This document shows, one piece after another, positions 1 to 64,000 of a DNA stretch of 64,000 bases. The stretch covers positions 285,341-349,340 of the forward strand of contig JAKRSD010000020.1 of assembly GCA_022402535.1 (NCBI GenBank). The letters run 5' to 3'. Each line of letters starts with the position of its first letter. The first letter of the stretch is position 1. A program made the translations under genes and the position numbers. The notes beneath the pieces are model-generated. The model ran no database searches. It was given only the letters and a program-made list of their open reading frames with translations, and had not been told where the DNA came from. The stretch comes from Flavobacteriales bacterium (GTDB taxonomy: Bacteria > Bacteroidota > Bacteroidia > CAIKAF01).

Positions 1-427
1 CTACTCCGGCCGGCTGCAGCACCTCGTTGATACAATCTCGGATTTCCATAGTAAGCCGTTCCTGCACCTGAAGCCGGCGTGCAAAAGCATCCACAATGCG
101 CGGAATTTTACTTAGCCCTACAATTTGCCCTTTCGGGATATAGGCCACATGGGCTTTACCAAAAAACGGTAGAAGATGGTGCTCACAAAGGGAATACAAT
201 TCAATGTCTTTTACCACCACCATTTCACTGTAGTCTTCTTTAAAAAGTGCCGAACGCAAAATTTGGGCAGGGTCTTCTTTATACCCTTTGGTTAAAAACT
301 GCATGGCTTTAGCAGCGCGTTCAGGCGTTTTTAGTAAACCTTCACGTTCACTGTCTTCACCAATTTCAGTAATGAGCGTGTTATAGCTCTTTTTGAGTAT
401 ATCGGTTATGTGTTCGTTGTAATCCAT
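1..427 (-). CDS. folE: GTP cyclohydrolase I (3' end outside window)
   Basis: Converts GTP to 7,8-dihydroneopterin triphosphate, the first step of folate and biopterin synthesis. The reading frame runs from an ATG at 425-427 leftward to base 1 without a stop, so about 142 N-terminal residues are present and the C-terminus lies outside the window. Seen: the zinc/active-site stretch CEHHLLPF followed by [19 protein letters not shown] and the conserved RLQVQERLT segment, all diagnostic of type I FolE. It lies 34 bp downstream of the PTPS-like gene on the same strand and is probably co-transcribed with it. Confidence 0.93.
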
Positions 428-461
428 TATTTATATTCGGTTGCCAGGAATTGGTTGTTTT

Positions 462-878
462 CTATTCTCCAAGGTATTCCACAAAATTACGTTCCGTTTC
501 ATAGAGTTTAATTTTGTACAATTTACAGTTCGGAAACACATTAATTTCGGGAGCCAGGATTTTCCAGATTTCCATGGCCAAATTTTCGGTGGATGCCATT
601 TTGCCCAACATAAAAGGAACATCCATATTCAGGTTTTTGTGATCCAGCTCTTCCACCACCTTTTCTTTGATCAGTTTACTCAGAAATTTGAGGTCTATCA
701 CAAAGCCGGTATCCGGATCGGGAGTTCCTTTTACGGTAACGTATAAATCAAAATTGTGTCCGTGCCAGTTTGCATTGGCGCACTTTCCGAACACCTCTTC
801 ATTTTTTTCGGCACTCCAATCGGGGCGCCACAATTTGTGCGCAGCATTGAAATGTTCCTTGCGGGTCAGATAAATCAT
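462..878 (-). CDS. 6-pyruvoyl-tetrahydropterin synthase family protein (PTPS-II-like)
   Basis: A 138-residue member of the PTPS/QueD family, soluble, acting on dihydroneopterin triphosphate. Visible residues: zinc ligands H14, H39 and H41, the nucleophile C33, and the D79-H80 pair (ELDHKNLN), plus a C-terminal YETERNFVEY segment. The spacing is C33-x5-HGH, which in the family literature marks the PTPS-II (tetrahydrobiopterin) class, whereas QueD has C-x3-HGH; this is why I do not call it queD. Its neighbour is folE, which makes its substrate. A role in BH4 synthesis is inferred; a queuosine role is the main alternative. Confidence 0.82.
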   Translation of the reverse strand: MIYLTRKEHFNAAHKLWRPDWSAEKNEEVFGKCANANWHGHNFDLYVTVKGTPDPDTGFVIDLKFLSKLIKEKVVEELDHKNLNMDVPFMLGKMASTENLAMEIWKILAPEINVFPNCKLYKIKLYETERNFVEYLGE

Positions 879-897
879 GATCAGATAAAAATCAGTA

Positions 898-905
898 CAA
901 AGATA
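898..905 (-). promoter_or_regulatory. Bacteroidota -7 element (TATCTTTG) for the PTPS-folE operon
   Basis: Reads TATCTTTG on the minus strand, matching TAnnTTTG, 19 bases from the PTPS start codon. No convincing -33 TTG was found at the usual distance, so the call rests on the -7 element alone. Confidence 0.5.
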
Positions 906-1128
906 GACGCAAGTTTGAATGATAGATTATTCACCTGTTTTTAATCGATTTTAATACCGAACATGGTGCATCTGAAATGAAGGTTTTATCCGGCCTTCTT
1001 TTGCCTCTTTCTAAACATATTATCCTAATCTGTGTGATGCTTTAAGAGCCTTGTCATAAATTAAAATCTGCCTCATCTGCCGGCAATACAAAATTGCATA
1101 TACCTTTATCCCGAAATTCATACACACC

Positions 1129-2142
1129 ATGATAGTACTTACCGGTGCAGCCGGATTCATTGGAGGATATGTGGCTTCCAAACTTAATGCCTACGGGGTT
1201 CGAGACCTTATTCTTTCAGACGATTTTACAAATCCTGCCAAACAGATTAACCATACAGGACGATGTTGTATTGCCAAAATTCACCGGGATGAACTGGTGA
1301 ATGTGCTGGAACGCGACTACGCCAGAAAAATTGAAGCTGTAATTCACTTGGGCGCACGCACCGATACTACCGAAATGGACTCGGCCTTGCTGAACCGGAT
1401 GAATACCGAATATTCCAAAACGCTTTGGAACTACTGCACCCGCAACCGAATCAACTTTATTTATGCATCCTCTGCGGCTACCTACGGCTTAGGCGAAAAC
1501 GGCTATTCGGACGATGTGAAACCCGAAGCGCTGAAACCGTTGAATCCCTACGGTGAATCGAAAAACGAATTTGACCGATGGGCACTCAGCCAAACCGAAA
1601 CACCTCCTTATTTCTGTGGATTAAAGTTTTTTAATGTATATGGTCCCGGCGAAGGACATAAGGGACGCATGGCTTCCGTGGTGTTTCATGCCTATCGGCA
1701 AATTTCCGAAACCGACAAACTGAAGCTTTTCCGTTCGCACAAAGAAGGCATCGCCGATGGCGAACAAAAGCGTGATTTTATTTATGTGGATGATGTGGCG
1801 GAATTGATTTGGTACATATACAAACGCCATCCGCGCAAAGGTTTGCTGAATATAGGTACGGGCGAAGCCCGAAGTTTTCTGGATTTGGGCAAAGCCGTTT
1901 TTGCAGCTATGGGCAAAGAACCCAAAATTGAATTCATTGATACTCCCGCCGATATCCGGGACACTTACCAATACTTTACCGAGGCCGACATTAAAAATTT
2001 GAAAGCCACCGGATATATGCGTGCTTTTACTTCGTTGGAAGAAGGGGTTTCGCGTTATGTACAGGCCTTTTTGAAAGAAAGCAAACCTTATCTGGGCTGC
2101 AGCAAAGAAGAATGCAGCTGCGGAAATGCGTTTGTTGGATAA
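1129..2142 (+). CDS. hldD: ADP-L-glycero-D-manno-heptose 6-epimerase
   Basis: NAD(P)-dependent short-chain epimerase of 337 residues that makes ADP-L-glycero-heptose for the LPS inner core. Seen: N-terminal Rossmann motif GAAGFIGGYV (about residues 6-15), the serine-containing YASSAATYG, the catalytic NPYGESK (Y-x3-K) and the RfaD-specific FNVYGPGEGHKGRMASV. The heptose adenylyltransferase lies in the same window at 25.1-25.6 kb. Odd: the protein ends in a Cys-rich tail with C324, C329 and C331 that I do not recall from typical HldD. It converges on pheS with only 3 bp between stops. Confidence 0.9.
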   Translation: MIVLTGAAGFIGGYVASKLNAYGVRDLILSDDFTNPAKQINHTGRCCIAKIHRDELVNVLERDYARKIEAVIHLGARTDTTEMDSALLNRMNTEYSKTLWNYCTRNRINFIYASSAATYGLGENGYSDDVKPEALKPLNPYGESKNEFDRWALSQTETPPYFCGLKFFNVYGPGEGHKGRMASVVFHAYRQISETDKLKLFRSHKEGIADGEQKRDFIYVDDVAELIWYIYKRHPRKGLLNIGTGEARSFLDLGKAVFAAMGKEPKIEFIDTPADIRDTYQYFTEADIKNLKATGYMRAFTSLEEGVSRYVQAFLKESKPYLGCSKEECSCGNAFVG

Positions 2143-2145
2143 TTA

Positions 2146-3138
2146 CTATACCGTTCCCGATTCAAACTGACTTAGGAAACGCACATCATTTTCATAAAAA
2201 AGGCGGATATCGCGAATGCCGTATTTGAGCATGGCAATACGCTCCACGCCCAGCCCGAAGGCATAACCCGAATATTCTTCCGGGTCTATTCCGCAATTGC
2301 GCAAAACATTCGGGTCAATCATCCCGCAGCCTAAAATTTCCATCCAAGAAGATTCTCCGTTTTTAATCCATTCAATATCCATTTCGGCAGAAGGTTCCGT
2401 AAACGGGAAAAAAGACGGGCGGAAACGGATGCCCAATCCTTCGCCGAAAATTTCCTTCACAAAAGTGAACAACACCTGTTTCAGGTCGGCAAAACTTACG
2501 TCTTTGGCGATGTATAATCCTTCAATCTGATGAAAAACGGGAGAATGCGTGGCATCAGAATCGCAACGGTAAACGCGCCCCGGAGCAATAATACGGATAG
2601 GCGGTTGCTGAGCCAGCATGGTACGAATCTGAACCGGCGATGTATGGGTGCGCAAAACCACCGCCGGGTCGGTCTGCACAAAAAAGGTATCCTGCATATC
2701 GCGGGCCGGATGATCTTCGGGCATGTTGAGCGCCGTAAAATTATGCCAGTCGTCTTCAATTTCGGGTCCTGTGGCGATTTCAAAACCCAAACGCGAAAAC
2801 ACATCAATCAACTGTGAACGCACCTGATTGAGTGGATGTAATGAGCCGCTGAACGAAGACACGGCAGGACGAGAAAAATCAAATCCATCTACCGACTCCG
2901 CTTTCGCGCTAAGCGATTCGGAAGATTTAAATCTTTCTTCGGCTGCTGTTTTCAGCTTATTGAGTAAAGCACCCACCACACGTTTTTCTTCGTTGGGCAG
3001 GGATTTAAACTCATCAAAAAGGGGCATAATTTCGCCCTTTTTGGCCAAAAACTTCAATCGGAACGCTTCGCGGGTGGCGGCATCCGTAATTAAATAGGCA
3101 GCTACTTCAGCTTCCAGCGCTTTAATTTTATCGGTCAT
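2146..3138 (-). CDS. pheS: Phenylalanyl-tRNA synthetase alpha subunit
   Basis: Catalytic subunit of the alpha2-beta2 class II synthetase that charges tRNA-Phe. At 330 residues it has normal length: an N-terminal coiled-coil arm (about residues 1-85), then the class II core with ALNMPEDHPARDMQDTFF, RTHTSPVQIRTM (motif 2 region), GRVYRCDSDATHSPVFHQ and the C-terminal motif 3 AFGLGVERIAMLKYGI. The start MTDKIKALEAE agrees with the family and leaves only 4 bases to a -7 promoter element, so the mRNA may be leaderless. pheT is not next to it. Confidence 0.95.
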   Translation of the reverse strand: MTDKIKALEAEVAAYLITDAATREAFRLKFLAKKGEIMPLFDEFKSLPNEEKRVVGALLNKLKTAAEERFKSSESLSAKAESVDGFDFSRPAVSSFSGSLHPLNQVRSQLIDVFSRLGFEIATGPEIEDDWHNFTALNMPEDHPARDMQDTFFVQTDPAVVLRTHTSPVQIRTMLAQQPPIRIIAPGRVYRCDSDATHSPVFHQIEGLYIAKDVSFADLKQVLFTFVKEIFGEGLGIRFRPSFFPFTEPSAEMDIEWIKNGESSWMEILGCGMIDPNVLRNCGIDPEEYSGYAFGLGVERIAMLKYGIRDIRLFYENDVRFLSQFESGTV

Positions 3139-3142
3139 GCCG

Positions 3143-3177
3143 CAAAGATAAGAGGCCTTGAGGCATATTGTATCAAA
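3143..3177 (-). promoter_or_regulatory. pheS promoter, -7 TATCTTTG with -33 TTTG
   Basis: On the minus strand TTTG (3174-3177) is followed after 23 bases by TATCTTTG (3143-3150), the Bacteroidota TTG/TAnnTTTG arrangement. The last G of the -7 element is 4 bases from the pheS ATG, so the expected transcription start falls at or beside the start codon. Confidence 0.6.
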
Positions 3178-3188
3178 TTGACCCCAAA

Positions 3189-3220
3189 TTGTATTGCGAA
3201 TTAAATTTTTTCTAATTTTG
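3189..3220 (+). promoter_or_regulatory. Promoter of the 3241 lipoprotein gene (TTG-N21-TAATTTTG)
   Basis: TTG at 3189-3191, a 21-base spacer and TAATTTTG at 3213-3220 fit the Bacteroidota consensus. Expected transcription start is near 3225-3227. That leaves almost no leader for an ATG at 3229 and a short leader for the ATG at 3241, which decides the start chosen for the following gene. Confidence 0.6.
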
Positions 3221-3240
3221 TTGAAAACATGTTAACAGTT

Positions 3241-3567
3241 ATGCGCAAATCTGCTATTTATCTTCTGTTTATCCTCACCATCACCGTTACTCCCCTTTTA
3301 CAGTCTTGCTATAAAGAACCGGGGCCCGGAACGGCCCGTATCATGGTAATTGACGAAAATCAGCTTCGTGTGCCTTACGCCACGGTAAAGCTGGTGAATG
3401 GCAACGTAAACATGGTGGGCAACACGGACTACACCGGAATCGCCACGTTTGAAAACAAATTGGAAGTGATTTTGAATGTAGAAGCCAAAAAAGGCGATAA
3501 AATCGGAACCGGAATCTGCCGCATTCGTCCGGGAGAAACCATTACCGAAGTAATCACGATTTACTAA
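3241..3567 (+). CDS. Small lipoprotein with a carboxypeptidase-regulatory-like fold
   Basis: A 108-residue protein with an SPII-type signal (MRKSAIYLLF, hydrophobic core, then PLLQSC as lipobox), so probably an outer-membrane-anchored lipoprotein. The mature part reads like a single beta-sandwich of the transthyretin/carboxypeptidase regulatory type: RVPYATVKLVNG followed by TDYTGIATFEN, the usual 'variable trait, then turned into the next strand' pattern. Alternative ATG at 3229 adds MLTV. Own promoter upstream and a strong terminator downstream make it a one-gene unit. No specific function can be assigned. Confidence 0.7.
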   Translation: MRKSAIYLLFILTITVTPLLQSCYKEPGPGTARIMVIDENQLRVPYATVKLVNGNVNMVGNTDYTGIATFENKLEVILNVEAKKGDKIGTGICRIRPGETITEVITIY

Positions 3568-3587
3568 GATTCATTTTACTTTTTCTC

Positions 3588-3621
3588 AGCCCTTCCAGGA
3601 TTTTCCCGGAAGGGCTTTTTT
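3588..3621 (+). terminator. Rho-independent terminator
   Basis: AGCCCTTCC (3588-3596) pairs perfectly with GGAAGGGCT (3608-3616) around an 11-base loop and is followed by a run of T. It closes the small lipoprotein gene and sits just before the 3' end of the converging gene. Confidence 0.85.
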
Positions 3622-3627
3622 ATGGGT

Positions 3628-4158
3628 TTAATAACACAATTTGTTGTACTGCTGTATGGAGCGGATAAAAGGAGGAAAACGGAGCGGAATTTTACCGTTG
3701 GGAAAAATATGGTAAAACTCCGGACAGGTTTTAAAGCGGGGCAGCAACACTTCGTTGCGCACTTTTCGGGTGTAATATCCATTGTAAAACGAACTGCGGA
3801 TATACAATTCGGGCGCTTCTCTGTCTAAATTGTAGTACACTTCAATAGCCCCGAATGTTACCCGCTGCATCAACAGAAAAAACTCCATCTGCTTGTTATC
3901 ATCGTATATAGCAATGGGCACATACATGCGGTTTCGGGTAGAATAATATTTGTAGTCTTTATCCAAAATTTCGTGATGATTACCATCATAATCCATGATT
4001 TTTAACACCCCCTTTTTATCCCAGGTCCAAACGTGCCGAATCACTTTTGCATGAAGCGTATCGCCATTGTGCATAACGGCATACCCTGAAAAATCTTGGG
4101 CTGAAAGATTTTGGGAAAACAAAAACAGAAAAGTTCCGATGATATATTTCCACTTCAT
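3628..4158 (-). CDS. Secreted protein of unknown function
   Basis: A 176-residue protein with a clear N-terminal signal peptide (MKWKYIIGTFLFLFSQNLSAQ, split here at about residue 21) and a beta-rich, aromatic-rich mature part with motifs such as GYAVMHNGDTLHAKVI and MDYDGNHHEIL. This opening, 'G..V..NGDTL.G.V', recurs in many small exported Bacteroidota proteins, but I cannot name a family with confidence. It is 46 bp from the AAA+ gene downstream on the same strand, so the two may be co-transcribed. Confidence 0.65.
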   Translation of the reverse strand: MKWKYIIGTFLFLFSQNLSAQDFSGYAVMHNGDTLHAKVIRHVWTWDKKGVLKIMDYDGNHHEILDKDYKYYSTRNRMYVPIAIYDDNKQMEFFLLMQRVTFGAIEVYYNLDREAPELYIRSSFYNGYYTRKVRNEVLLPRFKTCPEFYHIFPNGKIPLRFPPFIRSIQQYNKLCY

Positions 4159-4204
4159 AATTGCAATCCGATTTTATTCCTCTGCTCAAAAATCATTCAA
4201 AAAG

Positions 4205-6859
4205 TTATCGTTTAAACCCGATTGCAGGATTTTCTTTACGGGTTGTATCAATCGTTTTTAAATCGGCCAAATCTATGGGTAGAAGGGTTTCCATCAGTTC
4301 GGGAGTTCGATTTTCCGGTATAGTACCCGCCATACGCAGGTGCTGATTTCTAACGGCCTGCTGTATCACTTTCCGCACTTCGCGGGCATTGCCAAAATAC
4401 ATATCCTGCTTGTGATTGAACATTTCGGCAAAATGGTGTTTAAGTCGGGCGGCCGCTTCCGCGTCGGGCACTAAATTTTCTTTTAACAACATGGATATGC
4501 CTATATGATAAAGCTCATCGGCGGTGTAGTCTTCAAATACGAAGTAATGCTCAAAACGGGAGCGCAGTCCCGGATTAGAATTTAGGAATTCATTCATGTT
4601 TTGGGGATATCCGGCAGCAATTACAATAAACTCATCGCGCAGGTCTTCCATGCGTTTAAGCAGGGTATTCACCGATTCCTTACCAAAATTATCATCGGGC
4701 CCCTGATTCAGCGAATAGGCTTCATCGATAAATAAAATCCCACCGAGGCTTTTTTCCACCATTTCGGCTGTTTTTACCGAGGTTTGCCCCACATAACCCG
4801 CTACCAAAGAAGCCCTGTCGCACTCCACCACATGACCGCGTTCCACCACGCCCAGTGCCCTAAATATTTTAGCCATAATGCGGGCTACAGTCGTTTTTCC
4901 TGTTCCCGGATTTCCCACATACAGCGCATGCATGCTGAACTGATTGAGCACATTTTTTCCGGTTTCGCGGTAGTATTTCACCAGTTTTACCATTTCCTGC
5001 ACACTCTGCTTCACCGACTGAAGCCCGGTAAGGCTGTTCAGGTCATTCATGGCTTCTTCAAGAAGCTCTTTATCTATCTGAAAGTCAGAAACAGGCTGTC
5101 CATTTTTACCAAAAATCTGCTGCACATCGGACAGGGTGAGTTTTGAAAGCTCTTCTACGCTAAGGTTTTGGTAATTATGTTCTCTGACGAGACGCAAAGC
5201 CATATTCATTTTGGCTTCGTCCACCACAGAAATTACATATCGGGCATTGCCAAACGTTTTATTTCGGTCGCGATAAGCTCTTGTAAACTCAGTAAACAGC
5301 AGTTCTTCGGCTTCGGGCGTTGCCGCCAGATGTCTTTTAGCCATTGCCGAACGGGCAATGCTGAGCATTTCTTCGGGTGTGTAATCGGCAAAATGAAAAA
5401 ATGTACTGAAACGGGATTTGAGTCCGGGATTAAAATCAATAAACCGTTTCATTTCTTCGGGATATCCGGCTGCCAGTATGGCAATGTCGCCGGGGCCGTC
5501 GCTCATTTCTTTCAGAAGAATTTCAATCACTTCCTGCCCAAAATCTTTTGAATCTTCGCCGCTGCGAACCAACGAATACGCTTCGTCTATGAACAATATG
5601 CCGCCTCTGGCGCGTTCAATGGCTTTTTTCACCTTAGGAGCCGTCTGTCCCACAAATTCAGCTACCAAATCCGCGCGATCCACTTCGTACACATGCCCCT
5701 TTGAAAGCAGACCCAAGGCTTTGTAGATACCGCCCAACATTTTGGCAATGGTGGTTTTTCCGGTTCCGGGGTTTCCCTGTAAAATGGCATGCAGGCTTAT
5801 TTTTTCCTGCGCCTCGATTCCCAGATTTTTTCGGTGTGAAGTGAATTTTAAATAGCCCACATAATCATTAATCTGTGATTTTATCTGCTCTAAACCTATC
5901 AGACTGTTCAGTTCCTTGAGTTGTTCTTCGAGGCTAAGTTTAATTTCTTCGGCTGACTTCACTTCTGATTTCGCAAGGGTAAGATTTTCTCCGGGATTCA
6001 GCACTTCGGCATCACCGGGAACAAACTCATCTCCGATTTCAAAAGGAACTACGGCCATCAATCTGTCCATAAATACTACCCTTACAGAATATTTGCCTGG
6101 AGTCCAGAACAGTTTGTTGTCGTTTCCGCGTCCGTTGCTCCAGATGTTTCTGCCGGGCTTCATTTCCCTACGCGAGGAGATTACCGATTTTTTGTTGCCC
6201 GTTTCTTTCAGAAAATAATAAAACAGCTCGCACTGCCAGTCAAAATTCAGTTTGTTTTTCAGCGTAACTTCTACGTTTACAAAGCGGGTTTCGCCCTGTT
6301 TAAACGCTTTGGCCAATACCGGTTTTTCTGAATCTGAATTGGAAGAGGACGACTCGAACAGGCCGATTTTTTCAATTTCAAAAAACACATTATTACTGCT
6401 GTCTGGGTGCGGTAGGTCATAAATATAAAATGTAGACTCCAACACCTTCACTCCGTCTATATATGCCCGCCACACATATTCGCCATCAAACCAGAAACCC
6501 GGTTCTTTTTTGCCCCGGGACACCAGATACAGATTGGTTTCGCGGAGTACTTCACATTCAAATTCATCATCAATAATGTGTTTTTCTACCGTATTGGTGT
6601 TTGACTTTAATTTATCCACCACATAACGCACTTTGCAGGTCCAATTTTCTTCATCAAACAATTTGTTGAAAAACGAAAACTCCGCAAACAGTCCTGTTTC
6701 ATTTAATTCTGCCCGGGTGTAAACCGTTCTAAAAATTCTGTATGCCCCTTCGGAAGAATAAAACCACTCATCTTTAGCAAATAGGCGCAGGGCATTAACT
6801 TTATATTTTACAAAATCGGGGTTATCTTTTTTGGTCAGGTTCTTTTTCCAGAGGCTCAT
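4205..6859 (-). CDS. Double CbxX/SpoVK-type AAA+ ATPase with paired N-terminal beta domains
   Basis: A large cytoplasmic ATPase (884 residues from the ATG at 6859; a GTG at 6916 would add 19). The C-terminal two thirds hold two AAA+ modules of the CbxX/CfqX/SpoVK family, each with an intact Walker A (GNPGTGKTT, near residues 360 and 650), Walker B (GGILFIDEAYSL) and a pore/sensor region (AAGYP..M..F...NPGL.SRF). The N-terminal 300 residues hold two related beta-rich segments, each with NKL..W.C near the start and a GxYxxR strand near the end, followed by IYD or IGD. So both halves look duplicated. Substrate unknown; CbbX-like remodelling of a protein partner is inferred. Confidence 0.8.
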   Translation of the reverse strand: MSLWKKNLTKKDNPDFVKYKVNALRLFAKDEWFYSSEGAYRIFRTVYTRAELNETGLFAEFSFFNKLFDEENWTCKVRYVVDKLKSNTNTVEKHIIDDEFECEVLRETNLYLVSRGKKEPGFWFDGEYVWRAYIDGVKVLESTFYIYDLPHPDSSNNVFFEIEKIGLFESSSSNSDSEKPVLAKAFKQGETRFVNVEVTLKNKLNFDWQCELFYYFLKETGNKKSVISSRREMKPGRNIWSNGRGNDNKLFWTPGKYSVRVVFMDRLMAVVPFEIGDEFVPGDAEVLNPGENLTLAKSEVKSAEEIKLSLEEQLKELNSLIGLEQIKSQINDYVGYLKFTSHRKNLGIEAQEKISLHAILQGNPGTGKTTIAKMLGGIYKALGLLSKGHVYEVDRADLVAEFVGQTAPKVKKAIERARGGILFIDEAYSLVRSGEDSKDFGQEVIEILLKEMSDGPGDIAILAAGYPEEMKRFIDFNPGLKSRFSTFFHFADYTPEEMLSIARSAMAKRHLAATPEAEELLFTEFTRAYRDRNKTFGNARYVISVVDEAKMNMALRLVREHNYQNLSVEELSKLTLSDVQQIFGKNGQPVSDFQIDKELLEEAMNDLNSLTGLQSVKQSVQEMVKLVKYYRETGKNVLNQFSMHALYVGNPGTGKTTVARIMAKIFRALGVVERGHVVECDRASLVAGYVGQTSVKTAEMVEKSLGGILFIDEAYSLNQGPDDNFGKESVNTLLKRMEDLRDEFIVIAAGYPQNMNEFLNSNPGLRSRFEHYFVFEDYTADELYHIGISMLLKENLVPDAEAAARLKHHFAEMFNHKQDMYFGNAREVRKVIQQAVRNQHLRMAGTIPENRTPELMETLLPIDLADLKTIDTTRKENPAIGFKR

Positions 6860-7014
6860 CTGTTGAATACATATTTTGCGGGAAAATAATGAAAAAGCCT
6901 GAACCCTATACCTCACACCATCGTGATTTTTGTTTATCCACAGCCCGTGAAAAAAACTCTTGTTTTGAAAATCTCCGGATATTTTGTTGATTCGCCGTTC
7001 AATTCGTTTTTGTC

Positions 7015-8217
7015 ATGAAATTATTTTCTGCTTCGGCACTCCTTTTTTCGGCCCTTTTCACCTTTCAGGCGCTACATGCACAAACCCCGCTTACCAACAA
7101 AAAAGACGGCGGATATAAATTTGAAGTGATTAAAGCCATTGATGCCACGGACGTGCAAAACCAAAACCGCACGGGAACCTGCTGGAGTTTTTCGGCATTA
7201 TCGTTTTATGAGTCTGAACTGATCCGTCTCGGAAAAGGAAAAATAAATCTGAGTGAAATGTATGTGGTTCGCAAAGCCTATGAAGCAAAAGCCGACTTTT
7301 TTGTGCGTTTCAACGGAAAACACAATTTCGGCCCCGGAGGCGCATTTCATGATATTCCTTACGTACTGGAACGCTTTGGTATAGTGCCCGAAGAACTCTA
7401 CAAAGGACTGAACTATGGAGACGACAAACACAACCACGCCGAGTTGGATGCCATGCTGGAAGCCATGATGCAGGTAGTGGTAAAAAATCCGCAGAAAAAA
7501 TTAACCCCGGCCTGGCGCAAAGCCGTTGCCGGCGTGTTGGATGCATATCTGGGCGCAGAACCTGAAAAATTCACCTATCAGGGAAAAGAATATACCCCGC
7601 AGTCTTATGCCAAATCGCTGGGTTTAAACATGGGCGATTATATTTCCATTACCTCGTTTACGCATCATCCGTTTTATACCCAGTTTGCCTTAGAAATTCC
7701 GGACAACTGGAATCTGGGGCGTTCGTACAATGTACCGTTGAATGAGTTTACGGCCATTATGGAACATGCCGTTACCAACGGGTTTGGGATTGCCTGGGGG
7801 GCCGATGTGAGCGAAAAAGGATTTTCGTTTCGCGACGGATTAGCTATTGTGCCCGAAGATGAATCCACCATTCTGAAAAAAGGAGAAGACAGCAAACACT
7901 TTAACGATGCGGGTGCCGTGAAAGTAAGTTCGGCGTTTGATGCACCCGTGAAAGAAAAAACCATTACGCAGGAAATGCGTCAGGCGGCATTTGACAGCTA
8001 CGAAACTACCGACGACCACGGCATGCATATTACCGGACTGGTGAAGGATCAAAACGGAAACAAATACTTTTTTGTGAAAAATTCGTGGGGAAAAGCCAAC
8101 GACTGCGACGGTTACTTTTTTGCTTCGATGCCTTATGTGCAGTTTAAAACCATCAACTTCATCGTGCACAAAGACGGTATTCCCAAAGACATTAAAAATA
8201 AACTGGGGATAAAGTAA
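7015..8217 (+). CDS. Secreted C1 family peptidase (PepC / bleomycin hydrolase type)
   Basis: A 400-residue papain-like cysteine aminopeptidase with an N-terminal signal peptide (MKLFSASALLFSALFTFQALHAQ) that places it in the periplasm or outside. Catalytic triad by motif: C56 in NRTGTCWSFSA, H335 in DDHGMHITG (the HAM position of PepC) and N356 in FVKNSWG. Classical PepC is cytoplasmic and hexameric, so the export signal is the feature that separates this Bacteroidota version. Monocistronic by context; flanking genes are on the other strand. Confidence 0.88.
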   Translation: MKLFSASALLFSALFTFQALHAQTPLTNKKDGGYKFEVIKAIDATDVQNQNRTGTCWSFSALSFYESELIRLGKGKINLSEMYVVRKAYEAKADFFVRFNGKHNFGPGGAFHDIPYVLERFGIVPEELYKGLNYGDDKHNHAELDAMLEAMMQVVVKNPQKKLTPAWRKAVAGVLDAYLGAEPEKFTYQGKEYTPQSYAKSLGLNMGDYISITSFTHHPFYTQFALEIPDNWNLGRSYNVPLNEFTAIMEHAVTNGFGIAWGADVSEKGFSFRDGLAIVPEDESTILKKGEDSKHFNDAGAVKVSSAFDAPVKEKTITQEMRQAAFDSYETTDDHGMHITGLVKDQNGNKYFFVKNSWGKANDCDGYFFASMPYVQFKTINFIVHKDGIPKDIKNKLGIK

Positions 8218-8220
8218 GCG

Positions 8221-8745
8221 TTACATTTTTTTGAAAATCTCCCAAAGGGTAATTCCTGCGGCCACGGATACATTGAGCGAATGTTTGGTGCCTTCCATGG
8301 GAATTTCCACCGCCAAATCGCACAGCAACAAGGCTCCGGGCGAAACGCCTTTTACTTCATTCCCCAATACCAAAGCCAAAGGTTTATCTTTCGGAAGGTC
8401 AAAATCTGTGAGCCTGACCGAACGGTCGGTCTGCTCTAAGGCCACTATATAAAATCCAAGATTTTTAAGTTCCGAAAGGCAGGATTCGGTTTCGGTCCAG
8501 GATTGCCAATCTACCGTGAACTCTGCCCCCAGGGCCGCTTTGTGAATTTCATTGTTGGGCGGAGATACCGTATATCCGCAGAGGTGAATTTTTTCAAACG
8601 CAAACCCGTCTGCCGTACGAAAAACCGCACCCACATTATGGGCCGAACGGATATTATCGCAAACAATGTGTACCGGTTTTTTTGGGGTCTTTTTAAATTC
8701 TTCGGGACTCAGGCGGTTCAGTTCTTCGAGCGAAAGCTGCTTCAT
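8221..8745 (-). CDS. SpoU/TrmH family RNA 2'-O-methyltransferase
   Basis: A 174-residue SPOUT-fold methyltransferase using SAM. All three SpoU motifs are visible: NIRSAHNVGAVFRTADGF, LVLGNEVKGVS and EIPMEGTKHSLNVSVAAGI, the last forming the knotted SAM pocket. It lacks the extra substrate-binding domain of RlmB, so a tRNA target (TrmH or TrmL-like) is more likely, but the exact nucleotide cannot be read from sequence. It follows the LysE-type gene by 5 bp and is probably the third gene of the GH3-LysE-SpoU operon. Confidence 0.87.
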   Translation of the reverse strand: MKQLSLEELNRLSPEEFKKTPKKPVHIVCDNIRSAHNVGAVFRTADGFAFEKIHLCGYTVSPPNNEIHKAALGAEFTVDWQSWTETESCLSELKNLGFYIVALEQTDRSVRLTDFDLPKDKPLALVLGNEVKGVSPGALLLCDLAVEIPMEGTKHSLNVSVAAGITLWEIFKKM

Positions 8746-8750
8746 TTCTC

Positions 8751-9386
8751 TTAAATATTCCCCGTTAATGAGCGTATAATCAACACAATACCAAATATAA
8801 CAAACACAGCACCGATTACAATATTGGCTCTCCGCATGATTTTGGGACTGATGAACGTGCGCATTTTTTTGGCAAACCAGGCTTTGGCCACATCAATTGC
8901 AAATACCGTAGCCAAGGTAGCCGTAAATTGGGCTCCGATCAGGTTTTTTTCGCTTCCGTATAATGCCACGGCACCGCCCACGGTGGTAATCCAAAAAATA
9001 ATCACTGAAGGATTCAGCAGATTATAGAAAAACCCCTGAAAAGCCAGATAAAACGGATTGGTTTTTTTCATCTGAAACTCTTTTACCCCTTCGCCCTCTT
9101 TGGGTTCTTTGGGCGGAATGAGCTTGGCCACGCCCATGATAATGAGCACACCGCTTCCTACAAGCAAAAAAATGAGTTTATTTTTAGGATTTTCGAGCAG
9201 GGCCGCCATGCCAAAATAGGCCACAAAAATGCAGGCTGCATCGCTGAGAATAATGCCGATGTCCATAAAAATGGCCGAGCGGAATCCCTCGCGGATACTG
9301 ATTTCTATCAACAGAAAAAACACCGGCCCGATCAGCACGCTGATGAGCAATCCGAGTAAAATTCCGTTGATGACAGCCTGATCCAT
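8751..9386 (-). CDS. LysE/RhtB family amino-acid exporter
   Basis: A 211-residue inner-membrane protein with about six hydrophobic segments, starting with the family-typical GLLISVLIGPVFFLLIE and continuing with a cytoplasmic loop rich in charged residues (PPKEPKEGEGVKE) before NPFYLAFQGFFYNLLNPS. Family members export amino acids or their derivatives. The ATG touches the stop of the upstream GH3 gene, which suggests tight coupling. Since GH3 enzymes join amino acids to carboxylic acids, export of an amino-acid conjugate is an attractive but unproven reading. Confidence 0.82.
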   Translation of the reverse strand: MDQAVINGILLGLLISVLIGPVFFLLIEISIREGFRSAIFMDIGIILSDAACIFVAYFGMAALLENPKNKLIFLLVGSGVLIIMGVAKLIPPKEPKEGEGVKEFQMKKTNPFYLAFQGFFYNLLNPSVIIFWITTVGGAVALYGSEKNLIGAQFTATLATVFAIDVAKAWFAKKMRTFISPKIMRRANIVIGAVFVIFGIVLIIRSLTGNI

Positions 9387-10925
9387 TTATTCTCCCTTCT
9401 TTTTTTGAATAAATGCCTGCCAATTAGCCAGCCTATCTCCTTTCAACACCCTGGGAAACTTGGTTTGTGAACCGATTCTTCCGTTTTCTTCCATCCAGTC
9501 GTAAAACCATTGGCTGGGAATGGTTTCGATATAAATATTTTTCAGGGCGTGTTTGCGCTCCACGGGGTAATCGTCATTTACCCGGCAAAGACACGCATCT
9601 ATATCCTGCAACAGTTGGTCTTTGTCCACCGGTTCATCCACGCCCACAAACCATTTATGGGCAAACAGGCTTCCGTCGGGAATTCCGGCCACGGTGAATT
9701 CATTAATGGCAATGTTATGTTTTTCCGACACGTTGCGGATCGCTGTATTCATGTTATCTACCGAAAGGTGTTCGCCACAAAGGCTCAGGAAATGTTTGGT
9801 ACGGCCCGTGATAATAATTTCGCGGTGGGCCAGATCGGTAAATTTGATGGTATCGCCAATCAGGTATCTCCAGGTTCCGGCAGGCGTACTGAGCAAAATG
9901 GCATATTCTTCCCCTTCTTTCACTTCGTCAATCCACTTTACTTCCGGATTTTCAACGATATTGCCTTCATCGTCAAAATTTTGGGGGGTAAAGGGAACAA
10001 ACTCGGCAAAAATGCCATTATCCAGTACCAGTTCCATGCCTTTGCAGTCTTTTCGACTTTGATAGGCAATAAACCCTTCGGAAGCCAGATAGGTTTCTAT
10101 GTAGTGTATGGGGCGACCCAACAGTTTTTCAAACCCTTTTTTGTACGGCTCAAACGAAACGCCGCCATGCGTATATACCCGCAGATTGGGCCAGATTTCG
10201 TGGATGTTATTCAGTTTATACCGCTCAATTATGCGCTCCAAAGTAAGCTGAATCCAAGCCGGTACGCCCACAATCACGCCTATGTCCCAGTCTTTGGCTT
10301 TTTCCACCACCATATCAATCTTGTGGTTCCAGTCACGCTCGCGGGCTATGGCTTTGCCGGGTTTGTAAAACACATGAAACCAGGTGGGAATATTGGCCTG
10401 CGAAATGCCGCTCAGGTCTCCTTCAAAATAAGCGCCCTGGTTCACCAGATCGGTGGAACCGCCGAGCATCAGAATGCCTTTTTCGAAAAAATCGTCGGGC
10501 AGGTCGTAGTTGGAGAGCGTCATAATCTGACGCATACTGGTTTTGGTATTGGATTTTAATAAATCGGAGGTGATGGGAATCCGTTTGGAAGCGCTTTCGG
10601 ACGTGCCGGAACTCAGCGCAAAATATTTGATGCGGCCCGGCCAGCAGATATCTTCGTTGCCTTCCAGCGTTTTGTGCCACCAGTGGGTGTAGAGTTTGTT
10701 GTAATCAAAAACGGGCACCCGTTTACGAAATTCTTCTACCGGGTTTTCGCTCTGCAGGATTTTGGTAAACCCATAAAATGTACCGAATGAAGTGTACTGC
10801 GCCCTCGACAGGAGCTTGATGAGTGTTTTGGTCTGCTGTTTTGAGGCGGAAGGTTTTTTTCGAACCCTGGCCACCGTTTTATTTAGATGAATTGCCCGCT
10901 TTAAAATACTACCCAATAAGGCCAT
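9387..10925 (-). CDS. GH3-family acyl-acid amido synthetase (copy 1)
   Basis: A 512-residue member of the GH3 (auxin-responsive promoter) fold, an ANL-type adenylating enzyme that in plants couples amino acids to indole-acetate or jasmonate. Seen: ATP-binding ALSSGTSESASKRIPIT (about residues 110-126), YLASEGFIAYQ, GTWRYLIGDTIKF and a C-terminal ITGRTKHFLSLCGEHLS. N-terminal region is basic (ARVRKKPSASKQQ). First gene of a probable three-gene operon with a LysE exporter and a SpoU methyltransferase. Its bacterial substrate is unknown. A second copy lies at 56.9-58.4 kb. Confidence 0.86.
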   Translation of the reverse strand: MALLGSILKRAIHLNKTVARVRKKPSASKQQTKTLIKLLSRAQYTSFGTFYGFTKILQSENPVEEFRKRVPVFDYNKLYTHWWHKTLEGNEDICWPGRIKYFALSSGTSESASKRIPITSDLLKSNTKTSMRQIMTLSNYDLPDDFFEKGILMLGGSTDLVNQGAYFEGDLSGISQANIPTWFHVFYKPGKAIARERDWNHKIDMVVEKAKDWDIGVIVGVPAWIQLTLERIIERYKLNNIHEIWPNLRVYTHGGVSFEPYKKGFEKLLGRPIHYIETYLASEGFIAYQSRKDCKGMELVLDNGIFAEFVPFTPQNFDDEGNIVENPEVKWIDEVKEGEEYAILLSTPAGTWRYLIGDTIKFTDLAHREIIITGRTKHFLSLCGEHLSVDNMNTAIRNVSEKHNIAINEFTVAGIPDGSLFAHKWFVGVDEPVDKDQLLQDIDACLCRVNDDYPVERKHALKNIYIETIPSQWFYDWMEENGRIGSQTKFPRVLKGDRLANWQAFIQKKKGE

Positions 10926-11009
10926 TTACGAAGTTTTTAAGTTTCAGCTGCCCAAAAGCCGCGAAGGGCAAATTTAGTAAATAAAAATGCGTTTGAGAAT
11001 GCCCCGGTT

Positions 11010-12302
11010 TTAGAGCATTTTCAACATGTTTATTTCCATGGGTTCCAGCATTCTGTAGCGGCCGCGGGGTAAATTTTTCTTGGTTAAACCGGCAAAATAC
11101 ACCCGGTCTAACTTAACCACTTTGTACCCAAAATGCTCAAACATGCGGCGCACGATGCGGTTTCTGCCGCTGTGAATTTCTACGCCGATGGTTTTTTTGT
11201 CGGGTTTGGGTCCGGCGGCATATTCCACCACATCGGGTTTTATGGGTCCGTCTTCCAGCGTTATTCCTTCGCGCAGTTGCTGCAGATGTTCTGTTTTCAG
11301 GTTTTTATCCAGTTCGGCGAGGTAGATTTTTTTTACACGCTTGCGCGGATGCATGAGTTTGTCCGCCATTTCGCCGTCATTAGTAAACAACAACAAACCC
11401 GTGGTATTGCGGTCTAATCTTCCCACCGGAAAAACCCGCTCTTTGCAGGCGCCTTCTATCAGGGTCATTACCGTGCGTCGGCCCTGCGGGTCTTCGGAGG
11501 TGGTAATAAAATCTTTGGGTTTGTTCAGCAGCACGTACACCGGTTTTTCGGGAATGATGGATCTTCCGTCAAACTTTACCAGATCGCCGGGCTGCACTTT
11601 ATAACCCAGTTCATCCACCATTTTTCCGTTCACGGTAACCACCCCGTTTTGGATGAACACATCCGCTTCGCGGCGCGAACACATGCCCGAATTGGCAATG
11701 TATTTATTCAGGCGGATTCCGCCATCCGCATCTTCTGTTATCTTGGGTTTGGACGTTACCGCCGGTTTGGATGCCGTTTTAAACCCTCCGGATTTGGTGG
11801 CTAATTTTCCTTCCCCGTCAGAAAAGGTAGATGATTTTTTAGGCGCCGCTTTAAATCCCTTACTGCGGCTTCTGTTTTCGGAATACGACTCAGACGTTTT
11901 ATCCTTACCGTAGCCCGATTTTTTGAATGCGGGTTTGCCGGTTCCCGCTTTTCCTCTGTCTTCTGAAAAAGAATCTGATTTTTTAGATGCTCCGTAAGCC
12001 GGTTTAGACTTATCGGAGTATTCTTTTTTGGCATCTCCTGCAAATTTTCCTCTTCCTCCGAACGCCGGTTTTGATTTGGCGCCAAATTTAGCGGGCTTAT
12101 CAAAACTGTCTTCTTTTCGGGCATACGGTTTTGCCGGCCTGGGTGCGGAAGATTTTGAATCGGTTTTCTTAAACTCTTTGTCGGATGATTTTTTTATTAC
12201 TTTTCCTGAGGACGGGGTGCGCCCCTGGCGGGGATTGGTATTTTTTTCTGATCCTTGTTTGCGGCCGTGGCCCTGAGAGGATCTTCCTTGCATTTTGCTC
12301 AT
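11010..12302 (-). CDS. RluB/RluF-type rRNA pseudouridine synthase with long basic N-terminal tail
   Basis: Isomerises a uridine in 23S rRNA (RsuA family). The last 235 residues hold a normal enzyme: S4 RNA-binding domain (RLNKYIANSGMCSRREADVFI), then the catalytic motif VGRLDRNTTGLLLFTNDGE with the nucleophilic Asp, and KIYLAELDK / HSGRNRIVRRMFEHFGY. The first 195 residues are low complexity, dominated by Lys, Ser, Gly and Pro, with repeated KPAFG, KSGYGK and SYSENR words; probably disordered and RNA-binding. Such tails occur in other Bacteroidota RluB-type proteins. Start ATG at 12302 fits a -7 element 22 bases upstream. Confidence 0.88.
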   Translation of the reverse strand: MSKMQGRSSQGHGRKQGSEKNTNPRQGRTPSSGKVIKKSSDKEFKKTDSKSSAPRPAKPYARKEDSFDKPAKFGAKSKPAFGGRGKFAGDAKKEYSDKSKPAYGASKKSDSFSEDRGKAGTGKPAFKKSGYGKDKTSESYSENRSRSKGFKAAPKKSSTFSDGEGKLATKSGGFKTASKPAVTSKPKITEDADGGIRLNKYIANSGMCSRREADVFIQNGVVTVNGKMVDELGYKVQPGDLVKFDGRSIIPEKPVYVLLNKPKDFITTSEDPQGRRTVMTLIEGACKERVFPVGRLDRNTTGLLLFTNDGEMADKLMHPRKRVKKIYLAELDKNLKTEHLQQLREGITLEDGPIKPDVVEYAAGPKPDKKTIGVEIHSGRNRIVRRMFEHFGYKVVKLDRVYFAGLTKKNLPRGRYRMLEPMEINMLKML

Positions 12303-12324
12303 GAACGATTTCTTAAAAGGGTGG

Positions 12325-12332
12325 CAAAGGTA
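12325..12332 (-). promoter_or_regulatory. -7 element TACCTTTG upstream of the pseudouridine synthase
   Basis: TACCTTTG on the minus strand, a perfect TAnnTTTG, 22 bases from the start codon. No clear TTG partner was seen. The rest of the 12303-12521 gap shows nothing else I can support. Confidence 0.5.
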
Positions 12333-12521
12333 TGTTTTTTTGGCTATCAGTCAGTTATGTTCAGAATTTATCTGAAGGCAATCGCATTTGTATGGTTGTC
12401 AATATGCATTTCGACACCTATTGGGTTAATGAAAGTAATGGGCTTAGGCGTTTGTTATTCTATCTTAAAACAAAATGAAAGAGAAATAAATAGGTTTTTC
12501 AATTCCCGTTTTCCAATCGCC

Positions 12522-14021
12522 TCACTGTTTTATGATTTTTTCGGTAACCACCTTGCCGTCGGGCAGGTTTATCTGTAAAAAATAAATACCCGGGGGGAGT
12601 TCGATGAGAGGCAGAATGAAAGTACCACCTGCCGGAAGCATCAGTTCTGTTTTTACCGCTTTGCCGGCTAAATTTATGAGCCTTGCAGGCAGATTCTCTG
12701 CCGAGGGATTGAATATGTAAAGCAACTCCGCAGCGGGGTTGGGGTAAACCTTTACCTTAAAATCGGGCGAGGAAACCTCCTCAACACCGATATATTGACA
12801 GCCCGGTACAAGGCAGCCGTATTCATCCGTGCGTACGAACCATATTTTTTGGGGCGGTCTGGTTTGACCACACATCACAAGAGAACCATCGGGAAGCTCA
12901 ACGGCATCGGCAAGTACGCTTATTTCCGAACCCGGATAACTGTACGTTCTTCTCCAAATTATTTCTCCGCCGGGTGTGGTTTTTATAAATAATGCCGACT
13001 GAAAAACAACGGGACTTATAGTGCCCTTGCTGCCCCAAAACAAATAATTCCCATCATTTAATACCAAAATATTACCAAGTCCGAATGATTCAAAATCATT
13101 TTCAATATGCGTGACGGAGGTGATATTAAGCGCCGTATCTAACGAAAACATGATACCCTTGCGCTGGTCGCTGTTGATGGCATCATCTGAAATATATGAA
13201 GGAGTAATGATTTCGCCCGATTCAGATTCCAAAAAGTAACCGGGCAGCCATTCAGTCTGTAAGGGCCGACCCATTTCTTTACTGATAATCGAGCCGTTGT
13301 TTCTGAATTTAATAAGCACCCCCCTGTAGTACATATCATCATTGGGATAATTTGGAGGATAAATACGAACACCACCACCGACTATGTACTCTTCATTTCC
13401 GATATGTTTTACGTCAATGACTTCCTCACTTCTGCCGGGCATACCCCAAATTTTCCTCCAAAGTTCATTTCCGGAGGTATCGGTGCGAAGGATAAAGATA
13501 TCCGATTCATTGGCGGCCTGCTCCTTTACTATGCCCAGCAGCACAAAACCGCCCTCCGGATGGGCTATGAGGCTTCTGGCACCCAGAAAACCGGAGGGGC
13601 TCTCGTATTCCCTGGTCCAAACCGTATCGCCCGCGGGAGTGCATTTGTATAAATGGGAACGCACCGTGCCGGCCGTGTCTCCGCTCTGAGAGCTTATGTA
13701 TATAAAGTCATTATTCAGCAATAATGACCTAAAACCCGGATAGAGATTTCTACCAGATATAGAATAATCAAACATTCGTCCAATGATACCTTCCGTTGAG
13801 AAAGAAATCCATCCACGATGAATTTTATCGGTACCGATATCCCAACGCGTGTAATTAAGTAAAAGACTGTCATTGTAAGGTATAAGTTGGGTTGATACAG
13901 ATGTAAATGAGTTTTCCAACATGTAAACATCATTCACCGTCTGGGCACTGCATCTGCCATGCAGCAGAGCAGACAGAACCACCGCCCACACACCCGAATA
14001 TTTGATTATTCTGTGTTTCAT
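12522..14021 (-). CDS. T9SS-secreted protein with beta-propeller-like repeats
   Basis: A 499-residue exported protein: N-terminal signal peptide (ending CSAQ at about residue 27), a central region made of repeated beta strands with 'G..VWTREY', 'GNELWRKIWG', 'GGEIIWRRTY' words typical of the seven-bladed propellers in Bacteroidota secreted proteins, and a C-terminal type A sorting domain (VKVYPNPAAELLYI, then GIYFLQINLPDGKVVTEKIIK). It should cross the outer membrane by the type IX system and stay on the surface or be released. It follows the 1750-residue cargo gene by 3 bp. Confidence 0.82.
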   Translation of the reverse strand: MKHRIIKYSGVWAVVLSALLHGRCSAQTVNDVYMLENSFTSVSTQLIPYNDSLLLNYTRWDIGTDKIHRGWISFSTEGIIGRMFDYSISGRNLYPGFRSLLLNNDFIYISSQSGDTAGTVRSHLYKCTPAGDTVWTREYESPSGFLGARSLIAHPEGGFVLLGIVKEQAANESDIFILRTDTSGNELWRKIWGMPGRSEEVIDVKHIGNEEYIVGGGVRIYPPNYPNDDMYYRGVLIKFRNNGSIISKEMGRPLQTEWLPGYFLESESGEIITPSYISDDAINSDQRKGIMFSLDTALNITSVTHIENDFESFGLGNILVLNDGNYLFWGSKGTISPVVFQSALFIKTTPGGEIIWRRTYSYPGSEISVLADAVELPDGSLVMCGQTRPPQKIWFVRTDEYGCLVPGCQYIGVEEVSSPDFKVKVYPNPAAELLYIFNPSAENLPARLINLAGKAVKTELMLPAGGTFILPLIELPPGIYFLQINLPDGKVVTEKIIKQ

Positions 14022-14024
14022 GGG

Positions 14025-17000
14025 CTACCGTATCAGTTGAATCAAACCCGATTGTATGACCATGGCACCCATGGAAACCCGGTAGGGATAATCGCCTGCG
14101 GGAATACCGTATTCGGGATTCCACACAAACACCCCTTCCTGCCCGGACAGCAGCCCGGAGTAAACAATATTGCCTTTCAGATTGAATATTTCCAGTCTGG
14201 CTTCCGCGCCCGATGCCGACGGAAGCCTGTATTCAAACACCACATGCCGCTGAGCAGGATTGGGATATACTTTTACCAAACTGTGTGCATAAGCACCTGA
14301 TGCGGAATTTGTTGTATTATTTTTTCCTTTTTTGGGTTCGGGCACTTCTTCGGGGACCTGGGGCAGATACTCATATCCGTAGTAAAAGCAGAGTATATTC
14401 CGGGCTGCCTGCTGGGCTGCCAGATTCCCCGAATCGGCAAATGCGGACAGTTCCTGCTGCGATGCCGTATCCAGGCGGGAATAGTGCATACCCTGCTGCC
14501 GGTATTTTTGCAGCAGGGCTATAAACTGCTTTTGCACCGTCAGCTCCCGGCCCGTTGTGGCCGGTAAACCTTTTATGGTAAGCAAAGAATCGGTTACATG
14601 CAGGGCTTCTTCAAAATTTTCCAGTTCGGCCAGCGTACGCGCCGCAAAAATATGGTGTTCTCCGCCTCCGCTGCCCAACGTATGTAGCAGCAGGGAGTCG
14701 GGGGCATAGAGCAGTGTATCGGCGTGTATCAGTCTGCCCAGTTCGGCCCGGGCATACTCTAACGGATAAGCGTGGTAAGCCATACGGTTTTCCAGTTCAT
14801 CCTTCAGGGTGCGGGTATTGGCCTGCCCTGTAAGCAGGTTTATCATCCAGCCCGGCATCGGCAGGTCTTTTTCTTCCAGATATTCCATAAACTCTCTGTC
14901 GCGCACGCAGTGCGGGTTGGCCATAAATACCTCCAACTGCACGGCATGGGGCAGAACGTCTGTATTATTGGCCACCTCGTACAGCACTTCCATACTCAAA
15001 AAGGGCGAAAGATTAAGCAGTTCGCCTCTTAACTCCCATGTCTGTTGAGACCAGGCATATTCCACGCTGTTTATCAGATACCCGGTATTGCCGCCATCCA
15101 ACAGATTCAGATATACATATGCCGCATCATCAAAATCGGGCTTATGATTGAGGAGCAGGGCTTCCGCCAGCTCTTTTCTGACCTGTACCGTGGGGGCGGG
15201 CAGCCGGGACGGACAATATGCTGCACGGTTTATTAAATTTTCTGTTGCTTGAACTTTATCCACCAGAGCAGAAATTTCAACAGGTTCCACCTGCCACGGC
15301 GAGCCGTTCTGGTTGTGGTGAACATATTGAATCGTTTGTGTGCCGTTGTTGCGGATATGCCCTGTGGGCAGCGGCGCCGCCGAAAACGTGTTGCCGGCCG
15401 GGTTGAATATGAGATTAAAAGGTGGTAAGGGATTTGTTGTTACCGTACCCTGGTTTTTGCCTATGGTGCCGGTGGCGATAAGGATGTCACTTTTGCCGGA
15501 GTCCTGCACATTGCAGCGGTAGCGGAGACCGTGTGCGCCCGTAAAACTGCCTTTGGGGCTCCAGTTAGACCGGGTGGATAGGTTAGCCACCTGCATGCCG
15601 GTGTACAGGTTGTTGTATATTTCGTTAGAAGCCCCGCCGCTGTTATCGGTATATATCCCGTAAATGCGGTAGTCCTGCGGGTCGGTATCGGGGTTTATAA
15701 ACCGGTTGTTTTCTATTTTAAAAAGGCTTCCGTGGCTGTTTTGTATGCCTATGGCCCGGTATCCGAATACTCCCTGCGCTTTCAGCGCAAAACGGGAACG
15801 CATCACTTCAAAGTGATTCACATTTTGGGTAAGCACCCCATAATAGCAGTTCTCAAACAGGGCGGTATCCACCGTAAAGTTGCGGGTGCTGCCGTTTAAG
15901 GCTTCAATGCCGGCTCTCAGTCCCTTAAACCTTGTTGGCACAAGGCTTGCGGGCGGTGGAGGGTACACCTGCGAGGTGGTGCCCGGCACTACCTCAAAGC
16001 GGGCATTATGCGTGTATATGCCCACAGGCAGCAGGGGCAGGTTCATATCGGTACACTCAAACACGCAGCCGGTAAAGCGGGTTCCGCTTATGTTTTCGGC
16101 CGTTACCATGTGCTGGGTATGCAGGTTTCCGCCGGCCACGGGGCCGTCGGTTACAAAGGTGCAGCCCGTAAACCGGCTTTTGTCGGGGTGGGTATAATAG
16201 CGCAGCTCCACGGAGCGCCGGTTATTCCTAAAGGTACTGTTGCTGGCCTGTATGAGTCCTCCGGTTTTGGTCCAGTCTTCGGGTTTCCAGGTGGTAACGG
16301 CATTTTCGGCATTTTCGAGGGTGGCGTTGCCCATTACCAGCCTTGCCTGCGGATAAAATCCGCCAGGCCCCTCTGTCTGAGGCTGGGCTGAGTTTCCCCA
16401 GAGCTGTATGCCCTGCCAGGGGTATCCGCATCCGTCGGTAATGCGCCCGCCGTTTATGCGCAGTATGGCGCCGGGTTCCACCACAATTTTCTGCCGTCCG
16501 TACACATACACCTCACCGGTAACGGTGAGTTCGGCACCGGTTTTTACCACCACATCTCTGAACAGGTTGATACGCCCGTTCCACACATTGCCGGTTCCGG
16601 TAATTTCCCAGGCACCGGGGTCCGGCTCCAACGGGGTATCGTAGGCCGTGCTGCGTATCAGGGGAGCTTTCCATATTCCCCTGCGGAAAGAGGAGGCATA
16701 CAGATAGCCCTCGCAGTGGTTGATTTTAAGGGTTGCCCTTGCAAAGGGTATGTTTTGGGAGTATAAACGCCATACGGGCGTACCGTCGGTGTCTAAATAA
16801 TAAATTCCGTTGTTGGTGCCAATGTACAGAATACCGGTTTCGCGGTCGCGGGCTATAGAGCTTATGCTTATATACCAAGGAAAATCGGGTTTTCCGGCTA
16901 TGGTATGGGTAATATCGGTAAAGCTGCCGTTGTGGTATTCCCATATTTTTTTGCCGTAGTAGGGACTGGCGGTTTCCTTTACGGGGTTGGGGTTGGCAAT

Positions 17001-19277
17001 CCAAAACCGGTGCGGGTTGCGTTCGTCAATACACATGGGGGCTTCGTCCACAAAGGAAGCCAATTGGGTAATGGGTATGGAGGTGTATGTATTGCCTGCC
17101 CCTGCGGCATCGGTAACCTTGAGCAGGCGGTCGGTACCGGTGGTGTCGGAGGTGAAAAAATCCTGCACATACAGAATATTATCGTCGGAAGGAGCCAGAT
17201 ATAGGGCTCCGTTTCTTTTTATGGTATCACCATAAAATGAGGGTGTTCCATCCACGGGAAGAGTTGACAGATTGCTTGTAGCCCCGAAATCCGGAGAACG
17301 TTTAATTTGATAAAATTTGGTGTAAATAAGCCCTTGGGTAAGTTCGGAGCCGGCGGCAGAAAAAACTTGCCCACCGGTGAAGGATGTTGTTGAAACAGTA
17401 TTATACCCTGTAGTAAGTCGGCGGGGAGAATTACCCTGATCATAACTAAGAAAAAGGTTCGGATTATTAAAATCAAATAACCCATACCAACCATCACCTA
17501 AAGACCAATGATGCCAGTTTTCGTTGTCGTCGGGGTTGTACATCTGAATACCGCTGTGCCAGTAACCGGCACCCACCAGATAAGGTTTTTTCTGAGCCAG
17601 CCCGAAGTGGGCCGAAGGTTCGGAGGCATTCAATCCTTCGGATTTTGGCACAAAAGTCTGGAATCCGTCGGCAGATTTATACAGACCTCCGTCGGTGGCC
17701 AGCCACCAGGTGCCGTCTAAATCGCAATGCAGGGCACGCACATCAGGATGGAACTTATTTCCATAACCCGGATCTAAAATCTGGGGATTAACGGAATCCG
17801 GCCAATTATAAATTATGTATTCGTTGTTAAATACGTATGCTTCTTTTCCGGAAAGGTTAAGCTGATTTACGGCAAAGGCATGAGGTGACCAATGTGGTCT
17901 TGGGTTTGGACCAAGTATCGTCTGATGGTAACTCCATTGATTTGTTTGAATATCAAACAAGAGGAGGTGGGTACGGTTGTTCAAATCATTTGGCATTGAA
18001 AAATGAACATAGCGGGCATTTTTAGCCGCATCTACTTTCACGGCGGCGGTGCGATATTCGTCAAATGTGCGGAAATGCCCCTGCATGATATTTTGCGGCA
18101 AAGGCAGGTTTTGCCAAGTAGCCCCTTGATCGGTAGAAACATAAAAACTGTACCAACGCACTCTTTTATTGGCGTTTGGTGGTATAAGGGTTGTGTCAAC
18201 AAAAGATTTGTTTTTGGCGGAATACACCCAGCCCACGGCAAACCAATAGTCGGTATTGTTTCGGTGATGTTTGAACAGGGCCGAGAAGTTCAAAAATTCA
18301 TAGTCCGGATAAACGGGGTTGAGAGGATATGGGGCAGTAATGGTGTATCTTCGCCATACCCTATTTGCCGATGTGTAATTGGGGCAATAATACAACCCGT
18401 TGAAACCTGCGGCAAACAGGGTGTCGCCCGTTTGGGAGAAATGCAGGTCGTACGTGCTTTCCCGTTCGTTGTACAGATTATTCCCCGAAGAGAGCATCCA
18501 AAGGGTCGAATCTGACTGTAGCGTATTACCCTGCTGCCCGAAAAGTGTAATGATTACGTCTGCCGCATTGATACATTTCCAGGTTACTCCTTTGTTGGCA
18601 GTAAGATACACGGCACCGTTCATAAGCCCTATAACCCAAACAGAGTTGGTGCCGGGTTTGGCGGCAATGGCCGTTATTTTGGGCTGGGGAATTTTGTCGG
18701 TTCCGCCGCTTTTCCAAGTTTCTCCGTTATCTTCCGAATAAAACAGTCCGCCGCCCTCTGAACTGGAAGTAAACAGCATCTGATTATTGGTGGGGTGGCG
18801 CAGTATGCGGTCAAATAGTCCTACTCCCCCGTCAAAACGGGTGTTTTGCATGCCTTGCTGGTGGGGGTTTATCCATTGATTATTGACCCATTTTTTAATC
18901 TTTGAATAATTAAACGGCCCCACTTCTTCCCATGCCAACGGGGGTGCATTCACGCTTCCCGGGTTTGGGATCTGTTGGTTCTGGGCAGTCGAAAATTGGT
19001 CTAAATATAAAGCCTGAGAGGCTTCCGCAGCCACGGAAAAATTTCCGTCGGCAGGCATAAAATCAGTCCAGTACTGAACCCATTTCCGGTATTTTCCGTA
19101 GCCGGTGCCTTTCATATCAAAAATACCCTGTAATTCGCGCTCTATACGGATGCTGTCAAAATGGGCATCGTTAAGTGCTTTCAGTTGCCAAAAATTAAGC
19201 GACGTGGTGTCGGTGTAAAACTGGGCAAAAGCTCCGGTAGCAAGGGTAAGCAAAAAAAACACAATCCCTTTTTTCAT
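14025..19277 (-). CDS. Giant T9SS-secreted protein: BNR/sortilin-like propeller plus beta-helix
   Basis: A 1750-residue cell-surface or secreted protein. After the signal peptide (MKKGIVFFLLTLATGAFAQ) residues from about 110 to 880 resemble a VPS10/BNR-type propeller, with repeated 'SEDNGETW', 'ANKGVTWK', 'STDQGATWQ' Asp-box-like words and 'DGGLYKSADGFQTF'. Residues about 900 to 1330 look like a right-handed beta-helix (RFTGCTFVTD, NRFINPDTD, ENCYYGVLTQ). A helical 300-residue stretch precedes the type A sorting domain (VKVYPNPAQRHVVFEY ... VIQSGLIQLIR). Ligand or enzymatic activity unknown; adhesion or glycan contact is plausible. Probably first gene of a two-gene operon with the next cargo gene. 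Confidence 0.85.
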   Translation of the reverse strand: MKKGIVFFLLTLATGAFAQFYTDTTSLNFWQLKALNDAHFDSIRIERELQGIFDMKGTGYGKYRKWVQYWTDFMPADGNFSVAAEASQALYLDQFSTAQNQQIPNPGSVNAPPLAWEEVGPFNYSKIKKWVNNQWINPHQQGMQNTRFDGGVGLFDRILRHPTNNQMLFTSSSEGGGLFYSEDNGETWKSGGTDKIPQPKITAIAAKPGTNSVWVIGLMNGAVYLTANKGVTWKCINAADVIITLFGQQGNTLQSDSTLWMLSSGNNLYNERESTYDLHFSQTGDTLFAAGFNGLYYCPNYTSANRVWRRYTITAPYPLNPVYPDYEFLNFSALFKHHRNNTDYWFAVGWVYSAKNKSFVDTTLIPPNANKRVRWYSFYVSTDQGATWQNLPLPQNIMQGHFRTFDEYRTAAVKVDAAKNARYVHFSMPNDLNNRTHLLLFDIQTNQWSYHQTILGPNPRPHWSPHAFAVNQLNLSGKEAYVFNNEYIIYNWPDSVNPQILDPGYGNKFHPDVRALHCDLDGTWWLATDGGLYKSADGFQTFVPKSEGLNASEPSAHFGLAQKKPYLVGAGYWHSGIQMYNPDDNENWHHWSLGDGWYGLFDFNNPNLFLSYDQGNSPRRLTTGYNTVSTTSFTGGQVFSAAGSELTQGLIYTKFYQIKRSPDFGATSNLSTLPVDGTPSFYGDTIKRNGALYLAPSDDNILYVQDFFTSDTTGTDRLLKVTDAAGAGNTYTSIPITQLASFVDEAPMCIDERNPHRFWIANPNPVKETASPYYGKKIWEYHNGSFTDITHTIAGKPDFPWYISISSIARDRETGILYIGTNNGIYYLDTDGTPVWRLYSQNIPFARATLKINHCEGYLYASSFRRGIWKAPLIRSTAYDTPLEPDPGAWEITGTGNVWNGRINLFRDVVVKTGAELTVTGEVYVYGRQKIVVEPGAILRINGGRITDGCGYPWQGIQLWGNSAQPQTEGPGGFYPQARLVMGNATLENAENAVTTWKPEDWTKTGGLIQASNSTFRNNRRSVELRYYTHPDKSRFTGCTFVTDGPVAGGNLHTQHMVTAENISGTRFTGCVFECTDMNLPLLPVGIYTHNARFEVVPGTTSQVYPPPPASLVPTRFKGLRAGIEALNGSTRNFTVDTALFENCYYGVLTQNVNHFEVMRSRFALKAQGVFGYRAIGIQNSHGSLFKIENNRFINPDTDPQDYRIYGIYTDNSGGASNEIYNNLYTGMQVANLSTRSNWSPKGSFTGAHGLRYRCNVQDSGKSDILIATGTIGKNQGTVTTNPLPPFNLIFNPAGNTFSAAPLPTGHIRNNGTQTIQYVHHNQNGSPWQVEPVEISALVDKVQATENLINRAAYCPSRLPAPTVQVRKELAEALLLNHKPDFDDAAYVYLNLLDGGNTGYLINSVEYAWSQQTWELRGELLNLSPFLSMEVLYEVANNTDVLPHAVQLEVFMANPHCVRDREFMEYLEEKDLPMPGWMINLLTGQANTRTLKDELENRMAYHAYPLEYARAELGRLIHADTLLYAPDSLLLHTLGSGGGEHHIFAARTLAELENFEEALHVTDSLLTIKGLPATTGRELTVQKQFIALLQKYRQQGMHYSRLDTASQQELSAFADSGNLAAQQAARNILCFYYGYEYLPQVPEEVPEPKKGKNNTTNSASGAYAHSLVKVYPNPAQRHVVFEYRLPSASGAEARLEIFNLKGNIVYSGLLSGQEGVFVWNPEYGIPAGDYPYRVSMGAMVIQSGLIQLIR

Positions 19278-19417
19278 ATCGTAACAGGTTTTGGTATGTG
19301 CAAGGTATGAAAAAATAGTATTAGATTAAACAAGGTCTTTTGGGGAAATGTTGTCAGGAAATAAAAGGCTCCCCGAGCAAATTTAGCCAATGAAGAAAAG
19401 GAATCCACCGCGAATAT

Positions 19418-19425
19418 TACTTTTG
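19418..19425 (+). promoter_or_regulatory. -7 element TACTTTTG of purD
   Basis: TACTTTTG matches TAnnTTTG and lies 19 bases before the purD ATG. A matching -33 TTG is not obvious. Confidence 0.5.
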
Positions 19426-19444
19426 CATATAAATCACCTGAAGA

Positions 19445-20725
19445 ATGAATGTGTTATTATTGGGTTCGGGCGGAAGAGAACATGCTTTTGCGCTGAGTAT
19501 TTCCAAAAGCTCCAAGCTCGGCAAACTCTATATCAATCCGGGTAATCCGGGTACCGATACCTTGGGCGAAAACGTGAAACCCACGCTAAAAACATTCCGC
19601 GAGATCAAAGATTTTTGTCTGGAAAAAGAGGTGGAAATGGTGGTGGTGGGGCCCGAAGCGCCCCTGGTGAACGGAATTTTCAATGAGTTCATCACCGACC
19701 CCGAAACCGCACATATTGCCGTAATCGGTCCGTCTAAAGAAGGCGCCGAACTGGAAGGAAGTAAAGATTTTGCCAAGCAGTTCATGCAGCGGCACGATAT
19801 ACCCACAGCGGGCTACAAAACCATCCGCCGCGATAACCTGTATGCCGGTTTTCAGTATATCGATTCCATGAAACCGCCGTATGTGCTCAAGGCCGACGGA
19901 CTGGCCGCCGGAAAAGGCGTGCTGATTCTGGATGATGCAGACGATGCCAAACGCGAACTGGCTTCCATGCTGGGCGATGCCAAATTTGGCGAAGCCGGCA
20001 ACAAGGTAGTGATTGAGCAGTTTATGCGCGGAATCGAATGCAGCGTATTTGTGCTTACCGACGGACATTCGTATAAAATTTTGCCCAATGCCAAAGATTA
20101 CAAACGCATAGGTGAAGGAGACACCGGGCTGAACACCGGGGGCATGGGTGCCGTATCTCCGGTTCCGTTTGTGGATGATGCCTTCATGAGCAAAGTGGAA
20201 CGTCAGATTATTGTGCCTACCGTGGAAGGGCTTAAAAAGGAAAACATCATTTACAAAGGGTTTATTTATGTGGGTCTGATGAATATTGGCGGAGAGCCTT
20301 TTGTGGTGGAATATAACTGCCGCATGGGCGACCCCGAAACCGAAGTGGTTTTGCCGCGCATTAAAAACGATATGCTCGACCTGCTTTCGGCCGTGGCCGA
20401 AGAGCGGCTGGCCCACACCGAAATTGATACCGATCCGCGTACCGCCGTTACGGTGGTAGTTGCTTCGGGCGGATATCCCGAGGCGTATCCTTCGGGATTT
20501 TCGATTCAGGGATTGGAAAACGAAGACGACAGCCTGATTTTTCATGCGGGAACCAAAAAAGATTCCACACGGGTGCTTACTTCGGGAGGACGTGTGTTGG
20601 CGGTTACCTCGCTCGGGAAAAACATTCAGGAAGCCCGCGAAAAATCGTACAAAACCATTTCAGGAATAAAATTTGACGGGATGTATTACCGTTCAGACAT
20701 CGGTTTAGATTTAATCAATTTATAA
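19445..20725 (+). CDS. purD: Phosphoribosylamine-glycine ligase
   Basis: Second step of de novo purine synthesis: joins glycine to phosphoribosylamine using ATP. The 426-residue protein has normal GARS length and all family marks: N-terminal MNVLLLGSGGREHAFAL, VVGPEAPLVNGI, the ATP-grasp segment PPYVLKADGLAAGKGV (about residues 140-156), the signature NTGGMGAVSP and VVEYNCRMGDPETEVVLPR. Followed after 10 bp by a small lipoprotein gene on the same strand, which probably shares its transcript but not its role. Confidence 0.96.
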   Translation: MNVLLLGSGGREHAFALSISKSSKLGKLYINPGNPGTDTLGENVKPTLKTFREIKDFCLEKEVEMVVVGPEAPLVNGIFNEFITDPETAHIAVIGPSKEGAELEGSKDFAKQFMQRHDIPTAGYKTIRRDNLYAGFQYIDSMKPPYVLKADGLAAGKGVLILDDADDAKRELASMLGDAKFGEAGNKVVIEQFMRGIECSVFVLTDGHSYKILPNAKDYKRIGEGDTGLNTGGMGAVSPVPFVDDAFMSKVERQIIVPTVEGLKKENIIYKGFIYVGLMNIGGEPFVVEYNCRMGDPETEVVLPRIKNDMLDLLSAVAEERLAHTEIDTDPRTAVTVVVASGGYPEAYPSGFSIQGLENEDDSLIFHAGTKKDSTRVLTSGGRVLAVTSLGKNIQEAREKSYKTISGIKFDGMYYRSDIGLDLINL

Positions 20726-20735
20726 TTTACATGCT

Positions 20736-21122
20736 ATGAAAAAAATGTTTTCAGCGATTACCGTAGCCATTCTGGTACTTTCGTTCAGCTCTTGCCGCAA
20801 ATTGGCCGATGTGCTTCCGGGCACATGGAACATTTCGGAAATTAAAACGGAACCGGCTTCCGGCTCAGCGTCCACCACTTCCAATGCGGGCACCATGACT
20901 TTTGCCGCCGGCGGATCGGGAACCTATTCTATTCTGGTATTCGGAAGTCCGGTTACCGGCGGGTTTACCTGGGTAGCTTCAGACAATGGAGCCAATGTTA
21001 CCCTTTCGGGGTTTAATATTGTGGCGGGACAATACACCGTAATTACCAACAAAAACAACAAACAGGTATGGCAGCGCCTGGATTCGGACCAGACCACCTA
21101 TACCTACACACTGGAAAGATAA
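20736..21122 (+). CDS. Small lipocalin-like lipoprotein
   Basis: A 128-residue exported protein with lipobox LSFSSC (Cys20). After it comes LPGTWNISEIKTE, the 'G.W.i..i' opening of small lipocalin-like Bacteroidota lipoproteins, then a Gly/Ser/Thr-rich beta region ending in a typical 'W.R...T.Y.YTLER' strand. No function can be assigned. Two stem-loops and a terminator follow. Confidence 0.68.
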   Translation: MKKMFSAITVAILVLSFSSCRKLADVLPGTWNISEIKTEPASGSASTTSNAGTMTFAAGGSGTYSILVFGSPVTGGFTWVASDNGANVTLSGFNIVAGQYTVITNKNNKQVWQRLDSDQTTYTYTLER

Positions 21123-21140
21123 GTAAAATCCTTCTTGCTC

Positions 21141-21202
21141 ATGGTGGGTGTTTTCACCCGCCATCATCGGAGACACACGTTACCGTTCGGTGAAAACACC
21201 GA
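21141..21202. repeat. Two mutually complementary stem-loops
   Basis: ATGGTGGGTG-TTTT-CACCCGCCAT (21141-21164, one G-U pair) and TCGGTG-AAAA-CACCGA (21187-21202). The cores GGTGTTTTCACC and GGTGAAAACACC are exact reverse complements, so the two hairpins could also pair with each other. They lie between the lipoprotein stop and the terminator at 21227. Confidence 0.6.
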
Positions 21203-21226
21203 CCGGAGGCAAATTTTGATCTGAGA

Positions 21227-21254
21227 AAAACCATCCTTTTAGGGTGGTTTTTTT
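21227..21254 (+). terminator. Rho-independent terminator of the purD-lipoprotein unit
   Basis: AAAACCATCC (21227-21236) pairs with GGGTGGTTTT (21242-21251, one G-U) around TTTTA, followed by further T residues. Confidence 0.85.
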
Positions 21255-21311
21255 GTGGGGTTTAATTATGAAAAGCAGAGAAATAGCAACCCGCTTAAAG
21301 CCAATTTGGGG

Positions 21312-22091
21312 TTATTCTCCGTTCAGCAAAAACGAATCTCCGTCATTAAAAAAGGGCAGCCGCTCCCGAAAGCGCAGTAAAGATTCTTTATTTAAGGTAA
21401 CGGTTTGTATGGCGGCTTGAAACGGAACGGATTGCCGGAGTATTTTACCCGAAAAACTGACGGCACAGGAATCGCCGGCGTGGGGCATTCCGTTTCCGTC
21501 GGCACCCACGCGGTTTACTCCCACCACATATGCCTGATTTTCAATGGCACGGGCCTTGAGCAGGGTGCGCCAGGCATAACTTCTGCGGTCGGGCCAGTTG
21601 GCCAAAAAAAGCATTACTTCGTAATCGTTTGTAGGGGTGCGCCGGCTCCACACCGGAAAACGCAAATCATAACATACCAGCGGAAAAATTTTCCAGCCTT
21701 TCCATTCCGCAATCAAGCGCATGTTGCCGGGAGCGTATTTTTTTTCTTCCCCGGCCAGGGTAAACAGATGCCGTTTGTCATAAAATAAAGGGGCTTCGCC
21801 GGGTTTCTGAAAAATCAGCCGGTTATAACATTGGTCTCCGTCTTTGAACATAGACGACCCACAAACGGCTGCGCCGGTTTTTTGGGCCAGAGACTGGAGC
21901 ACGTTAAGGGCCGTTTCTCCCGCTTCCTGTGCCAGCTCGGTACGCATAGAAAATCCGGTGGTAAACATTTCGGGCAACAGAATCAGGTCTGTTTCCGGAT
22001 ATTCGGTTTCTTCCAAAAACAGGCGGGCATTGGCCTTTGGGTTTTCCCAATGCAAAGGGGTCTGATGCCAGGTAATGCTTAAATCCTGCAT
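21312..22091 (-). CDS. Nitrilase-superfamily amidase (omega-amidase type)
   Basis: A 259-residue carbon-nitrogen hydrolase from the ATG at 22091 (MQDLSITWHQTPLHWENP). The Glu-Lys-Cys triad is visible in LILLPEMFTTGFS (Glu), FYDKRHLF (Lys) and PLVCYDLRFPVWSR (Cys). The closest known type is omega-amidase/YafV, which hydrolyses 2-oxoglutaramate or 2-oxosuccinamate. The start overlaps the end of the upstream aminotransferase gene by 13 bp, and that pairing (glutamine transaminase plus omega-amidase) supports the call. Alternative: another branch-of-nitrilase amidase. Confidence 0.83.
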   Translation of the reverse strand: MQDLSITWHQTPLHWENPKANARLFLEETEYPETDLILLPEMFTTGFSMRTELAQEAGETALNVLQSLAQKTGAAVCGSSMFKDGDQCYNRLIFQKPGEAPLFYDKRHLFTLAGEEKKYAPGNMRLIAEWKGWKIFPLVCYDLRFPVWSRRTPTNDYEVMLFLANWPDRRSYAWRTLLKARAIENQAYVVGVNRVGADGNGMPHAGDSCAVSFSGKILRQSVPFQAAIQTVTLNKESLLRFRERLPFFNDGDSFLLNGE

Positions 22092-23236
22092 AATATTTCG
22101 GCGGCTTTTTTCAAGGTTTCGTCTCCTTTGGCAAAACAAAAACGCAGCCTATTATAATCGGCATTGTCGCGATAAAACACACTGAGCGGAATGGAGGCTA
22201 TTTTGTGTTCACGGGTAAGTCTTACCGCAAAATCCACATCGCCTTCCTCGGTGATGGCTGTATAATTCAAATTTTGAAAATAGGTGCCCGCCGAGGGAGT
22301 AATCTCAAATCGCGAACCGTTCAGCAGGTTCACAAACAAATCTCTTTTAGTCTGATAAAAAGCAGCCAATTCCAGATGATGTGCGGTATTATCCATAAAA
22401 TCGCAAATGGCAGCCTGCATGGGATGATTCACACAAAACACGTTGTACTGATGCACTTTGCGAAATTCAGCCATCAATTCGGCGGGAGCTACCACGTACC
22501 CTGTTTTCCAGCCCGTTACATGATAGGTTTTCCCGAAGGAACTCACCACAAAACTGCGTCGGGCCAGGTTCGGGTATCGGCAGATACTTTCGTGTCGGAT
22601 TCCGTCAAACACAATGTGTTCATACACTTCATCGCTGAGGATAACAATGTCGGTTCCCTCCACCAGTTTTTCCAGCTTTTTCATGTCTTCTTCGCCCAGC
22701 ACACTGCCCGAAGGGTTGTGCGGAGAGTTGATGATGATGAGCCGGGTGTTTTTGGAACAGAGTTTTTTAACGGCTTCCCAATCTATTTTGTAGGAATCGG
22801 AAGGTTTGAGTTTTACAAATTTGCATACCCCGCCGGCCAATTCTACCGCAGGGGCATAACAATCGTAAGCCGGTTCAAAAATCAGGGCTTCATCGCCATA
22901 GCGGATTACGGCGGTAATGGCCGTAAACAGAGCCTGAGTAGCCCCGGCAGTTATGGTAATTTCCGTTTCGGGATGATATTCGGCACCGTACAATTCCTGT
23001 GTTTTTCGGGCAATTTTTTCGCGCAGGGACATGAGACCGGCCATAGGCGCATACTGGTTTTTGCCTTCGGCCATGGCTTTCTGCACGGCTTTGGACAGGG
23101 CGGGCGGACAATCAAAATCAGGGAAACCCTGCGATAGGTTAAGTGCATTTTCCTGCGCCGCCAATGCCGACATGCGGGTAAATATGGTCGTTTTTACCTG
23201 CGGTAATTTCGATTTGAGGGTTACACTGCAATCCAT
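22079..23236 (-). CDS. Class I aminotransferase (methionine/glutamine transaminase K-like)
   Basis: PLP-dependent aminotransferase of 385 residues. Seen: NLSQGFPDFDCPP near the N-terminus, AGATQALFTAI, NSPHNPSGSVL, SDEVYEHIVFD and the PLP lysine in SSFGKTYHVTGWKTGY, finishing with RLRFCFAKGDETL. The pattern fits YbdL/kynurenine-glutamine transaminase enzymes, which recycle the oxo-acid of methionine using glutamine and produce 2-oxoglutaramate for the omega-amidase encoded next. It follows radA by 5 bp, so radA, this gene and the amidase may form one transcript. Confidence 0.87.
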   Translation of the reverse strand: MDCSVTLKSKLPQVKTTIFTRMSALAAQENALNLSQGFPDFDCPPALSKAVQKAMAEGKNQYAPMAGLMSLREKIARKTQELYGAEYHPETEITITAGATQALFTAITAVIRYGDEALIFEPAYDCYAPAVELAGGVCKFVKLKPSDSYKIDWEAVKKLCSKNTRLIIINSPHNPSGSVLGEEDMKKLEKLVEGTDIVILSDEVYEHIVFDGIRHESICRYPNLARRSFVVSSFGKTYHVTGWKTGYVVAPAELMAEFRKVHQYNVFCVNHPMQAAICDFMDNTAHHLELAAFYQTKRDLFVNLLNGSRFEITPSAGTYFQNLNYTAITEEGDVDFAVRLTREHKIASIPLSVFYRDNADYNRLRFCFAKGDETLKKAAEILCRI

Positions 23237-23241
23237 ACAAC

Positions 23242-24612
23242 TTAAATCAACACGTTTCGAAATAAATCTTCAATTTTAGAGATGCCCACCACCTGAATAT
23301 CGGACGGACTATGGGGTAACGACTTTTTGCTGAAAGCCGGTATAAAAATCTTTTCAAACCCTAATTTTTGGGCTTCCGAAATGCGCATTTCCATGCGGGT
23401 TACGGGGCGTATTTCGCCAGTTAAACCGACTTCGCCGGCAAAGGCATACCGTCTGTTCAGCGCCACATCTTCATTGCTCGAAAGCACGGCACACACCACG
23501 GCCAAATCGATGGCGGGGTCTTCAATCCGAAGTCCTCCGGTGATATTTAAAAACACATCTTTAGCTCCCAGATGAAACCCGCATCGTTTTTCGAGTACGG
23601 CCAATAGCATATTGAGCCGGCGGTTATCAAATCCGTTTGCCGATCGCTGGGGAGTACCATAAACCGCCGAACTCACCAAAGCTTGAACCTCTATCAAAAA
23701 CGGGCGCATACCCTCCATGGCGGTTCCGATGGCGGTACCACTGAGCGGAAATTCGGTTTCACCCAACAAAATAGAAGAAGGATTTAACACGGGCGAAAGA
23801 CCACTGTTTTTCATCTCGTAAATTCCTATTTCCGAGGTGCTTCCGTATCTATTTTTAGACGCCCTTAAAATACGGAAAAGGTGATGTCGGTCGCCCTCAA
23901 ACTGCAAAACTACGTCCGTCATGTGTTCCAGTACTTTGGGACCGGCAATGCTTCCTTCTTTGTTGATATGCCCCACCAATACAATGGGAGTTCCGCTTTC
24001 TTTGGCATACCGGATGAGCCGGGCTGCACATTCGCGCACCTGCGAAACACTACCGGGCGAACTGTCCACCAAGGAAAAGTGCAGAGTTTGTATGGAATCA
24101 ATGATGATAAAATCCGGGCTTTCGGCTTCCAATACCGCCAATATATTTTCGAGCGAATTCTCCGCCAGGATGTAGCAATTGGGGCTTTCTATCTGCATGC
24201 GTTCGGCACGCAGTTTTATCTGGGTTTCACTTTCTTCTCCCGAAATGTATAGCACCTTTTTGTTCCCTAAGCGCAGAGCCGTTTGCAGCAATAAGGTTGA
24301 CTTCCCGATTCCGGGCTCTCCGCCGAGCAGTATAACCGAGCCGGGAACTATGCCTCCGCCAAGCACCCGGTTAAATTCCGAATCCATGGAATCCAGGCGT
24401 TCGCCGGTTTCGCCGGAGATGTCCGCTATTTTTTTAGGAGTTCCTTTGTTTGCGGAAGTTTTTACGTGGCCCGTGGAATCGGTACCGCCCGAAATGATTT
24501 CTTCTGTCAGGGTGTTCCATTCTCCGCAAGAGGGACATTTGCCCATCCATTTAGGGGCCTGAAAACCACAATTCTGACAAAAAAAGGCTTTTTTTAGCTT
24601 CTGTAGCGCCAA
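23242..24612 (-). CDS. radA: DNA repair protein RadA
   Basis: A 456-residue RecA-related branch-migration helicase used in recombination. Domains in order: N-terminal C4 zinc finger (CQNCGFQAPKWMGKCPSCG, residues about 13-31), RecA-like ATPase with Walker A GGEPGIGKSTLL, the RadA-specific KNRYGS motif, and a C-terminal Lon-protease-like domain (AGEVGLTGEIRPV, KLGFEKIFIPA). Normal length, no damage seen. It is 18 bp downstream of a lipoprotein gene on the same strand. Confidence 0.95.
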   Translation of the reverse strand: MALQKLKKAFFCQNCGFQAPKWMGKCPSCGEWNTLTEEIISGGTDSTGHVKTSANKGTPKKIADISGETGERLDSMDSEFNRVLGGGIVPGSVILLGGEPGIGKSTLLLQTALRLGNKKVLYISGEESETQIKLRAERMQIESPNCYILAENSLENILAVLEAESPDFIIIDSIQTLHFSLVDSSPGSVSQVRECAARLIRYAKESGTPIVLVGHINKEGSIAGPKVLEHMTDVVLQFEGDRHHLFRILRASKNRYGSTSEIGIYEMKNSGLSPVLNPSSILLGETEFPLSGTAIGTAMEGMRPFLIEVQALVSSAVYGTPQRSANGFDNRRLNMLLAVLEKRCGFHLGAKDVFLNITGGLRIEDPAIDLAVVCAVLSSNEDVALNRRYAFAGEVGLTGEIRPVTRMEMRISEAQKLGFEKIFIPAFSKKSLPHSPSDIQVVGISKIEDLFRNVLI

Positions 24613-24630
24613 ATCAGAGAGGGATTTGGG

Positions 24631-25068
24631 TTATTGCATTCGGGAAAACTCGCGGATGATATTTCCGATTTCCTGTCCATTGGAAAGTGAAAATTCATCT
24701 AATGCCTGATCGGGCTTGGAAATGGTCAGCAAATCGTTTCGATAATTGATAATGCGCCAGTTTCCATTAAGGGTAGATTCTCCCACATAATACTTCAGGC
24801 CTTCAATTTTAAGGATATAGCGGCCTTTCATAATCACCACTTTGTATGTACCCTGATCGGAATATTGGGGAGTGGTGATGTTGTCAATCACCAGCGTGCC
24901 GTCATTAAAATGCCAGATGGCACTGTCTTCATCCACCGTAGAATAGATGAGACCGGATTCTTTGATCCAGCTTCCTTCAATGGTTTTTTCAATATGTTTT
25001 TGGCAACTGAACAGGAAGGCAGCGCCAAATATCAGGGCTGAAAAAAACAGCAGGTTTACTTTTTTCAT
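24631..25068 (-). CDS. Lipocalin-like lipoprotein
   Basis: A 145-residue exported protein with lipobox FLFSC (Cys22), then IEGSWIKESGLIYS, a 'G.W' lipocalin-like opening, and alternating beta strands (GTLVIDNITTPQYSDQGTYKVV). The domain resembles the small DUF-type beta-barrel lipoproteins common in Bacteroidota; no ligand can be named. Located just before radA, probably co-transcribed, without an obvious functional link. Confidence 0.68.
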   Translation of the reverse strand: MKKVNLLFFSALIFGAAFLFSCQKHIEKTIEGSWIKESGLIYSTVDEDSAIWHFNDGTLVIDNITTPQYSDQGTYKVVIMKGRYILKIEGLKYYVGESTLNGNWRIINYRNDLLTISKPDQALDEFSLSNGQEIGNIIREFSRMQ

Positions 25069-25114
25069 GAGGACAAACTGATTGTGAGCGAGGGTAAAAG
25101 TAATGAATTTTGTG

Positions 25115-25597
25115 TTACCCGTTTAGTTTAGTAATTATTTCCGAAGAGCTGTGCCCTTCTACCGTGGGGAAAATCTTCACTTCGCCGCCGTACGATTTTA
25201 CAAAATCGGCCCCTACAATTTGTTCCAGGGTATAATCCCCCCCTTTGACCAACACATCGGGTTTAATGGAATGGATTAATAATTCCGGCGTATCTTCCTC
25301 AAAAATTAAAATGCAATCCACGGGAATCAGATGGGCCAACATTTCAGCCCGGATTTCCTGATGATTTATCGGACGGTTTTCTCCTTTAAGACGTTTAACC
25401 GAAGCGTCGCTGTTGAGCCCCACTACCAATATATCGCCCAAAGAGGCAGCTTCGGTGAGCAAACGGATATGCCCGATGTGTAACACATCGAAACAGCCAT
25501 TGGTAAACACGATTTTTTTACCCAGAAAACGCTCGCGGGCAATAAAGAATTCTGCCTCGGGGCCCGATTTAATTTTATTTAAAAGCAGCTCTCTCAT
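25115..25597 (-). CDS. rfaE2: D-glycero-beta-D-manno-heptose 1-phosphate adenylyltransferase
   Basis: Transfers AMP from ATP to heptose 1-phosphate, giving ADP-heptose for LPS core synthesis; HldD then epimerises the product. The 160-residue protein equals the C-terminal domain of E. coli HldE as a separate gene. Seen: the nucleotidyltransferase motif [16 protein letters not shown] (HIGH at residues 41-44), [33 protein letters not shown] and the C-terminal GHSSSEII. Its ATG overlaps the upstream flippase-like stop as ATGA, so the two are translationally coupled. The kinase half is not in this window. Confidence 0.92.
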
Positions 25598-26586
25598 AAT
25601 GCGTCTGACTTAGATGTTGAATTGTAAAGCGGAAATCCCAACAGGGACAAAGGTCCTAAAATTATGAATAAGAGCGTCTGTGCGCCCCAAATTATCCAAC
25701 CGAACGAAATACCCGCCTGTTCCTGAATTCCATAAATCACGAGAGTTTGCCCCACCAATGCCGGATAAGCCCCGATTCCTCCCGGGGTAACAATCATACC
25801 CACGGTGCCAAATACAAAAACCGAAAGACAGGCTGCAAGACTTAAGCCGGCCGTGGCTGGCAGGGCCTGAAAACCGATGAGCAGCATCAGGTAGTAACAC
25901 AACCAAATGGACAAAGAAGAAAGAATGAAACGAATCGGATTTTTGAGCGTGAGTACACTTTTTAATCCATCAATAAAACCTTGTAAAAAACCCTTTTTCT
26001 CGGGTGCGGCTTTCTTTTTTCTTTTGAAAACAAAAAATAAAACACCCGAAGAGAGAAGGACAAAGGTTATCCCGCCTACGATAAGCAGGGTTGGCGAAAT
26101 TTTTTCGGTGAGTGGTATCCAGAACGATTCGTTAACGAAGGTTTTCAGTTTTTGAAACCCGATAAGTAAGTTGACTCCAAACAGAATCATCAGAATGAGC
26201 ATATCGATGGCGCGCTCGGCAACCACGGTACCCACTCCCACGTTTACGGGCACTTTATCGTATTTGGCAACCAGTCCGCAGCGGGCAATTTCTCCCGTGC
26301 GCGGCAAGGCCAGATTGATAAAATAACCGGCCATTACGGCCATAAACGCATTTAAAGGTTTTACGCGGTAGCCGGCAGGCTCCAAGAGCATGTTCCAGCG
26401 TAATGCCCGGATAAGGTGGCTGAGCATACCCACAGCCAGCGCAAAAAGCATCCAGGCAGGATTTACCGCCGAAAAATTATCCCATAATACTTCGCGGGGA
26501 ATGTTGCGCAGAGAGAGCCAGGCTAAAAAAAGACCCAAGGCAACAAAAGCCGTATATTTTAAATATTGGGTCGCTTTTTTTGCCAC
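25594..26586 (-). CDS. Flippase-like inner-membrane protein (LPG synthase TM / UPF0104 family)
   Basis: A 330-residue polytopic membrane protein with about eight hydrophobic segments. Family marks: [15 protein letters not shown] near residue 60, [33 protein letters not shown] and a C-terminal [14 protein letters not shown]. The family comprises the transmembrane part of MprF and stand-alone flippase-like proteins that move lipids or lipid-linked sugars; the cargo here is unknown. It lies between panD and the heptose adenylyltransferase (ATGA overlap), hinting at an envelope role. Confidence 0.82.
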
Positions 26587-26593
26587 GAACAGC

Positions 26594-26944
26594 TTATTTT
26601 ATGCGGTTGGTAGCCGTATCGGGAAAAACCACCATGGGTTTAAAGGTTTTAGCTTCTTCGGGAGTCATGCTGGCATACGCCACAATAATCACATTATCGC
26701 CCACGCTTACTTTGCGGGCTGCAGGACCATTTAAGCAGATAACGCCTGAACCGCGCTCGCCTATAATAGTATAGGTAATGAAACGTTCGCCATTTGTATA
26801 ATTAAACACATGTACCTGTTCACCTTCAACCATTCCTGCGGCATCCATAAGATCCTGGTCGATGGTAACACTGCCGATATAATCCAGGTCGGCTTCGGTA
26901 ACGGTTACCCGGTGAATTTTTGACTTTAATACTGTAATCAACAT
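26594..26944 (-). CDS. panD: Aspartate 1-decarboxylase precursor
   Basis: Makes beta-alanine from aspartate for pantothenate; pyruvoyl enzyme that cleaves itself. The 116-residue proenzyme has the processing site YIGSVTID (Gly-Ser at about residues 24-25), whose serine becomes the pyruvoyl group, with [20 protein letters not shown] at the N-terminus exactly as in other PanD proteins. That conservation fixes the start, although only 7 bases separate it from the -7 promoter element. panC lies 156 bp upstream on the same strand. Confidence 0.95.
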
Positions 26945-26951
26945 AATGGGG

Positions 26952-26959
26952 CAAAATTA
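26952..26959 (-). promoter_or_regulatory. panD -7 element TAATTTTG, 7 bases from the start codon
   Basis: TAATTTTG on the minus strand ends 7 bases before the panD ATG, so transcription should begin near the start codon itself. A -33 TTG at the normal distance was not seen. Confidence 0.5.
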
Positions 26960-26993
26960 GGATAAAAACAATTAACGAAGGAAGGACTGTTTG

Positions 26994-27085
26994 TTTGATT
27001 GTTTTTGTGTTTGATTGTTATCTGTTAATCGTATAACCCACACATAAAATTTGTCCTTCATCCTTCTTCCTTTATCCTTTTTCAT
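26994..27085. repeat. Short-word repeats in the panC-panD gap
   Basis: The gap contains TTTGATTGTT twice (26994-27003 and 27010-27019) and a run of TCCTT/CATCCTT-like words (27054-27080). Similar word-repeats occur in three other gaps of this window. No gene or RNA is apparent here. Confidence 0.4.
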
Positions 27086-27100
27086 TTCTAAATCTTGATT

Positions 27101-27946
27101 CTATACTGATGTATACGCACAATTATCAATAAGCCTCACTTCTCCGGCGTGGTAAGCAATACAGGCCTGAAGAGATAACGCTGAAGAAAAAAGAGAAGAC
27201 GGTTCCAGTGTGTCGGGGTTACAGAGTTCAAAATAATCGGGAACAAACCCCCTTTGTTCCAACTGACGAAACACTTCCTGGCGGATGATTTCGGTGGGTG
27301 TATTTTCGGGAAATACCTCTCTCAAAGAACAAATAAAACGGGATATCGCGCCGGCTTTTTCTTTCTGTTCGTCAGATAACCGTCTGTTTCGGGAGCTCAT
27401 GGCCAATCCGTTTGCTTCGCGTACAGTGGGACACCCTACAATTTCTACTGGAAGATTCAAGGTTTTGGTCATGTGTCTTATAACAGCCAGTTGCTGAAAA
27501 TCTTTTTCGCCAAAATACGCTCTGTCGGGTTTTACAAGCGAAAAAAGTAGATGCACAATGCCGGCCACCCCTTGAAAATGCCCGGGACGGAAAGGCCCTT
27601 CCATCACATCATTCAATTTTGCCAGATCATACACGGGAGGTGTAAAATGATGAAGCAGATTTTCTTTTTGAGGAATAAATAAAAAATCGGCTCCCGCTTC
27701 CTGCAGTAATCGGATATCGTTATCCGTATCAATAGGATAATTGGTAAAATCAGAGGCATTATTGAACTGAAGCGGGTTCACAAATATGCTGACCCCCGCG
27801 GTTTTATTCTGTTCTTTGGCTTTCTTGAGCAAAGTAATATGGCCTTCGTGCAATGCGCCCATGGTAGGCACAAAACCCACGGGATGGTTAAAATCAGTGG
27901 ATTCTACAAATCGGGCAAGTTCTTCGGCTGTTTTTAATATTTTCAT
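27101..27946 (-). CDS. panC: Pantoate-beta-alanine ligase
   Basis: Last step of pantothenate synthesis: condenses pantoate with beta-alanine (made by PanD) using ATP. 281 residues from the ATG at 27946 (MKILKTAEELARFVES); an ATG at 27958 would add four residues. Seen: VGFVPTMGALHEGHITLL with the HIGH-type signature, FVNPLQF, the PGHFQGVAGIV segment, YFGEKDFQQLAVIR and SSRNRRLS. Placed divergently from a glycogen-synthase-like gene, a pairing common in Bacteroidota. Confidence 0.95.
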   Translation of the reverse strand: MKILKTAEELARFVESTDFNHPVGFVPTMGALHEGHITLLKKAKEQNKTAGVSIFVNPLQFNNASDFTNYPIDTDNDIRLLQEAGADFLFIPQKENLLHHFTPPVYDLAKLNDVMEGPFRPGHFQGVAGIVHLLFSLVKPDRAYFGEKDFQQLAVIRHMTKTLNLPVEIVGCPTVREANGLAMSSRNRRLSDEQKEKAGAISRFICSLREVFPENTPTEIIRQEVFRQLEQRGFVPDYFELCNPDTLEPSSLFSSALSLQACIAYHAGEVRLIDNCAYTSV

Positions 27947-28026
27947 ATTACCCGGCAATAAGTGTGTGATTGTGCGCGATTTGTGCCTTTATTTCTTGTC
28001 AAAGGGGCGGCAAAGTAATTGATAAT

Positions 28027-28058
28027 TTTGAAATTCCGGGAATTTTGTGTTAATTTTG
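28027..28058 (+). promoter_or_regulatory. Promoter TTTG-N20-TAATTTTG of the glycogen-synthase-like gene
   Basis: TTTG (28027-28030) and TAATTTTG (28051-28058) with a 20-base spacer form a full Bacteroidota promoter. The leader to the ATG at 28152 would be about 87 bases, long enough for regulation, though I see no clear structure in it. Confidence 0.65.
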
Positions 28059-28151
28059 CAGTGTCATTTTAAAACCTTCCATGGATATGAAAGTATAAAA
28101 TGATCAAACGTTTATCGTTTGAGGGGAGTTAAATCAGTTCTTTTAAACATT

Positions 28152-28985
28152 ATGGAGAAAAGCAGAGTACTTTACATTACTCATGAGATGGTTCCGTACA
28201 TGCAAAGTGAAACGGACCTTGCAAAAGCATCGAGAGAATTGCCGCAAGGCATGCAGGAAAAGGGTTGGGAAATCAGAAATTTTATGCCGAGATTCGGTTG
28301 CATCAATGAGCGCCGGCATCAGTTACATGAAGTAATCCGCCTATCGGGGATGAACATCATCGTAAACGACACAGATCAGCCACTTATCATAAAGGTGGCT
28401 TCGATTCCTACCGGAAGAATTCAGGTTTATTTTATTGACAACGAAGAGTTTTTTCAGCGGAAGCATGTGCTTACCGATGAAAATGACACCTTTTTTGCCG
28501 ATAATGACGAGCGTTCTATTTTCTTCTGCAAAGGCGTTCTGGAAACCGTAAAAAAGCTGGGATGGTCGCCCGATGTGGTACATTGCCACGGTTGGATGTC
28601 GGCTCTGGTGCCGTATTATCTGAAAACCGTTTTTAAAAATGATCCTGTGTTTTCCGGTGCCAAAATTGTTTTCTCTATGTACGAAGATGACCGTTTCGGC
28701 GGGAAACTGCATAAAGACTACGTGGCCAAAGCTTCCGAAGGCATTACGGGCAATAGCCTTACCTCGGTTGGAAACAGTCCTACCTTTTCGTCTGTATTGA
28801 AAGGCGGAATTGAGTATGCCGATGCCGTAATTACCACAGGTAATTTCAAGGATAAAGAAGTGCTCAAATTTATCAAAGATTCGGGCAAACCCATGATGGA
28901 AACCTCACTGGGCGAAAATTATGTGGATGACTTCTACAATTTCTACAACGAAATATTACAGGAATCTGCAATACCTGCAGAATAA
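28152..28985 (+). CDS. Glycogen/starch-synthase N-terminal-domain protein
   Basis: A 277-residue protein from MEKSRVLYITHEMVPYM (ATG at 28152) that corresponds only to the N-terminal Rossmann domain of GT5 glycogen synthases. Seen: VVHCHGWMSALVPYYLK, KIVFSMYEDDRFGGKL, ADAVITTGN. The ADP-glucose-binding C-terminal half and its KTGGL-like loop are absent, so glucosyl transfer is unlikely as it stands; a regulatory or partner role is possible. The panC / this gene / DUF4270 / glmS order recurs in Bacteroidota, which argues that the short form is real and not decay. Confidence 0.78.
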   Translation: MEKSRVLYITHEMVPYMQSETDLAKASRELPQGMQEKGWEIRNFMPRFGCINERRHQLHEVIRLSGMNIIVNDTDQPLIIKVASIPTGRIQVYFIDNEEFFQRKHVLTDENDTFFADNDERSIFFCKGVLETVKKLGWSPDVVHCHGWMSALVPYYLKTVFKNDPVFSGAKIVFSMYEDDRFGGKLHKDYVAKASEGITGNSLTSVGNSPTFSSVLKGGIEYADAVITTGNFKDKEVLKFIKDSGKPMMETSLGENYVDDFYNFYNEILQESAIPAE

Positions 28986-29008
28986 TCCCGTTAAATGATA
29001 TTAATTTG

Positions 29009-29044
29009 CACCTGCGAGAATATTTTTCGCAGGTGTCTTTTTTT
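29009..29044 (+). terminator. Terminator between glycogen-synthase-like gene and DUF4270
   Basis: CACCTGCGA (29009-29017) pairs perfectly with TCGCAGGTG (29027-29035), then TCTTTTTTT. It ends only 5 bases before the next gene's ATG. Confidence 0.82.
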
Positions 29045-29049
29045 GAAAA

Positions 29050-30393
29050 ATGAAAAAAAACGGTTTTATCTTCCTGATTTCAGGCGTTTTAGGTGTCTTC
29101 GGTATTCTTTCCCTGAGTACGGGCTGCAAAAAACCAACCGATGATATCGGTTCTGATATCGGTGTCGTGGGCGGAAATATCAGCGCTACGTTTGTGGACA
29201 CCCTGAAAATTGTAGCCCTTTCTGAACGAGAAGATTCCGTGAGAGCAGACAGAACTTCGCTTGCCCCACTAGGCAGTTTTTTTGATCCCTATTTTGGCAT
29301 CACGACCACCTCGCTGTTTTTGAATTTCAATATCAATCAGGTATTCCCTTCGGGAATTCCCAATCCGGGCACTTTGGTGGTAGATTCCGTAGTGTTGCGT
29401 TTGCGTTATGCCAATCCCACGCACTTCGGAAATATCGGCAAATACAAAGGAATTGTGAGGGTTTCGGTTCACCGGCTGCTCGACCAGCTCACCGTGCAGA
29501 CCACTCCCGGTAATGGTTACAGTTCTATCCGAAACTTCAATTACGATACCAATCCCATCGGAAACGCCGTCATAGTTCCTAATCCTTATGACTCCGTAAA
29601 AGTGGATGGGAAAAACGAAGCGCCGCATGTCCGTATCAAACTCAGCAATGCTTTCGGACAACAGTTGCTTACCCAAAACCCGATGGCTTTTGTGAGTTCT
29701 GAGGCTTTTGTACAATATTTCAGGGGATTGTTTTTGAAAGTGCAGCCCGCCACCAATTTTGGCGATGGCGGATTTTTGTATCTTTTTCCTCCAGGAGCCG
29801 GCTCCCGTCTCACCGTACATTACAACGATTCATCCCGAATTAATATGACCATAAACCCCGATAATTCGGTTTGGACGGGCCGTCATGAACATAACTATTC
29901 ACCCGCAATTCCTCCTTTTCAGAATTTTTCGGGCAAAGTTCCCGGTAATGACATTCTGCTGATTCAACCGCTTTCCGGTTCAAGGGTTAAAATACATATT
30001 CCCTACTTGAAAAACTTTAACTCCGATAAGTCAAAAGCGGTGAATAAAGCCGAGTTGATTTTTCCTGTAGATGATACATACACGGGCAAATATCCTGTTC
30101 CAGACTTATTACTTCTGGCCCGTTACGATGCCGCAAAAGACTCCTTGTTTAATTTGGCCGACTTCATCCAATCGCAAGGAAACAACGGCGGTTCATACGA
30201 CAGTGAGAAAAAAGAATATAAATTCAACATTACCCTGCATGTGCAGGCGGTAATTTCGGGGCTAACCAACAACGACACCTTGGTGTTGGAAACAGCCAAC
30301 AAACAAACCCGCGGAAACCGGGTAGCCTTATACGGAACGGAAAATCTGACCAAAAAAGTTCGTTTACGCATTTATTACACTAACCTTCAATAA
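29050..30393 (+). CDS. DUF4270 family lipoprotein
   Basis: A 447-residue outer-membrane lipoprotein candidate: signal with lipobox LSTGC (Cys26 or 27), then KKPTDDIGSDIG and a long beta-rich body with words typical of DUF4270 such as DSVVLRLRY, VRVSVHRL and LYGTENLTKKVRLRIYYT. Function unknown. The family is confined to Bacteroidota and often lies before glmS, as here (9 bp gap). The start codon lies almost within the preceding terminator's T run. Confidence 0.82.
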   Translation: MKKNGFIFLISGVLGVFGILSLSTGCKKPTDDIGSDIGVVGGNISATFVDTLKIVALSEREDSVRADRTSLAPLGSFFDPYFGITTTSLFLNFNINQVFPSGIPNPGTLVVDSVVLRLRYANPTHFGNIGKYKGIVRVSVHRLLDQLTVQTTPGNGYSSIRNFNYDTNPIGNAVIVPNPYDSVKVDGKNEAPHVRIKLSNAFGQQLLTQNPMAFVSSEAFVQYFRGLFLKVQPATNFGDGGFLYLFPPGAGSRLTVHYNDSSRINMTINPDNSVWTGRHEHNYSPAIPPFQNFSGKVPGNDILLIQPLSGSRVKIHIPYLKNFNSDKSKAVNKAELIFPVDDTYTGKYPVPDLLLLARYDAAKDSLFNLADFIQSQGNNGGSYDSEKKEYKFNITLHVQAVISGLTNNDTLVLETANKQTRGNRVALYGTENLTKKVRLRIYYTNLQ

Positions 30394-30402
30394 CTACCCC
30401 AC

Positions 30403-32241
30403 ATGTGCGGAATAGTAGGCTACATCGGGAATAAAGAAGCATACCCGATTCTTATAAAAGGATTAAAAAGATTAGAATACAGGGGCTACGACAGCGCCGG
30501 AGTAGCCCTCATGAACGGAGGGCTTCGTCTTTATAAAAAGAAGGGGAAAGTCTCCGATTTAGAAAATGAGGCTCTGAAACACGATGTTTCGGGAAGCATG
30601 GGAATCGGGCATACCCGTTGGGCAACCCATGGTGCTCCGAACGACGAAAATGCGCACCCGCATTACTCCGATTCCGAAAATCTGGTCATCATCCACAACG
30701 GAATCATAGAAAATTACGCCACCCTGAAGGAAGGACTGATGAAGCGGGGTATAAAATTCCACAGCCAGACCGATACCGAAGTGCTGGGTAACCTGATAGA
30801 CCATATCCGTACGCAGGAAAATCTGTCTTTGGAAGAATCGGTTCGCTTAGCCTTGAACGAAGTAGTGGGAGCCTATGCCATCGTGGTTATGTCGAAAGAT
30901 GAACCCAATAAATTGATTGCCGCCAAAAAAGGCAGTCCTATGGTCATCGGATTGGGTAAAGACGAGTTTTTCATTGCCTCTGATGCCACGCCTATCGTGG
31001 AACATACCAAAGAGGTAATTTACATGGAAGATGAGCAGTTTGCCGTTTTAGAACGCGGTAAAACGCCCGTTATCCGTACCATTCGAAATAAAGAAATTAC
31101 ACCTTTTATTCAGCAGTTGGAAATGGAGCTCGAAACCTTGGAAAAAGGGGGCTACGAGCATTTCATGCTGAAAGAAATCTACGAACAGCCCCGATCTATT
31201 TTCGATAGCCTGCGCGGAAGACTAGACCCCGAAACGGGACGCATTTCCATGGCAGGACTGATTGAATATGAACATGCGCTGATTAATGCCAACCGCATTG
31301 TGATTATTGCTTGTGGCACCAGTTGGCATGCCTCTTTGGTAGGTGAATACCTCATTGAAGAATTTGCCCGAATTCCCGTTGAAGTGGAATATGCCTCCGA
31401 ATTCCGTTACCGTAATCCGGTAATTTCAGAAGGCGATATTGTCATTGCCGTTTCTCAATCCGGAGAAACCGCCGATACCTTAGCGGCCATAGAACTGGCG
31501 AAATCCAAAGGAGCCATTATTTTCGGTATTTGTAATGTGGTGGGTTCATCCATTGCGCGGGCTTCTCATGCCGGGGCTTACACGCACGCAGGCCCCGAAA
31601 TCGGTGTGGCTTCCACTAAAGCCTTTACGGCGCAGGTTACGGTATTATCGCTCATTGCCCTGTTTTTGGCAAATAAAAAAGGCACCATTCAGGGTTCTGA
31701 ATACTTCAGACTGATTAATGAACTATACGACCTTCCCAAAAAGGTAGAAAAAGCCCTTGAAAATGAAGAGGCCGTAAAACAGATTGCTTCGGTGTATCAG
31801 CATGCCAACAACTGCCTGTATCTGGGTCGCGGATTTAACTTCCCCGTAGCCTTAGAAGGCGCTTTAAAGTTGAAAGAAATCTCGTACATACATGCTGAAG
31901 GTTATCCCGCAGCCGAAATGAAACACGGTCCCATTGCGCTGATAGACGAAGAAATGCCCGTGATTGTGATTGCACCGCGAAAAGGACATTACGATAAAAT
32001 TGTTTCCAATATTCAGGAGGTAAAAGCCCGCGGAGGGAAAATCATTGCCGTGGTAACCGAAGGCGACGAAATCGTAAAATCCATGGCCGACCATGTGCTG
32101 GAAGTGCCCGAAACCGAAGATGCCTTTTCACCGATTCTTACCACTATTCCCTTGCAGTTTTTGGCCTACCACATCGCTGTTATGCGCGGTTGTAATGTAG
32201 ATCAGCCCAGAAATCTGGCGAAAAGTGTAACCGTAGAGTAA
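30403..32241 (+). CDS. glmS: Glutamine-fructose-6-phosphate transaminase (isomerising)
   Basis: Makes glucosamine 6-phosphate for peptidoglycan and LPS. The 612-residue enzyme has the Ntn glutaminase domain beginning MCGIVGYIG (nucleophile Cys2), RWATHGAPNDENAHPH and HNGIIENY, then two SIS sugar-isomerase domains (IIACGTSWHASLVGEY; SQSGETADTLAA; YLGRGFNFPVALEGALKLKEISYIHAE) and the family C-terminus NVDQPRNLAKSVTVE. No glmS ribozyme was seen, as expected outside Firmicutes. A 45-bp inverted repeat follows the stop. Confidence 0.96.
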   Translation: MCGIVGYIGNKEAYPILIKGLKRLEYRGYDSAGVALMNGGLRLYKKKGKVSDLENEALKHDVSGSMGIGHTRWATHGAPNDENAHPHYSDSENLVIIHNGIIENYATLKEGLMKRGIKFHSQTDTEVLGNLIDHIRTQENLSLEESVRLALNEVVGAYAIVVMSKDEPNKLIAAKKGSPMVIGLGKDEFFIASDATPIVEHTKEVIYMEDEQFAVLERGKTPVIRTIRNKEITPFIQQLEMELETLEKGGYEHFMLKEIYEQPRSIFDSLRGRLDPETGRISMAGLIEYEHALINANRIVIIACGTSWHASLVGEYLIEEFARIPVEVEYASEFRYRNPVISEGDIVIAVSQSGETADTLAAIELAKSKGAIIFGICNVVGSSIARASHAGAYTHAGPEIGVASTKAFTAQVTVLSLIALFLANKKGTIQGSEYFRLINELYDLPKKVEKALENEEAVKQIASVYQHANNCLYLGRGFNFPVALEGALKLKEISYIHAEGYPAAEMKHGPIALIDEEMPVIVIAPRKGHYDKIVSNIQEVKARGGKIIAVVTEGDEIVKSMADHVLEVPETEDAFSPILTTIPLQFLAYHIAVMRGCNVDQPRNLAKSVTVE

Positions 32242-32271
32242 TCTGTCTCCTTTTTAAGGTTATTCCTTTTG

Positions 32272-32316
32272 TTACGAGTATAATTATTTGACTATTTTAG
32301 TCGAATTAACTCGTAA
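32272..32316. repeat. 45-bp three-part inverted repeat between glmS and amine oxidase
   Basis: Three arms in order, TTACGAGT (32272-32279), TAATT (32281-32285) and GACTA (32290-32294), are followed after a 3-base loop by their exact complements TAGTC (32298-32302), AATTA (32304-32308) and ACTCGTAA (32309-32316). It ends 10 bases before the next ATG. No T run follows, so it is not a standard terminator; an operator or mRNA structure is possible. Confidence 0.6.
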
Positions 32317-32326
32317 TACCTTATCC

Positions 32327-33688
32327 ATGAACCGCAGAAATTTTATTGAAACTACAGCTTTGGCGGGCGGCATACTTGCACTACCCGTTGATACATTGAG
32401 CGACATCCTGCCCAAGAAAAAACCTTCGCATGTGCTTATTATCGGGGCTGGTTTTGCCGGATTGGCGGCAGCTTACCGCCTTAAAAAAGCAGGCGTAAAA
32501 ACAACCCTACTGGAAGCCCGAAACCGGATCGGCGGCAGGGTGTTTTCGTACAAAGTGCCCGGAGTCGAAAACCAGGTCATAGAGCTGGGCGCCGAGTGGG
32601 TGGGAGCTTCGCACGAACGGGTCATTGCTCTATGCAAAGAATTTAATCTTACGCTTTTCAACAATCAGTTTGATACCCATCTGATTTACAACGGAGAATA
32701 TAAAAAAGCCGGAAGCTGGGATTTTTCGCCCGAAATGAATGCCTTTTGGAATAAACGCCGCGAAATATGGGCGAATATGAGCGAAAAACAAAAAGCAACG
32801 CTGGATAATATGGATTGGTGGCGATATTTATCCAAAATGAACCTGACCGAGCGGGATATGGATTTGCGTGAATTGGCAGACAGTACCGATTTTGGCGAAG
32901 CCAACCGTCATGTATCGGCGTATGCCGCACTGGCCGAATATGCAGAGAGCAGTGACAAAAACGAAATGGACCTGAAAATACAAGGCGGAAATGATTTGCT
33001 GGCCTCAAAAATGGCGGATGCCATAGGCAGAGAAAATATTTTGACGGGTAAAAAAGTACTCTCAGTAAAGCAGGATAAATCCGGCGTTACCGTCACCTGT
33101 GAAGGAGGCGAAACATTCACGGCCGAACGGTTAATTTGTACAGCCCCCACATATTCCGTCATGAAAATAAATTGGGATCCCATATTGCCTTCAAATACTA
33201 CCGATGGACTGAATTCCCTACAATATGCGCGTATCGGAAAATTTCCGGTGGTTTTTAAAGAACGGTTTTGGGGTTCCGAAAATTTTGACTGCCTAACGGA
33301 CGGCCCCGGGCATTATTTTTATCATGGCACCAAAGACCAGCCCGGAAAACAGGGCGTACTTATTTCGTATGCTACAGGCGACAAAGCCGATGTGCTGAAT
33401 GCCCAAAATCCTGAACGCCGGCTTCAACTGATTTTAGACAGCCTGAAACCCGCCTTTGGCGATGTGAGTAAATATGTGCAAGGCGAAACCAAATACTATT
33501 GGGGAAAAGACCCATATTCATACGGAGCGTATGCCATGTATGGCACCGGACAATGGCTGGGCCTGATGCCCGAACTTAAAAAACCACATGGGAGGGTTTT
33601 ATTTGCCGGCGAGCACCTTGCCGATTGGCAGGGATTCATGGAAGGGGCTATCAACTCGGGCGAAGAAGCCGCCGAAAATATGCTGTAA
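32327..33688 (+). CDS. FAD-dependent amine oxidase with Tat-type signal
   Basis: A 453-residue flavin monoamine-oxidase-like protein from the ATG at 32327. The N-terminus MNRRNFIETTALAGG has a twin-Arg followed by a hydrophobic stretch, a plausible Tat signal for a folded cofactor-bearing protein. FAD-binding: VLIIGAGFAGLAAAYRL, LLEARNRIGGRVFSY; family body marks ELGAEWVGASHERV, PTYSVMKI and the C-terminal FAGEHLADWQGFMEGAINSG. Substrate unknown. It sits alone on the plus strand between the 45-bp inverted repeat and a converging HAD gene. Confidence 0.83.
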   Translation: MNRRNFIETTALAGGILALPVDTLSDILPKKKPSHVLIIGAGFAGLAAAYRLKKAGVKTTLLEARNRIGGRVFSYKVPGVENQVIELGAEWVGASHERVIALCKEFNLTLFNNQFDTHLIYNGEYKKAGSWDFSPEMNAFWNKRREIWANMSEKQKATLDNMDWWRYLSKMNLTERDMDLRELADSTDFGEANRHVSAYAALAEYAESSDKNEMDLKIQGGNDLLASKMADAIGRENILTGKKVLSVKQDKSGVTVTCEGGETFTAERLICTAPTYSVMKINWDPILPSNTTDGLNSLQYARIGKFPVVFKERFWGSENFDCLTDGPGHYFYHGTKDQPGKQGVLISYATGDKADVLNAQNPERRLQLILDSLKPAFGDVSKYVQGETKYYWGKDPYSYGAYAMYGTGQWLGLMPELKKPHGRVLFAGEHLADWQGFMEGAINSGEEAAENML

Positions 33689-33691
33689 AGG

Positions 33692-34294
33692 TTATCGGAA
33701 AGGTTTGAACTCGGGATGTGTGGCTAAAGCCAGCATTTGTTTATCGCCGGAGGTGTCACCATAGGCGTATATGCTTTGATATGTTGATAAATCGACCGTT
33801 TCGCGGATGCGGCGTTCTTTTTCGGGTCCGTTGCAGTTTTTACCTTGCATGCGACCCGTAAAGCGACCGTTTTTATACTCCAACGAGGTGCAGATAAGCG
33901 GCATACCGTATTTGTTGGCCCAAGGCCGCAGCCATTCCTCGCATGAAGCCGATACAATCCACACTTCGTGTCCCTGACTTTGGTGCCATTGCCATCTTTC
34001 CAAGGCTTGTTTTCGGAGCAGGGATTCCAGCTTTTTTTCGCAGAAATCTTTGCCCAAGTTTTGTAATTTTTCTTGAGAAATGCCTTTAAATAGTACGAAC
34101 AGAGCGGCTTCCTTGGCAAAATGCCCTGAAAGCAGTTTGAGTTTATATAACACAAAAACAGGGCTCAACAAGGCAAATGCAAGATAAAACAGGGCGCTTC
34201 CTTTGGCAAACTTAAAAAACACAAACATGGTGTCTGCCGTGGTCATGGTGCCGTCAAAATCAAAAAAAGCAATGGATTTCCCGGCCGTTTTCAC
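33692..34294 (-). CDS. HAD-IB (PSP-like) phosphatase
   Basis: A 200-residue haloacid-dehalogenase phosphatase. Start chosen as GTG at 34294, whose bases overlap the preceding SDR stop as GTGA; a longer reading would overlap the SDR gene by about 70 bp and adds nothing family-like. Seen: motif I FFDFDGTMT (D12 and D14), motif II VSASCEEWL, and motif III YAYGDTSGDKQML. A hydrophobic stretch at residues 35-55 (ALFYLAFALLSPVFVLY) suggests membrane contact. The SDR-HAD pairing recalls decaprenyl-phospho-arabinose-like gene sets, but the other partners are missing here. Confidence 0.78.
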   Translation of the reverse strand: MKTAGKSIAFFDFDGTMTTADTMFVFFKFAKGSALFYLAFALLSPVFVLYKLKLLSGHFAKEAALFVLFKGISQEKLQNLGKDFCEKKLESLLRKQALERWQWHQSQGHEVWIVSASCEEWLRPWANKYGMPLICTSLEYKNGRFTGRMQGKNCNGPEKERRIRETVDLSTYQSIYAYGDTSGDKQMLALATHPEFKPFR

Positions 34295-35022
34295 AGTTTC
34301 ATTTTTTTGAAGATACCTTCGGGAATATTGCGGATAATGGCCATGATGTATTTCCACATCCACAAACTGTAAAGTACATTCTTTTTCTTTTCGGCGGCGT
34401 TCACCACATCGCGGGCAATTTGCTGGGGTGTGGCGGTCAGTTTAGGGTTCAGGGGCATTTCAGCGGTCATTTTGGTTTTTACAAAACCGGGTTTCACCGT
34501 GAGTACATGCACTCCTTTGTGAAAGAGATAATTTCGCAAACCCGACAAATAGGCCGTAAATCCTGCTTTGGCACTTCCATAATGGAAATTGCTTTGCCTT
34601 CCGCGTTCTCCGGCTACCGAACTGATTCCGATGATTGTACCCGAACCTTTTTGCATCATATCCACGGCAGCTATATTGAGTGCACTTACCGCCCCGGTAT
34701 AATTAACCTGAATAATGCGGGAAGCTTCCGAAAAATCGTGAAGGGCTTTTTCATTATCTCCCAAATAGCCGAATACACAGACTACGATATGGGGTCGAGA
34801 GGGCAGGTTTTTATAAAAATCCGTATGTGAGTCCGTGTTTTCTGCATCAAATTCTACCAATTCGGGGCTTTTTCCGAAACGGATTTCCATATCGGTTTTT
34901 ACCCGTTCCAGGCGCGAACAGTTGCGGGCAGCCAAAATAACATCTTCTCCTTTGGCGGCATATACATGAGCAATGGCTTCCGCAATATCAGATGTAGCTC
35001 CTAAAATCAGTACTGAATTCAT
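34291..35022 (-). CDS. SDR family oxidoreductase (DprE2-like)
   Basis: A 243-residue short-chain dehydrogenase from the ATG at 35022. Seen: NAD-binding LGATSDIAEAIAHVYA, catalytic ISSVAGERGRQSNF followed by Y148-x3-K152 (YGSAK), and the PGFVKTKMT segment. Lower-half motifs resemble DprE2, the ketoreductase of prenyl-phospho-ribose epimerisation, and coupling to an HAD phosphatase fits prenyl-phosphate sugar work. The FAD partner DprE1 is not visible, so the specific pathway is only a suggestion. Confidence 0.8.
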   Translation of the reverse strand: MNSVLILGATSDIAEAIAHVYAAKGEDVILAARNCSRLERVKTDMEIRFGKSPELVEFDAENTDSHTDFYKNLPSRPHIVVCVFGYLGDNEKALHDFSEASRIIQVNYTGAVSALNIAAVDMMQKGSGTIIGISSVAGERGRQSNFHYGSAKAGFTAYLSGLRNYLFHKGVHVLTVKPGFVKTKMTAEMPLNPKLTATPQQIARDVVNAAEKKKNVLYSLWMWKYIMAIIRNIPEGIFKKMKL

Positions 35023-35068
35023 GTTTTTTTTCGTGAGCCGTAAAAGTAATGAATTAGAACTAGTGTGA

Positions 35069-36199
35069 TTAATCCGCTTTATTTCGCAACTGCATATACA
35101 GCGTGTATGCATTTCGGGTCACTACTTTTTCTTTCACTGCTGAACCGTCGGTATGGGTTATTCCCATTTCTGTATCGGATTTCCAAATTACTTTTACGGG
35201 GGTTAATTCAAAAACGTGCGTGTCCTTCTGGATAAATACAAAATGGTTTTGTGTTTCGGTGATTACTTCATGAATAGGAACCGCGGCAGTTTGGGCCGTT
35301 TGAATTTCAATATCGGCATTCATAAATAAACCGGGAATCAGTTCAGGGTATTGGTTATCTAAACGGCAAAGCACCTCTACCGACCGGTCTTCTTTGAATG
35401 CTTTACCGATTAATTCCACTTTGCCGGAATATTTTTTCTCCCGGTTTGCATTGGTATAAGCGATTATGGGCTGTCCGATTGATATAAAATCCAACTCTTT
35501 TTCAAATACACGCAGCGAAAGATACAGATTAGAAAAATCAGCAATTTCTACAATGGGCTGATTTTCTGAAATGTGTTTTCCCACATTAATAAACACCTCG
35601 GTAATATAGCCGTTTATAGGCGAAACCACCGAAACCGAAGACGTTATATTTTCTGCAGAAATATTTGCCGGCTGCAACCCTATGAGTTTTATTTTTTCCT
35701 CCAAAGCTTTTACATAAATACGCTGGTTATCTCTTTCGGTACGCGCCAATTCAAACTGCTTTTTGCTTGACGCCTGTGACCTGCTCAATTCTTCCTGTCG
35801 CTCCAGTTCAGATTGTAACAATATTAATTTGTTTTTTCCCATTAAATAATCCTGCTGAAGTTGCAGAAAAGCGGCATCTTCTATAACGGCCAACAGCTCG
35901 CCTTTTTTCACCTTGGAGCCGTTCATGAGGTTAGTTTTTTTCACGTACCCACCCATGGGGAAATTTATGGTTACTTTACTTTCGGGCGGAGTACTTATCT
36001 GCCCTTTTACCGAAAGGTGAGAAAAACCTTGTTTTATCTGCAGCATATTCACTTCCAGTTCTGCATTGTGTTGCTGCTCTTGGCTAAGTGTTACGGTTGT
36101 TTCAGAAACTACCGGCGCGGCAGCACCTTCTTCGTTTGATTTATTTCCACAAGAAAATAAACCTACGCATGCGATTGTTATATATATGAAATTTTTCAT
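35069..36199 (-). CDS. RND efflux periplasmic adaptor (CusB/CzcB-like lipoprotein)
   Basis: A 376-residue membrane-fusion protein that bridges the inner-membrane pump and outer-membrane channel. It starts with a lipobox signal (GLFSC, Cys17), then an HlyD-type core: beta-barrel strands INFPMGGYVKKTNLMNGSKVKKGELLAVIE, a long alpha-helical hairpin (residues about 110-170), SPINGYITEVFINVGKHIS and a second lipoyl-like half. The gene is 7 bp downstream of the RND pump gene, so both belong to one metal-efflux operon. Confidence 0.87.
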   Translation of the reverse strand: MKNFIYITIACVGLFSCGNKSNEEGAAAPVVSETTVTLSQEQQHNAELEVNMLQIKQGFSHLSVKGQISTPPESKVTINFPMGGYVKKTNLMNGSKVKKGELLAVIEDAAFLQLQQDYLMGKNKLILLQSELERQEELSRSQASSKKQFELARTERDNQRIYVKALEEKIKLIGLQPANISAENITSSVSVVSPINGYITEVFINVGKHISENQPIVEIADFSNLYLSLRVFEKELDFISIGQPIIAYTNANREKKYSGKVELIGKAFKEDRSVEVLCRLDNQYPELIPGLFMNADIEIQTAQTAAVPIHEVITETQNHFVFIQKDTHVFELTPVKVIWKSDTEMGITHTDGSAVKEKVVTRNAYTLYMQLRNKAD

Positions 36200-36206
36200 G
36201 TTAACA

Positions 36207-39200
36207 CTATTGATTATTTAAATACAAATTGTTGATTACCGATTCGTTGTATAAACGGAGTTGGTTCAGGTATTCATTTTGAATCTGTATGGACTGATTG
36301 ATTAATACCATCCACTCCAAATAGGATATTTCGCCTGCGCGGAGCTGATTCATGGCCAATTCGGATATTTTTTCTGCGTTGGGTAAATTTACGTTTTCGA
36401 AATCCGCCAACATGATCTTGTATCCGTTTATGTCGTTTTGTGATGTTTCTAATTCAGATTTCCATTTGAGACGGGTTTCGGCCAACTGATTTTCGAGACG
36501 GGTAATTTCCAGTTTGGCGGTTTTTACACGAGCCGCTTGAGCACCCCAAAAAATCGGAATACTCACCCCTGCCGTGATGTAAGAAAATCGTCTGTCAGGA
36601 CCGTAATACACATCGGCGCCTGTTATATTCTGAAAACCCGTAAGTCCCGTATTGTTATATCCAAACAACAAATCGGGGGCGTATTTGGCTTTTTCAAACT
36701 TCCACAGATTTCTTGAATTCATAACCGCCTGTTCCTGCCATTTAACTCCCGAAAAAACGGAAGTACCCCTTTCTTCAGAAGGAGAATATTTCGGTTCAGA
36801 AATTTCAGGTTCTACCCCTTCAGAAGCATTAATCAGTTGTGAAAATTGAATTATCAGGGCTTGTTTTTCCAATTGAATAGCCTTTAGTTGTTGTTTGATC
36901 TGCAATGCCTGATTTTCAATAGCCAATTTTTCGAGCAAATTACTTTCGCCTGCCTGCAGTCGAAATTGTGCTCTTTTAAAGGCTTCGCCGTATATACTGT
37001 CAGCATAGGATAACAAAATTTCTTTTTTATGAAATATCTGATATTCATAAAAGACGGTACGAATCTGTTTTTTAATTTCCTGACTGTGGCTTTCACGGTT
37101 GATCTGGGCAGATGTCCACTCGCCCTGTAAGGCTTTTTTTCGGGCCACATACACCGTAGGAAATTGAATCTGCTGTGAAATACCGACATTATAATCGCTA
37201 AATGCGCTGTTATATTGACCATATTGAAATGTCGTCATGGTTTGAGGCACATCCCAGGCGGTTTTAATTTCTGCTTTTTTAGAATTTATAAACGCATTAT
37301 CTGCCCGAAGCTGATAGTTGTTTTTTTCGGCGCTATCTAATGCCGCCCTAAGGCTAATAGAAGTATTTTGTGCATGCAGAATTGCAGTTATGGGCAATAA
37401 AATCAACAGAAGTGTTTTCTTTTTCCCGAAAAGAGAAAAAGAAAATTTTTCCACCAAAACAAACAATACGGGCAATACCAGCAGGGTGAGTAAAGTGGAT
37501 GTAATTAATCCCCCAATCACCACTGTTGCCAGCGGACGCTGTACTTCGGCGCTGGCACCGTTACTGAGCGCCATGGGCAGAAAACCCAAAGAAGCAACGG
37601 CGGCTGTCATCAGTACCGGTCTGAGCCGGACTTCGGCACCATGCATTACTACCTGTTTTATGTCCGTAAAGCCCTCCTTTTTGAGGCGGTTAAATTCTGC
37701 CACGAGTACAATTCCGTTTAATACAGCAACACCAAACAAGGCTATAAAACCCACGCCGGCAGAAATGCTGAACGGCATATCTCTCAACACCAGCGCCATA
37801 ATACCCCCAATGGCAGAAAGCGGAATGGCCGAGAAAATCAACAGTCCGTATTTGATAGAGCGGAATGCAAAATATAACAGGAGCAAAATCAGCAGTAAAG
37901 CCAACGGAACCGCAATGGCTAATCGATTTTTGGCGGCATTTAAATTTTCAAACTGCCCGCCGTAATGAATGGTATATCCCTGCGGTAAAAAATTGGCTTG
38001 TGCCACTTTGGTTTTCAACTCTTCCACCACACTTTGTACATCGCGGCCGCGTACGTTAAAACCCACGGTAATTTTTCGTTTGGTATTTTCGCGTTGAATC
38101 TGATAGGGGCTATCCATAATCTTCACATGGGCCAGTTCAGACAAAGCCACATCGAAACCGCCCGAGGTGCGTACCGGCAAGTTTTGGACATGATCCGGTT
38201 TGAGGCGCAGCTCTTCCAACATTCTTACGGAAAGGTCAAATCTTTTTTCGCCTTCATACACATATCCGGCCTTTTCCCCGGCAAACGCAGTTTTGAGCAC
38301 ACGGTTTATCTCATTCACCGAAACGCCATAATGAACAAGTGCAGGGCGGTTTATTTCAACAATCATTTGAGGCATGCCGGTTACTTTTTCCACGTAGAGG
38401 TCTTTGGCCCCTTCTACCGTGGGAATAATTTCTCCAAGTTTAGCCGCGTTTTTTGCCAGCGAATCCAAGTTTTCGCCATAAATCACACAAACCACATCCT
38501 GCCGGGCACCCGTCATCAATTCGTTGAAACGCATCTGTACCGGAAATTGAAATCCTACCGTAATGCCGGGCACTTCCTGTAAAGCAGTATTCATTTTTTC
38601 TGCCAGTTCATCAAAAGATTTTGCGCTGGTCCACTCTTTTTTATCTTTTAAAATCACCATTAAATCCGAGGCTTCGGGAGGCATAGGATCGGTGGGGATT
38701 TCGCCACTGCCGATTTTGGTTACAATTTTTTCAATTTCAGGAAAACGGCTTAATAAAATGGCGGAAGCTTGTTGAGTAGAGGCAATTGTCGTGTTTAAAT
38801 TACTGCCGGGCAACACCCGCGTATCAATGGCAAAATCGCCTTCTTCCAACTCGGGAATAAACTCTCCCCCCAGACGGGTAAGCACAAAAACGGAAACCCA
38901 AAACACCACAAAAGAAACGCCCACCACTGTTTTAGGAAAGGTGAGTGCTTTTTCCAAAACGGGTTTATATACCTGTTGCAGTTTTAAGACGGCTTTATCG
39001 GCGAGGGTAAGTTTTGTATTCAGGTTTTTGGAAAGAAACAAAGAGGCCGCTACAGGTACGTAAGTAAGAGAGAAAATAAGGGCTCCGATAAGGGCAAATG
39101 CCACGGTTTCTGCCATGGGTTTAAACATTTTACCTTCAATTCCCTGTAAGGAAAGGATGGGCAGATAAACCATAAGGATGATGATTTGTCCGAATGCGGC

Positions 39201-40553
39201 GCTGTTCATCATTTTCCCGGCCGATTGTTTGACTTCTTGATCCATTTCCGCACCGGTAATTTTTCTGTTTCCGACCGATATGGCAGATAGGTGAAGTTTG
39301 TGCATTACGGCTTCCACAATGATTACGGCACCGTCCACAATCAAACCAAAATCAATGGCTCCCAAACTCATCAGATTGCCGCTGACGCCAAACACCTGCA
39401 TCATACTCACGGCAAACAGCATGGATAATGGAATCACGGAAGCCACGATAAGCCCGGCCCGTAAATTCCCCAGAAATAAAACGAGTACAAAAATCACAAT
39501 CAGGGCTCCTTCTATCAGGTTTTTTTCCACGGTGCTGATGGCGTTATTTACCATTTTGCTCCGGTCTAAAAAAGGCTCAACCATTACTCCTTCGGGAAGC
39601 AAAGCATTAATTTCTTCCACCTTGTTTTTTACATCTTCAATTACCTGCGAAGAGTTGGCACCTTTCAGCATCATGACAACGCCACCGGCCACTTCGCCCT
39701 GATCGTTATAACACATGGCTCCATATCGGGTAGCAAATCCGATTTTTACATCAGCAACCTCTTTGATAAGCACCGGTTTTTCGCCCGGGTTTTTAAGAAT
39801 CGGAATGTTTTCAATATCCGCCTCGGTTTTTATCAATCCTTCGCTCCGGATAAAAAGTACGGTAGGACCTTTTTCAATATACGAACCGCCTGTATTCTGG
39901 TTATTGTTTTCGAGCGCTGTAAATACATCGTTCATACTCACTCCCGAAGCAGAAAGCCGGGCCGGATCTATGGCTACTTCATATTGTTTGAGTTTGCCGC
40001 CGAAGCTGCTCACATCAGCTACACCATGTGTTCCCAGCAGTTGTTTACGCACGATATGATCCTGTATGGTGCGCAGCTCCATCACATCGATTTTGGATTC
40101 AAAACCCGGTTTGGGTTTTACCACATATTGATAAATTTCGCCCAAACCCGTACTCATGGGCGCAAGTTCAGGAATGCCGATTCCGGGAGGCAATTGCGTC
40201 TGTATGGTAATCAGCCGTTCGCTGACCTGCTGCCTTGCCCAGTATATGTCGGTTTCATCGGTAAACACCAAGGTAACCAAGCTTAATCCGAAACGGGAAA
40301 AGCTGCGCACGTTTTTAAGTCCGGGAATATTGCGGTTGGCGAGTTCTACCGGAATGGTAATCTGCCGTTCGATATCGGTTGCACCCAACGACGGCGAAAC
40401 GGTAATCACCTGCACCTGATTTTCAGTAATATCAGGAACGGCATCAATAGGCAGATGCGTGAGGGAATAGACACCCCAACCCATAAATGCCAGCGTAAAA
40501 AGACCTATGATTAATTTATTCCGTAAGGAAAATTGAATAATTGCCGTAAGCAT
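36207..40553 (-). CDS. CzcA/CusA heavy-metal RND pump fused to TolC-like channel
   Basis: A 1448-residue fusion. Residues 1-1040 form a HME-RND proton-driven pump with twelve TM segments, including the signature DFGLIVDGAVIIVEAVMH in TM4 and GQIIILMVYLPILSL. Residues about 1062-1448 are an outer-membrane efflux (TolC/OEP) protein rich in coiled-coil helices (LEKLAIENQALQIKQQL; AGEISYLEWMVLINQ). Between them G1043-KKK, a hydrophobic segment and LHA-Q1062 look exactly like a signal peptide, so the fusion may be cut after secretion. Metal specificity (Cu/Ag or Zn/Cd/Co) cannot be settled by eye. Confidence 0.9.
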   Translation of the reverse strand: MLTAIIQFSLRNKLIIGLFTLAFMGWGVYSLTHLPIDAVPDITENQVQVITVSPSLGATDIERQITIPVELANRNIPGLKNVRSFSRFGLSLVTLVFTDETDIYWARQQVSERLITIQTQLPPGIGIPELAPMSTGLGEIYQYVVKPKPGFESKIDVMELRTIQDHIVRKQLLGTHGVADVSSFGGKLKQYEVAIDPARLSASGVSMNDVFTALENNNQNTGGSYIEKGPTVLFIRSEGLIKTEADIENIPILKNPGEKPVLIKEVADVKIGFATRYGAMCYNDQGEVAGGVVMMLKGANSSQVIEDVKNKVEEINALLPEGVMVEPFLDRSKMVNNAISTVEKNLIEGALIVIFVLVLFLGNLRAGLIVASVIPLSMLFAVSMMQVFGVSGNLMSLGAIDFGLIVDGAVIIVEAVMHKLHLSAISVGNRKITGAEMDQEVKQSAGKMMNSAAFGQIIILMVYLPILSLQGIEGKMFKPMAETVAFALIGALIFSLTYVPVAASLFLSKNLNTKLTLADKAVLKLQQVYKPVLEKALTFPKTVVGVSFVVFWVSVFVLTRLGGEFIPELEEGDFAIDTRVLPGSNLNTTIASTQQASAILLSRFPEIEKIVTKIGSGEIPTDPMPPEASDLMVILKDKKEWTSAKSFDELAEKMNTALQEVPGITVGFQFPVQMRFNELMTGARQDVVCVIYGENLDSLAKNAAKLGEIIPTVEGAKDLYVEKVTGMPQMIVEINRPALVHYGVSVNEINRVLKTAFAGEKAGYVYEGEKRFDLSVRMLEELRLKPDHVQNLPVRTSGGFDVALSELAHVKIMDSPYQIQRENTKRKITVGFNVRGRDVQSVVEELKTKVAQANFLPQGYTIHYGGQFENLNAAKNRLAIAVPLALLLILLLLYFAFRSIKYGLLIFSAIPLSAIGGIMALVLRDMPFSISAGVGFIALFGVAVLNGIVLVAEFNRLKKEGFTDIKQVVMHGAEVRLRPVLMTAAVASLGFLPMALSNGASAEVQRPLATVVIGGLITSTLLTLLVLPVLFVLVEKFSFSLFGKKKTLLLILLPITAILHAQNTSISLRAALDSAEKNNYQLRADNAFINSKKAEIKTAWDVPQTMTTFQYGQYNSAFSDYNVGISQQIQFPTVYVARKKALQGEWTSAQINRESHSQEIKKQIRTVFYEYQIFHKKEILLSYADSIYGEAFKRAQFRLQAGESNLLEKLAIENQALQIKQQLKAIQLEKQALIIQFSQLINASEGVEPEISEPKYSPSEERGTSVFSGVKWQEQAVMNSRNLWKFEKAKYAPDLLFGYNNTGLTGFQNITGADVYYGPDRRFSYITAGVSIPIFWGAQAARVKTAKLEITRLENQLAETRLKWKSELETSQNDINGYKIMLADFENVNLPNAEKISELAMNQLRAGEISYLEWMVLINQSIQIQNEYLNQLRLYNESVINNLYLNNQ

Positions 40554-40582
40554 AAAAATACATAATGAATTAATGAATACTG

Positions 40583-40606
40583 TTTACCCGTATGGATACA
40601 GGTAAA
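40583..40606. repeat. 24-bp inverted repeat upstream of the RND pump gene
   Basis: TTTACC-c-GTAT then GG then ATAC-a-GGTAAA: arms of 11 bases with a single mismatched pair. It lies 30 bp before the pump ATG in the gap after the small His-rich gene. A metal-regulator operator or an mRNA hairpin are both possible; no T run follows on the minus strand. Confidence 0.55.
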
Positions 40607-40626
40607 GAATAAAATTGCGGAAGTAT

Positions 40627-41010
40627 TTATGCTTTTTTGGGCGGCTGCCAGATGCTGGCAGAAAACTGTGAATCGAAACGGCGGTCAGAAATAACGGGTA
40701 TGTTATTTCTGTATGCGTCAACTGGAGAAACGATTTTTATTTGGTAATAAACAGGCACGCAAACGGAAAATACGGCTGCCGAAAAATCAGACTGTTTAAA
40801 CGGCAGTTTCATGTCTTCTTCATGATCTGCATCATTATCATCAAAATGAATATAATGCCCCGTTAAAAAGTCGGTAAACGTTAATTGCGGATTTTCTTCA
40901 CGATGATGCTGATAGTGCTTAACCAGTTGTGGTAACTTAAATAACTGAAACAAATCTGTTGATGAAAACAAAATAGTAGCAGAAAGAAATATGGCCAAAA
41001 ACCGGTTCAC
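40627..41010 (-). CDS. Small exported His/Asp-rich protein of the efflux operon
   Basis: A 127-residue protein beginning at a GTG (41010) with an N-terminal hydrophobic segment (FLAIFLSATILFSST) that fits a signal or anchor. The mature part carries potential metal ligands: HYQHHREE near residue 33, then HYIHFDDNDADHEEDMKLPF. Similar small proteins precede CzcA-type genes in other Bacteroidota, so it is likely the first gene of the RND operon and a periplasmic metal binder or sensor. That role is inferred from the residues and position; no named family. Confidence 0.68.
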   Translation of the reverse strand: MNRFLAIFLSATILFSSTDLFQLFKLPQLVKHYQHHREENPQLTFTDFLTGHYIHFDDNDADHEEDMKLPFKQSDFSAAVFSVCVPVYYQIKIVSPVDAYRNNIPVISDRRFDSQFSASIWQPPKKA

Positions 41011-41014
41011 AATA

Positions 41015-41046
41015 CAAAGTTACGGGGATAAAATTCTGTAAAGCAA
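41015..41046 (-). promoter_or_regulatory. Efflux-operon promoter TTG-N21-TAACTTTG
   Basis: On the minus strand TTG (41044-41046), 21 bases and TAACTTTG (41015-41022), ending 4 bases before the GTG start. An inverted repeat, GGATAAA (41026-41032) / TTTATCC (41048-41054), brackets the spacer and -33 region and could be an operator. Confidence 0.6.
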
Positions 41047-41089
41047 CTTTATCCGCAATTTAGAATTGTTTTTACTTGTCATGATAAAC

Positions 41090-41119
41090 AAAAAGCCCCA
41101 CTCAGAAGGAATGGGGCTT
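41090..41119 (-). terminator. hppD terminator
   Basis: On the minus strand AAGCCCCA (41112-41119) pairs with TGGGGCTT (41093-41100) around an 11-base loop and runs into a T tract. It lies 22 bp after the hppD stop. Confidence 0.85.
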
Positions 41120-41141
41120 GGTATGATCAGATAAATCTCTG

Positions 41142-42302
41142 TTACAGCGTTCCTCTCAGTTCCTGCTCGCGTTCGATAGACTCAAACAGGGCTTTGAAAT
41201 TACCGGCACCGAAACCTTGGGCTCCCATGCGTTGAATGATTTCATAAAACAGCGTAGGACGGTCTTCCACCGGTTTGGTGAATATCTGAAGCAGATATCC
41301 TTCTTCGTCGGCATCTACCAAAATAGCCAGTTTTTCCAGTTCGTTGATGTCTTCTTTCATCATGCTCATATGCTCTCCCAAACGGGCTGGCACATCCAGA
41401 TAATACTGATGAGGCGGAGCCGAAAGGAATTCCACCCCACGGGCACGAAGCTGTTTTACGGTTTCGATGATATTGTCGGTAGCCACGGCAATATGCTGGC
41501 ATCCTGGCCCTTCGTAAAAATCCAGGTATTCTTCAATCTGTGATTTTTTCTTGCCTTCGGCCGGTTCGTTGATCGGGAATTTGATGCGGCCGTTTCCGTT
41601 CGACATTACCTTACTCATTAAAGCCGAATACTCGGTGTGGATCTGTTTGTCGTCGAACGACAAAAAGTTTACAAATCCCATCACATCTTCGTACCATTTT
41701 ACCCAGGTATTCATTTCGCCCCAGCCTACATTACCCACCATGTGGTCGATGTATTTAAGGCCAACGGGCGTGGGATTATAATCGCTTTTCCACTCCTGAA
41801 AACCGGGCAAAAAGGTGCCTTTGTAGTTTTTGCGCTCCACAAACATGTGAATGGTTTCGCCATAGGTATAAATTCCGGCACGAACCACTTCGCCGTGTTC
41901 GTCTTTTTCTACAGTGGGCTCCATATAGGATTTTGCCCCACGTTTGGTGGTTTCTTCATAGGCTTTTCGGGCATCTTCCACCCAGAGGGCAATTACTTTT
42001 ACCCCGTCACCATGTTTTTTCACGTGTTCGCCAATCGGCGAATTGCTGTTAAGGGCCGTGGTAAGCACCAAACGGATTTTATCTTGTTTGAGCACATACG
42101 AAACGTGGTCTTTCATTCCCGTTTCAAGCCCTGCATAGGCCAACGACTGAAAGCCGAAAGCGGTTTTATAATAATGGGCCGCCTGTTTGGCATTGCCTAC
42201 ATAAAACTCCACATAATCAGTTCCTAAAAGAGGCAGAAAATCCTGTGCTCCTTGAAATATTTTTTCTAATCCGTATTCTACGCTTTTAAGTTCTTGAGCC
42301 AT
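41142..42302 (-). CDS. hppD: 4-hydroxyphenylpyruvate dioxygenase
   Basis: Non-haem Fe(II) enzyme turning 4-hydroxyphenylpyruvate into homogentisate in tyrosine breakdown. The 386-residue protein has two VOC halves; the iron ligands in the second are visible as H187 (IDHMVGNV), H270 (CQHIAVATDN) and E354 (LFYEIIQR), with the C-terminal GFGAGNFKALFESIEREQ helix that closes the active site. hmgA, the next enzyme, lies upstream on the same strand, separated by a 322-bp gap. Confidence 0.95.
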   Translation of the reverse strand: MAQELKSVEYGLEKIFQGAQDFLPLLGTDYVEFYVGNAKQAAHYYKTAFGFQSLAYAGLETGMKDHVSYVLKQDKIRLVLTTALNSNSPIGEHVKKHGDGVKVIALWVEDARKAYEETTKRGAKSYMEPTVEKDEHGEVVRAGIYTYGETIHMFVERKNYKGTFLPGFQEWKSDYNPTPVGLKYIDHMVGNVGWGEMNTWVKWYEDVMGFVNFLSFDDKQIHTEYSALMSKVMSNGNGRIKFPINEPAEGKKKSQIEEYLDFYEGPGCQHIAVATDNIIETVKQLRARGVEFLSAPPHQYYLDVPARLGEHMSMMKEDINELEKLAILVDADEEGYLLQIFTKPVEDRPTLFYEIIQRMGAQGFGAGNFKALFESIEREQELRGTL

Positions 42303-42624
42303 ATTTTTATGTTTTTATTGACTTTAATTTTACCTCAGACCGCTGCGCTCAAAGAGCAAAGATGAAAGAACGCTGCGCTCAAAGATTTGTTATTTATTAA
42401 TTATAATCATCTGTTTTTTCGGTATCGAAGCAAAGCATGCAATCCATTCCCTTTCTGTTTTTTATTCCATTTTCTTTCTTTAAAATGCTGCGCCCAAAAG
42501 TCAAAGATACAAGAACCCGGCGAAATTAGAGTGAAGAACCTAAAGCACTGCGCTGTGCGATTTGGCCTTCATTTATTTTGGTGAAAAAAGTCTTGCATCT
42601 TGATTCTTGCATCTTGATTCCCAT
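42303..42624. repeat. Gene-free gap with direct repeats between hppD and hmgA
   Basis: I see no gene here. The gap holds CGCTGCGCTCAAAGA twice (42341-42355 and 42371-42385), degraded relatives (CTGCGCCCAAAAG near 42488, CTGCGCTGTGCGA near 42548) and a perfect tandem TCTTGCATCTTGAT (42591-42604 and 42605-42618). They resemble word-repeats in other gaps of this window. Confidence 0.55.
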
Positions 42625-43782
42625 TTACTCAATCCAACTGTTTTTATAATTAGGATCTTCAATCTGCATCGCCTCTTTGGTTACCTGAAGCGGGCGGAAC
42701 GTGTCAATCATCACGGCGAGTTCATTGGTTTCCGTTTTTCCGATGGAACGTTCGGTGGCTCCGGGTTGCGGTCCGTGCACAATACCGGCAGGGTGCAGGG
42801 TAATCATTCCGTGTTCTACATCGTTGCGGCTCATAAAGTCACCATCCACATAATACAGTACTTCGTCGCTGTCGATATTGCTGTGGCTGTATGGGGCAGG
42901 AATGGCCAACGGATGATAATCATATAGACGGGGTACAAAACTGCACACCACAAAGGCTGAGGTTTCGAACGTTTGGTGAATAGGCGGCGGCATGTGTATG
43001 CGACCCGTAATCGGCTCAAAGTTGTGAATACTGAATCCGTATGGATAATTATAGCCATCCCAACCGATTACGTCAAAAGGATGCGAAGCATACGTGATTT
43101 CATGAAGCACATCCTGCTTTTTCACCTTTACCACAAACTCGCCCAGTTCGTTGTGCGTTTCCAGCGTTTCGGGGAGTTTATAATCCCGTTCACAGAAAGG
43201 AGAATGTTCCAACAACTGACCGAAGTAATTGCGATACCGTTTAGGTGTATAAATGGGTGAAAACGATTCGGTGATCAGCAGACGGTTATCTTCCGTATCA
43301 AAATGCATCTGATAAATCATTCCACGGGGAATCAACAGATAATCGCCATATTCAAAGGGAATATTTCCTACCATAGTTTTCAGTGTACCCGATCCGCGGT
43401 GAATAAACAGCAGTTCGTCGGCATCGGCATTTTTGTAAAAATAGTCCGTCATGCTTTTGCGCGGAGCTGCCAGTGCGATGTAACAATCGGAATTCACGAG
43501 CTGATATTTGCGGCTTTCCAGAAAATCGTCTGCCGGTTGGGTGCGAAAACCCAATAAACGGCGTGGCGTGATGTTTCTGTCATCGGCAACATCGGGCTTC
43601 ATACTGATTTTGGGGCCCATCTGCTTGATCATGGTGGGGCGATGGGTATGGTATAACAAGGAGCTCATGCCCGAAAAACCTTCCGTTCCGAACAGCTGTT
43701 CGTAATAAATATTTCCGTCGGGTTTGCGAAACTGAACATGTCTTTTGGAGGGTATCTGTCCCAGTTTGTGATAAATCGGCAT
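42625..43782 (-). CDS. hmgA: Homogentisate 1,2-dioxygenase
   Basis: Opens the homogentisate ring to maleylacetoacetate, the step after HppD. The 385-residue cupin-fold protein has the bacterial HmgA pattern: MPIYHKLGQIPSKRHVQF start, ELLFIHRGSGTL, LLIPRGMIYQMHF, the iron-site region HQTFETSAF, AIPAPYSHSNID and HPAGIVHGPQPGATE. Fumarylacetoacetase is not in the window. A promoter with -7 TATATTTG lies 40 bp upstream. Confidence 0.94.
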   Translation of the reverse strand: MPIYHKLGQIPSKRHVQFRKPDGNIYYEQLFGTEGFSGMSSLLYHTHRPTMIKQMGPKISMKPDVADDRNITPRRLLGFRTQPADDFLESRKYQLVNSDCYIALAAPRKSMTDYFYKNADADELLFIHRGSGTLKTMVGNIPFEYGDYLLIPRGMIYQMHFDTEDNRLLITESFSPIYTPKRYRNYFGQLLEHSPFCERDYKLPETLETHNELGEFVVKVKKQDVLHEITYASHPFDVIGWDGYNYPYGFSIHNFEPITGRIHMPPPIHQTFETSAFVVCSFVPRLYDYHPLAIPAPYSHSNIDSDEVLYYVDGDFMSRNDVEHGMITLHPAGIVHGPQPGATERSIGKTETNELAVMIDTFRPLQVTKEAMQIEDPNYKNSWIE

Positions 43783-43822
43783 ACGTTATTCTTATTGTGT
43801 TTATTAAACCCTTTCGGGCGAA

Positions 43823-43851
43823 CAAATATAGGTTGATGTTTTAAGGGCAAA
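43823..43851 (-). promoter_or_regulatory. hmgA promoter TTTG-N17-TATATTTG
   Basis: On the minus strand TTTG (43848-43851), 17 bases, then TATATTTG (43823-43830), matching the Bacteroidota consensus, 40 bases from the hmgA start codon. Confidence 0.6.
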
Positions 43852-43909
43852 AAATGATGGAAGTCAGTTTTTTTGAGCCCAAATTACATTATGAAAGCCC
43901 CTTTACACT

Positions 43910-44707
43910 TTAATGCTGAAAAGCGTACAGCTTTTCGGTCAATACCCAAAAATCTTCCACACTGAGTTGTTCTGCCCGTTTATCTAAAAATGGTATCTGT
44001 GTGATATCCGCTTCTTTCGGAGTTAATGATTTCACGGCATTCCGGAGTGTTTTTCGCCGTTGGTTAAAGGCGGTTTTCACCACCTGAAACAGAAACTTTT
44101 CCGGAAACGGAAAACGCACTTCTTCTTTGCGCACCATGCGCATCACGCCCGATTTTACTTTCGGGGGCGGCTGAAACACGTCTTCCGAAACGGTAAAAAG
44201 GTATTCGGTTTCATAAAACGTTTGGGCCAATACGCTCAGGATTCCGTAATCTTTTTTTCCATGGGGAGCACAAATGCGTTCGGCCACTTCTTTTTGAAAC
44301 ATGCCGCAAAACACAGGTACGCGGTCTTTCCATTCCAGCACTTTAAATACAATCTGAGTGGAGATATTATACGGAAAATTTCCAGCCACGGCAAAGGACC
44401 CTTCGGCAAGCTCCTCGGGTTTCATGCGCAAAAAATCGGCTTCAATTACCTTGAAGCGTTGATTGCCCATGTATTTATGCTGAAGATAGGGAATACATTC
44501 TTTGTCGAGTTCTACGGCTACCACGTCAATGTGTTGATTTTCGAGCAGAAAATCGGTGAGTACGCCTTTACCCGGGCCAATTTCCACCACGGTTCCTTCC
44601 GGAAATTTTTGGGTAAGCGATTCCACGGTTTTACGCGCAATGCCTAAATCCTTCAGAAAGTGCTGCCCGAGGTGTTTTTTGGGTTTGATGAAACCGTTAT
44701 CTGCCAT
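43910..44707 (-). CDS. rsmA: 16S rRNA (adenine1518-N6/1519-N6)-dimethyltransferase
   Basis: Dimethylates two adjacent adenines in the 3' hairpin of 16S rRNA during 30S maturation. 265 residues from the ATG at 44707 (MADNGFIKPKKHLGQHFL). Seen: KKHLGQHFLKD, VVEIGPGKGVLTDFLL (SAM site), VVAVELDKECIPYL, the catalytic GNFPYNIST and FNQRRKTLRNAV. Arranged divergently from arfB, with 81 bp between the start codons. Confidence 0.95.
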   Translation of the reverse strand: MADNGFIKPKKHLGQHFLKDLGIARKTVESLTQKFPEGTVVEIGPGKGVLTDFLLENQHIDVVAVELDKECIPYLQHKYMGNQRFKVIEADFLRMKPEELAEGSFAVAGNFPYNISTQIVFKVLEWKDRVPVFCGMFQKEVAERICAPHGKKDYGILSVLAQTFYETEYLFTVSEDVFQPPPKVKSGVMRMVRKEEVRFPFPEKFLFQVVKTAFNQRRKTLRNAVKSLTPKEADITQIPFLDKRAEQLSVEDFWVLTEKLYAFQH

Positions 44708-44788
44708 TCGGCGAAGATACAGATTTGCAGGGAGTACAGAGAATAACCCATAAATACGGGTTGCCAAAAAAGATTGTTACTTTGCGTA

Positions 44789-45202
44789 ATGGAACGCCCT
44801 ATTGAAGAACTTTTGCACGAATGTCTCATTAAAACCAGCCGCAGCGGCGGAAAGGGCGGGCAGAATGTGAACAAAGTTTCGAGTAAGGTGGAATTGGTTT
44901 TTGATATCCGTCTTTCTGCTGTTTTTTCAGACTATGAAAAGGAAAAGCTGATTCAAAAATTAGCCGATAAACTAGACTCCGAAGGGCTTTTGCATGTGGT
45001 TTCACAAACCTCAAGAAGTCAGCTTGAAAATAAAAAAATAGCTGTCGAAAAGCTCATCAAACTATTGGAAAACGCGCTAAAAGAAAAGAAGGCGCGCAAA
45101 GCTACCAAACCCGGAAAGGCAGCCGTAGAAAAACGAATCACCGAAAAAAAGAAAACCGGTCAATTGAAAAAACTGCGAAAACAAAAACCCGATACGGACT
45201 AA
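44789..45202 (+). CDS. arfB: Alternative ribosome-rescue peptidyl-tRNA hydrolase
   Basis: Releases stalled ribosomes lacking a stop codon. 137 residues from the ATG at 44789 (MERPIEELLHECL). The catalytic GGQ sits in TSRSGGKGGQNVNKVSSKVEL, and the C-terminal 50 residues are the basic, disordered tail (KKARKATKPGKAAVEKR...) that enters the mRNA channel. A near-consensus -7 element (TTACTTTG) ends 4 bases before the ATG, so the leader is very short or absent. Confidence 0.93.
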   Translation: MERPIEELLHECLIKTSRSGGKGGQNVNKVSSKVELVFDIRLSAVFSDYEKEKLIQKLADKLDSEGLLHVVSQTSRSQLENKKIAVEKLIKLLENALKEKKARKATKPGKAAVEKRITEKKKTGQLKKLRKQKPDTD

Positions 45203-45204
45203 TC

Positions 45205-45801
45205 CTATGGTTTTGTAGCCATCATCCGAATTACGGCAGCTTCGCCTTTATGGCCGTCTCCTTCATTTAAAAACACTTGTATTTCTTGAATTTCGAGCAT
45301 TTGCAAATCTTTAAAATCGTCTGCCAACATTTCTTGAGTATAAAGCCAATCCGGGTTTTTGGGTCCGCCCGATGAAAAATGAAGTTGTCGGGGATTAAAA
45401 GCTTCTAGAATAAGTGTACCTCCCGGTTTTAGCACATCTATACATTTTTGGTGTAACAGTTTTCGCTGTTCTTCGGGCAAATGCACATAAAAAAGTCCAA
45501 CAGCATCCATACTTTCCGGAGCAACCTGAAAGGAATCGACCGTAGAAATGGAATATGCTATTTCAACCCCGTTTTTAGCGGCGAGCAATTCCGCTTTGTT
45601 TTTGGCTTCGGTGCTATAATCAAAAGCGGTGACCGTCCATCCCTGCGTTGCGGCATATACTGCATTACGGCCTTCTCCTTCCGCCGGGAGAAGCAGGGTG
45701 CCCGGTGTTATATTTTTGATTTTATTCAGAAAATAGTCATTTGGTTCAGTACCGTACACATATTCATTTTCGGCATACCGTGCATTCCAAAAATCCTGCA
45801 T
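45205..45801 (-). CDS. Class I SAM-dependent methyltransferase
   Basis: A 198-residue Rossmann-fold methyltransferase: MQDFWNARYAENEYVYGTEP opening, SAM-binding LLPAEGEGRNAVYAATQGW with acidic FDYS, and KPGGTLILEAFNP. The N-terminal 'W...Y' opening resembles TehB/thiopurine-type methyltransferases. Its ATG overlaps the SQR stop (TAATG), so it is coupled to the sulfide:quinone reductase gene; a role in thiol methylation is conceivable but only inferred from that position. Confidence 0.8.
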   Translation of the reverse strand: MQDFWNARYAENEYVYGTEPNDYFLNKIKNITPGTLLLPAEGEGRNAVYAATQGWTVTAFDYSTEAKNKAELLAAKNGVEIAYSISTVDSFQVAPESMDAVGLFYVHLPEEQRKLLHQKCIDVLKPGGTLILEAFNPRQLHFSSGGPKNPDWLYTQEMLADDFKDLQMLEIQEIQVFLNEGDGHKGEAAVIRMMATKP

Positions 45802-47066
45802 TACATTTTTCCTTTCATCATTTTATTCCAATATAACCAAGGTAGCATATACTTTTTCAAAATCCACATCGCCCATAATTCTTTGGTGGTGTCAAAAAGT
45901 TTGCTGAGCAGCGGATCTGAGTCACGTACGTTGTTATATTTAAATTCGGCCAGTACCATTTTTCCATAGCCGGTCACCAGCGGACAAGAAGAATAACCTT
46001 CGTATTGGGCTGTACCGAGTTTTTCGTTTTGTAAATAATGGAGAATACCATCTACCACCACCGGAGCCTGTTTGCGGATAGCGGCGCCTGTTTTGGCCGT
46101 GGGAAGTGCCACTACGTCGCCAATTCCAAAAATATTGGGATAAACGACAGACTGTAACGTGTTTATATTCACATTCATCCAGCCTTTGTTGGGCCCTTCC
46201 TGATGAGCCAACACCGAATTCCTGATAAATTCAGGCGCTGCCTGCGGAGGTGCTAAATGCAGCATATCATAAGGCATTTTGATTTCGGCTTCGCCTACAA
46301 TCTGTTCATGAATGCCTTCTTCTTCGGTAACCACGCAGCCATTTTCGCCGGGTTTGGTATATCGGAAATACACCGCATTGTTTTCGGCGTCAATCCGCAC
46401 GGGATTGTAAAAGGTTTTGAGCACAATCCCTTTGCGGTGAATAATGTTCATCAATGTATCGGCAAACACTTTTACGCCGAAAATCACTGATCCGGGCGTG
46501 GCATAAATCACTTTGGTTTTGTCGCGAACGCCCGTTTTGCGGAAAGCTTCTTCGGCCAAATACATAATTTTTTGTGGAGCTCCACCACATTTTATAGGGC
46601 TGGATGGTTGGGTAAACAGTGCGTTTCCGCCTTTAAAGTTTTGTAATACTTTCCAGGTTTTTTCCGGGTCTATATAGTTAGAACATACATTATCTTTTTG
46701 CATGGCTTCGCGCAAACCGGGCAATGCATCAAAATCGAATACAAGGCCCGTCGAAACCACCAACACCTTATATTGCAACGATTCGCCATTGTCTAATTTC
46801 AATTCGTTTTTCTCGGGAATTATATTTTCAACCCGTTGTTTAATCCATTCAGCACCTTTAGGAATCAGAGAAGATGTGGGCCTACGGGTGGCCTCCATGT
46901 TAAATGTTCCGGCGCCAACCAAAGTCCAAGCGGCCTGATACCAGTGGTTTTCGGAGGGGTCAATAATCACCGTTTTTAATTCCGGATTTTTTCTCAGTAA
47001 CTGTGCAGCGGTGATGATCCCGCCGGTTCCTGCGCCAATTATGGCCACATCAAATGTTTTGTTCAT
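45801..47066 (-). CDS. sqr: Sulfide:quinone oxidoreductase, SQOR-like (type II)
   Basis: Membrane-associated flavoprotein that oxidises H2S to a persulfide and reduces quinone. 421 residues with N-terminal FAD motif VAIIGAGTGGIITAAQLL. The redox cysteines are visible as C160 in PIKCGGAPQKIMYLAEE and C361 in YSSCPLVTGYGKMVLAEF, both near-identical to the mitochondrial SQOR type. The C-terminus is amphipathic (WAMWILKKYMLPWLYWNK), fitting membrane attachment. Coupled to a methyltransferase gene downstream; an inverted repeat lies 46 bp upstream. Confidence 0.9.
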   Translation of the reverse strand: MNKTFDVAIIGAGTGGIITAAQLLRKNPELKTVIIDPSENHWYQAAWTLVGAGTFNMEATRRPTSSLIPKGAEWIKQRVENIIPEKNELKLDNGESLQYKVLVVSTGLVFDFDALPGLREAMQKDNVCSNYIDPEKTWKVLQNFKGGNALFTQPSSPIKCGGAPQKIMYLAEEAFRKTGVRDKTKVIYATPGSVIFGVKVFADTLMNIIHRKGIVLKTFYNPVRIDAENNAVYFRYTKPGENGCVVTEEEGIHEQIVGEAEIKMPYDMLHLAPPQAAPEFIRNSVLAHQEGPNKGWMNVNINTLQSVVYPNIFGIGDVVALPTAKTGAAIRKQAPVVVDGILHYLQNEKLGTAQYEGYSSCPLVTGYGKMVLAEFKYNNVRDSDPLLSKLFDTTKELWAMWILKKYMLPWLYWNKMMKGKM

Positions 47067-47108
47067 GGGATTAATTTTGTGTAAAGTTCATCACTTTAAT
47101 CCCCTTAT

Positions 47109-47128
47109 TTGGTAACACAGGTTACAAA
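47109..47128. promoter_or_regulatory. Inverted repeat GTAAC-N4-GTTAC upstream of SQR
   Basis: GTAAC (47112-47116) and GTTAC (47121-47125) flank ACAG, with outer TT/AA matches. The Crp/Fnr-type regulator encoded at 49.6-50.2 kb is a candidate binder. The similar half-site TTTGGTTACACA occurs near 49550, upstream of the MBL-rhodanese gene. Confidence 0.45.
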
Positions 47129-47131
47129 CTG

Positions 47132-47229
47132 CTAATGCTTGACGAACGTTACAGACCAGATTCCGCGCAAATCGCCGGGTTTAAAATTTACGGCTTTGTC
47201 CTGCGGATATTTTTCGTTTAATACAGCTT
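47132..47229 (-). pseudogene. Frameshifted C-terminal end of the haem (DUF3365-like) gene
   Basis: After the in-frame stop at 47230 the minus strand continues in the -1 frame as AVLNEKYPQDKA, KPGDLRGIWSVTF and a stop at 47132. These are the ordinary C-terminal words of DUF3365/Tll0287-like proteins. Adding one T in the GATTAAAAG context restores EDLKAVLNEKYPQ. So the family's normal end is present but out of frame, either a real mutation or a sequencing error. Confidence 0.75.
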
Positions 47230-47697
47230 TTAATCCTCGCTGAAAGTGTCCTGATTTCCATGGCACAGCATACAGTTTTCCATCACCACGATGGGTTTAA
47301 AATAGCGGATTTCTCCCTGAGGATGAAGTTCGGCAAAAGGAGCTGCACCCGGGTTATCTTCAAACCATTTCAATAGAGCCTGTTCCCTGGAGTCGGGGGC
47401 GTTTTTAGGATTTCTGAGTTTATGTGAAGTTCGCTTTACGGTTGCGTTAAACTCGGTTTCATACAACCCGGTAAGTTTAAGCGCCTCATGGTTACAAAAC
47501 AAAAGAGCACCTTCGGGACCGGCAGCCAGTATTTGTGATTTTAAGGTTCTGCTCAGTGTGTCGAACGTTAGTCGGGTAATGCTGTCGCCCAAATGCATGT
47601 ATTTTTCCTTATCGGCAAATTCCTTTTTAATTGCATTTTGATTGCAGGAAATGATGATAAATCCCAAAATCAAAAATATTCCAAGGTGCTTTTTCAT
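47230..47697 (-). CDS. Exported c-type haem protein (DUF3365-like), reading frame interrupted
   Basis: A lipoprotein of 155 residues from the ATG at 47697 with lipobox FIIISC and the haem-binding C-x2-C-H motif in ENCMLCHGNQ near the end. Before it are GPEGALLFCNHEAL, KRTSHKLRNPKNAPD and AELHPQGEIRYFKPIV, typical of the Tll0287/DUF3365 sensor-like haem domain. The frame stops shortly after the haem motif, and the expected end continues in another frame (see the entry at 47132). It lies inside the sulfide-oxidation cluster, so it may be an electron acceptor or haem sensor of that system. Confidence 0.78.
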   Translation of the reverse strand: MKKHLGIFLILGFIIISCNQNAIKKEFADKEKYMHLGDSITRLTFDTLSRTLKSQILAAGPEGALLFCNHEALKLTGLYETEFNATVKRTSHKLRNPKNAPDSREQALLKWFEDNPGAAPFAELHPQGEIRYFKPIVVMENCMLCHGNQDTFSED

Positions 47698-47720
47698 GGT
47701 TATTCTTTGTGTGAATATAA

Positions 47721-47754
47721 CAAAAAATCCGGAACAGACATGCCATTCCGGATT
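47721..47754 (-). terminator. Terminator after the rhodanese gene
   Basis: On the minus strand AATCCGGAA (47746-47754) pairs with TTCCGGATT (47726-47734) and runs into TTTTTT. It separates the MBL-rhodanese/rhodanese unit from the haem protein gene. Confidence 0.82.
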
Positions 47755-47773
47755 CACAATTCAACCTACTTTA

Positions 47774-48025
47774 TTATGAATTAACCCTATGGTTTACATC
47801 GAGCCAAGATCCGCCGTTTTCGCATTGAATTCCCTGTGCGGTAAGGTACATGGTGGCTTGTCCGCTTCGGTTTCCGCTTGCACAGCAGAGAATAACCGGT
47901 TCTTCCATGTTTCTAAACTCGTCTACACGCTGGGGTATTTCCTGTAACGGAATGTTTATAGACCCTGCTACATGACCGCCCATAAATTCTTCACGGGTTC
48001 TTACGTCTATGATTGTACCTTTCAT
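47774..48025 (-). CDS. Single-domain rhodanese
   Basis: An 83-residue sulfurtransferase domain: IIDVRTREEFMGGHVAGSINIPLQEI at the start and the active-site loop CCASGNRSGQ with the persulfide-carrying Cys. Slightly short for the fold but complete in motif. No signal peptide, so cytoplasmic. It is 31 bp downstream of the MBL-rhodanese gene and probably relays sulfane sulfur in the same path, as rhodaneses do next to CstB-like enzymes. Confidence 0.86.
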   Translation of the reverse strand: MKGTIIDVRTREEFMGGHVAGSINIPLQEIPQRVDEFRNMEEPVILCCASGNRSGQATMYLTAQGIQCENGGSWLDVNHRVNS

Positions 48026-48056
48026 TTTTACTTAATTTATTATTGGTTTTTATACG

Positions 48057-49478
48057 TTATAACATGGTGGTTGGACATACATAGTCCGATACGTTGAACA
48101 ATCCGGATTCTTTAATTTCTTTGAATCCGCCTTTTACATCGATCAGGTTTTCATACCCGCGGGCACGAAGAATGGATGTGAAAATCATGGAACGGTAACC
48201 TCCGGCACAATGTACATAGTAGGTTTTGTTGCGATCCACTTTGGTCATGCTCTCGTTGATGTAATCCAAGGGTGCATTTTCAGCATCTAAAATGTGTTCG
48301 CTGTAATATTCGCTGGCTTTGCGTACATCCAAAATATTTACGGCTTCGTGTTTCATTTTTTCGGCTAGTTCTGCCGGAGAAACCGAAATGATACTGTCCA
48401 CTTCTTTTCCGGCATTTTTCCAGGCTTCAAATCCGCCTTTTAAATATCCGATGGTGAAATCATACCCTACACGGGCCAAACGGGTGATTACTTCCTCTTC
48501 ACGGCCTTCGTCGGCAATAATCAGAATTTCCTGTTTCACATCCGGAATCAGCGTACCCACCCATACGGCAAAACTTCCGTCCACACCGATATTAATCGAA
48601 TTGGGAACAAAACCTTTCGCAAAGGTCTGGGGAGCGCGGGTATCCAATACCACGGCTGAAGTTTCGTTTGCAGCAGCTTCAAAAGTCTCCGGATCCAGCG
48701 CTTTGGTTCCCCGGGATAATACGGTATCAATACTGTCGTATCCTTTGATGTTCATCAGCACGTTTTGGGGGAAATATCCCGGAGGGGGAGTAAGTCCAGT
48801 AAGCACTTCTTTGATAAACTCTTCACGGGTCATATCGGCACGAAGCGCGTAATTTGTTTTTTTCTGATTACCGAGCGTGTCAGAAGTTTCTTTGCTCATG
48901 TTTTTTCCGCAGGCAGAGCCCGCACCATGCGCCGGGTAAACTATCAAATCATCACTCAGCGGCATGATTTTATTCCGAAGCGAATCATATAGATGTGAGG
49001 CCAGTTTTTCCTGAGTAAGTTCGGCAATCACTTTTTGGGCTAAATCCGGACGACCCACATCACCGATGAACAACGTATCGCCGGTGAATAAGGCTTCTTC
49101 TTTTCCTTCTTCATTGATTAACAGAAAACAGGAGCTTTCCATCGTGTGTCCGGGTGTATGGATTACTTTAATTTTGGCCTTACCCAATTCAAAGATTTGA
49201 CCATCTTCGGCCACCACAGCATCAAACCCCATCTGCATTCCGGTAGGCCCATATACAATGGATGCTCCCGTTTTTTGAGCTAAATCGATATGCCCGGATA
49301 CAAAGTCTGCATGAAAATGGGTTTCGAACACATACTTAATTTTGGCATTTCTTTTTTCTGCCATAGCAATGTATGGTTCTACTTCGCGCAGCGGATCAAT
49401 AATAGCCGCTTCGCCATTACTTTCAATATAATACGCTCCCTGTGCAAGGCAGCCGGTATAAATCTGTTCTACTTTCAT
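48057..49478 (-). CDS. Persulfide dioxygenase-rhodanese fusion (CstB-like)
   Basis: A 473-residue protein with an N-terminal metallo-beta-lactamase domain (residues about 1-240; FETHFHADFVSGH, HTPGHTMESSC, LFTGDTLFIGDVGRPDL) of the persulfide-dioxygenase type, followed by two rhodanese domains. The first (AVVLDTRAPQTFAKGF) lacks a Cys in its loop (IIADEGREEE); the second (NILDVRKASEYYSEHI) has the active Cys in YYVHCAGGYRSM. CstB-type enzymes convert persulfides to sulfite and thiosulfate. First gene of a unit with the small rhodanese; the SQR lies in the same cluster. Confidence 0.88.
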   Translation of the reverse strand: MKVEQIYTGCLAQGAYYIESNGEAAIIDPLREVEPYIAMAEKRNAKIKYVFETHFHADFVSGHIDLAQKTGASIVYGPTGMQMGFDAVVAEDGQIFELGKAKIKVIHTPGHTMESSCFLLINEEGKEEALFTGDTLFIGDVGRPDLAQKVIAELTQEKLASHLYDSLRNKIMPLSDDLIVYPAHGAGSACGKNMSKETSDTLGNQKKTNYALRADMTREEFIKEVLTGLTPPPGYFPQNVLMNIKGYDSIDTVLSRGTKALDPETFEAAANETSAVVLDTRAPQTFAKGFVPNSINIGVDGSFAVWVGTLIPDVKQEILIIADEGREEEVITRLARVGYDFTIGYLKGGFEAWKNAGKEVDSIISVSPAELAEKMKHEAVNILDVRKASEYYSEHILDAENAPLDYINESMTKVDRNKTYYVHCAGGYRSMIFTSILRARGYENLIDVKGGFKEIKESGLFNVSDYVCPTTML

Positions 49479-49513
49479 GTTAAATACTATTTGTTATTGT
49501 TAATTTGGTGAGA

Positions 49514-49521
49514 CAAAATTA
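49514..49521 (-). promoter_or_regulatory. -7 element TAATTTTG of the MBL-rhodanese unit
   Basis: TAATTTTG on the minus strand, 35 bases before the start codon. No TTG at the expected -33 place, which would be consistent with an activator-dependent promoter; the half-site TTTGGTTACACA lies just upstream. Confidence 0.45.
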
Positions 49522-49574
49522 CGGCAGGTTTTAGGGCTGTTCGGTAGCTTTGGTTACACAACTGTTTTGAGACA

Positions 49575-49600
49575 TAAAAAAAGCAGGTTAAACCTGCTTT
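49575..49600 (-). terminator. Terminator of the Crp/Fnr regulator gene
   Basis: AAAGCAGGT (49580-49588) and ACCTGCTTT (49592-49600) form a 9-bp stem; on the minus strand it is followed by seven T. It lies 6 bases after the regulator's stop. Confidence 0.85.
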
Positions 49601-49606
49601 ATCTTT

Positions 49607-50239
49607 TTATCTGAGCCATTCGAGTGTGTTTCTGCCGAGTTTTACTTTTCCGTCTTCTTCCATTTTTTTCAGAAGACGGGATATAACCACCCGGGAAGAA
49701 CCTAAATCGCCGGCAATCTGTTCATGGGTCATGCGGATTTCTTTAGATCCGGTTTCCCGCGCTAGTTTTTTGAGAAAAAACTCCAATCTTTCATCCATAC
49801 TTTTAAAGGCTACGTTTTCCAGAACTTCCAACAATTCTTCAAAACGGTCACGATACGTGGTAAGTACAAAAGAATACCAGGATTTGAACCGGCTCATCAT
49901 TTCAGGCATTTTATCTACCGGAATGGAAAGCACAGTGGTTGTTTCTGATGCCACGGCATGAAGGTAACCCGGTTGATTTTGTCCTCCGCATATCATGCTG
50001 ATGGCACAGCTGTCGCCCGGATCCAGAAAGTATAGGAATATCTCGTTACCGTCTTCATCAGAGCGGTACACTTTTATTTGTCCATTCAGCACCAACATGG
50101 CCGATCGAAGAAACTGGCCATAACGGATGAGCACCTCTCCTTCCTGAAAATCTTTTACAGTGCCCTCTTTAGCCAGATAATCCACCAATTCTTTTTCAAA
50201 AAGTGGAAATTTTTCTTTCAGCAGTTCTTCTTTGGTCAT
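49607..50239 (-). CDS. Crp/Fnr family transcriptional regulator
   Basis: A 210-residue regulator: N-terminal cyclic-nucleotide-binding-type beta barrel (VLIRYGQFLRSAMLVLNGQIKVYRSDEDG; FLDPGDSCAISMI) and C-terminal winged helix (MTHEQIAGDLGSSRVVISRLLKKMEEDGKV). No N-terminal Fnr-type cysteine cluster is visible, so an iron-sulfur sensor of the Fnr kind is unlikely. Placed next to sulfide-oxidation genes, so control of SQR and the MBL-rhodanese unit is a reasonable inference. Follows the ion-channel gene by 20 bp on the same strand. Confidence 0.88.
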   Translation of the reverse strand: MTKEELLKEKFPLFEKELVDYLAKEGTVKDFQEGEVLIRYGQFLRSAMLVLNGQIKVYRSDEDGNEIFLYFLDPGDSCAISMICGGQNQPGYLHAVASETTTVLSIPVDKMPEMMSRFKSWYSFVLTTYRDRFEELLEVLENVAFKSMDERLEFFLKKLARETGSKEIRMTHEQIAGDLGSSRVVISRLLKKMEEDGKVKLGRNTLEWLR

Positions 50240-50259
50240 AGCTGTTTAGTTATTTAATA

Positions 50260-51111
50260 TTATACAGTCGCCTTTTCGGCTTCAGCCGCTTCTTCTTCCT
50301 GTTTCTTTTTTAGCTGTTTTTGTTCATCCATAATTACCTGATAATTGTTCAGAATGGCGCCGACCAAAAGATTCAACAGTAAAAAAGCAGAGAGAATAAA
50401 CCACAAAATATGAAATGTGGTAATAATGGTTTCGGATGAATGAATTAAACCCATTTCATTAGCCAAAATAAGATTGTATCGAATGTCGGTCCAATCTTCC
50501 CCGGTTAGAATTCTAAAAAGCGTAAACATGGTTTCGCCCAGTGTTCCGTAAGGGTCGGGGGCAATGGTGGGTGCATTAGGGGCCAGTTCGGAGTATTCCG
50601 TAAGTTTGGCGGCCACTTCAGGTGATGCATTTGCCGCATCGGGTAACTTAAATAGCGTAACTCCAATGATGGAAAACAAATACATAAAAATAAAAAAGAA
50701 CAAGGCATTGTACGATAGCGCACTGAATGAACGGATAAGCACCGAAACAATCAACTTAATCTCTGGCGCGGCGCGGAATAGACGCATAACCCGGAAAACC
50801 CGAAGCACACGGATGGCTGTAACCATGCCTGCTTCTGAGAACATGGATTCGGGTATGAAACTGACAATCACAATGGATAAATCAAATACATTCCACCCAT
50901 CGCTGAAAAAGGATTTCACACTGTCTTTGGCAATCCAACGGACAATAATTTCGAATGTGAATATATAAAGTGCCGCACTCTGAATACCATGAATCAACGG
51001 TGTGGTAAAATAGGTTTCTACACCAATTAACACACTGTTTACGATAATTACCAGAATGATAAAAATTTCAAAGATTTTAGAATTTGCGAGTCGTTTTGCT
51101 TGTGAAATCAT
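50260..51111 (-). CDS. Voltage-gated cation channel with Ca-type selectivity filter
   Basis: A 283-residue six-helix channel of the NaChBac/NavAb fold. S4 shows five Arg at every third position (AIRVLRVFRVMRLFRAAP), S5-S6 enclose an extended turret (about 40 residues rich in Ala, Pro and acidic residues) and the pore loop TGEDWTD at T203-D209. Bacterial Na channels have TLESWxx; here the Asp at 206 and 209 match the acidic positions that make an engineered NavAb calcium-selective. A charged coiled coil ends the protein (DEQKQLKKKQEEEAAEAEK). Probably co-transcribed with the Crp/Fnr gene. Confidence 0.87.
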   Translation of the reverse strand: MISQAKRLANSKIFEIFIILVIIVNSVLIGVETYFTTPLIHGIQSAALYIFTFEIIVRWIAKDSVKSFFSDGWNVFDLSIVIVSFIPESMFSEAGMVTAIRVLRVFRVMRLFRAAPEIKLIVSVLIRSFSALSYNALFFFIFMYLFSIIGVTLFKLPDAANASPEVAAKLTEYSELAPNAPTIAPDPYGTLGETMFTLFRILTGEDWTDIRYNLILANEMGLIHSSETIITTFHILWFILSAFLLLNLLVGAILNNYQVIMDEQKQLKKKQEEEAAEAEKATV

Positions 51112-51129
51112 GGTTTAGTTTTAAGTATA

Positions 51130-51139
51130 TTAGCGCTAA
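51130..51139. promoter_or_regulatory. Palindrome TTAGCGCTAA upstream of the channel gene
   Basis: A perfect 10-bp palindrome 18 bp before the channel ATG. It could be an operator; nothing else supports that. Confidence 0.3.
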
Positions 51140-51141
51140 AT

Positions 51142-51441
51142 TTAAATAATTTCCAATACGGTTCTGAAAGCGGCCGCTTTATCTCCATATCGTTCTATAT
51201 GCTCTTTTTGTAATGCCGGCGCAAATTCGGTCTGATAGTTTTCCAACACCTCATGCGATTCGCAGGTATACTGAATGGCATAGGTTACCCCGGAGTTTTC
51301 GCCGGTAACCACTTTCAGAATCCGAAACTCGGAAAACATACCGGTAGCCATTACATCCGGAATGTGTTTTGTGCGCATCCATGCAAGCCAATCATGGGCT
51401 ATTTCAGTATCTACGCTTACGGTTACGTTGTATATAATCAT
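51142..51441 (-). CDS. DUF4286 family protein
   Basis: A 99-residue soluble protein with the DUF4286 pattern: MIIYNVTVSVDTEIAHDWLAW, then HIPDVMATGMFSEFRILKV and YAIQYTCESHEVLENYQ. The fold is probably a dimeric alpha-beta barrel like the antibiotic-biosynthesis monooxygenase group. No catalytic residues can be named. It ends 30 bp before the channel gene on the same strand. Confidence 0.83.
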   Translation of the reverse strand: MIIYNVTVSVDTEIAHDWLAWMRTKHIPDVMATGMFSEFRILKVVTGENSGVTYAIQYTCESHEVLENYQTEFAPALQKEHIERYGDKAAAFRTVLEII

Positions 51442-51461
51442 GATCAGTATTGAGAAGTTAG

Positions 51462-51560
51462 TATTGAGTATTTAGACAAGAGTATCAGGTATAAAGTATC
51501 AGGTAGCAAGATTTGGATATTGAGTATTTAGATTTGAATTGAGATGCAAGAGCCATGAAC
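51462..51560. repeat. Word repeats upstream of DUF4286
   Basis: Direct repeats TATTGAGTATTTAGA (51462-51476, 51518-51532), AGTATCAGGTA (51481-51491, 51495-51505) and AGATGCAAGA (two copies near 51542-51572). No gene here. Confidence 0.55.
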
Positions 51561-51634
51561 CAAGATGCAAGACGCAATTAATGAATCTAAAATTATAACA
51601 TTCAAAGCGGGAAATTAGCACTTCATCAAATTAA

Positions 51635-52528
51635 TTAAACCGCCGCCAACAGTATTTTCCAGGCTTCGTCGGTGCGCTCGTTTTCCAAGAGTTTGTGTGC
51701 AATTTCGTGAGCCCGGGTGCCCATTTCGCCTGATGAAAAACCTAACGCGCTGCAAATCTCATCTGCCTGTCCCGATTGTAAAAAATCCTGTATTTCATCG
51801 GGTGTAGGAAGTTGTTCCACATTACCCAACCTGCCCAAATCGTTTCCGGTGAGCACGGTGCTCAAACGAATTTTTTCGGGCAATGCATCCACGCCGATTC
51901 CAAGGGTGGTTAACGGCTTCACCACCTCAAAAAGGGCGGAACCCGATGCGCGGGAATACCAATTTCCTCCCAAACGGGCCACCAAATCTATTTTTTGCTG
52001 ATCGATCTGTCCTTTTTCGTCCAAAACTGATTCGCTTACATGAATGCGCTTAATTTCGCAGATAATGAGATTCCCGGCACCGCCTTCGTTTCCGGTTTCG
52101 ATAATCTGTTTTACCACACACTCCAACTGCATGGGGCTTTCCTTTACCCTGAAAGGGCGCACGGTTTCTGAAGGTTCGGCAGTAAAACCGGCTTTTTCAA
52201 ATTCGTTTACCCCTTTCGGATATTCTGTACTGCTGAGCGAAGCCTGCTGCACCATGGCATAATTCACCACATTAATCACCACTTCGGGCACTTCCATTAC
52301 ATTTTCCAACGTATGTTTTATGGTGTTATCGCGCACGCGGCGTGCCGGCGAAAAAATGAGCGTAGGCGGATTGGATCCGAAAATGTTGAAAAAACTGAAT
52401 GGAGACAGGTTCGGATTTCCGTCTTTATCTACCGTGCTGGCAAACGCGATGGGCCTGGGTGCCACACCTGCCTGCAGGTAATTCATGAGTTCGGGAACCG
52501 ATTTATCTTTGGGACTGAATGAAATCAT
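51635..52528 (-). CDS. Flavin reductase-like FMN-binding split-barrel protein
   Basis: A 297-residue protein from the ATG at 52528 (MISFSPKDKSVPELMNYL). The flavin-reductase core is seen in PRPIAFASTVDKDGNPNLSPFSFFN, LIFSPARRVRDNTIKH and EVVINVVNYAMVQQASLSSTEY, followed by a longer C-terminal extension (DEIQDFLQSGQADEICSALGF) that is typical of Bacteroidota members. It may supply reduced flavin or carry out a flavin-linked reduction; the partner is unknown. Word repeats occupy the gaps on both sides. Confidence 0.85.
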   Translation of the reverse strand: MISFSPKDKSVPELMNYLQAGVAPRPIAFASTVDKDGNPNLSPFSFFNIFGSNPPTLIFSPARRVRDNTIKHTLENVMEVPEVVINVVNYAMVQQASLSSTEYPKGVNEFEKAGFTAEPSETVRPFRVKESPMQLECVVKQIIETGNEGGAGNLIICEIKRIHVSESVLDEKGQIDQQKIDLVARLGGNWYSRASGSALFEVVKPLTTLGIGVDALPEKIRLSTVLTGNDLGRLGNVEQLPTPDEIQDFLQSGQADEICSALGFSSGEMGTRAHEIAHKLLENERTDEAWKILLAAV

Positions 52529-52556
52529 GTTACTAATTTTATATGTGAAAGACATA

Positions 52557-52655
52557 AGTATCAAGTAGCAGGTATCAAGAATCCTGTGTTAAGAATGGAG
52601 GTTGTTAAATGTCGTAAACCAGTCCTGATACTTGATACTAAATACCTGATACTAC
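52557..52655. repeat. Word repeats in inverted orientation between flavin reductase and accA
   Basis: AAGTATCAAGTAGCAGGTATCAAG near 52557-52580 and its inverse CTGATACTTGATAC...ATACCTGATAC near 52626-52654. The same AGTATCA-GGTA words as in the 51.5-kb gap; together they flank the flavin reductase gene. Confidence 0.55.
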
Positions 52656-52656
52656 C

Positions 52657-53610
52657 TTAATCTTCAAAAACCCCCATCGCTTCAAACTTTTTGATTCGCT
52701 GTTCAATGCGTTTTTCTGGTTTTATTTTTTTGAGTTTAGCAAGTTGTTCGGTTACGGTTTGTTTCAAAATTTGGGCAGCTTCTTCCGGGTTTACATGGGC
52801 TCCCCCTTCAGGTTCGGGAATAATTCCGTCTATCAGCTTATTGGCCAACATATCTTCAGACGTGAGTTTCAGCGCTTCGGCCGCTTTTTCTTTGAAATCC
52901 CAGCTTCTCCACAAGATAGAAGAACAGGATTCCGGGGAAATCACGGAGTACCAGGTGTACTGCATCATCAGCACTTTATCGCCTACTCCTATGCCCAACG
53001 CACCACCCGATGCCCCTTCTCCGATAATTACACAGATAATGGGCACAGTAATGTTGAACATCTCGTAAATGTTTCGGGCTATGGCCTCACCCTGCCCGCG
53101 CTCTTCGGCTTCAATGCCGGGATAGGCGCCCGGCGTATCAATCAGACAGACAATGGGCACATTGAATTTTTCGGCCAGTTTCATTAATCGCAAGGCTTTA
53201 CGATACCCTTCGGGGTTTGCCATTCCAAAATTCCGATACATGCGCATTTTGGCATTAATTCCTTTCTGCTGACCGATAAACATCACGGGTTCTCCGTTCA
53301 GTTTGCCGAATCCGCCCACCATGGCTTTATCATCTTTCACGGTGCGGTCGCCATGCAACTCAATAAATGTGTTATCGCTCAGAATATTAAAATAATGCAA
53401 CGCGTACGGACGGTCGGGATGACGGCTTACCTGCACTTTTTGCCAGGCAGTAAGGTTTCCGTAGATTTCTTTACGGGTATTTTTAATTTTCTGCTCCAAT
53501 TCAGAAGTGGTGGCAGAGCCATCTATTCCTGTGTTTTCGGCTATTTGTCTGGCCTTTTCCAGCTCCTCTTCGAGCAGGCGGATAGGCTCTTCAAAATCAA
53601 GGTAGTTCAT
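52657..53610 (-). CDS. accA: Acetyl-CoA carboxylase carboxyltransferase alpha subunit
   Basis: Carries out the second half reaction of malonyl-CoA formation with AccD. 317 residues from the ATG at 53610 ([17 protein letters not shown]); the upstream frame extension is not family-like. Seen: ITAWQKVQ-type region [67 protein letters not shown] and [17 protein letters not shown]. AccD is not adjacent. Start at the conserved position. Confidence 0.95.
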
Positions 53611-53758
53611 ATTCTTTTCTTGGTTTATATGTTGAAAAGCAGGGGCAAATTTACCCAAATTCCCGTGAAATGTACTTTTCCTTTGTCTGCACCTACAAAT
53701 CAGCCGAAAGAAGTATCTTCGCAGCCGTATTTGTTAAACCAAATTGGCAAAAAATATC

Positions 53759-54730
53759 ATGAAAGGACCGATTTCAAACTTCATCACCCACCATTATAAA
53801 CATTTTAATGCTGCGGCGTTAGTGGATGCCGCCCAAGGCTATGAAACCCATCTGCTCGAAGGCGGAAAAATGATGGTTACCCTCGCCGGCGCCATGAGTA
53901 CCGCTGAACTGGGCAAATCATTCGCCGAAATGATCCGTCAGGGAAAAGTGGATATCATTTCCTGCACGGGTGCCAACCTCGAAGAAGATGTGATGAACCT
54001 CGTGGCGCATTCGCATTACAAGCGTGTGCCCAATTATCGCGACCTGACTCCGCAGGATGAGTGGGATCTGCTGGAAAATCATTACAACCGGGTTACCGAC
54101 ACCTGCATTCCGGAGGAAGAAGCATTTCGTCGTTTGCAGAAACATTTGGAGAAGGCATGGAAAGATGCCGAAGCCAAGGGTGAACGTTATTTTCCGCATG
54201 AGTTTTTATACAAAGTGGTGCTCAGCGGGGAATTGGAGCAGTATTATGAAATAGATCCGAAGGACAGTTGGATTGTGGCGGCTGCACAAAAAAATATTCC
54301 CATTGTGGTTCCGGGCTGGGAAGACAGTACCACCGGAAACATATTTGCCAGTTATGTGATTAAAGGCGAACTGAAAGCCTCAACCGTGAAAAGCGGCATT
54401 GAGTACATGGTTTGGCTGGCCGACTGGTATCGCAAAAACAGCGAAGGAAAAGGCGTGGGCTTTTTCCAGATTGGCGGTGGTATCGCCGGCGACTTCCCCA
54501 TCTGTGTGGTGCCTATGATGTACCAAGATTTGGAATGGCATGACGTACCCTTCTGGAGTTATTTCTGCCAGATTTCTGATTCTACCACCAGCTATGGTTC
54601 CTACTCGGGTGCCGTCCCCAATGAAAAGATTACCTGGGGTAAATTAGATATTAATACGCCCAAATTTATCGTTGAGTCGGATGCCACCATTGTGGCCCCT
54701 CTCATTTTTGCTTACGTACTGGGCTGGTAA
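53759..54730 (+). CDS. Deoxyhypusine synthase-like protein
   Basis: A 323-residue NAD-dependent enzyme of the deoxyhypusine/homospermidine synthase family, from the ATG at 53759 (MKGPISNFITHHYKHFNAA). Seen: DIISCTGANLEEDVMNLVAHSHY, VPGWEDSTTGNIFASY, FFQIGGGIAGDFPICVVPMM and the catalytic Lys at about K295 in KITWGKLDI. Bacteria lack eIF5A, so hypusine formation is excluded; homospermidine or another aminobutyl transfer from spermidine is the likely reaction. Terminator follows at 54750. Confidence 0.85.
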   Translation: MKGPISNFITHHYKHFNAAALVDAAQGYETHLLEGGKMMVTLAGAMSTAELGKSFAEMIRQGKVDIISCTGANLEEDVMNLVAHSHYKRVPNYRDLTPQDEWDLLENHYNRVTDTCIPEEEAFRRLQKHLEKAWKDAEAKGERYFPHEFLYKVVLSGELEQYYEIDPKDSWIVAAAQKNIPIVVPGWEDSTTGNIFASYVIKGELKASTVKSGIEYMVWLADWYRKNSEGKGVGFFQIGGGIAGDFPICVVPMMYQDLEWHDVPFWSYFCQISDSTTSYGSYSGAVPNEKITWGKLDINTPKFIVESDATIVAPLIFAYVLGW

Positions 54731-54749
54731 ATGCTCTTTTTCGATTTTT

Positions 54750-54786
54750 AAATCTGCTTCCGTTAGATACGGAGGCAGATTTTTTT
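54750..54786 (+). terminator. Strong terminator
   Basis: AAATCTGCTTCCG (54750-54762) and CGGAGGCAGATTT (54770-54782) form a 13-bp stem (one G-U) with a 7-base loop and a T run. It closes the deoxyhypusine synthase-like gene. Confidence 0.88.
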
Positions 54787-54868
54787 CGTTTCAGAATCAC
54801 AAAATACACCATTTGTGTTATTGGGAACACTGCATGATATGCGACTTTTGTGAAATATAAAAGTAGTT

Positions 54869-55378
54869 ATGAAAAAGCATTCAATTCTTGGTTTATTTTT
54901 TCTTTTGGGCAGTCTGACGCTTTTCAATGCGTGTAAAAAAGACAATTGGGATGATGCCGATTTTCGATGTAAAATCAATGGAAAGGAGTTTATTGCCACA
55001 CCCAAATTTGCCAATGGAAACGTGGATTTACCTTCAAACTTAAATGAACCCTTTGTACTTCGTGTATCCGGCACACGTCTTACTTCGTTTTTCGACAAGA
55101 AAAAACCACACGGCGAAATGAAACTCAGCATGTCGTTTTTACCCGAAGAAATCGGTGTTGAAAAAAGCGGAGGTAATCAGTTTTTCTATTTTGGAAATAA
55201 TTACCTTGATGATACATTCCGCAGTATATCCGGACAACTCCCCAGCATGTTTGTCATTGATGAGTTTGACCAAACAAACAAAAGGGTTAAAGGCCGTTTT
55301 GAAGCAGAAGCCCGTGCAGACAATGGGACTGTAATTTCAATAACCGAAGGATATTTTGATGTGAAATATGTAGATTGA
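54869..55378 (+). CDS. DUF6252-like lipoprotein
   Basis: A 169-residue outer-membrane lipoprotein candidate: signal, then lipobox LFNAC (Cys22). The body has FRCKINGKEFIATPKF near the start and VKGRFEAEARADNGTVISITEGYFDVKY at the end, the usual DUF6252 pattern split here by position (residues about 36-50 and 140-165). Function unknown. Its own promoter was not found; the terminator upstream separates it from the deoxyhypusine synthase-like gene. Confidence 0.7.
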   Translation: MKKHSILGLFFLLGSLTLFNACKKDNWDDADFRCKINGKEFIATPKFANGNVDLPSNLNEPFVLRVSGTRLTSFFDKKKPHGEMKLSMSFLPEEIGVEKSGGNQFFYFGNNYLDDTFRSISGQLPSMFVIDEFDQTNKRVKGRFEAEARADNGTVISITEGYFDVKYVD

Positions 55379-55483
55379 TTAATCAATCTGGTGATATATT
55401 TTAAATGTTCGGATAAAAATCCAAACCGTTAGAAGATAGATTATTTTGCTGCTTTAAGTGGATATGGTCGGTTTAAAAATAAA

Positions 55484-56092
55484 TTACCACACAAAACCGA
55501 TCCACTCGGGATTTTCATCAAAAATATTGAAGCCTCCCTTTCCGTTGGGCCACATTACCACGCCCTTAAAATCGCCGGCTGTATCAAAAAAGTTGAATCC
55601 GCCGGCTTCATTAAATACCCAGTAACCGGTCCAGTTTCCATCGGTATCAAACTCAGTAATTACCCTTCCGGGCCAGGCTTCCACCAATAATGCCGCCGGT
55701 TTAGCCTGTAAAGTATACACCACAGCCGTAAGGTAAAAAAACGGATTCAGGTCAGGGTTATATTTAGGATCCAGCTCTTTGTTATATAACGGGTTAATTT
55801 CTGCCTGAAAATAGGGGTTGATAGACGGGTTAAAAACCGGATTGATATCCGGGTTGAATGCAGGATTCAATTTGGCATGAAAACGCGGGTGAAGCAGTGT
55901 GCTGAAATTCGGATTGATATCCGGATCATTTGACGGATTCAAAAAAGCGTTGAATTGCGGATTGCGATTAGCCGGTATCTGAAAGGCTTGTGAAAATCCA
56001 TTGAGGGAATACAACAGAAAGAGGAAGAGGAATCCGGATTTTATACCTTTGGCACACCATGGCAGAGAAAAAGTCAAGCAGGCTGGCATCAT
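55484..56092 (-). CDS. Secreted protein with ten NPxF octapeptide repeats
   Basis: A 202-residue exported protein. The signal peptide's hydrophobic core is FLFLFLLYSL, cleaved near GFSQ-A. Residues 44 to 119 are ten consecutive 8-residue units with N-P (once H-P, once D-P) at 44, 52, 60, 68, 76, 84, 92, 100, 108 and 116, consensus N-P-x-F/Y-N-x-x-I/L, with no gap. The C-terminal 80 residues carry about three GGFN-F/I-FD units. I know no function. The start codon overlaps the plus-strand M23 gene by 34 bp, so the true start may be downstream. Confidence 0.68.
   Translation of the reverse strand: MMPACLTFSLPWCAKGIKSGFLFLFLLYSLNGFSQAFQIPANRNPQFNAFLNPSNDPDINPNFSTLLHPRFHAKLNPAFNPDINPVFNPSINPYFQAEINPLYNKELDPKYNPDLNPFFYLTAVVYTLQAKPAALLVEAWPGRVITEFDTDGNWTGYWVFNEAGGFNFFDTAGDFKGVVMWPNGKGGFNIFDENPEWIGFVW
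56044..56051 (+). promoter_or_regulatory. -7 element TACCTTTG of the M23-GH3 unit
   Basis: TACCTTTG ends 7 bases before the M23 ATG at 56059 and lies inside the 5' coding part of the oppositely oriented octapeptide gene. No TTG partner seen. Confidence 0.5.
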
Positions 56093-56916
56093 TTTATAAG
56101 CGGTTACGTTACAAATATCGCTTTAAAATCTTGAACGAGTCCACCTTTGAGGAGGTTACGTCGTTTCGTCTTTCGCGGATGAACCTGTTTGTGGCAGGAG
56201 GAGTATTCAGCATTTTTATGGTTTTGGTTACCACGGTTATTATTGCCTTTACCCCGCTTCGCGAATACATTCCCGGATACGGAAGTGTGGCCGAACAGCG
56301 AAGACTGCTGGAGTTATCCGCCATGACCGATTCCATGGAAAATCAACTGCTGTACAAAGATTATTTCATTCAGAATATTCAAAACCTGGTTTTGGGAAAA
56401 GAACCGGTGGAAACATTTCAGGCGTTTAAAGACTCCTCGGTAAACTACCGTGAAATTGAAAACATAAAATCACCGGAAGATTCGGCACTCCGGGCCGAAA
56501 TGAGCGGACTCGAATACAGTGGCAGCAAAACGGGGATTAAAAGTCGGGCTATCGTTTTTATGCCTCCCGTGAAAGGGATGATCAGCGCGCCGTTTATGTC
56601 GGGCGGTAACCATGCCGCACTCGACATCACCGCGTCGAAAAACGAAACCGTGAAAGCCGTAGCGGACGGAACCGTTCTGCTTTCTGCCTACACGGCCGAA
56701 ACAGGTCACGTGCTGATGCTGCAACATGCCTCGGAATTTATTTCGGTGTATAAGCACAACGCCTCCCGCCTCAAAAAACAAGGCGAATTTGTAAAAGCGG
56801 GCGAACCCATAGCGTTTATCGGCAACTCAGGGGAACTCACCTCCGGGCCGCATCTTCATTTTGAGTTATGGCTTAAAGGCCGCCCCGTAAATCCTACGGA
56901 TTATATCACTTTTTAA
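56059..56916 (+). CDS. M23 family (LytM-type) metallopeptidase
   Basis: A 285-residue envelope protein: one membrane helix (about residues 41-65, FVAGGVFSIFMVLVTTVII), a short coiled linker, and a LytM domain with zinc-site residues in NHAALDIT and GPHLHFELW. The intact HxH and H..D pattern fits an active endopeptidase, acting on peptidoglycan cross-links or on another surface substrate. Start at 56059 agrees with a -7 element 7 bases before it. The gene ends 2 bp before a GH3 gene, so the two are coupled. Confidence 0.87.
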   Translation: MAEKKSSRLASFYKRLRYKYRFKILNESTFEEVTSFRLSRMNLFVAGGVFSIFMVLVTTVIIAFTPLREYIPGYGSVAEQRRLLELSAMTDSMENQLLYKDYFIQNIQNLVLGKEPVETFQAFKDSSVNYREIENIKSPEDSALRAEMSGLEYSGSKTGIKSRAIVFMPPVKGMISAPFMSGGNHAALDITASKNETVKAVADGTVLLSAYTAETGHVLMLQHASEFISVYKHNASRLKKQGEFVKAGEPIAFIGNSGELTSGPHLHFELWLKGRPVNPTDYITF

Positions 56917-56918
56917 GT

Positions 56919-58406
56919 ATGGGACTGAAAGCCTTTTTCATAAAACCCTTTGCTGCCATACGGGCTAAAGCCGTAAAAAAAACCGCAGCAAACGCGCTTA
57001 AAAACCAGGAAAAAACATGGCAGAAGCTTCTGCAGCAAGGAAAGAACACCGCTTTCGGGAAAGCCCATAAACTGGAAAAAATAAACACCTACGAAGAGTT
57101 TAAAAAACATGTTCCCGTAAGAGATTATGAAGAACTGAAGCCCTGGTTCGACCGTACGGCATCCGGCGAAGAAAATGTACTTTGGCCCGGGAAACCGGTG
57201 TATCTGGCCAAAACATCGGGCACAACTTCCGGAGCAAAATATATTCCCATCACCAAAGAATCGGCTCCTTATCACATGCAATCGGCGCGTGATGCCGTAT
57301 TCTGCCATATTGCCAAAACCGGCAATGCATCGGTTATGGACGGAAGGCTCATTTTCTTATCAGGAAGTCCCAAACTTGAAAACAAAAACGGCATCCTGAC
57401 CGGAAGGCTCAGCGGCATTTCCAATCATATGGTGCCGGGCTGGCTCAAAAAAAATCAAGTGCCCAGCTGGGAAACCAATTGCATTGAAGATTGGGAAGAA
57501 AAAGTAGATGCCATCGTGAAGGAAACCCAACACCTGGATATGCGTCTCATCAGCGGAATACCGGCCTGGGTGCAGATGTATTTTGAAAAATTGCTTGAAA
57601 AATCAGGTAAAAAAACCATTCTGGAACTGTTTCCCAACTTTTCGGTGTTTGTTTACGGAGGCGTGAATTATGAACCTTACCGGGCCAAACTCGAATCGCT
57701 TATGGGGGGGCGAATTCCTTCGGTGGAAACCTATCCGGCTTCTGAAGGATTTTTTGCCTACAGCGACCCCGATACCGAGGAAGGTCTGCTGTTGCTAACC
57801 GATAACGGCATTTTTTATGAGTTTATTCCGTCCGAAGAATATTTTGATGAAAACCCGACGCGGCTCAGGCTTCACGAAGTAGAATTGAACAAAAATTATG
57901 CGCTCATTCTCACTACCAATGCCGGTCTTTGGGCTTATTCCATAGGCGATACCGTACGTTTTGTATCCAAAAATCCGTATCGCATTCTGGTTACGGGGCG
58001 CATTAAACACTATATTTCTGCCTTTGGGGAGCATGTTATCGGGGAAGAAGTGGATTATGCCATGAACAAAGCCTGTGAAGCCACAGGAGCCCAAATTGCC
58101 GAGTTTCATGTGGCCCCTCAGGTGAACCCGGCAGAAGGAGAACTACCCTATCACGAGTGGTTTGTGGAATTTTCGATAATGCCTGACGATATGGAGTTAT
58201 TTCGGGAAGTATTGGACAAAGAAATGTGCCTGAAAAATGTGTATTACCGAGATTTAATTGAAGGAAAAATACTTCAGCCCGCCAGGGTGAAACCATTAGA
58301 AAAAGATGCATTTATCCGCTACATGAAAAGTCAGGGAAAACTGGGCGGACAAAACAAAGTACCCCGATTGGGCAACGACCGCAGCTTAGCCGAAAAACTC
58401 ATCTAA
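56919..58406 (+). CDS. GH3-family acyl-acid amido synthetase (copy 2)
   Basis: A 495-residue GH3 adenylating enzyme. Seen: LAKTSGTTSGAKYIPIT (ATP site), YPASEGFFAY, the C-terminal YSIGDTVRFV and TGRIKHYISAFGEHV. It is a paralogue of the 9.4-10.9 kb gene but lies next to a cell-wall peptidase instead of an exporter. A substrate released from peptidoglycan or linked to it is one reading; nothing proves it. The stop overlaps the converging membrane protein gene by 4 bp. Confidence 0.87.
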   Translation: MGLKAFFIKPFAAIRAKAVKKTAANALKNQEKTWQKLLQQGKNTAFGKAHKLEKINTYEEFKKHVPVRDYEELKPWFDRTASGEENVLWPGKPVYLAKTSGTTSGAKYIPITKESAPYHMQSARDAVFCHIAKTGNASVMDGRLIFLSGSPKLENKNGILTGRLSGISNHMVPGWLKKNQVPSWETNCIEDWEEKVDAIVKETQHLDMRLISGIPAWVQMYFEKLLEKSGKKTILELFPNFSVFVYGGVNYEPYRAKLESLMGGRIPSVETYPASEGFFAYSDPDTEEGLLLLTDNGIFYEFIPSEEYFDENPTRLRLHEVELNKNYALILTTNAGLWAYSIGDTVRFVSKNPYRILVTGRIKHYISAFGEHVIGEEVDYAMNKACEATGAQIAEFHVAPQVNPAEGELPYHEWFVEFSIMPDDMELFREVLDKEMCLKNVYYRDLIEGKILQPARVKPLEKDAFIRYMKSQGKLGGQNKVPRLGNDRSLAEKLI

Positions 58407-59254
58407 GAGAAGATATAAATCATAATCATCAGGGCGGTGGCCAAAAAATAATATACGTACTGCGGATTACGAATTCCACTTTCCTTAAAAGCAGTAGTTT
58501 TTTTAAGCCGGGTACTGTTTTGAAAAGAGGAGACAAAGCCCGAAATCACGGGAACCCATATCATCTGGGCAGAAAAAAAGCGCGAGATGATTTCGCTTCG
58601 CGGATACCAAAGCAGTCCTGACAATGAAAAAAAAGCGGCAGGTATGATAACCACATACAGATAAAACGCAAGTCGGGTTTCTCTCTTTTTATTAATCGTT
58701 GAGGATGGCGCCATGTTTAAGAAAAAACGGAGGCTGATGGAGCCATAAACCAACAGAAAGGCCGCAACCACAAAGCCCATAAAGGGAAGAAATTCGATAT
58801 TCAGGTATAAAAAATCCCAAAGAACCTGCATGGTTCCCCTATCCACAAAAGAGGTGATGGTGCTTCCGCCCAAAATGGCAAACGTGACAAAAACACTCCA
58901 TAGAAAAAATAACTTTCGCAGGTCTTTTCTCTGTTTGAATACGCCGAACAATATCAAATTAGCCAATCCGATTATTGTAAGCCCGAAGGGCATGGCCGCA
59001 AAAAGAAGTAATATTTCTATATGGTTAAAATCGGACCAAAGGACTCCCGGTTTTAGGTAAATATAATCGAATTTATAAATCAATGGTATGCCGATTGCCT
59101 TGGCCGCAAGCCAGATCAACAAATCCTGAAGCAGGCCTATAGACAAAAATGAGCAAAACAAAACCGCTGAGGAATTCAAAGCCCACATCGCTTTATCGCG
59201 ATCGGGTTTAACCACCCGCATAAACGATACTCTATTTTCTTCCTGGGCTTTCAC
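58403..59254 (-). CDS. Polytopic membrane protein, unknown
   Basis: A 283-residue inner-membrane protein with about six hydrophobic segments and no clear catalytic motif; LLWYPRSEIISRFFSAQMIW and GIRNPQYVYYFLATALM are typical loop and end pieces. The order of helices and length resemble a Yip1-type membrane protein, but I cannot support that as a name. It converges on the GH3 gene and shares 4 bp with it. Nothing else is known. Confidence 0.62.
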   Translation of the reverse strand: MKAQEENRVSFMRVVKPDRDKAMWALNSSAVLFCSFLSIGLLQDLLIWLAAKAIGIPLIYKFDYIYLKPGVLWSDFNHIEILLLFAAMPFGLTIIGLANLILFGVFKQRKDLRKLFFLWSVFVTFAILGGSTITSFVDRGTMQVLWDFLYLNIEFLPFMGFVVAAFLLVYGSISLRFFLNMAPSSTINKKRETRLAFYLYVVIIPAAFFSLSGLLWYPRSEIISRFFSAQMIWVPVISGFVSSFQNSTRLKKTTAFKESGIRNPQYVYYFLATALMIMIYIFS

Positions 59255-59312
59255 TATTAAGGGAATGGATGGAGCGAATATACTATTTTGCCAGAAACAG
59301 AATAGCCTGATT

Positions 59313-59960
59313 TTAAAATCCCGAATCTACAGAAAAAACAAGTTGTTCTCCATTTTTCGGATGGTTAAAAACCAAACGAAAGGCATGTAAAGCTATCGAA
59401 TTTTCATGAAAGGGTTCCACAGAGCCATATAAAACATCGCCCACTATAGGATGTCCGCAGAACGAGGCCTGAGCCCGAATCTGATGATATCGTCCTGTTT
59501 TGAGGTGTATGGAAAGTTTTGTTTTATTATCCCTTGTTTCCAGCATCTCATATTCTAATGTGCAGGGTTTGGCTCCCGTTTTTTGTTCCAAAAAAACAAA
59601 GGCCCTTTTCTGTAGCAGGTTTTTTTCAATAAAATGAGTCCAAACCCCTTTGGACGGATTTGGCAAGCCCTCTACAAGTGCATGATATATTTTTTGAATA
59701 GTCCGGTTTTCCTGTTGGGCGTTAAGCGCTTTAACGGCAGAAGCCGTATGTCCGAATAAAACCAGACCGCTCACGGGACGGTCTAACCGGTTCACAGGCT
59801 GAAAAAGTGTGCGGGTCTGACCGGTTTTATTCATCCACTTTTTCAGTTCCGTGCATAAATCTGGATGCCCCATTTTATCAGGCTCTGTCTGAAGGCCGGC
59901 GGGTTTATTTACTACCGATACATAACGGTCGGAATAGAGAATATCTTTTTGTGTGAGCAC
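59313..59960 (-). CDS. RluA-family pseudouridine synthase
   Basis: A 215-residue rRNA or tRNA pseudouridine synthase of the RluA branch, without an S4 domain. The catalytic Asp is D60 in PVNRLDRPVSGLVLF; other marks are SVVNKPAGLQTEP near the N-terminus, KTGRYHQIRAQASFCGHPIVGD and the C-terminal ALHAFRLVFNHP. Target site cannot be read; the short form resembles TruC/RluA-type enzymes. It stands alone on the minus strand. Confidence 0.88.
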   Translation of the reverse strand: MLTQKDILYSDRYVSVVNKPAGLQTEPDKMGHPDLCTELKKWMNKTGQTRTLFQPVNRLDRPVSGLVLFGHTASAVKALNAQQENRTIQKIYHALVEGLPNPSKGVWTHFIEKNLLQKRAFVFLEQKTGAKPCTLEYEMLETRDNKTKLSIHLKTGRYHQIRAQASFCGHPIVGDVLYGSVEPFHENSIALHAFRLVFNHPKNGEQLVFSVDSGF

Positions 59961-60007
59961 AAGTCAAAGTTAAAGCAATTGTAAAGATATAAACAGGATT
60001 GTCCCTG

Positions 60008-60029
60008 TTATAAAATCTTGGTTTTATAA
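60008..60029. repeat. AT-rich inverted repeat upstream of cotH-like gene
   Basis: TTATAAAA and TTTTATAA around TCTTGG. The 59961-60246 gap has no gene; its only other feature is AT richness. The hairpin could be a weak terminator or regulatory site. Confidence 0.35.
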
Positions 60030-60246
60030 TGATAGTTATACCTCAATCATGGTTGTATCTTCATATTCTTAAGTTGAAGTTTTGATTGCCAAAACCTAAT
60101 CTTTTTAATTCCAAAATGTTATAAATCCATATTTTCTTCACGATTATTTTGAATAGACCAAAATTCTCCCAAACATTGTATTATCAAATTATTATGACAA
60201 GGTTTTCAGCATGTTATGCATGCGGAAATCAGAATGAATTTACACC

Positions 60247-62592
60247 ATGAAAAAACACATCTTTTTACTGTACTTGTTGTTTGTTTCGGCTGTGATAATG
60301 GCACAGAGTCTACCTGCAGAAATGTACCTTTCTCCGGATGGAAAAATGTTGCTCACCGGAGGAAAACCGGCCACGGGATTATATGATTCGGCTATTATCC
60401 GGGATGTAAAACTCACTTTTTCGCAGCCCAACTTTTGGACATTACTTACCAATAATTATCAATCGCTGACCGAAATACCGGCCGATCTGGAAATTGACGG
60501 GGTTACCTATCCTTCCGTAGGGGTGCGCTTTCGCGGAAATACTTCTTACACCCAACTGGGCACCAGCCAGAAAAAATCTTTCAAAATCAGTGTAGATTTC
60601 ACCGACACCAATCAGCGGGTTATGGGTTATCGTTCGTTGAAACTGAATAATGAGTTTGGCGACCAATCTTTTTTGCGCGAAGTGTTTTATTTGAACCAGA
60701 TAAAAAAACACATTCCGGCCGCCAAGGCCAATTTTGTTCATCTGTATCTCAATAATGAAGATTGGGGCATATATCCCAATGTTCAGCTGCTGAACAAAGA
60801 CTTTATAAACGAATGGTTTTTGAGCAATGATGGCATAAACTGGAGAGCCGATGCCCCTACTGCCCAAGGACCGGGAGGTCCGGGAGGTCCGCAATGGGGC
60901 GACGGAACGGCAGCATTGAATTATCTGGGGGCGGATACTAATTTGTATAAAGCTCGATATACGCTTAAAAGTAGTGATATGGACGATCCCTGGACCAAAC
61001 TGGTTGCGGGATGTAATGCCCTGAACAACACACCGACTAACGACCTGCCCAATGTACTTCCCCAATATTTGGATATAGACCGCACGCTTTGGTTTTTGGC
61101 TTCGGAAATTGCTTTTTCTGATGATGACAGCTACATTATGAAAGGGAAAATGGACTATTACGCCTATTATGAAAAAGAAACGGGGCGGCTGACCCCATTG
61201 GAATACGACGGAAATTCCGTGTTATCAGGCAACAATATCAATTGGGGCGCATTTTACAATGCAAATAATGTGAACTATCCTCTGCTGAATAAATTATTGG
61301 CCGTGCCCCAGTGGAGACAACGGTATCTGGCGCATTTGAGAACCATAATCAACGAAGAATTAAATGCGGTTTCTGCCATTCAGACCATCGACAATCTAAA
61401 AAACCAGATTGATGCATTATACCAAAGCGACCCGAAAAAAATATACACGTATTCGCAGTTCACTACAGCGGTAAGTACCCTGAAAAACTTAGTGAACACC
61501 CGCCGCAACAACTTATTGGCGAATATGGAAGTGGCGCAGGTTGCTCCCACCATTAACTGGGCAAAATATCACAATCCGGCACTTCAGGAATGGACTCCAC
61601 CCACCAGCCAGGAAGAAGTGTTTGTTACTACATCGGTAACATCAGGCAATGGTATTTTCCGTGTAAACTTATTTTATAGCGGCGAAGTGGTTGGAAACTT
61701 CACCTCTGTTCAAATGTTTGACGATGGTAATCACCAGGACGGAACTGCCGGCGATGGCGTTTACGGGGCAGCCATTCCGGCTTATGCTGCCGGCACCTGG
61801 GTGCGTTTTTATATTGAAGCCCTGGCGAACAACGGACCCAAATCGGCCAAATATCATCCCGAAGGCGCTGAACACAACGTGTTTTTATACAAAGTAAAAC
61901 AGAGCATTTCGCCGGTTACGGGAGTGGTGATTAATGAATTTATGGCCTCCAACACCAGCTCCGTGCAGGATGAGGCCAACCAATACGATGATTGGATAGA
62001 ATTATATAACAACAATAATTATCCGGTAAATATTGGCGGTTTCTACCTGTCTGATAATTCCACCAATCCCGGTAAATGGGAAATTCCCGTAGGAACGGTT
62101 ATACAGCCAAACGGATATCTTATTTTTTGGGCCGATGAAGATCAGACCCAGGGCAACATGCACACCAACTTTAAACTTTCAGCCTCGGGTGGCGAATTCC
62201 TCAGCCTTACGGACAGTAACCGCGATGTAATGGACTCCCTTTCCTTTGGGGTACAGACTACCGACATGTCATATTCCCGCATACCTAACGGAAACGGACC
62301 TTTCCTGATAAAAATGCATACGTTCAATGCCAATAACGAAAGCCAGGCAAGTATTTCAGAAAACGAATCCCTTTCTTTTCTGGTTGCCCCCAATCCTGTC
62401 CAACAGACCTTGAATGTAACGCTGCCTGATAATGAGTCGGGCAAAAGCTTACAGGTAGTAAATACGTTGGGCGTAGTTTTATATTCAAATATCCCCACCG
62501 GTAGTATTAAAATAGATGTATCGGGATGGACTTGTGGCGTGTATTTTTTAAAATACGGAAATCACGTAGAACGCTTTATTATAGTTCATTAA
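60247..62592 (+). CDS. T9SS-secreted CotH-kinase-like protein with lamin-tail domain
   Basis: A 781-residue secreted protein: signal peptide (MKKHIFLLYLLFVSAVIMAQ), a CotH kinase-like domain (residues about 55-430; VRFRGNTSYTQLG, YRSLKLNNEFGDQSFLREVF, HLYLNNEDWGIYPNVQLL, and LTPLEYDGNS with D321), a fibronectin-like stretch, a lamin-tail domain (about 555-665; VVINEFMASNTSSV) and a type A sorting tail (SFLVAPNPVQQTLNV). CotH proteins are atypical secreted kinases. It opens the cluster with the polyphosphate polymerase and DUF4956 genes. Confidence 0.87.
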   Translation: MKKHIFLLYLLFVSAVIMAQSLPAEMYLSPDGKMLLTGGKPATGLYDSAIIRDVKLTFSQPNFWTLLTNNYQSLTEIPADLEIDGVTYPSVGVRFRGNTSYTQLGTSQKKSFKISVDFTDTNQRVMGYRSLKLNNEFGDQSFLREVFYLNQIKKHIPAAKANFVHLYLNNEDWGIYPNVQLLNKDFINEWFLSNDGINWRADAPTAQGPGGPGGPQWGDGTAALNYLGADTNLYKARYTLKSSDMDDPWTKLVAGCNALNNTPTNDLPNVLPQYLDIDRTLWFLASEIAFSDDDSYIMKGKMDYYAYYEKETGRLTPLEYDGNSVLSGNNINWGAFYNANNVNYPLLNKLLAVPQWRQRYLAHLRTIINEELNAVSAIQTIDNLKNQIDALYQSDPKKIYTYSQFTTAVSTLKNLVNTRRNNLLANMEVAQVAPTINWAKYHNPALQEWTPPTSQEEVFVTTSVTSGNGIFRVNLFYSGEVVGNFTSVQMFDDGNHQDGTAGDGVYGAAIPAYAAGTWVRFYIEALANNGPKSAKYHPEGAEHNVFLYKVKQSISPVTGVVINEFMASNTSSVQDEANQYDDWIELYNNNNYPVNIGGFYLSDNSTNPGKWEIPVGTVIQPNGYLIFWADEDQTQGNMHTNFKLSASGGEFLSLTDSNRDVMDSLSFGVQTTDMSYSRIPNGNGPFLIKMHTFNANNESQASISENESLSFLVAPNPVQQTLNVTLPDNESGKSLQVVNTLGVVLYSNIPTGSIKIDVSGWTCGVYFLKYGNHVERFIIVH

Positions 62593-62784
62593 CATTTCTT
62601 GTTTAAACATATAACCCTGAATATGTGTGTATTATATTGAACACAACCCCTGCCTACATAAGGGATGTATGTTAAGATAATGTTATCTAAGCAATTCTTT
62701 TTACATTACGCCCTTGTTTTCAGGGGTTAGGAATTTACATTTCGTTACCTTCCTCTCCTAAAACGATTTTGTACCAAACGCAAC

Positions 62785-63534
62785 ATGCAGGAATTAAAGG
62801 TTTTAGAAACTTTCAATACGATACAGTTATCGGAGTTGATGCAGGCAGAACTGCTCAACCGGGTAGACACGAAGTATGTATTTCACCTGCAGGATTTGGA
62901 AGAAATTCTGGAAGAAATTCGAGGCGAATACAGTGTGCTGGAAATAGACGGCAAAAGAATGCACGCCTACGAAACATTATATTTTGATACGCCCGATTTT
63001 CAACTATATCAGTTTCATCATAGCGGCCGGCCCAACAGGTTGAAGGTGCGGTTCAGAAAATATGCTGATACCGGGATTTCCTTCTTTGAAGTGAAATACA
63101 AGGTTAAGGGTTCCCGAACCGATAAAATCAGATTAAGCACAAAGGATATTTTGAACAGTCTGGGCCCCGAAGAAAAAGAACTCATAAAACACCATCAGAT
63201 AGATCCCAATACCCTGGAGCAAAAACTCTGGGTCCATTTTCACCGGATCAGCATTGCCAAAAACGATTTTTCGGAACGTGCCACTCTGGATGTGGGTTTG
63301 CGGTTTAAATCAGACGGCAAAGTGTTTTCTTACGAAGACATTGTGGTGGCCGAGATAAAACAAAGCAAAACCTCTTTTGTGAGTCCGCTGATTAAAGCCC
63401 TCAAAAGTAGGCATCTCGAAAAATCAGGATTCAGCAAATATGTGATGGGCATTGCCTGCACGCATGGCCTCAAGGCCAATAATTTTAAGCCTAACTTTAT
63501 AAAAATAGATAAAATCAGAAATGGAAGAGTTTGA
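62785..63534 (+). CDS. VTC-domain polyphosphate polymerase-like protein
   Basis: A 249-residue cytoplasmic protein with the VTC (triphosphate tunnel) fold: NRVDTKYVFH (R26, K30), TLYFDTPDFQLY, RLKVRFRKY and FFEVKYKVKG supply the inward Lys/Arg/Glu residues of the tunnel. Yeast Vtc4 makes polyphosphate from ATP with these residues. It overlaps the DUF4956 start by 14 bp and follows the CotH gene by 192 bp. Confidence 0.87.
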   Translation: MQELKVLETFNTIQLSELMQAELLNRVDTKYVFHLQDLEEILEEIRGEYSVLEIDGKRMHAYETLYFDTPDFQLYQFHHSGRPNRLKVRFRKYADTGISFFEVKYKVKGSRTDKIRLSTKDILNSLGPEEKELIKHHQIDPNTLEQKLWVHFHRISIAKNDFSERATLDVGLRFKSDGKVFSYEDIVVAEIKQSKTSFVSPLIKALKSRHLEKSGFSKYVMGIACTHGLKANNFKPNFIKIDKIRNGRV

Positions 63535-64000
63535 TGTACTCGGCGATTTTGCCGCACAAACAGAGCTTTGGAATTTTGCACTGCGCTTCATCATTAACCT
63601 GTTGGTTATTTATGTGCTTATCCGCCTGATATACTACCCCAGGCACAAAAACAAGGATTTTCTGTTTACGTTTATCCTCTTTAATGTGGTAAACTTCCTG
63701 ATTTGTATTTTGCTCAGTTCGGCAAAGCTAAAAATGGGCTTTGCCTTCGGTTTGTTTGCCATATTCAGCATTCTACGCTACCGAACGGTTACCATTCCCG
63801 TGCGCGAAATGGGTTATTTCTTTCTCTCGGTAGCTATCGGAATTATCAATGCCCTGGCTGTGCTGCGGGGTAATCCTTTTGAAGATATCGCTTATTTTCC
63901 ATACGAACTTATTTTGGCCAACGGCATCATTCTTACCCTGGTTTTGTTGCTCGACCGCAAATCGAACCTGAAACATCAAAATTTTAAAGAAATCAATTAC
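63521..64000 (+). CDS. DUF4956 membrane protein (3' end outside window)
   Basis: The first 160 residues of a DUF4956 protein: MEEFDVLGDFAAQTELWNF, then about four hydrophobic segments (IINLLVIYVLIRLIYY; FILFNVVNFLICILLSS) and the family words GMAFGLFAIFSILRYRTV (here KMGFAFGLFAIFSILRYRT) and VREMGYFFLSVAIGIINAL. Function unknown in this family; association with VTC and CotH genes is its best clue. The start ATG overlaps the VTC stop by 14 bp, so translation is likely coupled. Open at base 64000. Confidence 0.87.
   Translation, partial: MEEFDVLGDFAAQTELWNFALRFIINLLVIYVLIRLIYYPRHKNKDFLFTFILFNVVNFLICILLSSAKLKMGFAFGLFAIFSILRYRTVTIPVREMGYFFLSVAIGIINALAVLRGNPFEDIAYFPYELILANGIILTLVLLLDRKSNLKHQNFKEINY

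Follow-up and report, generated by a model that had tools for sequence, protein, structure and literature searches.

A single-domain voltage-gated channel with a TGEDWTD filter from a Flavobacteriales bacterium and its clade of bacterial relatives

The gene at positions 50,260 to 51,111 of the window (the whole stretch of 64,000 nucleotides analysed) codes for a real single-domain voltage-gated ion channel with the selectivity filter TGEDWTD. In trees built from protein sequences this channel falls in a new and strongly supported clade, distinct from canonical BacNavs, AnclNav-type channels and Cav repeats. The clade is apparently undescribed, TGEDWTD being absent from the open-access literature searched; judged by title and abstract, most of the papers there containing TGEDW concerned ion channels or drugs acting on them, and a bacterial channel was the subject of none. 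The explanation best fitting the data as a whole, a homotetrameric depolarisation-opened cation channel that prefers Ca2+ over Na+, is given an even chance.

A long-standing question is what decides between Ca2+ and Na+, the residues of the filter or the backbone around them, since nearly identical seven-letter filters have opposite effects in NavPp and in mutants of NavAb. In the clade described here the pore would be naturally symmetric, with a filter that has the TGEDW core of Cav repeat II and is one residue away from that of NavPp, and residue swaps could therefore test position 2 directly. If Ca2+-selective, these proteins would add a second type to the native calcium channels of bacteria. 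A calcium pore of repeat II type would follow a route other than the position-4 glycine of CavMr, and symmetric calcium pores like repeat I/III and like repeat II would then make a complete pair.

Architecture and filter register

The reading frame was present exactly as initially annotated, and its identification as a voltage-gated cation channel with a Cav-like filter was supported by domain, fold and filter register. A Pfam search of the channel protein gave a full-length match to Ion_trans (PF00520) over residues 12–264 (E 1.3e-44, 152.6 bits), and the only other Ion_trans match in the genome was a potassium-type channel (TVGYG) at C9. The AlphaFold2 model, obtained with 18 family members (mean pLDDT 83.9), showed the canonical six-transmembrane order of S1–S5, a turret helix, P1, filter, P2 and S6. 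The top Foldseek matches in the PDB were CatSper (7eeb_B first), CavAb, NavMs and NavAb, with best E values of 8.4e-9 to 3.5e-8. The TM-scores reached only about 0.55, as is expected because the model is a monomer in which the orientations of sensor and pore are free. CatSper subunits are likewise single-domain calcium-channel subunits, from eukaryotes; different ones assemble into a heterotetramer, joined by accessory subunits. Six transmembrane segments, with P1, filter and P2 between S5 and S6, place the protein among the single-domain Ion_trans channels; having one repeat in 283 residues, it is not a four-domain eukaryotic Cav with four repeats per polypeptide. The features are listed in Table 1.

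Table 1. Features of the channel gene and its immediate neighbours (window coordinates)
Feature	Coordinates	Strand	Residues	Remarks
Channel gene	50260..51111	-	283 aa	ATG start; single-domain 6TM voltage-gated cation channel subunit
S1–S3 of voltage sensor	50860..51078	-	12–84	AlphaFold2 helices; N25, F51, E54 and D77 invariant (18-row alignment)
S4	50770..50832	-	94–114	R101, R104, R107, R110, R113; sequence and 18-row alignment
S4–S5 linker and S5	50650..50766	-	116–154	Model helix 116–154
S5–P1 turret	50542..50649	-	36 residues	Ends DPYG, no cysteine, net charge −3; sequence
Pore helix P1	50503..50541	-	191–203	AlphaFold2
Selectivity filter	50485..50505	-	T203-G-E-D-W-T-D209	Codons ACC GGG GAA GAT TGG ACC GAC (DNA 50505–50485); sequence, register to Cav repeat II and CavAb, clade conservation
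Pore helix P2	50455..50493	-	207–219	AlphaFold2
S6 and cytoplasmic helical tail	50266..50433	-	227–282	AlphaFold2
Crp/Fnr-type regulator gene	49607..50239	-		20 bp downstream of channel; Pfam cNMP_binding and HTH_Crp_2
DUF4286 gene	51142..51441	-		30 bp upstream of channel; Pfam
Terminator-like hairpin	49580..49600	-		Separates Crp/Fnr gene from sulfide-oxidation genes

The five spaced S4 arginines of the initial annotation were seen, in the pattern R-x-x-R-x-x-R-x-x-R-x-x-R running from R101 to R113. The first four were invariant in 18 sequences and the fifth was Arg or Lys. Together with the invariant S2/S3 countercharges E54 and D77, these residues point to retained voltage sensing. The turret, described earlier as long and acidic, is long but only mildly acidic, its net charge of −3 lying within a family range of 0 to −5. 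In most clade members it is likewise free of cysteine, has 35–38 residues and ends in DPYG or DPFG, the exceptions being L074, where it is shorter, and the second channel gene of L034, where it has 63 residues. An acidic turret serving as a calcium funnel was rejected, the charge being modest and not conserved. The whole channel protein contains no cysteine.

The filter was confirmed at residues 203–209, with E205 at the HFS position, D206 at HFS+1 (the 'beacon') and D209 at HFS+4. In a pore-only phmmer search against solved structures, FRILTGEDWTDIRYN aligned without gaps with repeat II of Cav1.1 and Cav1.2 (F-Q-V/I-L-T-G-E-D-W-N-S-V-M-Y), and CavAb (4mvz) was also matched across the filter. 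The family profile paired LTGEDW with the LTGEDW of Cav1.2 repeat II, and AlphaFold2 located the filter between the P1 and P2 helices. These three approaches agreed and gave no shifted placement of TGEDWTD, so that the misalignment named beforehand as grounds for dropping the calcium assignment was not encountered. The stated closeness to eukaryotic GEDW filters holds as far as repeat II is concerned. The comparison with CavAb applies at HFS+1 and HFS+4, both Asp; at HFS itself Glu205 stands in place of Asp, and the protein therefore shares only two CavAb aspartates out of three. An acidic HFS ring with Asp or Gly at HFS+1, characteristic of the calcium-channel class, is present as E205 and D206.

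A rare and separate clade

In bacterial and archaeal genomes a scan gave 15 loci of about 50–67% identity, the hosts being Flavobacteriales MAGs of marine origin, Bacteroidales of the gut and Opitutales (Ereboglobus and a Puniceicoccales MAG). Further members were supplied by a Bacteroidales sample, in which the channel was present in 5 of 295 genomes, the seed included. Samples around the Flavobacteriales and Puniceicoccales members yielded nothing beyond clade members already known, no member besides the window's own was present in an even sample of 395 Bacteroidota genomes, and none occurred in 15 other genomes of the window's order. The clade is rare and patchy, being sparse in Bacteroidota and Opitutales (two phyla). 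Spread by phage or plasmid was rejected, members being missing from phages, viral contigs and plasmids; the plasmid matches were other channels at about 30%. The idea of a foreign patch was also discarded, the G+C content of the gene (0.39–0.42) being within the range of its surroundings.

The maximum-likelihood tree joined all 22 rows in one clade (support 100/99) with a long stem, apart from the TLEDWTD/TLEGWVD channels of AnclNav type and from the TLESWSM channels related to NavMs and NavAb. When repeats of Cav1.2 and Cav3.1 were added in a second tree, the clade was recovered at 100/100 and the Cav repeats grouped together (97/94) apart from it. Reference rows are few in both trees, and the clade's deep position is provisional; NavPp and CavMr are represented by stand-ins with identical filters (L004–L007). 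The window protein differs from canonical BacNavs, which have a TLESW filter, a short turret and a position with NavMs and NavAb, by its TGEDW core, 36-residue turret and placement outside the NavMs/L038 group. In neither tree did it group with the TLE[D/G]W[T/V]D channels that make up the AnclNav type.

The filter is kept beyond chance, since TGEDWTD was found in 20 of the 22 rows at about 47–67% overall identity to the window protein. The two exceptions are TGDDWAG (L072) and TGDDWTI, the latter in the second channel gene of L034.

Several related loci were recorded. In the Puniceicoccales MAG two co-oriented channel genes lie about 75 bp apart (L034:5956-6837 and L034:6912-7871), one with TGEDWTD and the other with TGDDWTI and the 63-residue turret; this pair is a candidate for a bacterial channel built of two different subunits (a heteromer). 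In Thermocrispum agreste DSM 44070 two channel genes are adjacent (L037:5089-5907 and 5911-6822), each with the filter TGESWPD; they are another tandem pair, from a second lineage in which filter position 2 is Gly. Two delta-proteobacterial MAGs carry a TFEDWTD channel (L039:2157-3794, L040:5200-6831) whose N-terminal region, as read from the open reading frame only, would be long, at about 270 residues. Close relatives in the window's bacterial family (L004, L005, L006) are without a TGEDW channel and have AnclNav-type channels with the exact NavPp (TLEDWTD) and CavMr (TLEGWVD) filters. Near-identical channel copies were found on two contigs of one MAG in two cases: in L027/L028 the entire neighbourhood is duplicated, probably because two strains were binned together, and in L022/L023 the neighbours differ.

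Ion selectivity

Four copies of the gene product would assemble as a homotetramer into a cation channel opened by depolarisation, in which the S1–S4 sensor would move four or five arginines and the S5–P1–filter–P2–S6 parts of the four subunits would form the pore. In the filter, Glu205 (HFS), Asp206 (HFS+1) and Asp209 (HFS+4) would each form a ring of four, above Gly204. Such a 12-carboxylate filter would bind Ca2+ and admit it ahead of Na+ (PCa/PNa above 1), and depolarisation would therefore yield Ca2+ influx. As to export, two Na/Ca exchanger-family genes (four domain matches, two ORFs) suggest that a route out of the host could exist; the family is ordinary, being present in 11 of 14 control genomes.

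The known channels nearest in filter sequence differ in instructive ways. NavPp of Plesiocystis pacifica (AnclNav group) is likewise a single-domain bacterial voltage-gated channel and shares six of seven filter residues (TLEDWTD); it has Leu in place of Gly at position 2, and by filter type it falls with AnclNav-like rows, outside the TGEDW clade. CavMr of Meiothermus ruber, also AnclNav, is another native bacterial voltage-gated channel with Asp at position 7, but its TLEGWVD filter is of Cav repeat I/III type, with Gly at position 4 where Asp stands here, and its L6 loop has a disulfide (PMC10120453), the window protein being free of cysteine. CavAb, engineered from NavAb (TLDDWSD; fold match 5klb, E 2.2e-8), shares Asp at positions 4 and 7 and differs by Asp at 3 (Glu here), Leu at 2, Ser at 6 and a short turret. 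Repeat II of Cav1.1 and Cav1.2 has the identical LTGEDW core and a similarly long S5–P1 turret, but is one of four non-identical repeats per chain with a residue other than Asp at position 7; Cav turrets have disulfides (PMC10120453), and the trees keep Cav repeats and clade apart.

The initial annotation expected calcium conduction, which is plausible and partly supported by the effect of Asp in NavAb: S178D alone raised Ca over Na permeability about 100-fold, and a filter changed to TLDDWSD makes CavAb (PMC10120453). This reading is further favoured by the full-length Ion_trans match, the Cav1 repeat II register, the PCa/PNa of 13.8 retained by CavMr carrying the full NavPp filter TLEDWTD (PMC7041947), and Gly at position 2 as in Cav1 repeats II (TGEDW) and IV (TGEAW), where Ca passes. 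Against it, native NavPp with TLEDWTD has a PCa/PNa of 0.308 and is blocked by Ca (PMC7041947), the NavAb change L176G, at the position of G204 here, created a cavity and brought partial block by Ca, Mg and Sr (PMC10349818), one filter gives different selectivities on different backbones, and the position-7 Asp is missing from TGDDWAG and TGDDWTI. Since NavPp, CavMr and NavAb L176G behave differently by backbone, the filter letters alone leave selectivity undecided: they support strong interaction with Ca2+, be it permeation or block. A Ca-permeable channel (PCa/PNa above 1) is given about an even chance. High Ca selectivity, a subset of that reading, is put at half that likelihood, and Ca2+ permeability as such is likelier than very high selectivity at the CavAb level (above 100). 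Similarly doubtful is a native homotetrameric calcium channel with four repeat II-type filters made selective by the HFS+1 Asp ring over the position-2 Gly, L034 possibly having a two-subunit heteromer.

The alternatives to preferred Ca2+ entry are of unequal weight. A voltage-gated channel like NavPp, conducting Na+ or poorly selective among monovalent ions and blocked by external Ca2+ bound at the acidic filter, is a serious possibility, somewhat short of an even chance. NavPp differs at position 2 only; its Ca block persists in T6S (TLEDWSD) and is apparently stronger in T6A (TLEDWAD), which passed no inward current in divalents (PMC7041947), and the partial block in NavAb L176G agrees with this. 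The NavPp filter moreover occurs in three Bacteroidota AnclNav-group rows (L006, L007, L050), one from the window's bacterial family. The clade, however, is separate from the AnclNav group in both trees, therefore the NavPp backbone may not apply, and the same filter in CavMr leaves Ca preferred.

CavMr owes its PCa/PNa of 218 to the Gly at position 4; G4D lowers the ratio to 7.7, and in G4D and G4S discrimination among monovalent cations is lost (PMC7041947). A wide acidic filter need not select, and the window protein might be a non-selective channel for Na+, K+ and Ca2+ serving membrane-potential or osmotic signalling rather than calcium entry, but the retention of all seven filter residues in nearly every row suggests selection for a specific ion and makes this improbable. 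The likeness to Cav repeat II might also reflect descent, through a pore ancestor in common with the eukaryotic repeat or a gene acquired from a eukaryote, as the identical LTGEDW core and a patchy distribution that includes gut bacteria of animals would allow. This is very improbable and was rejected: the tree with the Cav1.2 and Cav3.1 repeats gave it no support, the NaChBac voltage sensor and S5 scored 120.7 bits versus at most 96.6 for any Cav1.2 repeat shown, and repeat II of Cav3 is TQEDW, not TGEDW.

Gene neighbourhood

The channel gene had been described as likely co-transcribed with the Crp/Fnr regulator gene, which stands next to sulfide-oxidation genes. The two genes are adjacent with a gap of 20 bp, and co-transcription is plausible from this arrangement. 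Beyond the hairpin lie an MBL-rhodanese gene (PDO-like), a rhodanese gene, a Tll0287-like gene and an SQR-like gene; the hairpin evidence is weak because 10 terminator-like sites were counted in the region versus 7.6 ± 2.7 in shuffled sequences, near chance. The Bacteroidota promoter consensus (TTTG...TANNTTTG) had no site near the channel gene, and its matches were at chance level. At the 20 other member loci no homologue of the Crp/Fnr, PDO, SQR or DUF4286 genes lay in the flanks of the channel (up to 6 kb), and among member loci no operon partner is conserved beyond close relatives. The Crp/Fnr regulator is not a conserved partner of the channel, and a general functional tie of the channel to sulfide oxidation was rejected. 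Of 25 other Bacteroidia genomes, at least 7 have a homologue of this regulator beside a PDO or rhodanese gene, at most 1.5 kb away; since this compares with none of the 20 channel loci, the regulator is more likely a sulfur-metabolism gene with the channel as a local neighbour. The regulator contains a C-x5-C motif (DPGDSCAISMICGG) that recurs in several homologues, including two that adjoin PDO genes, and judged by this motif it could serve the sulfide genes as a sensor of thiols or persulfides.
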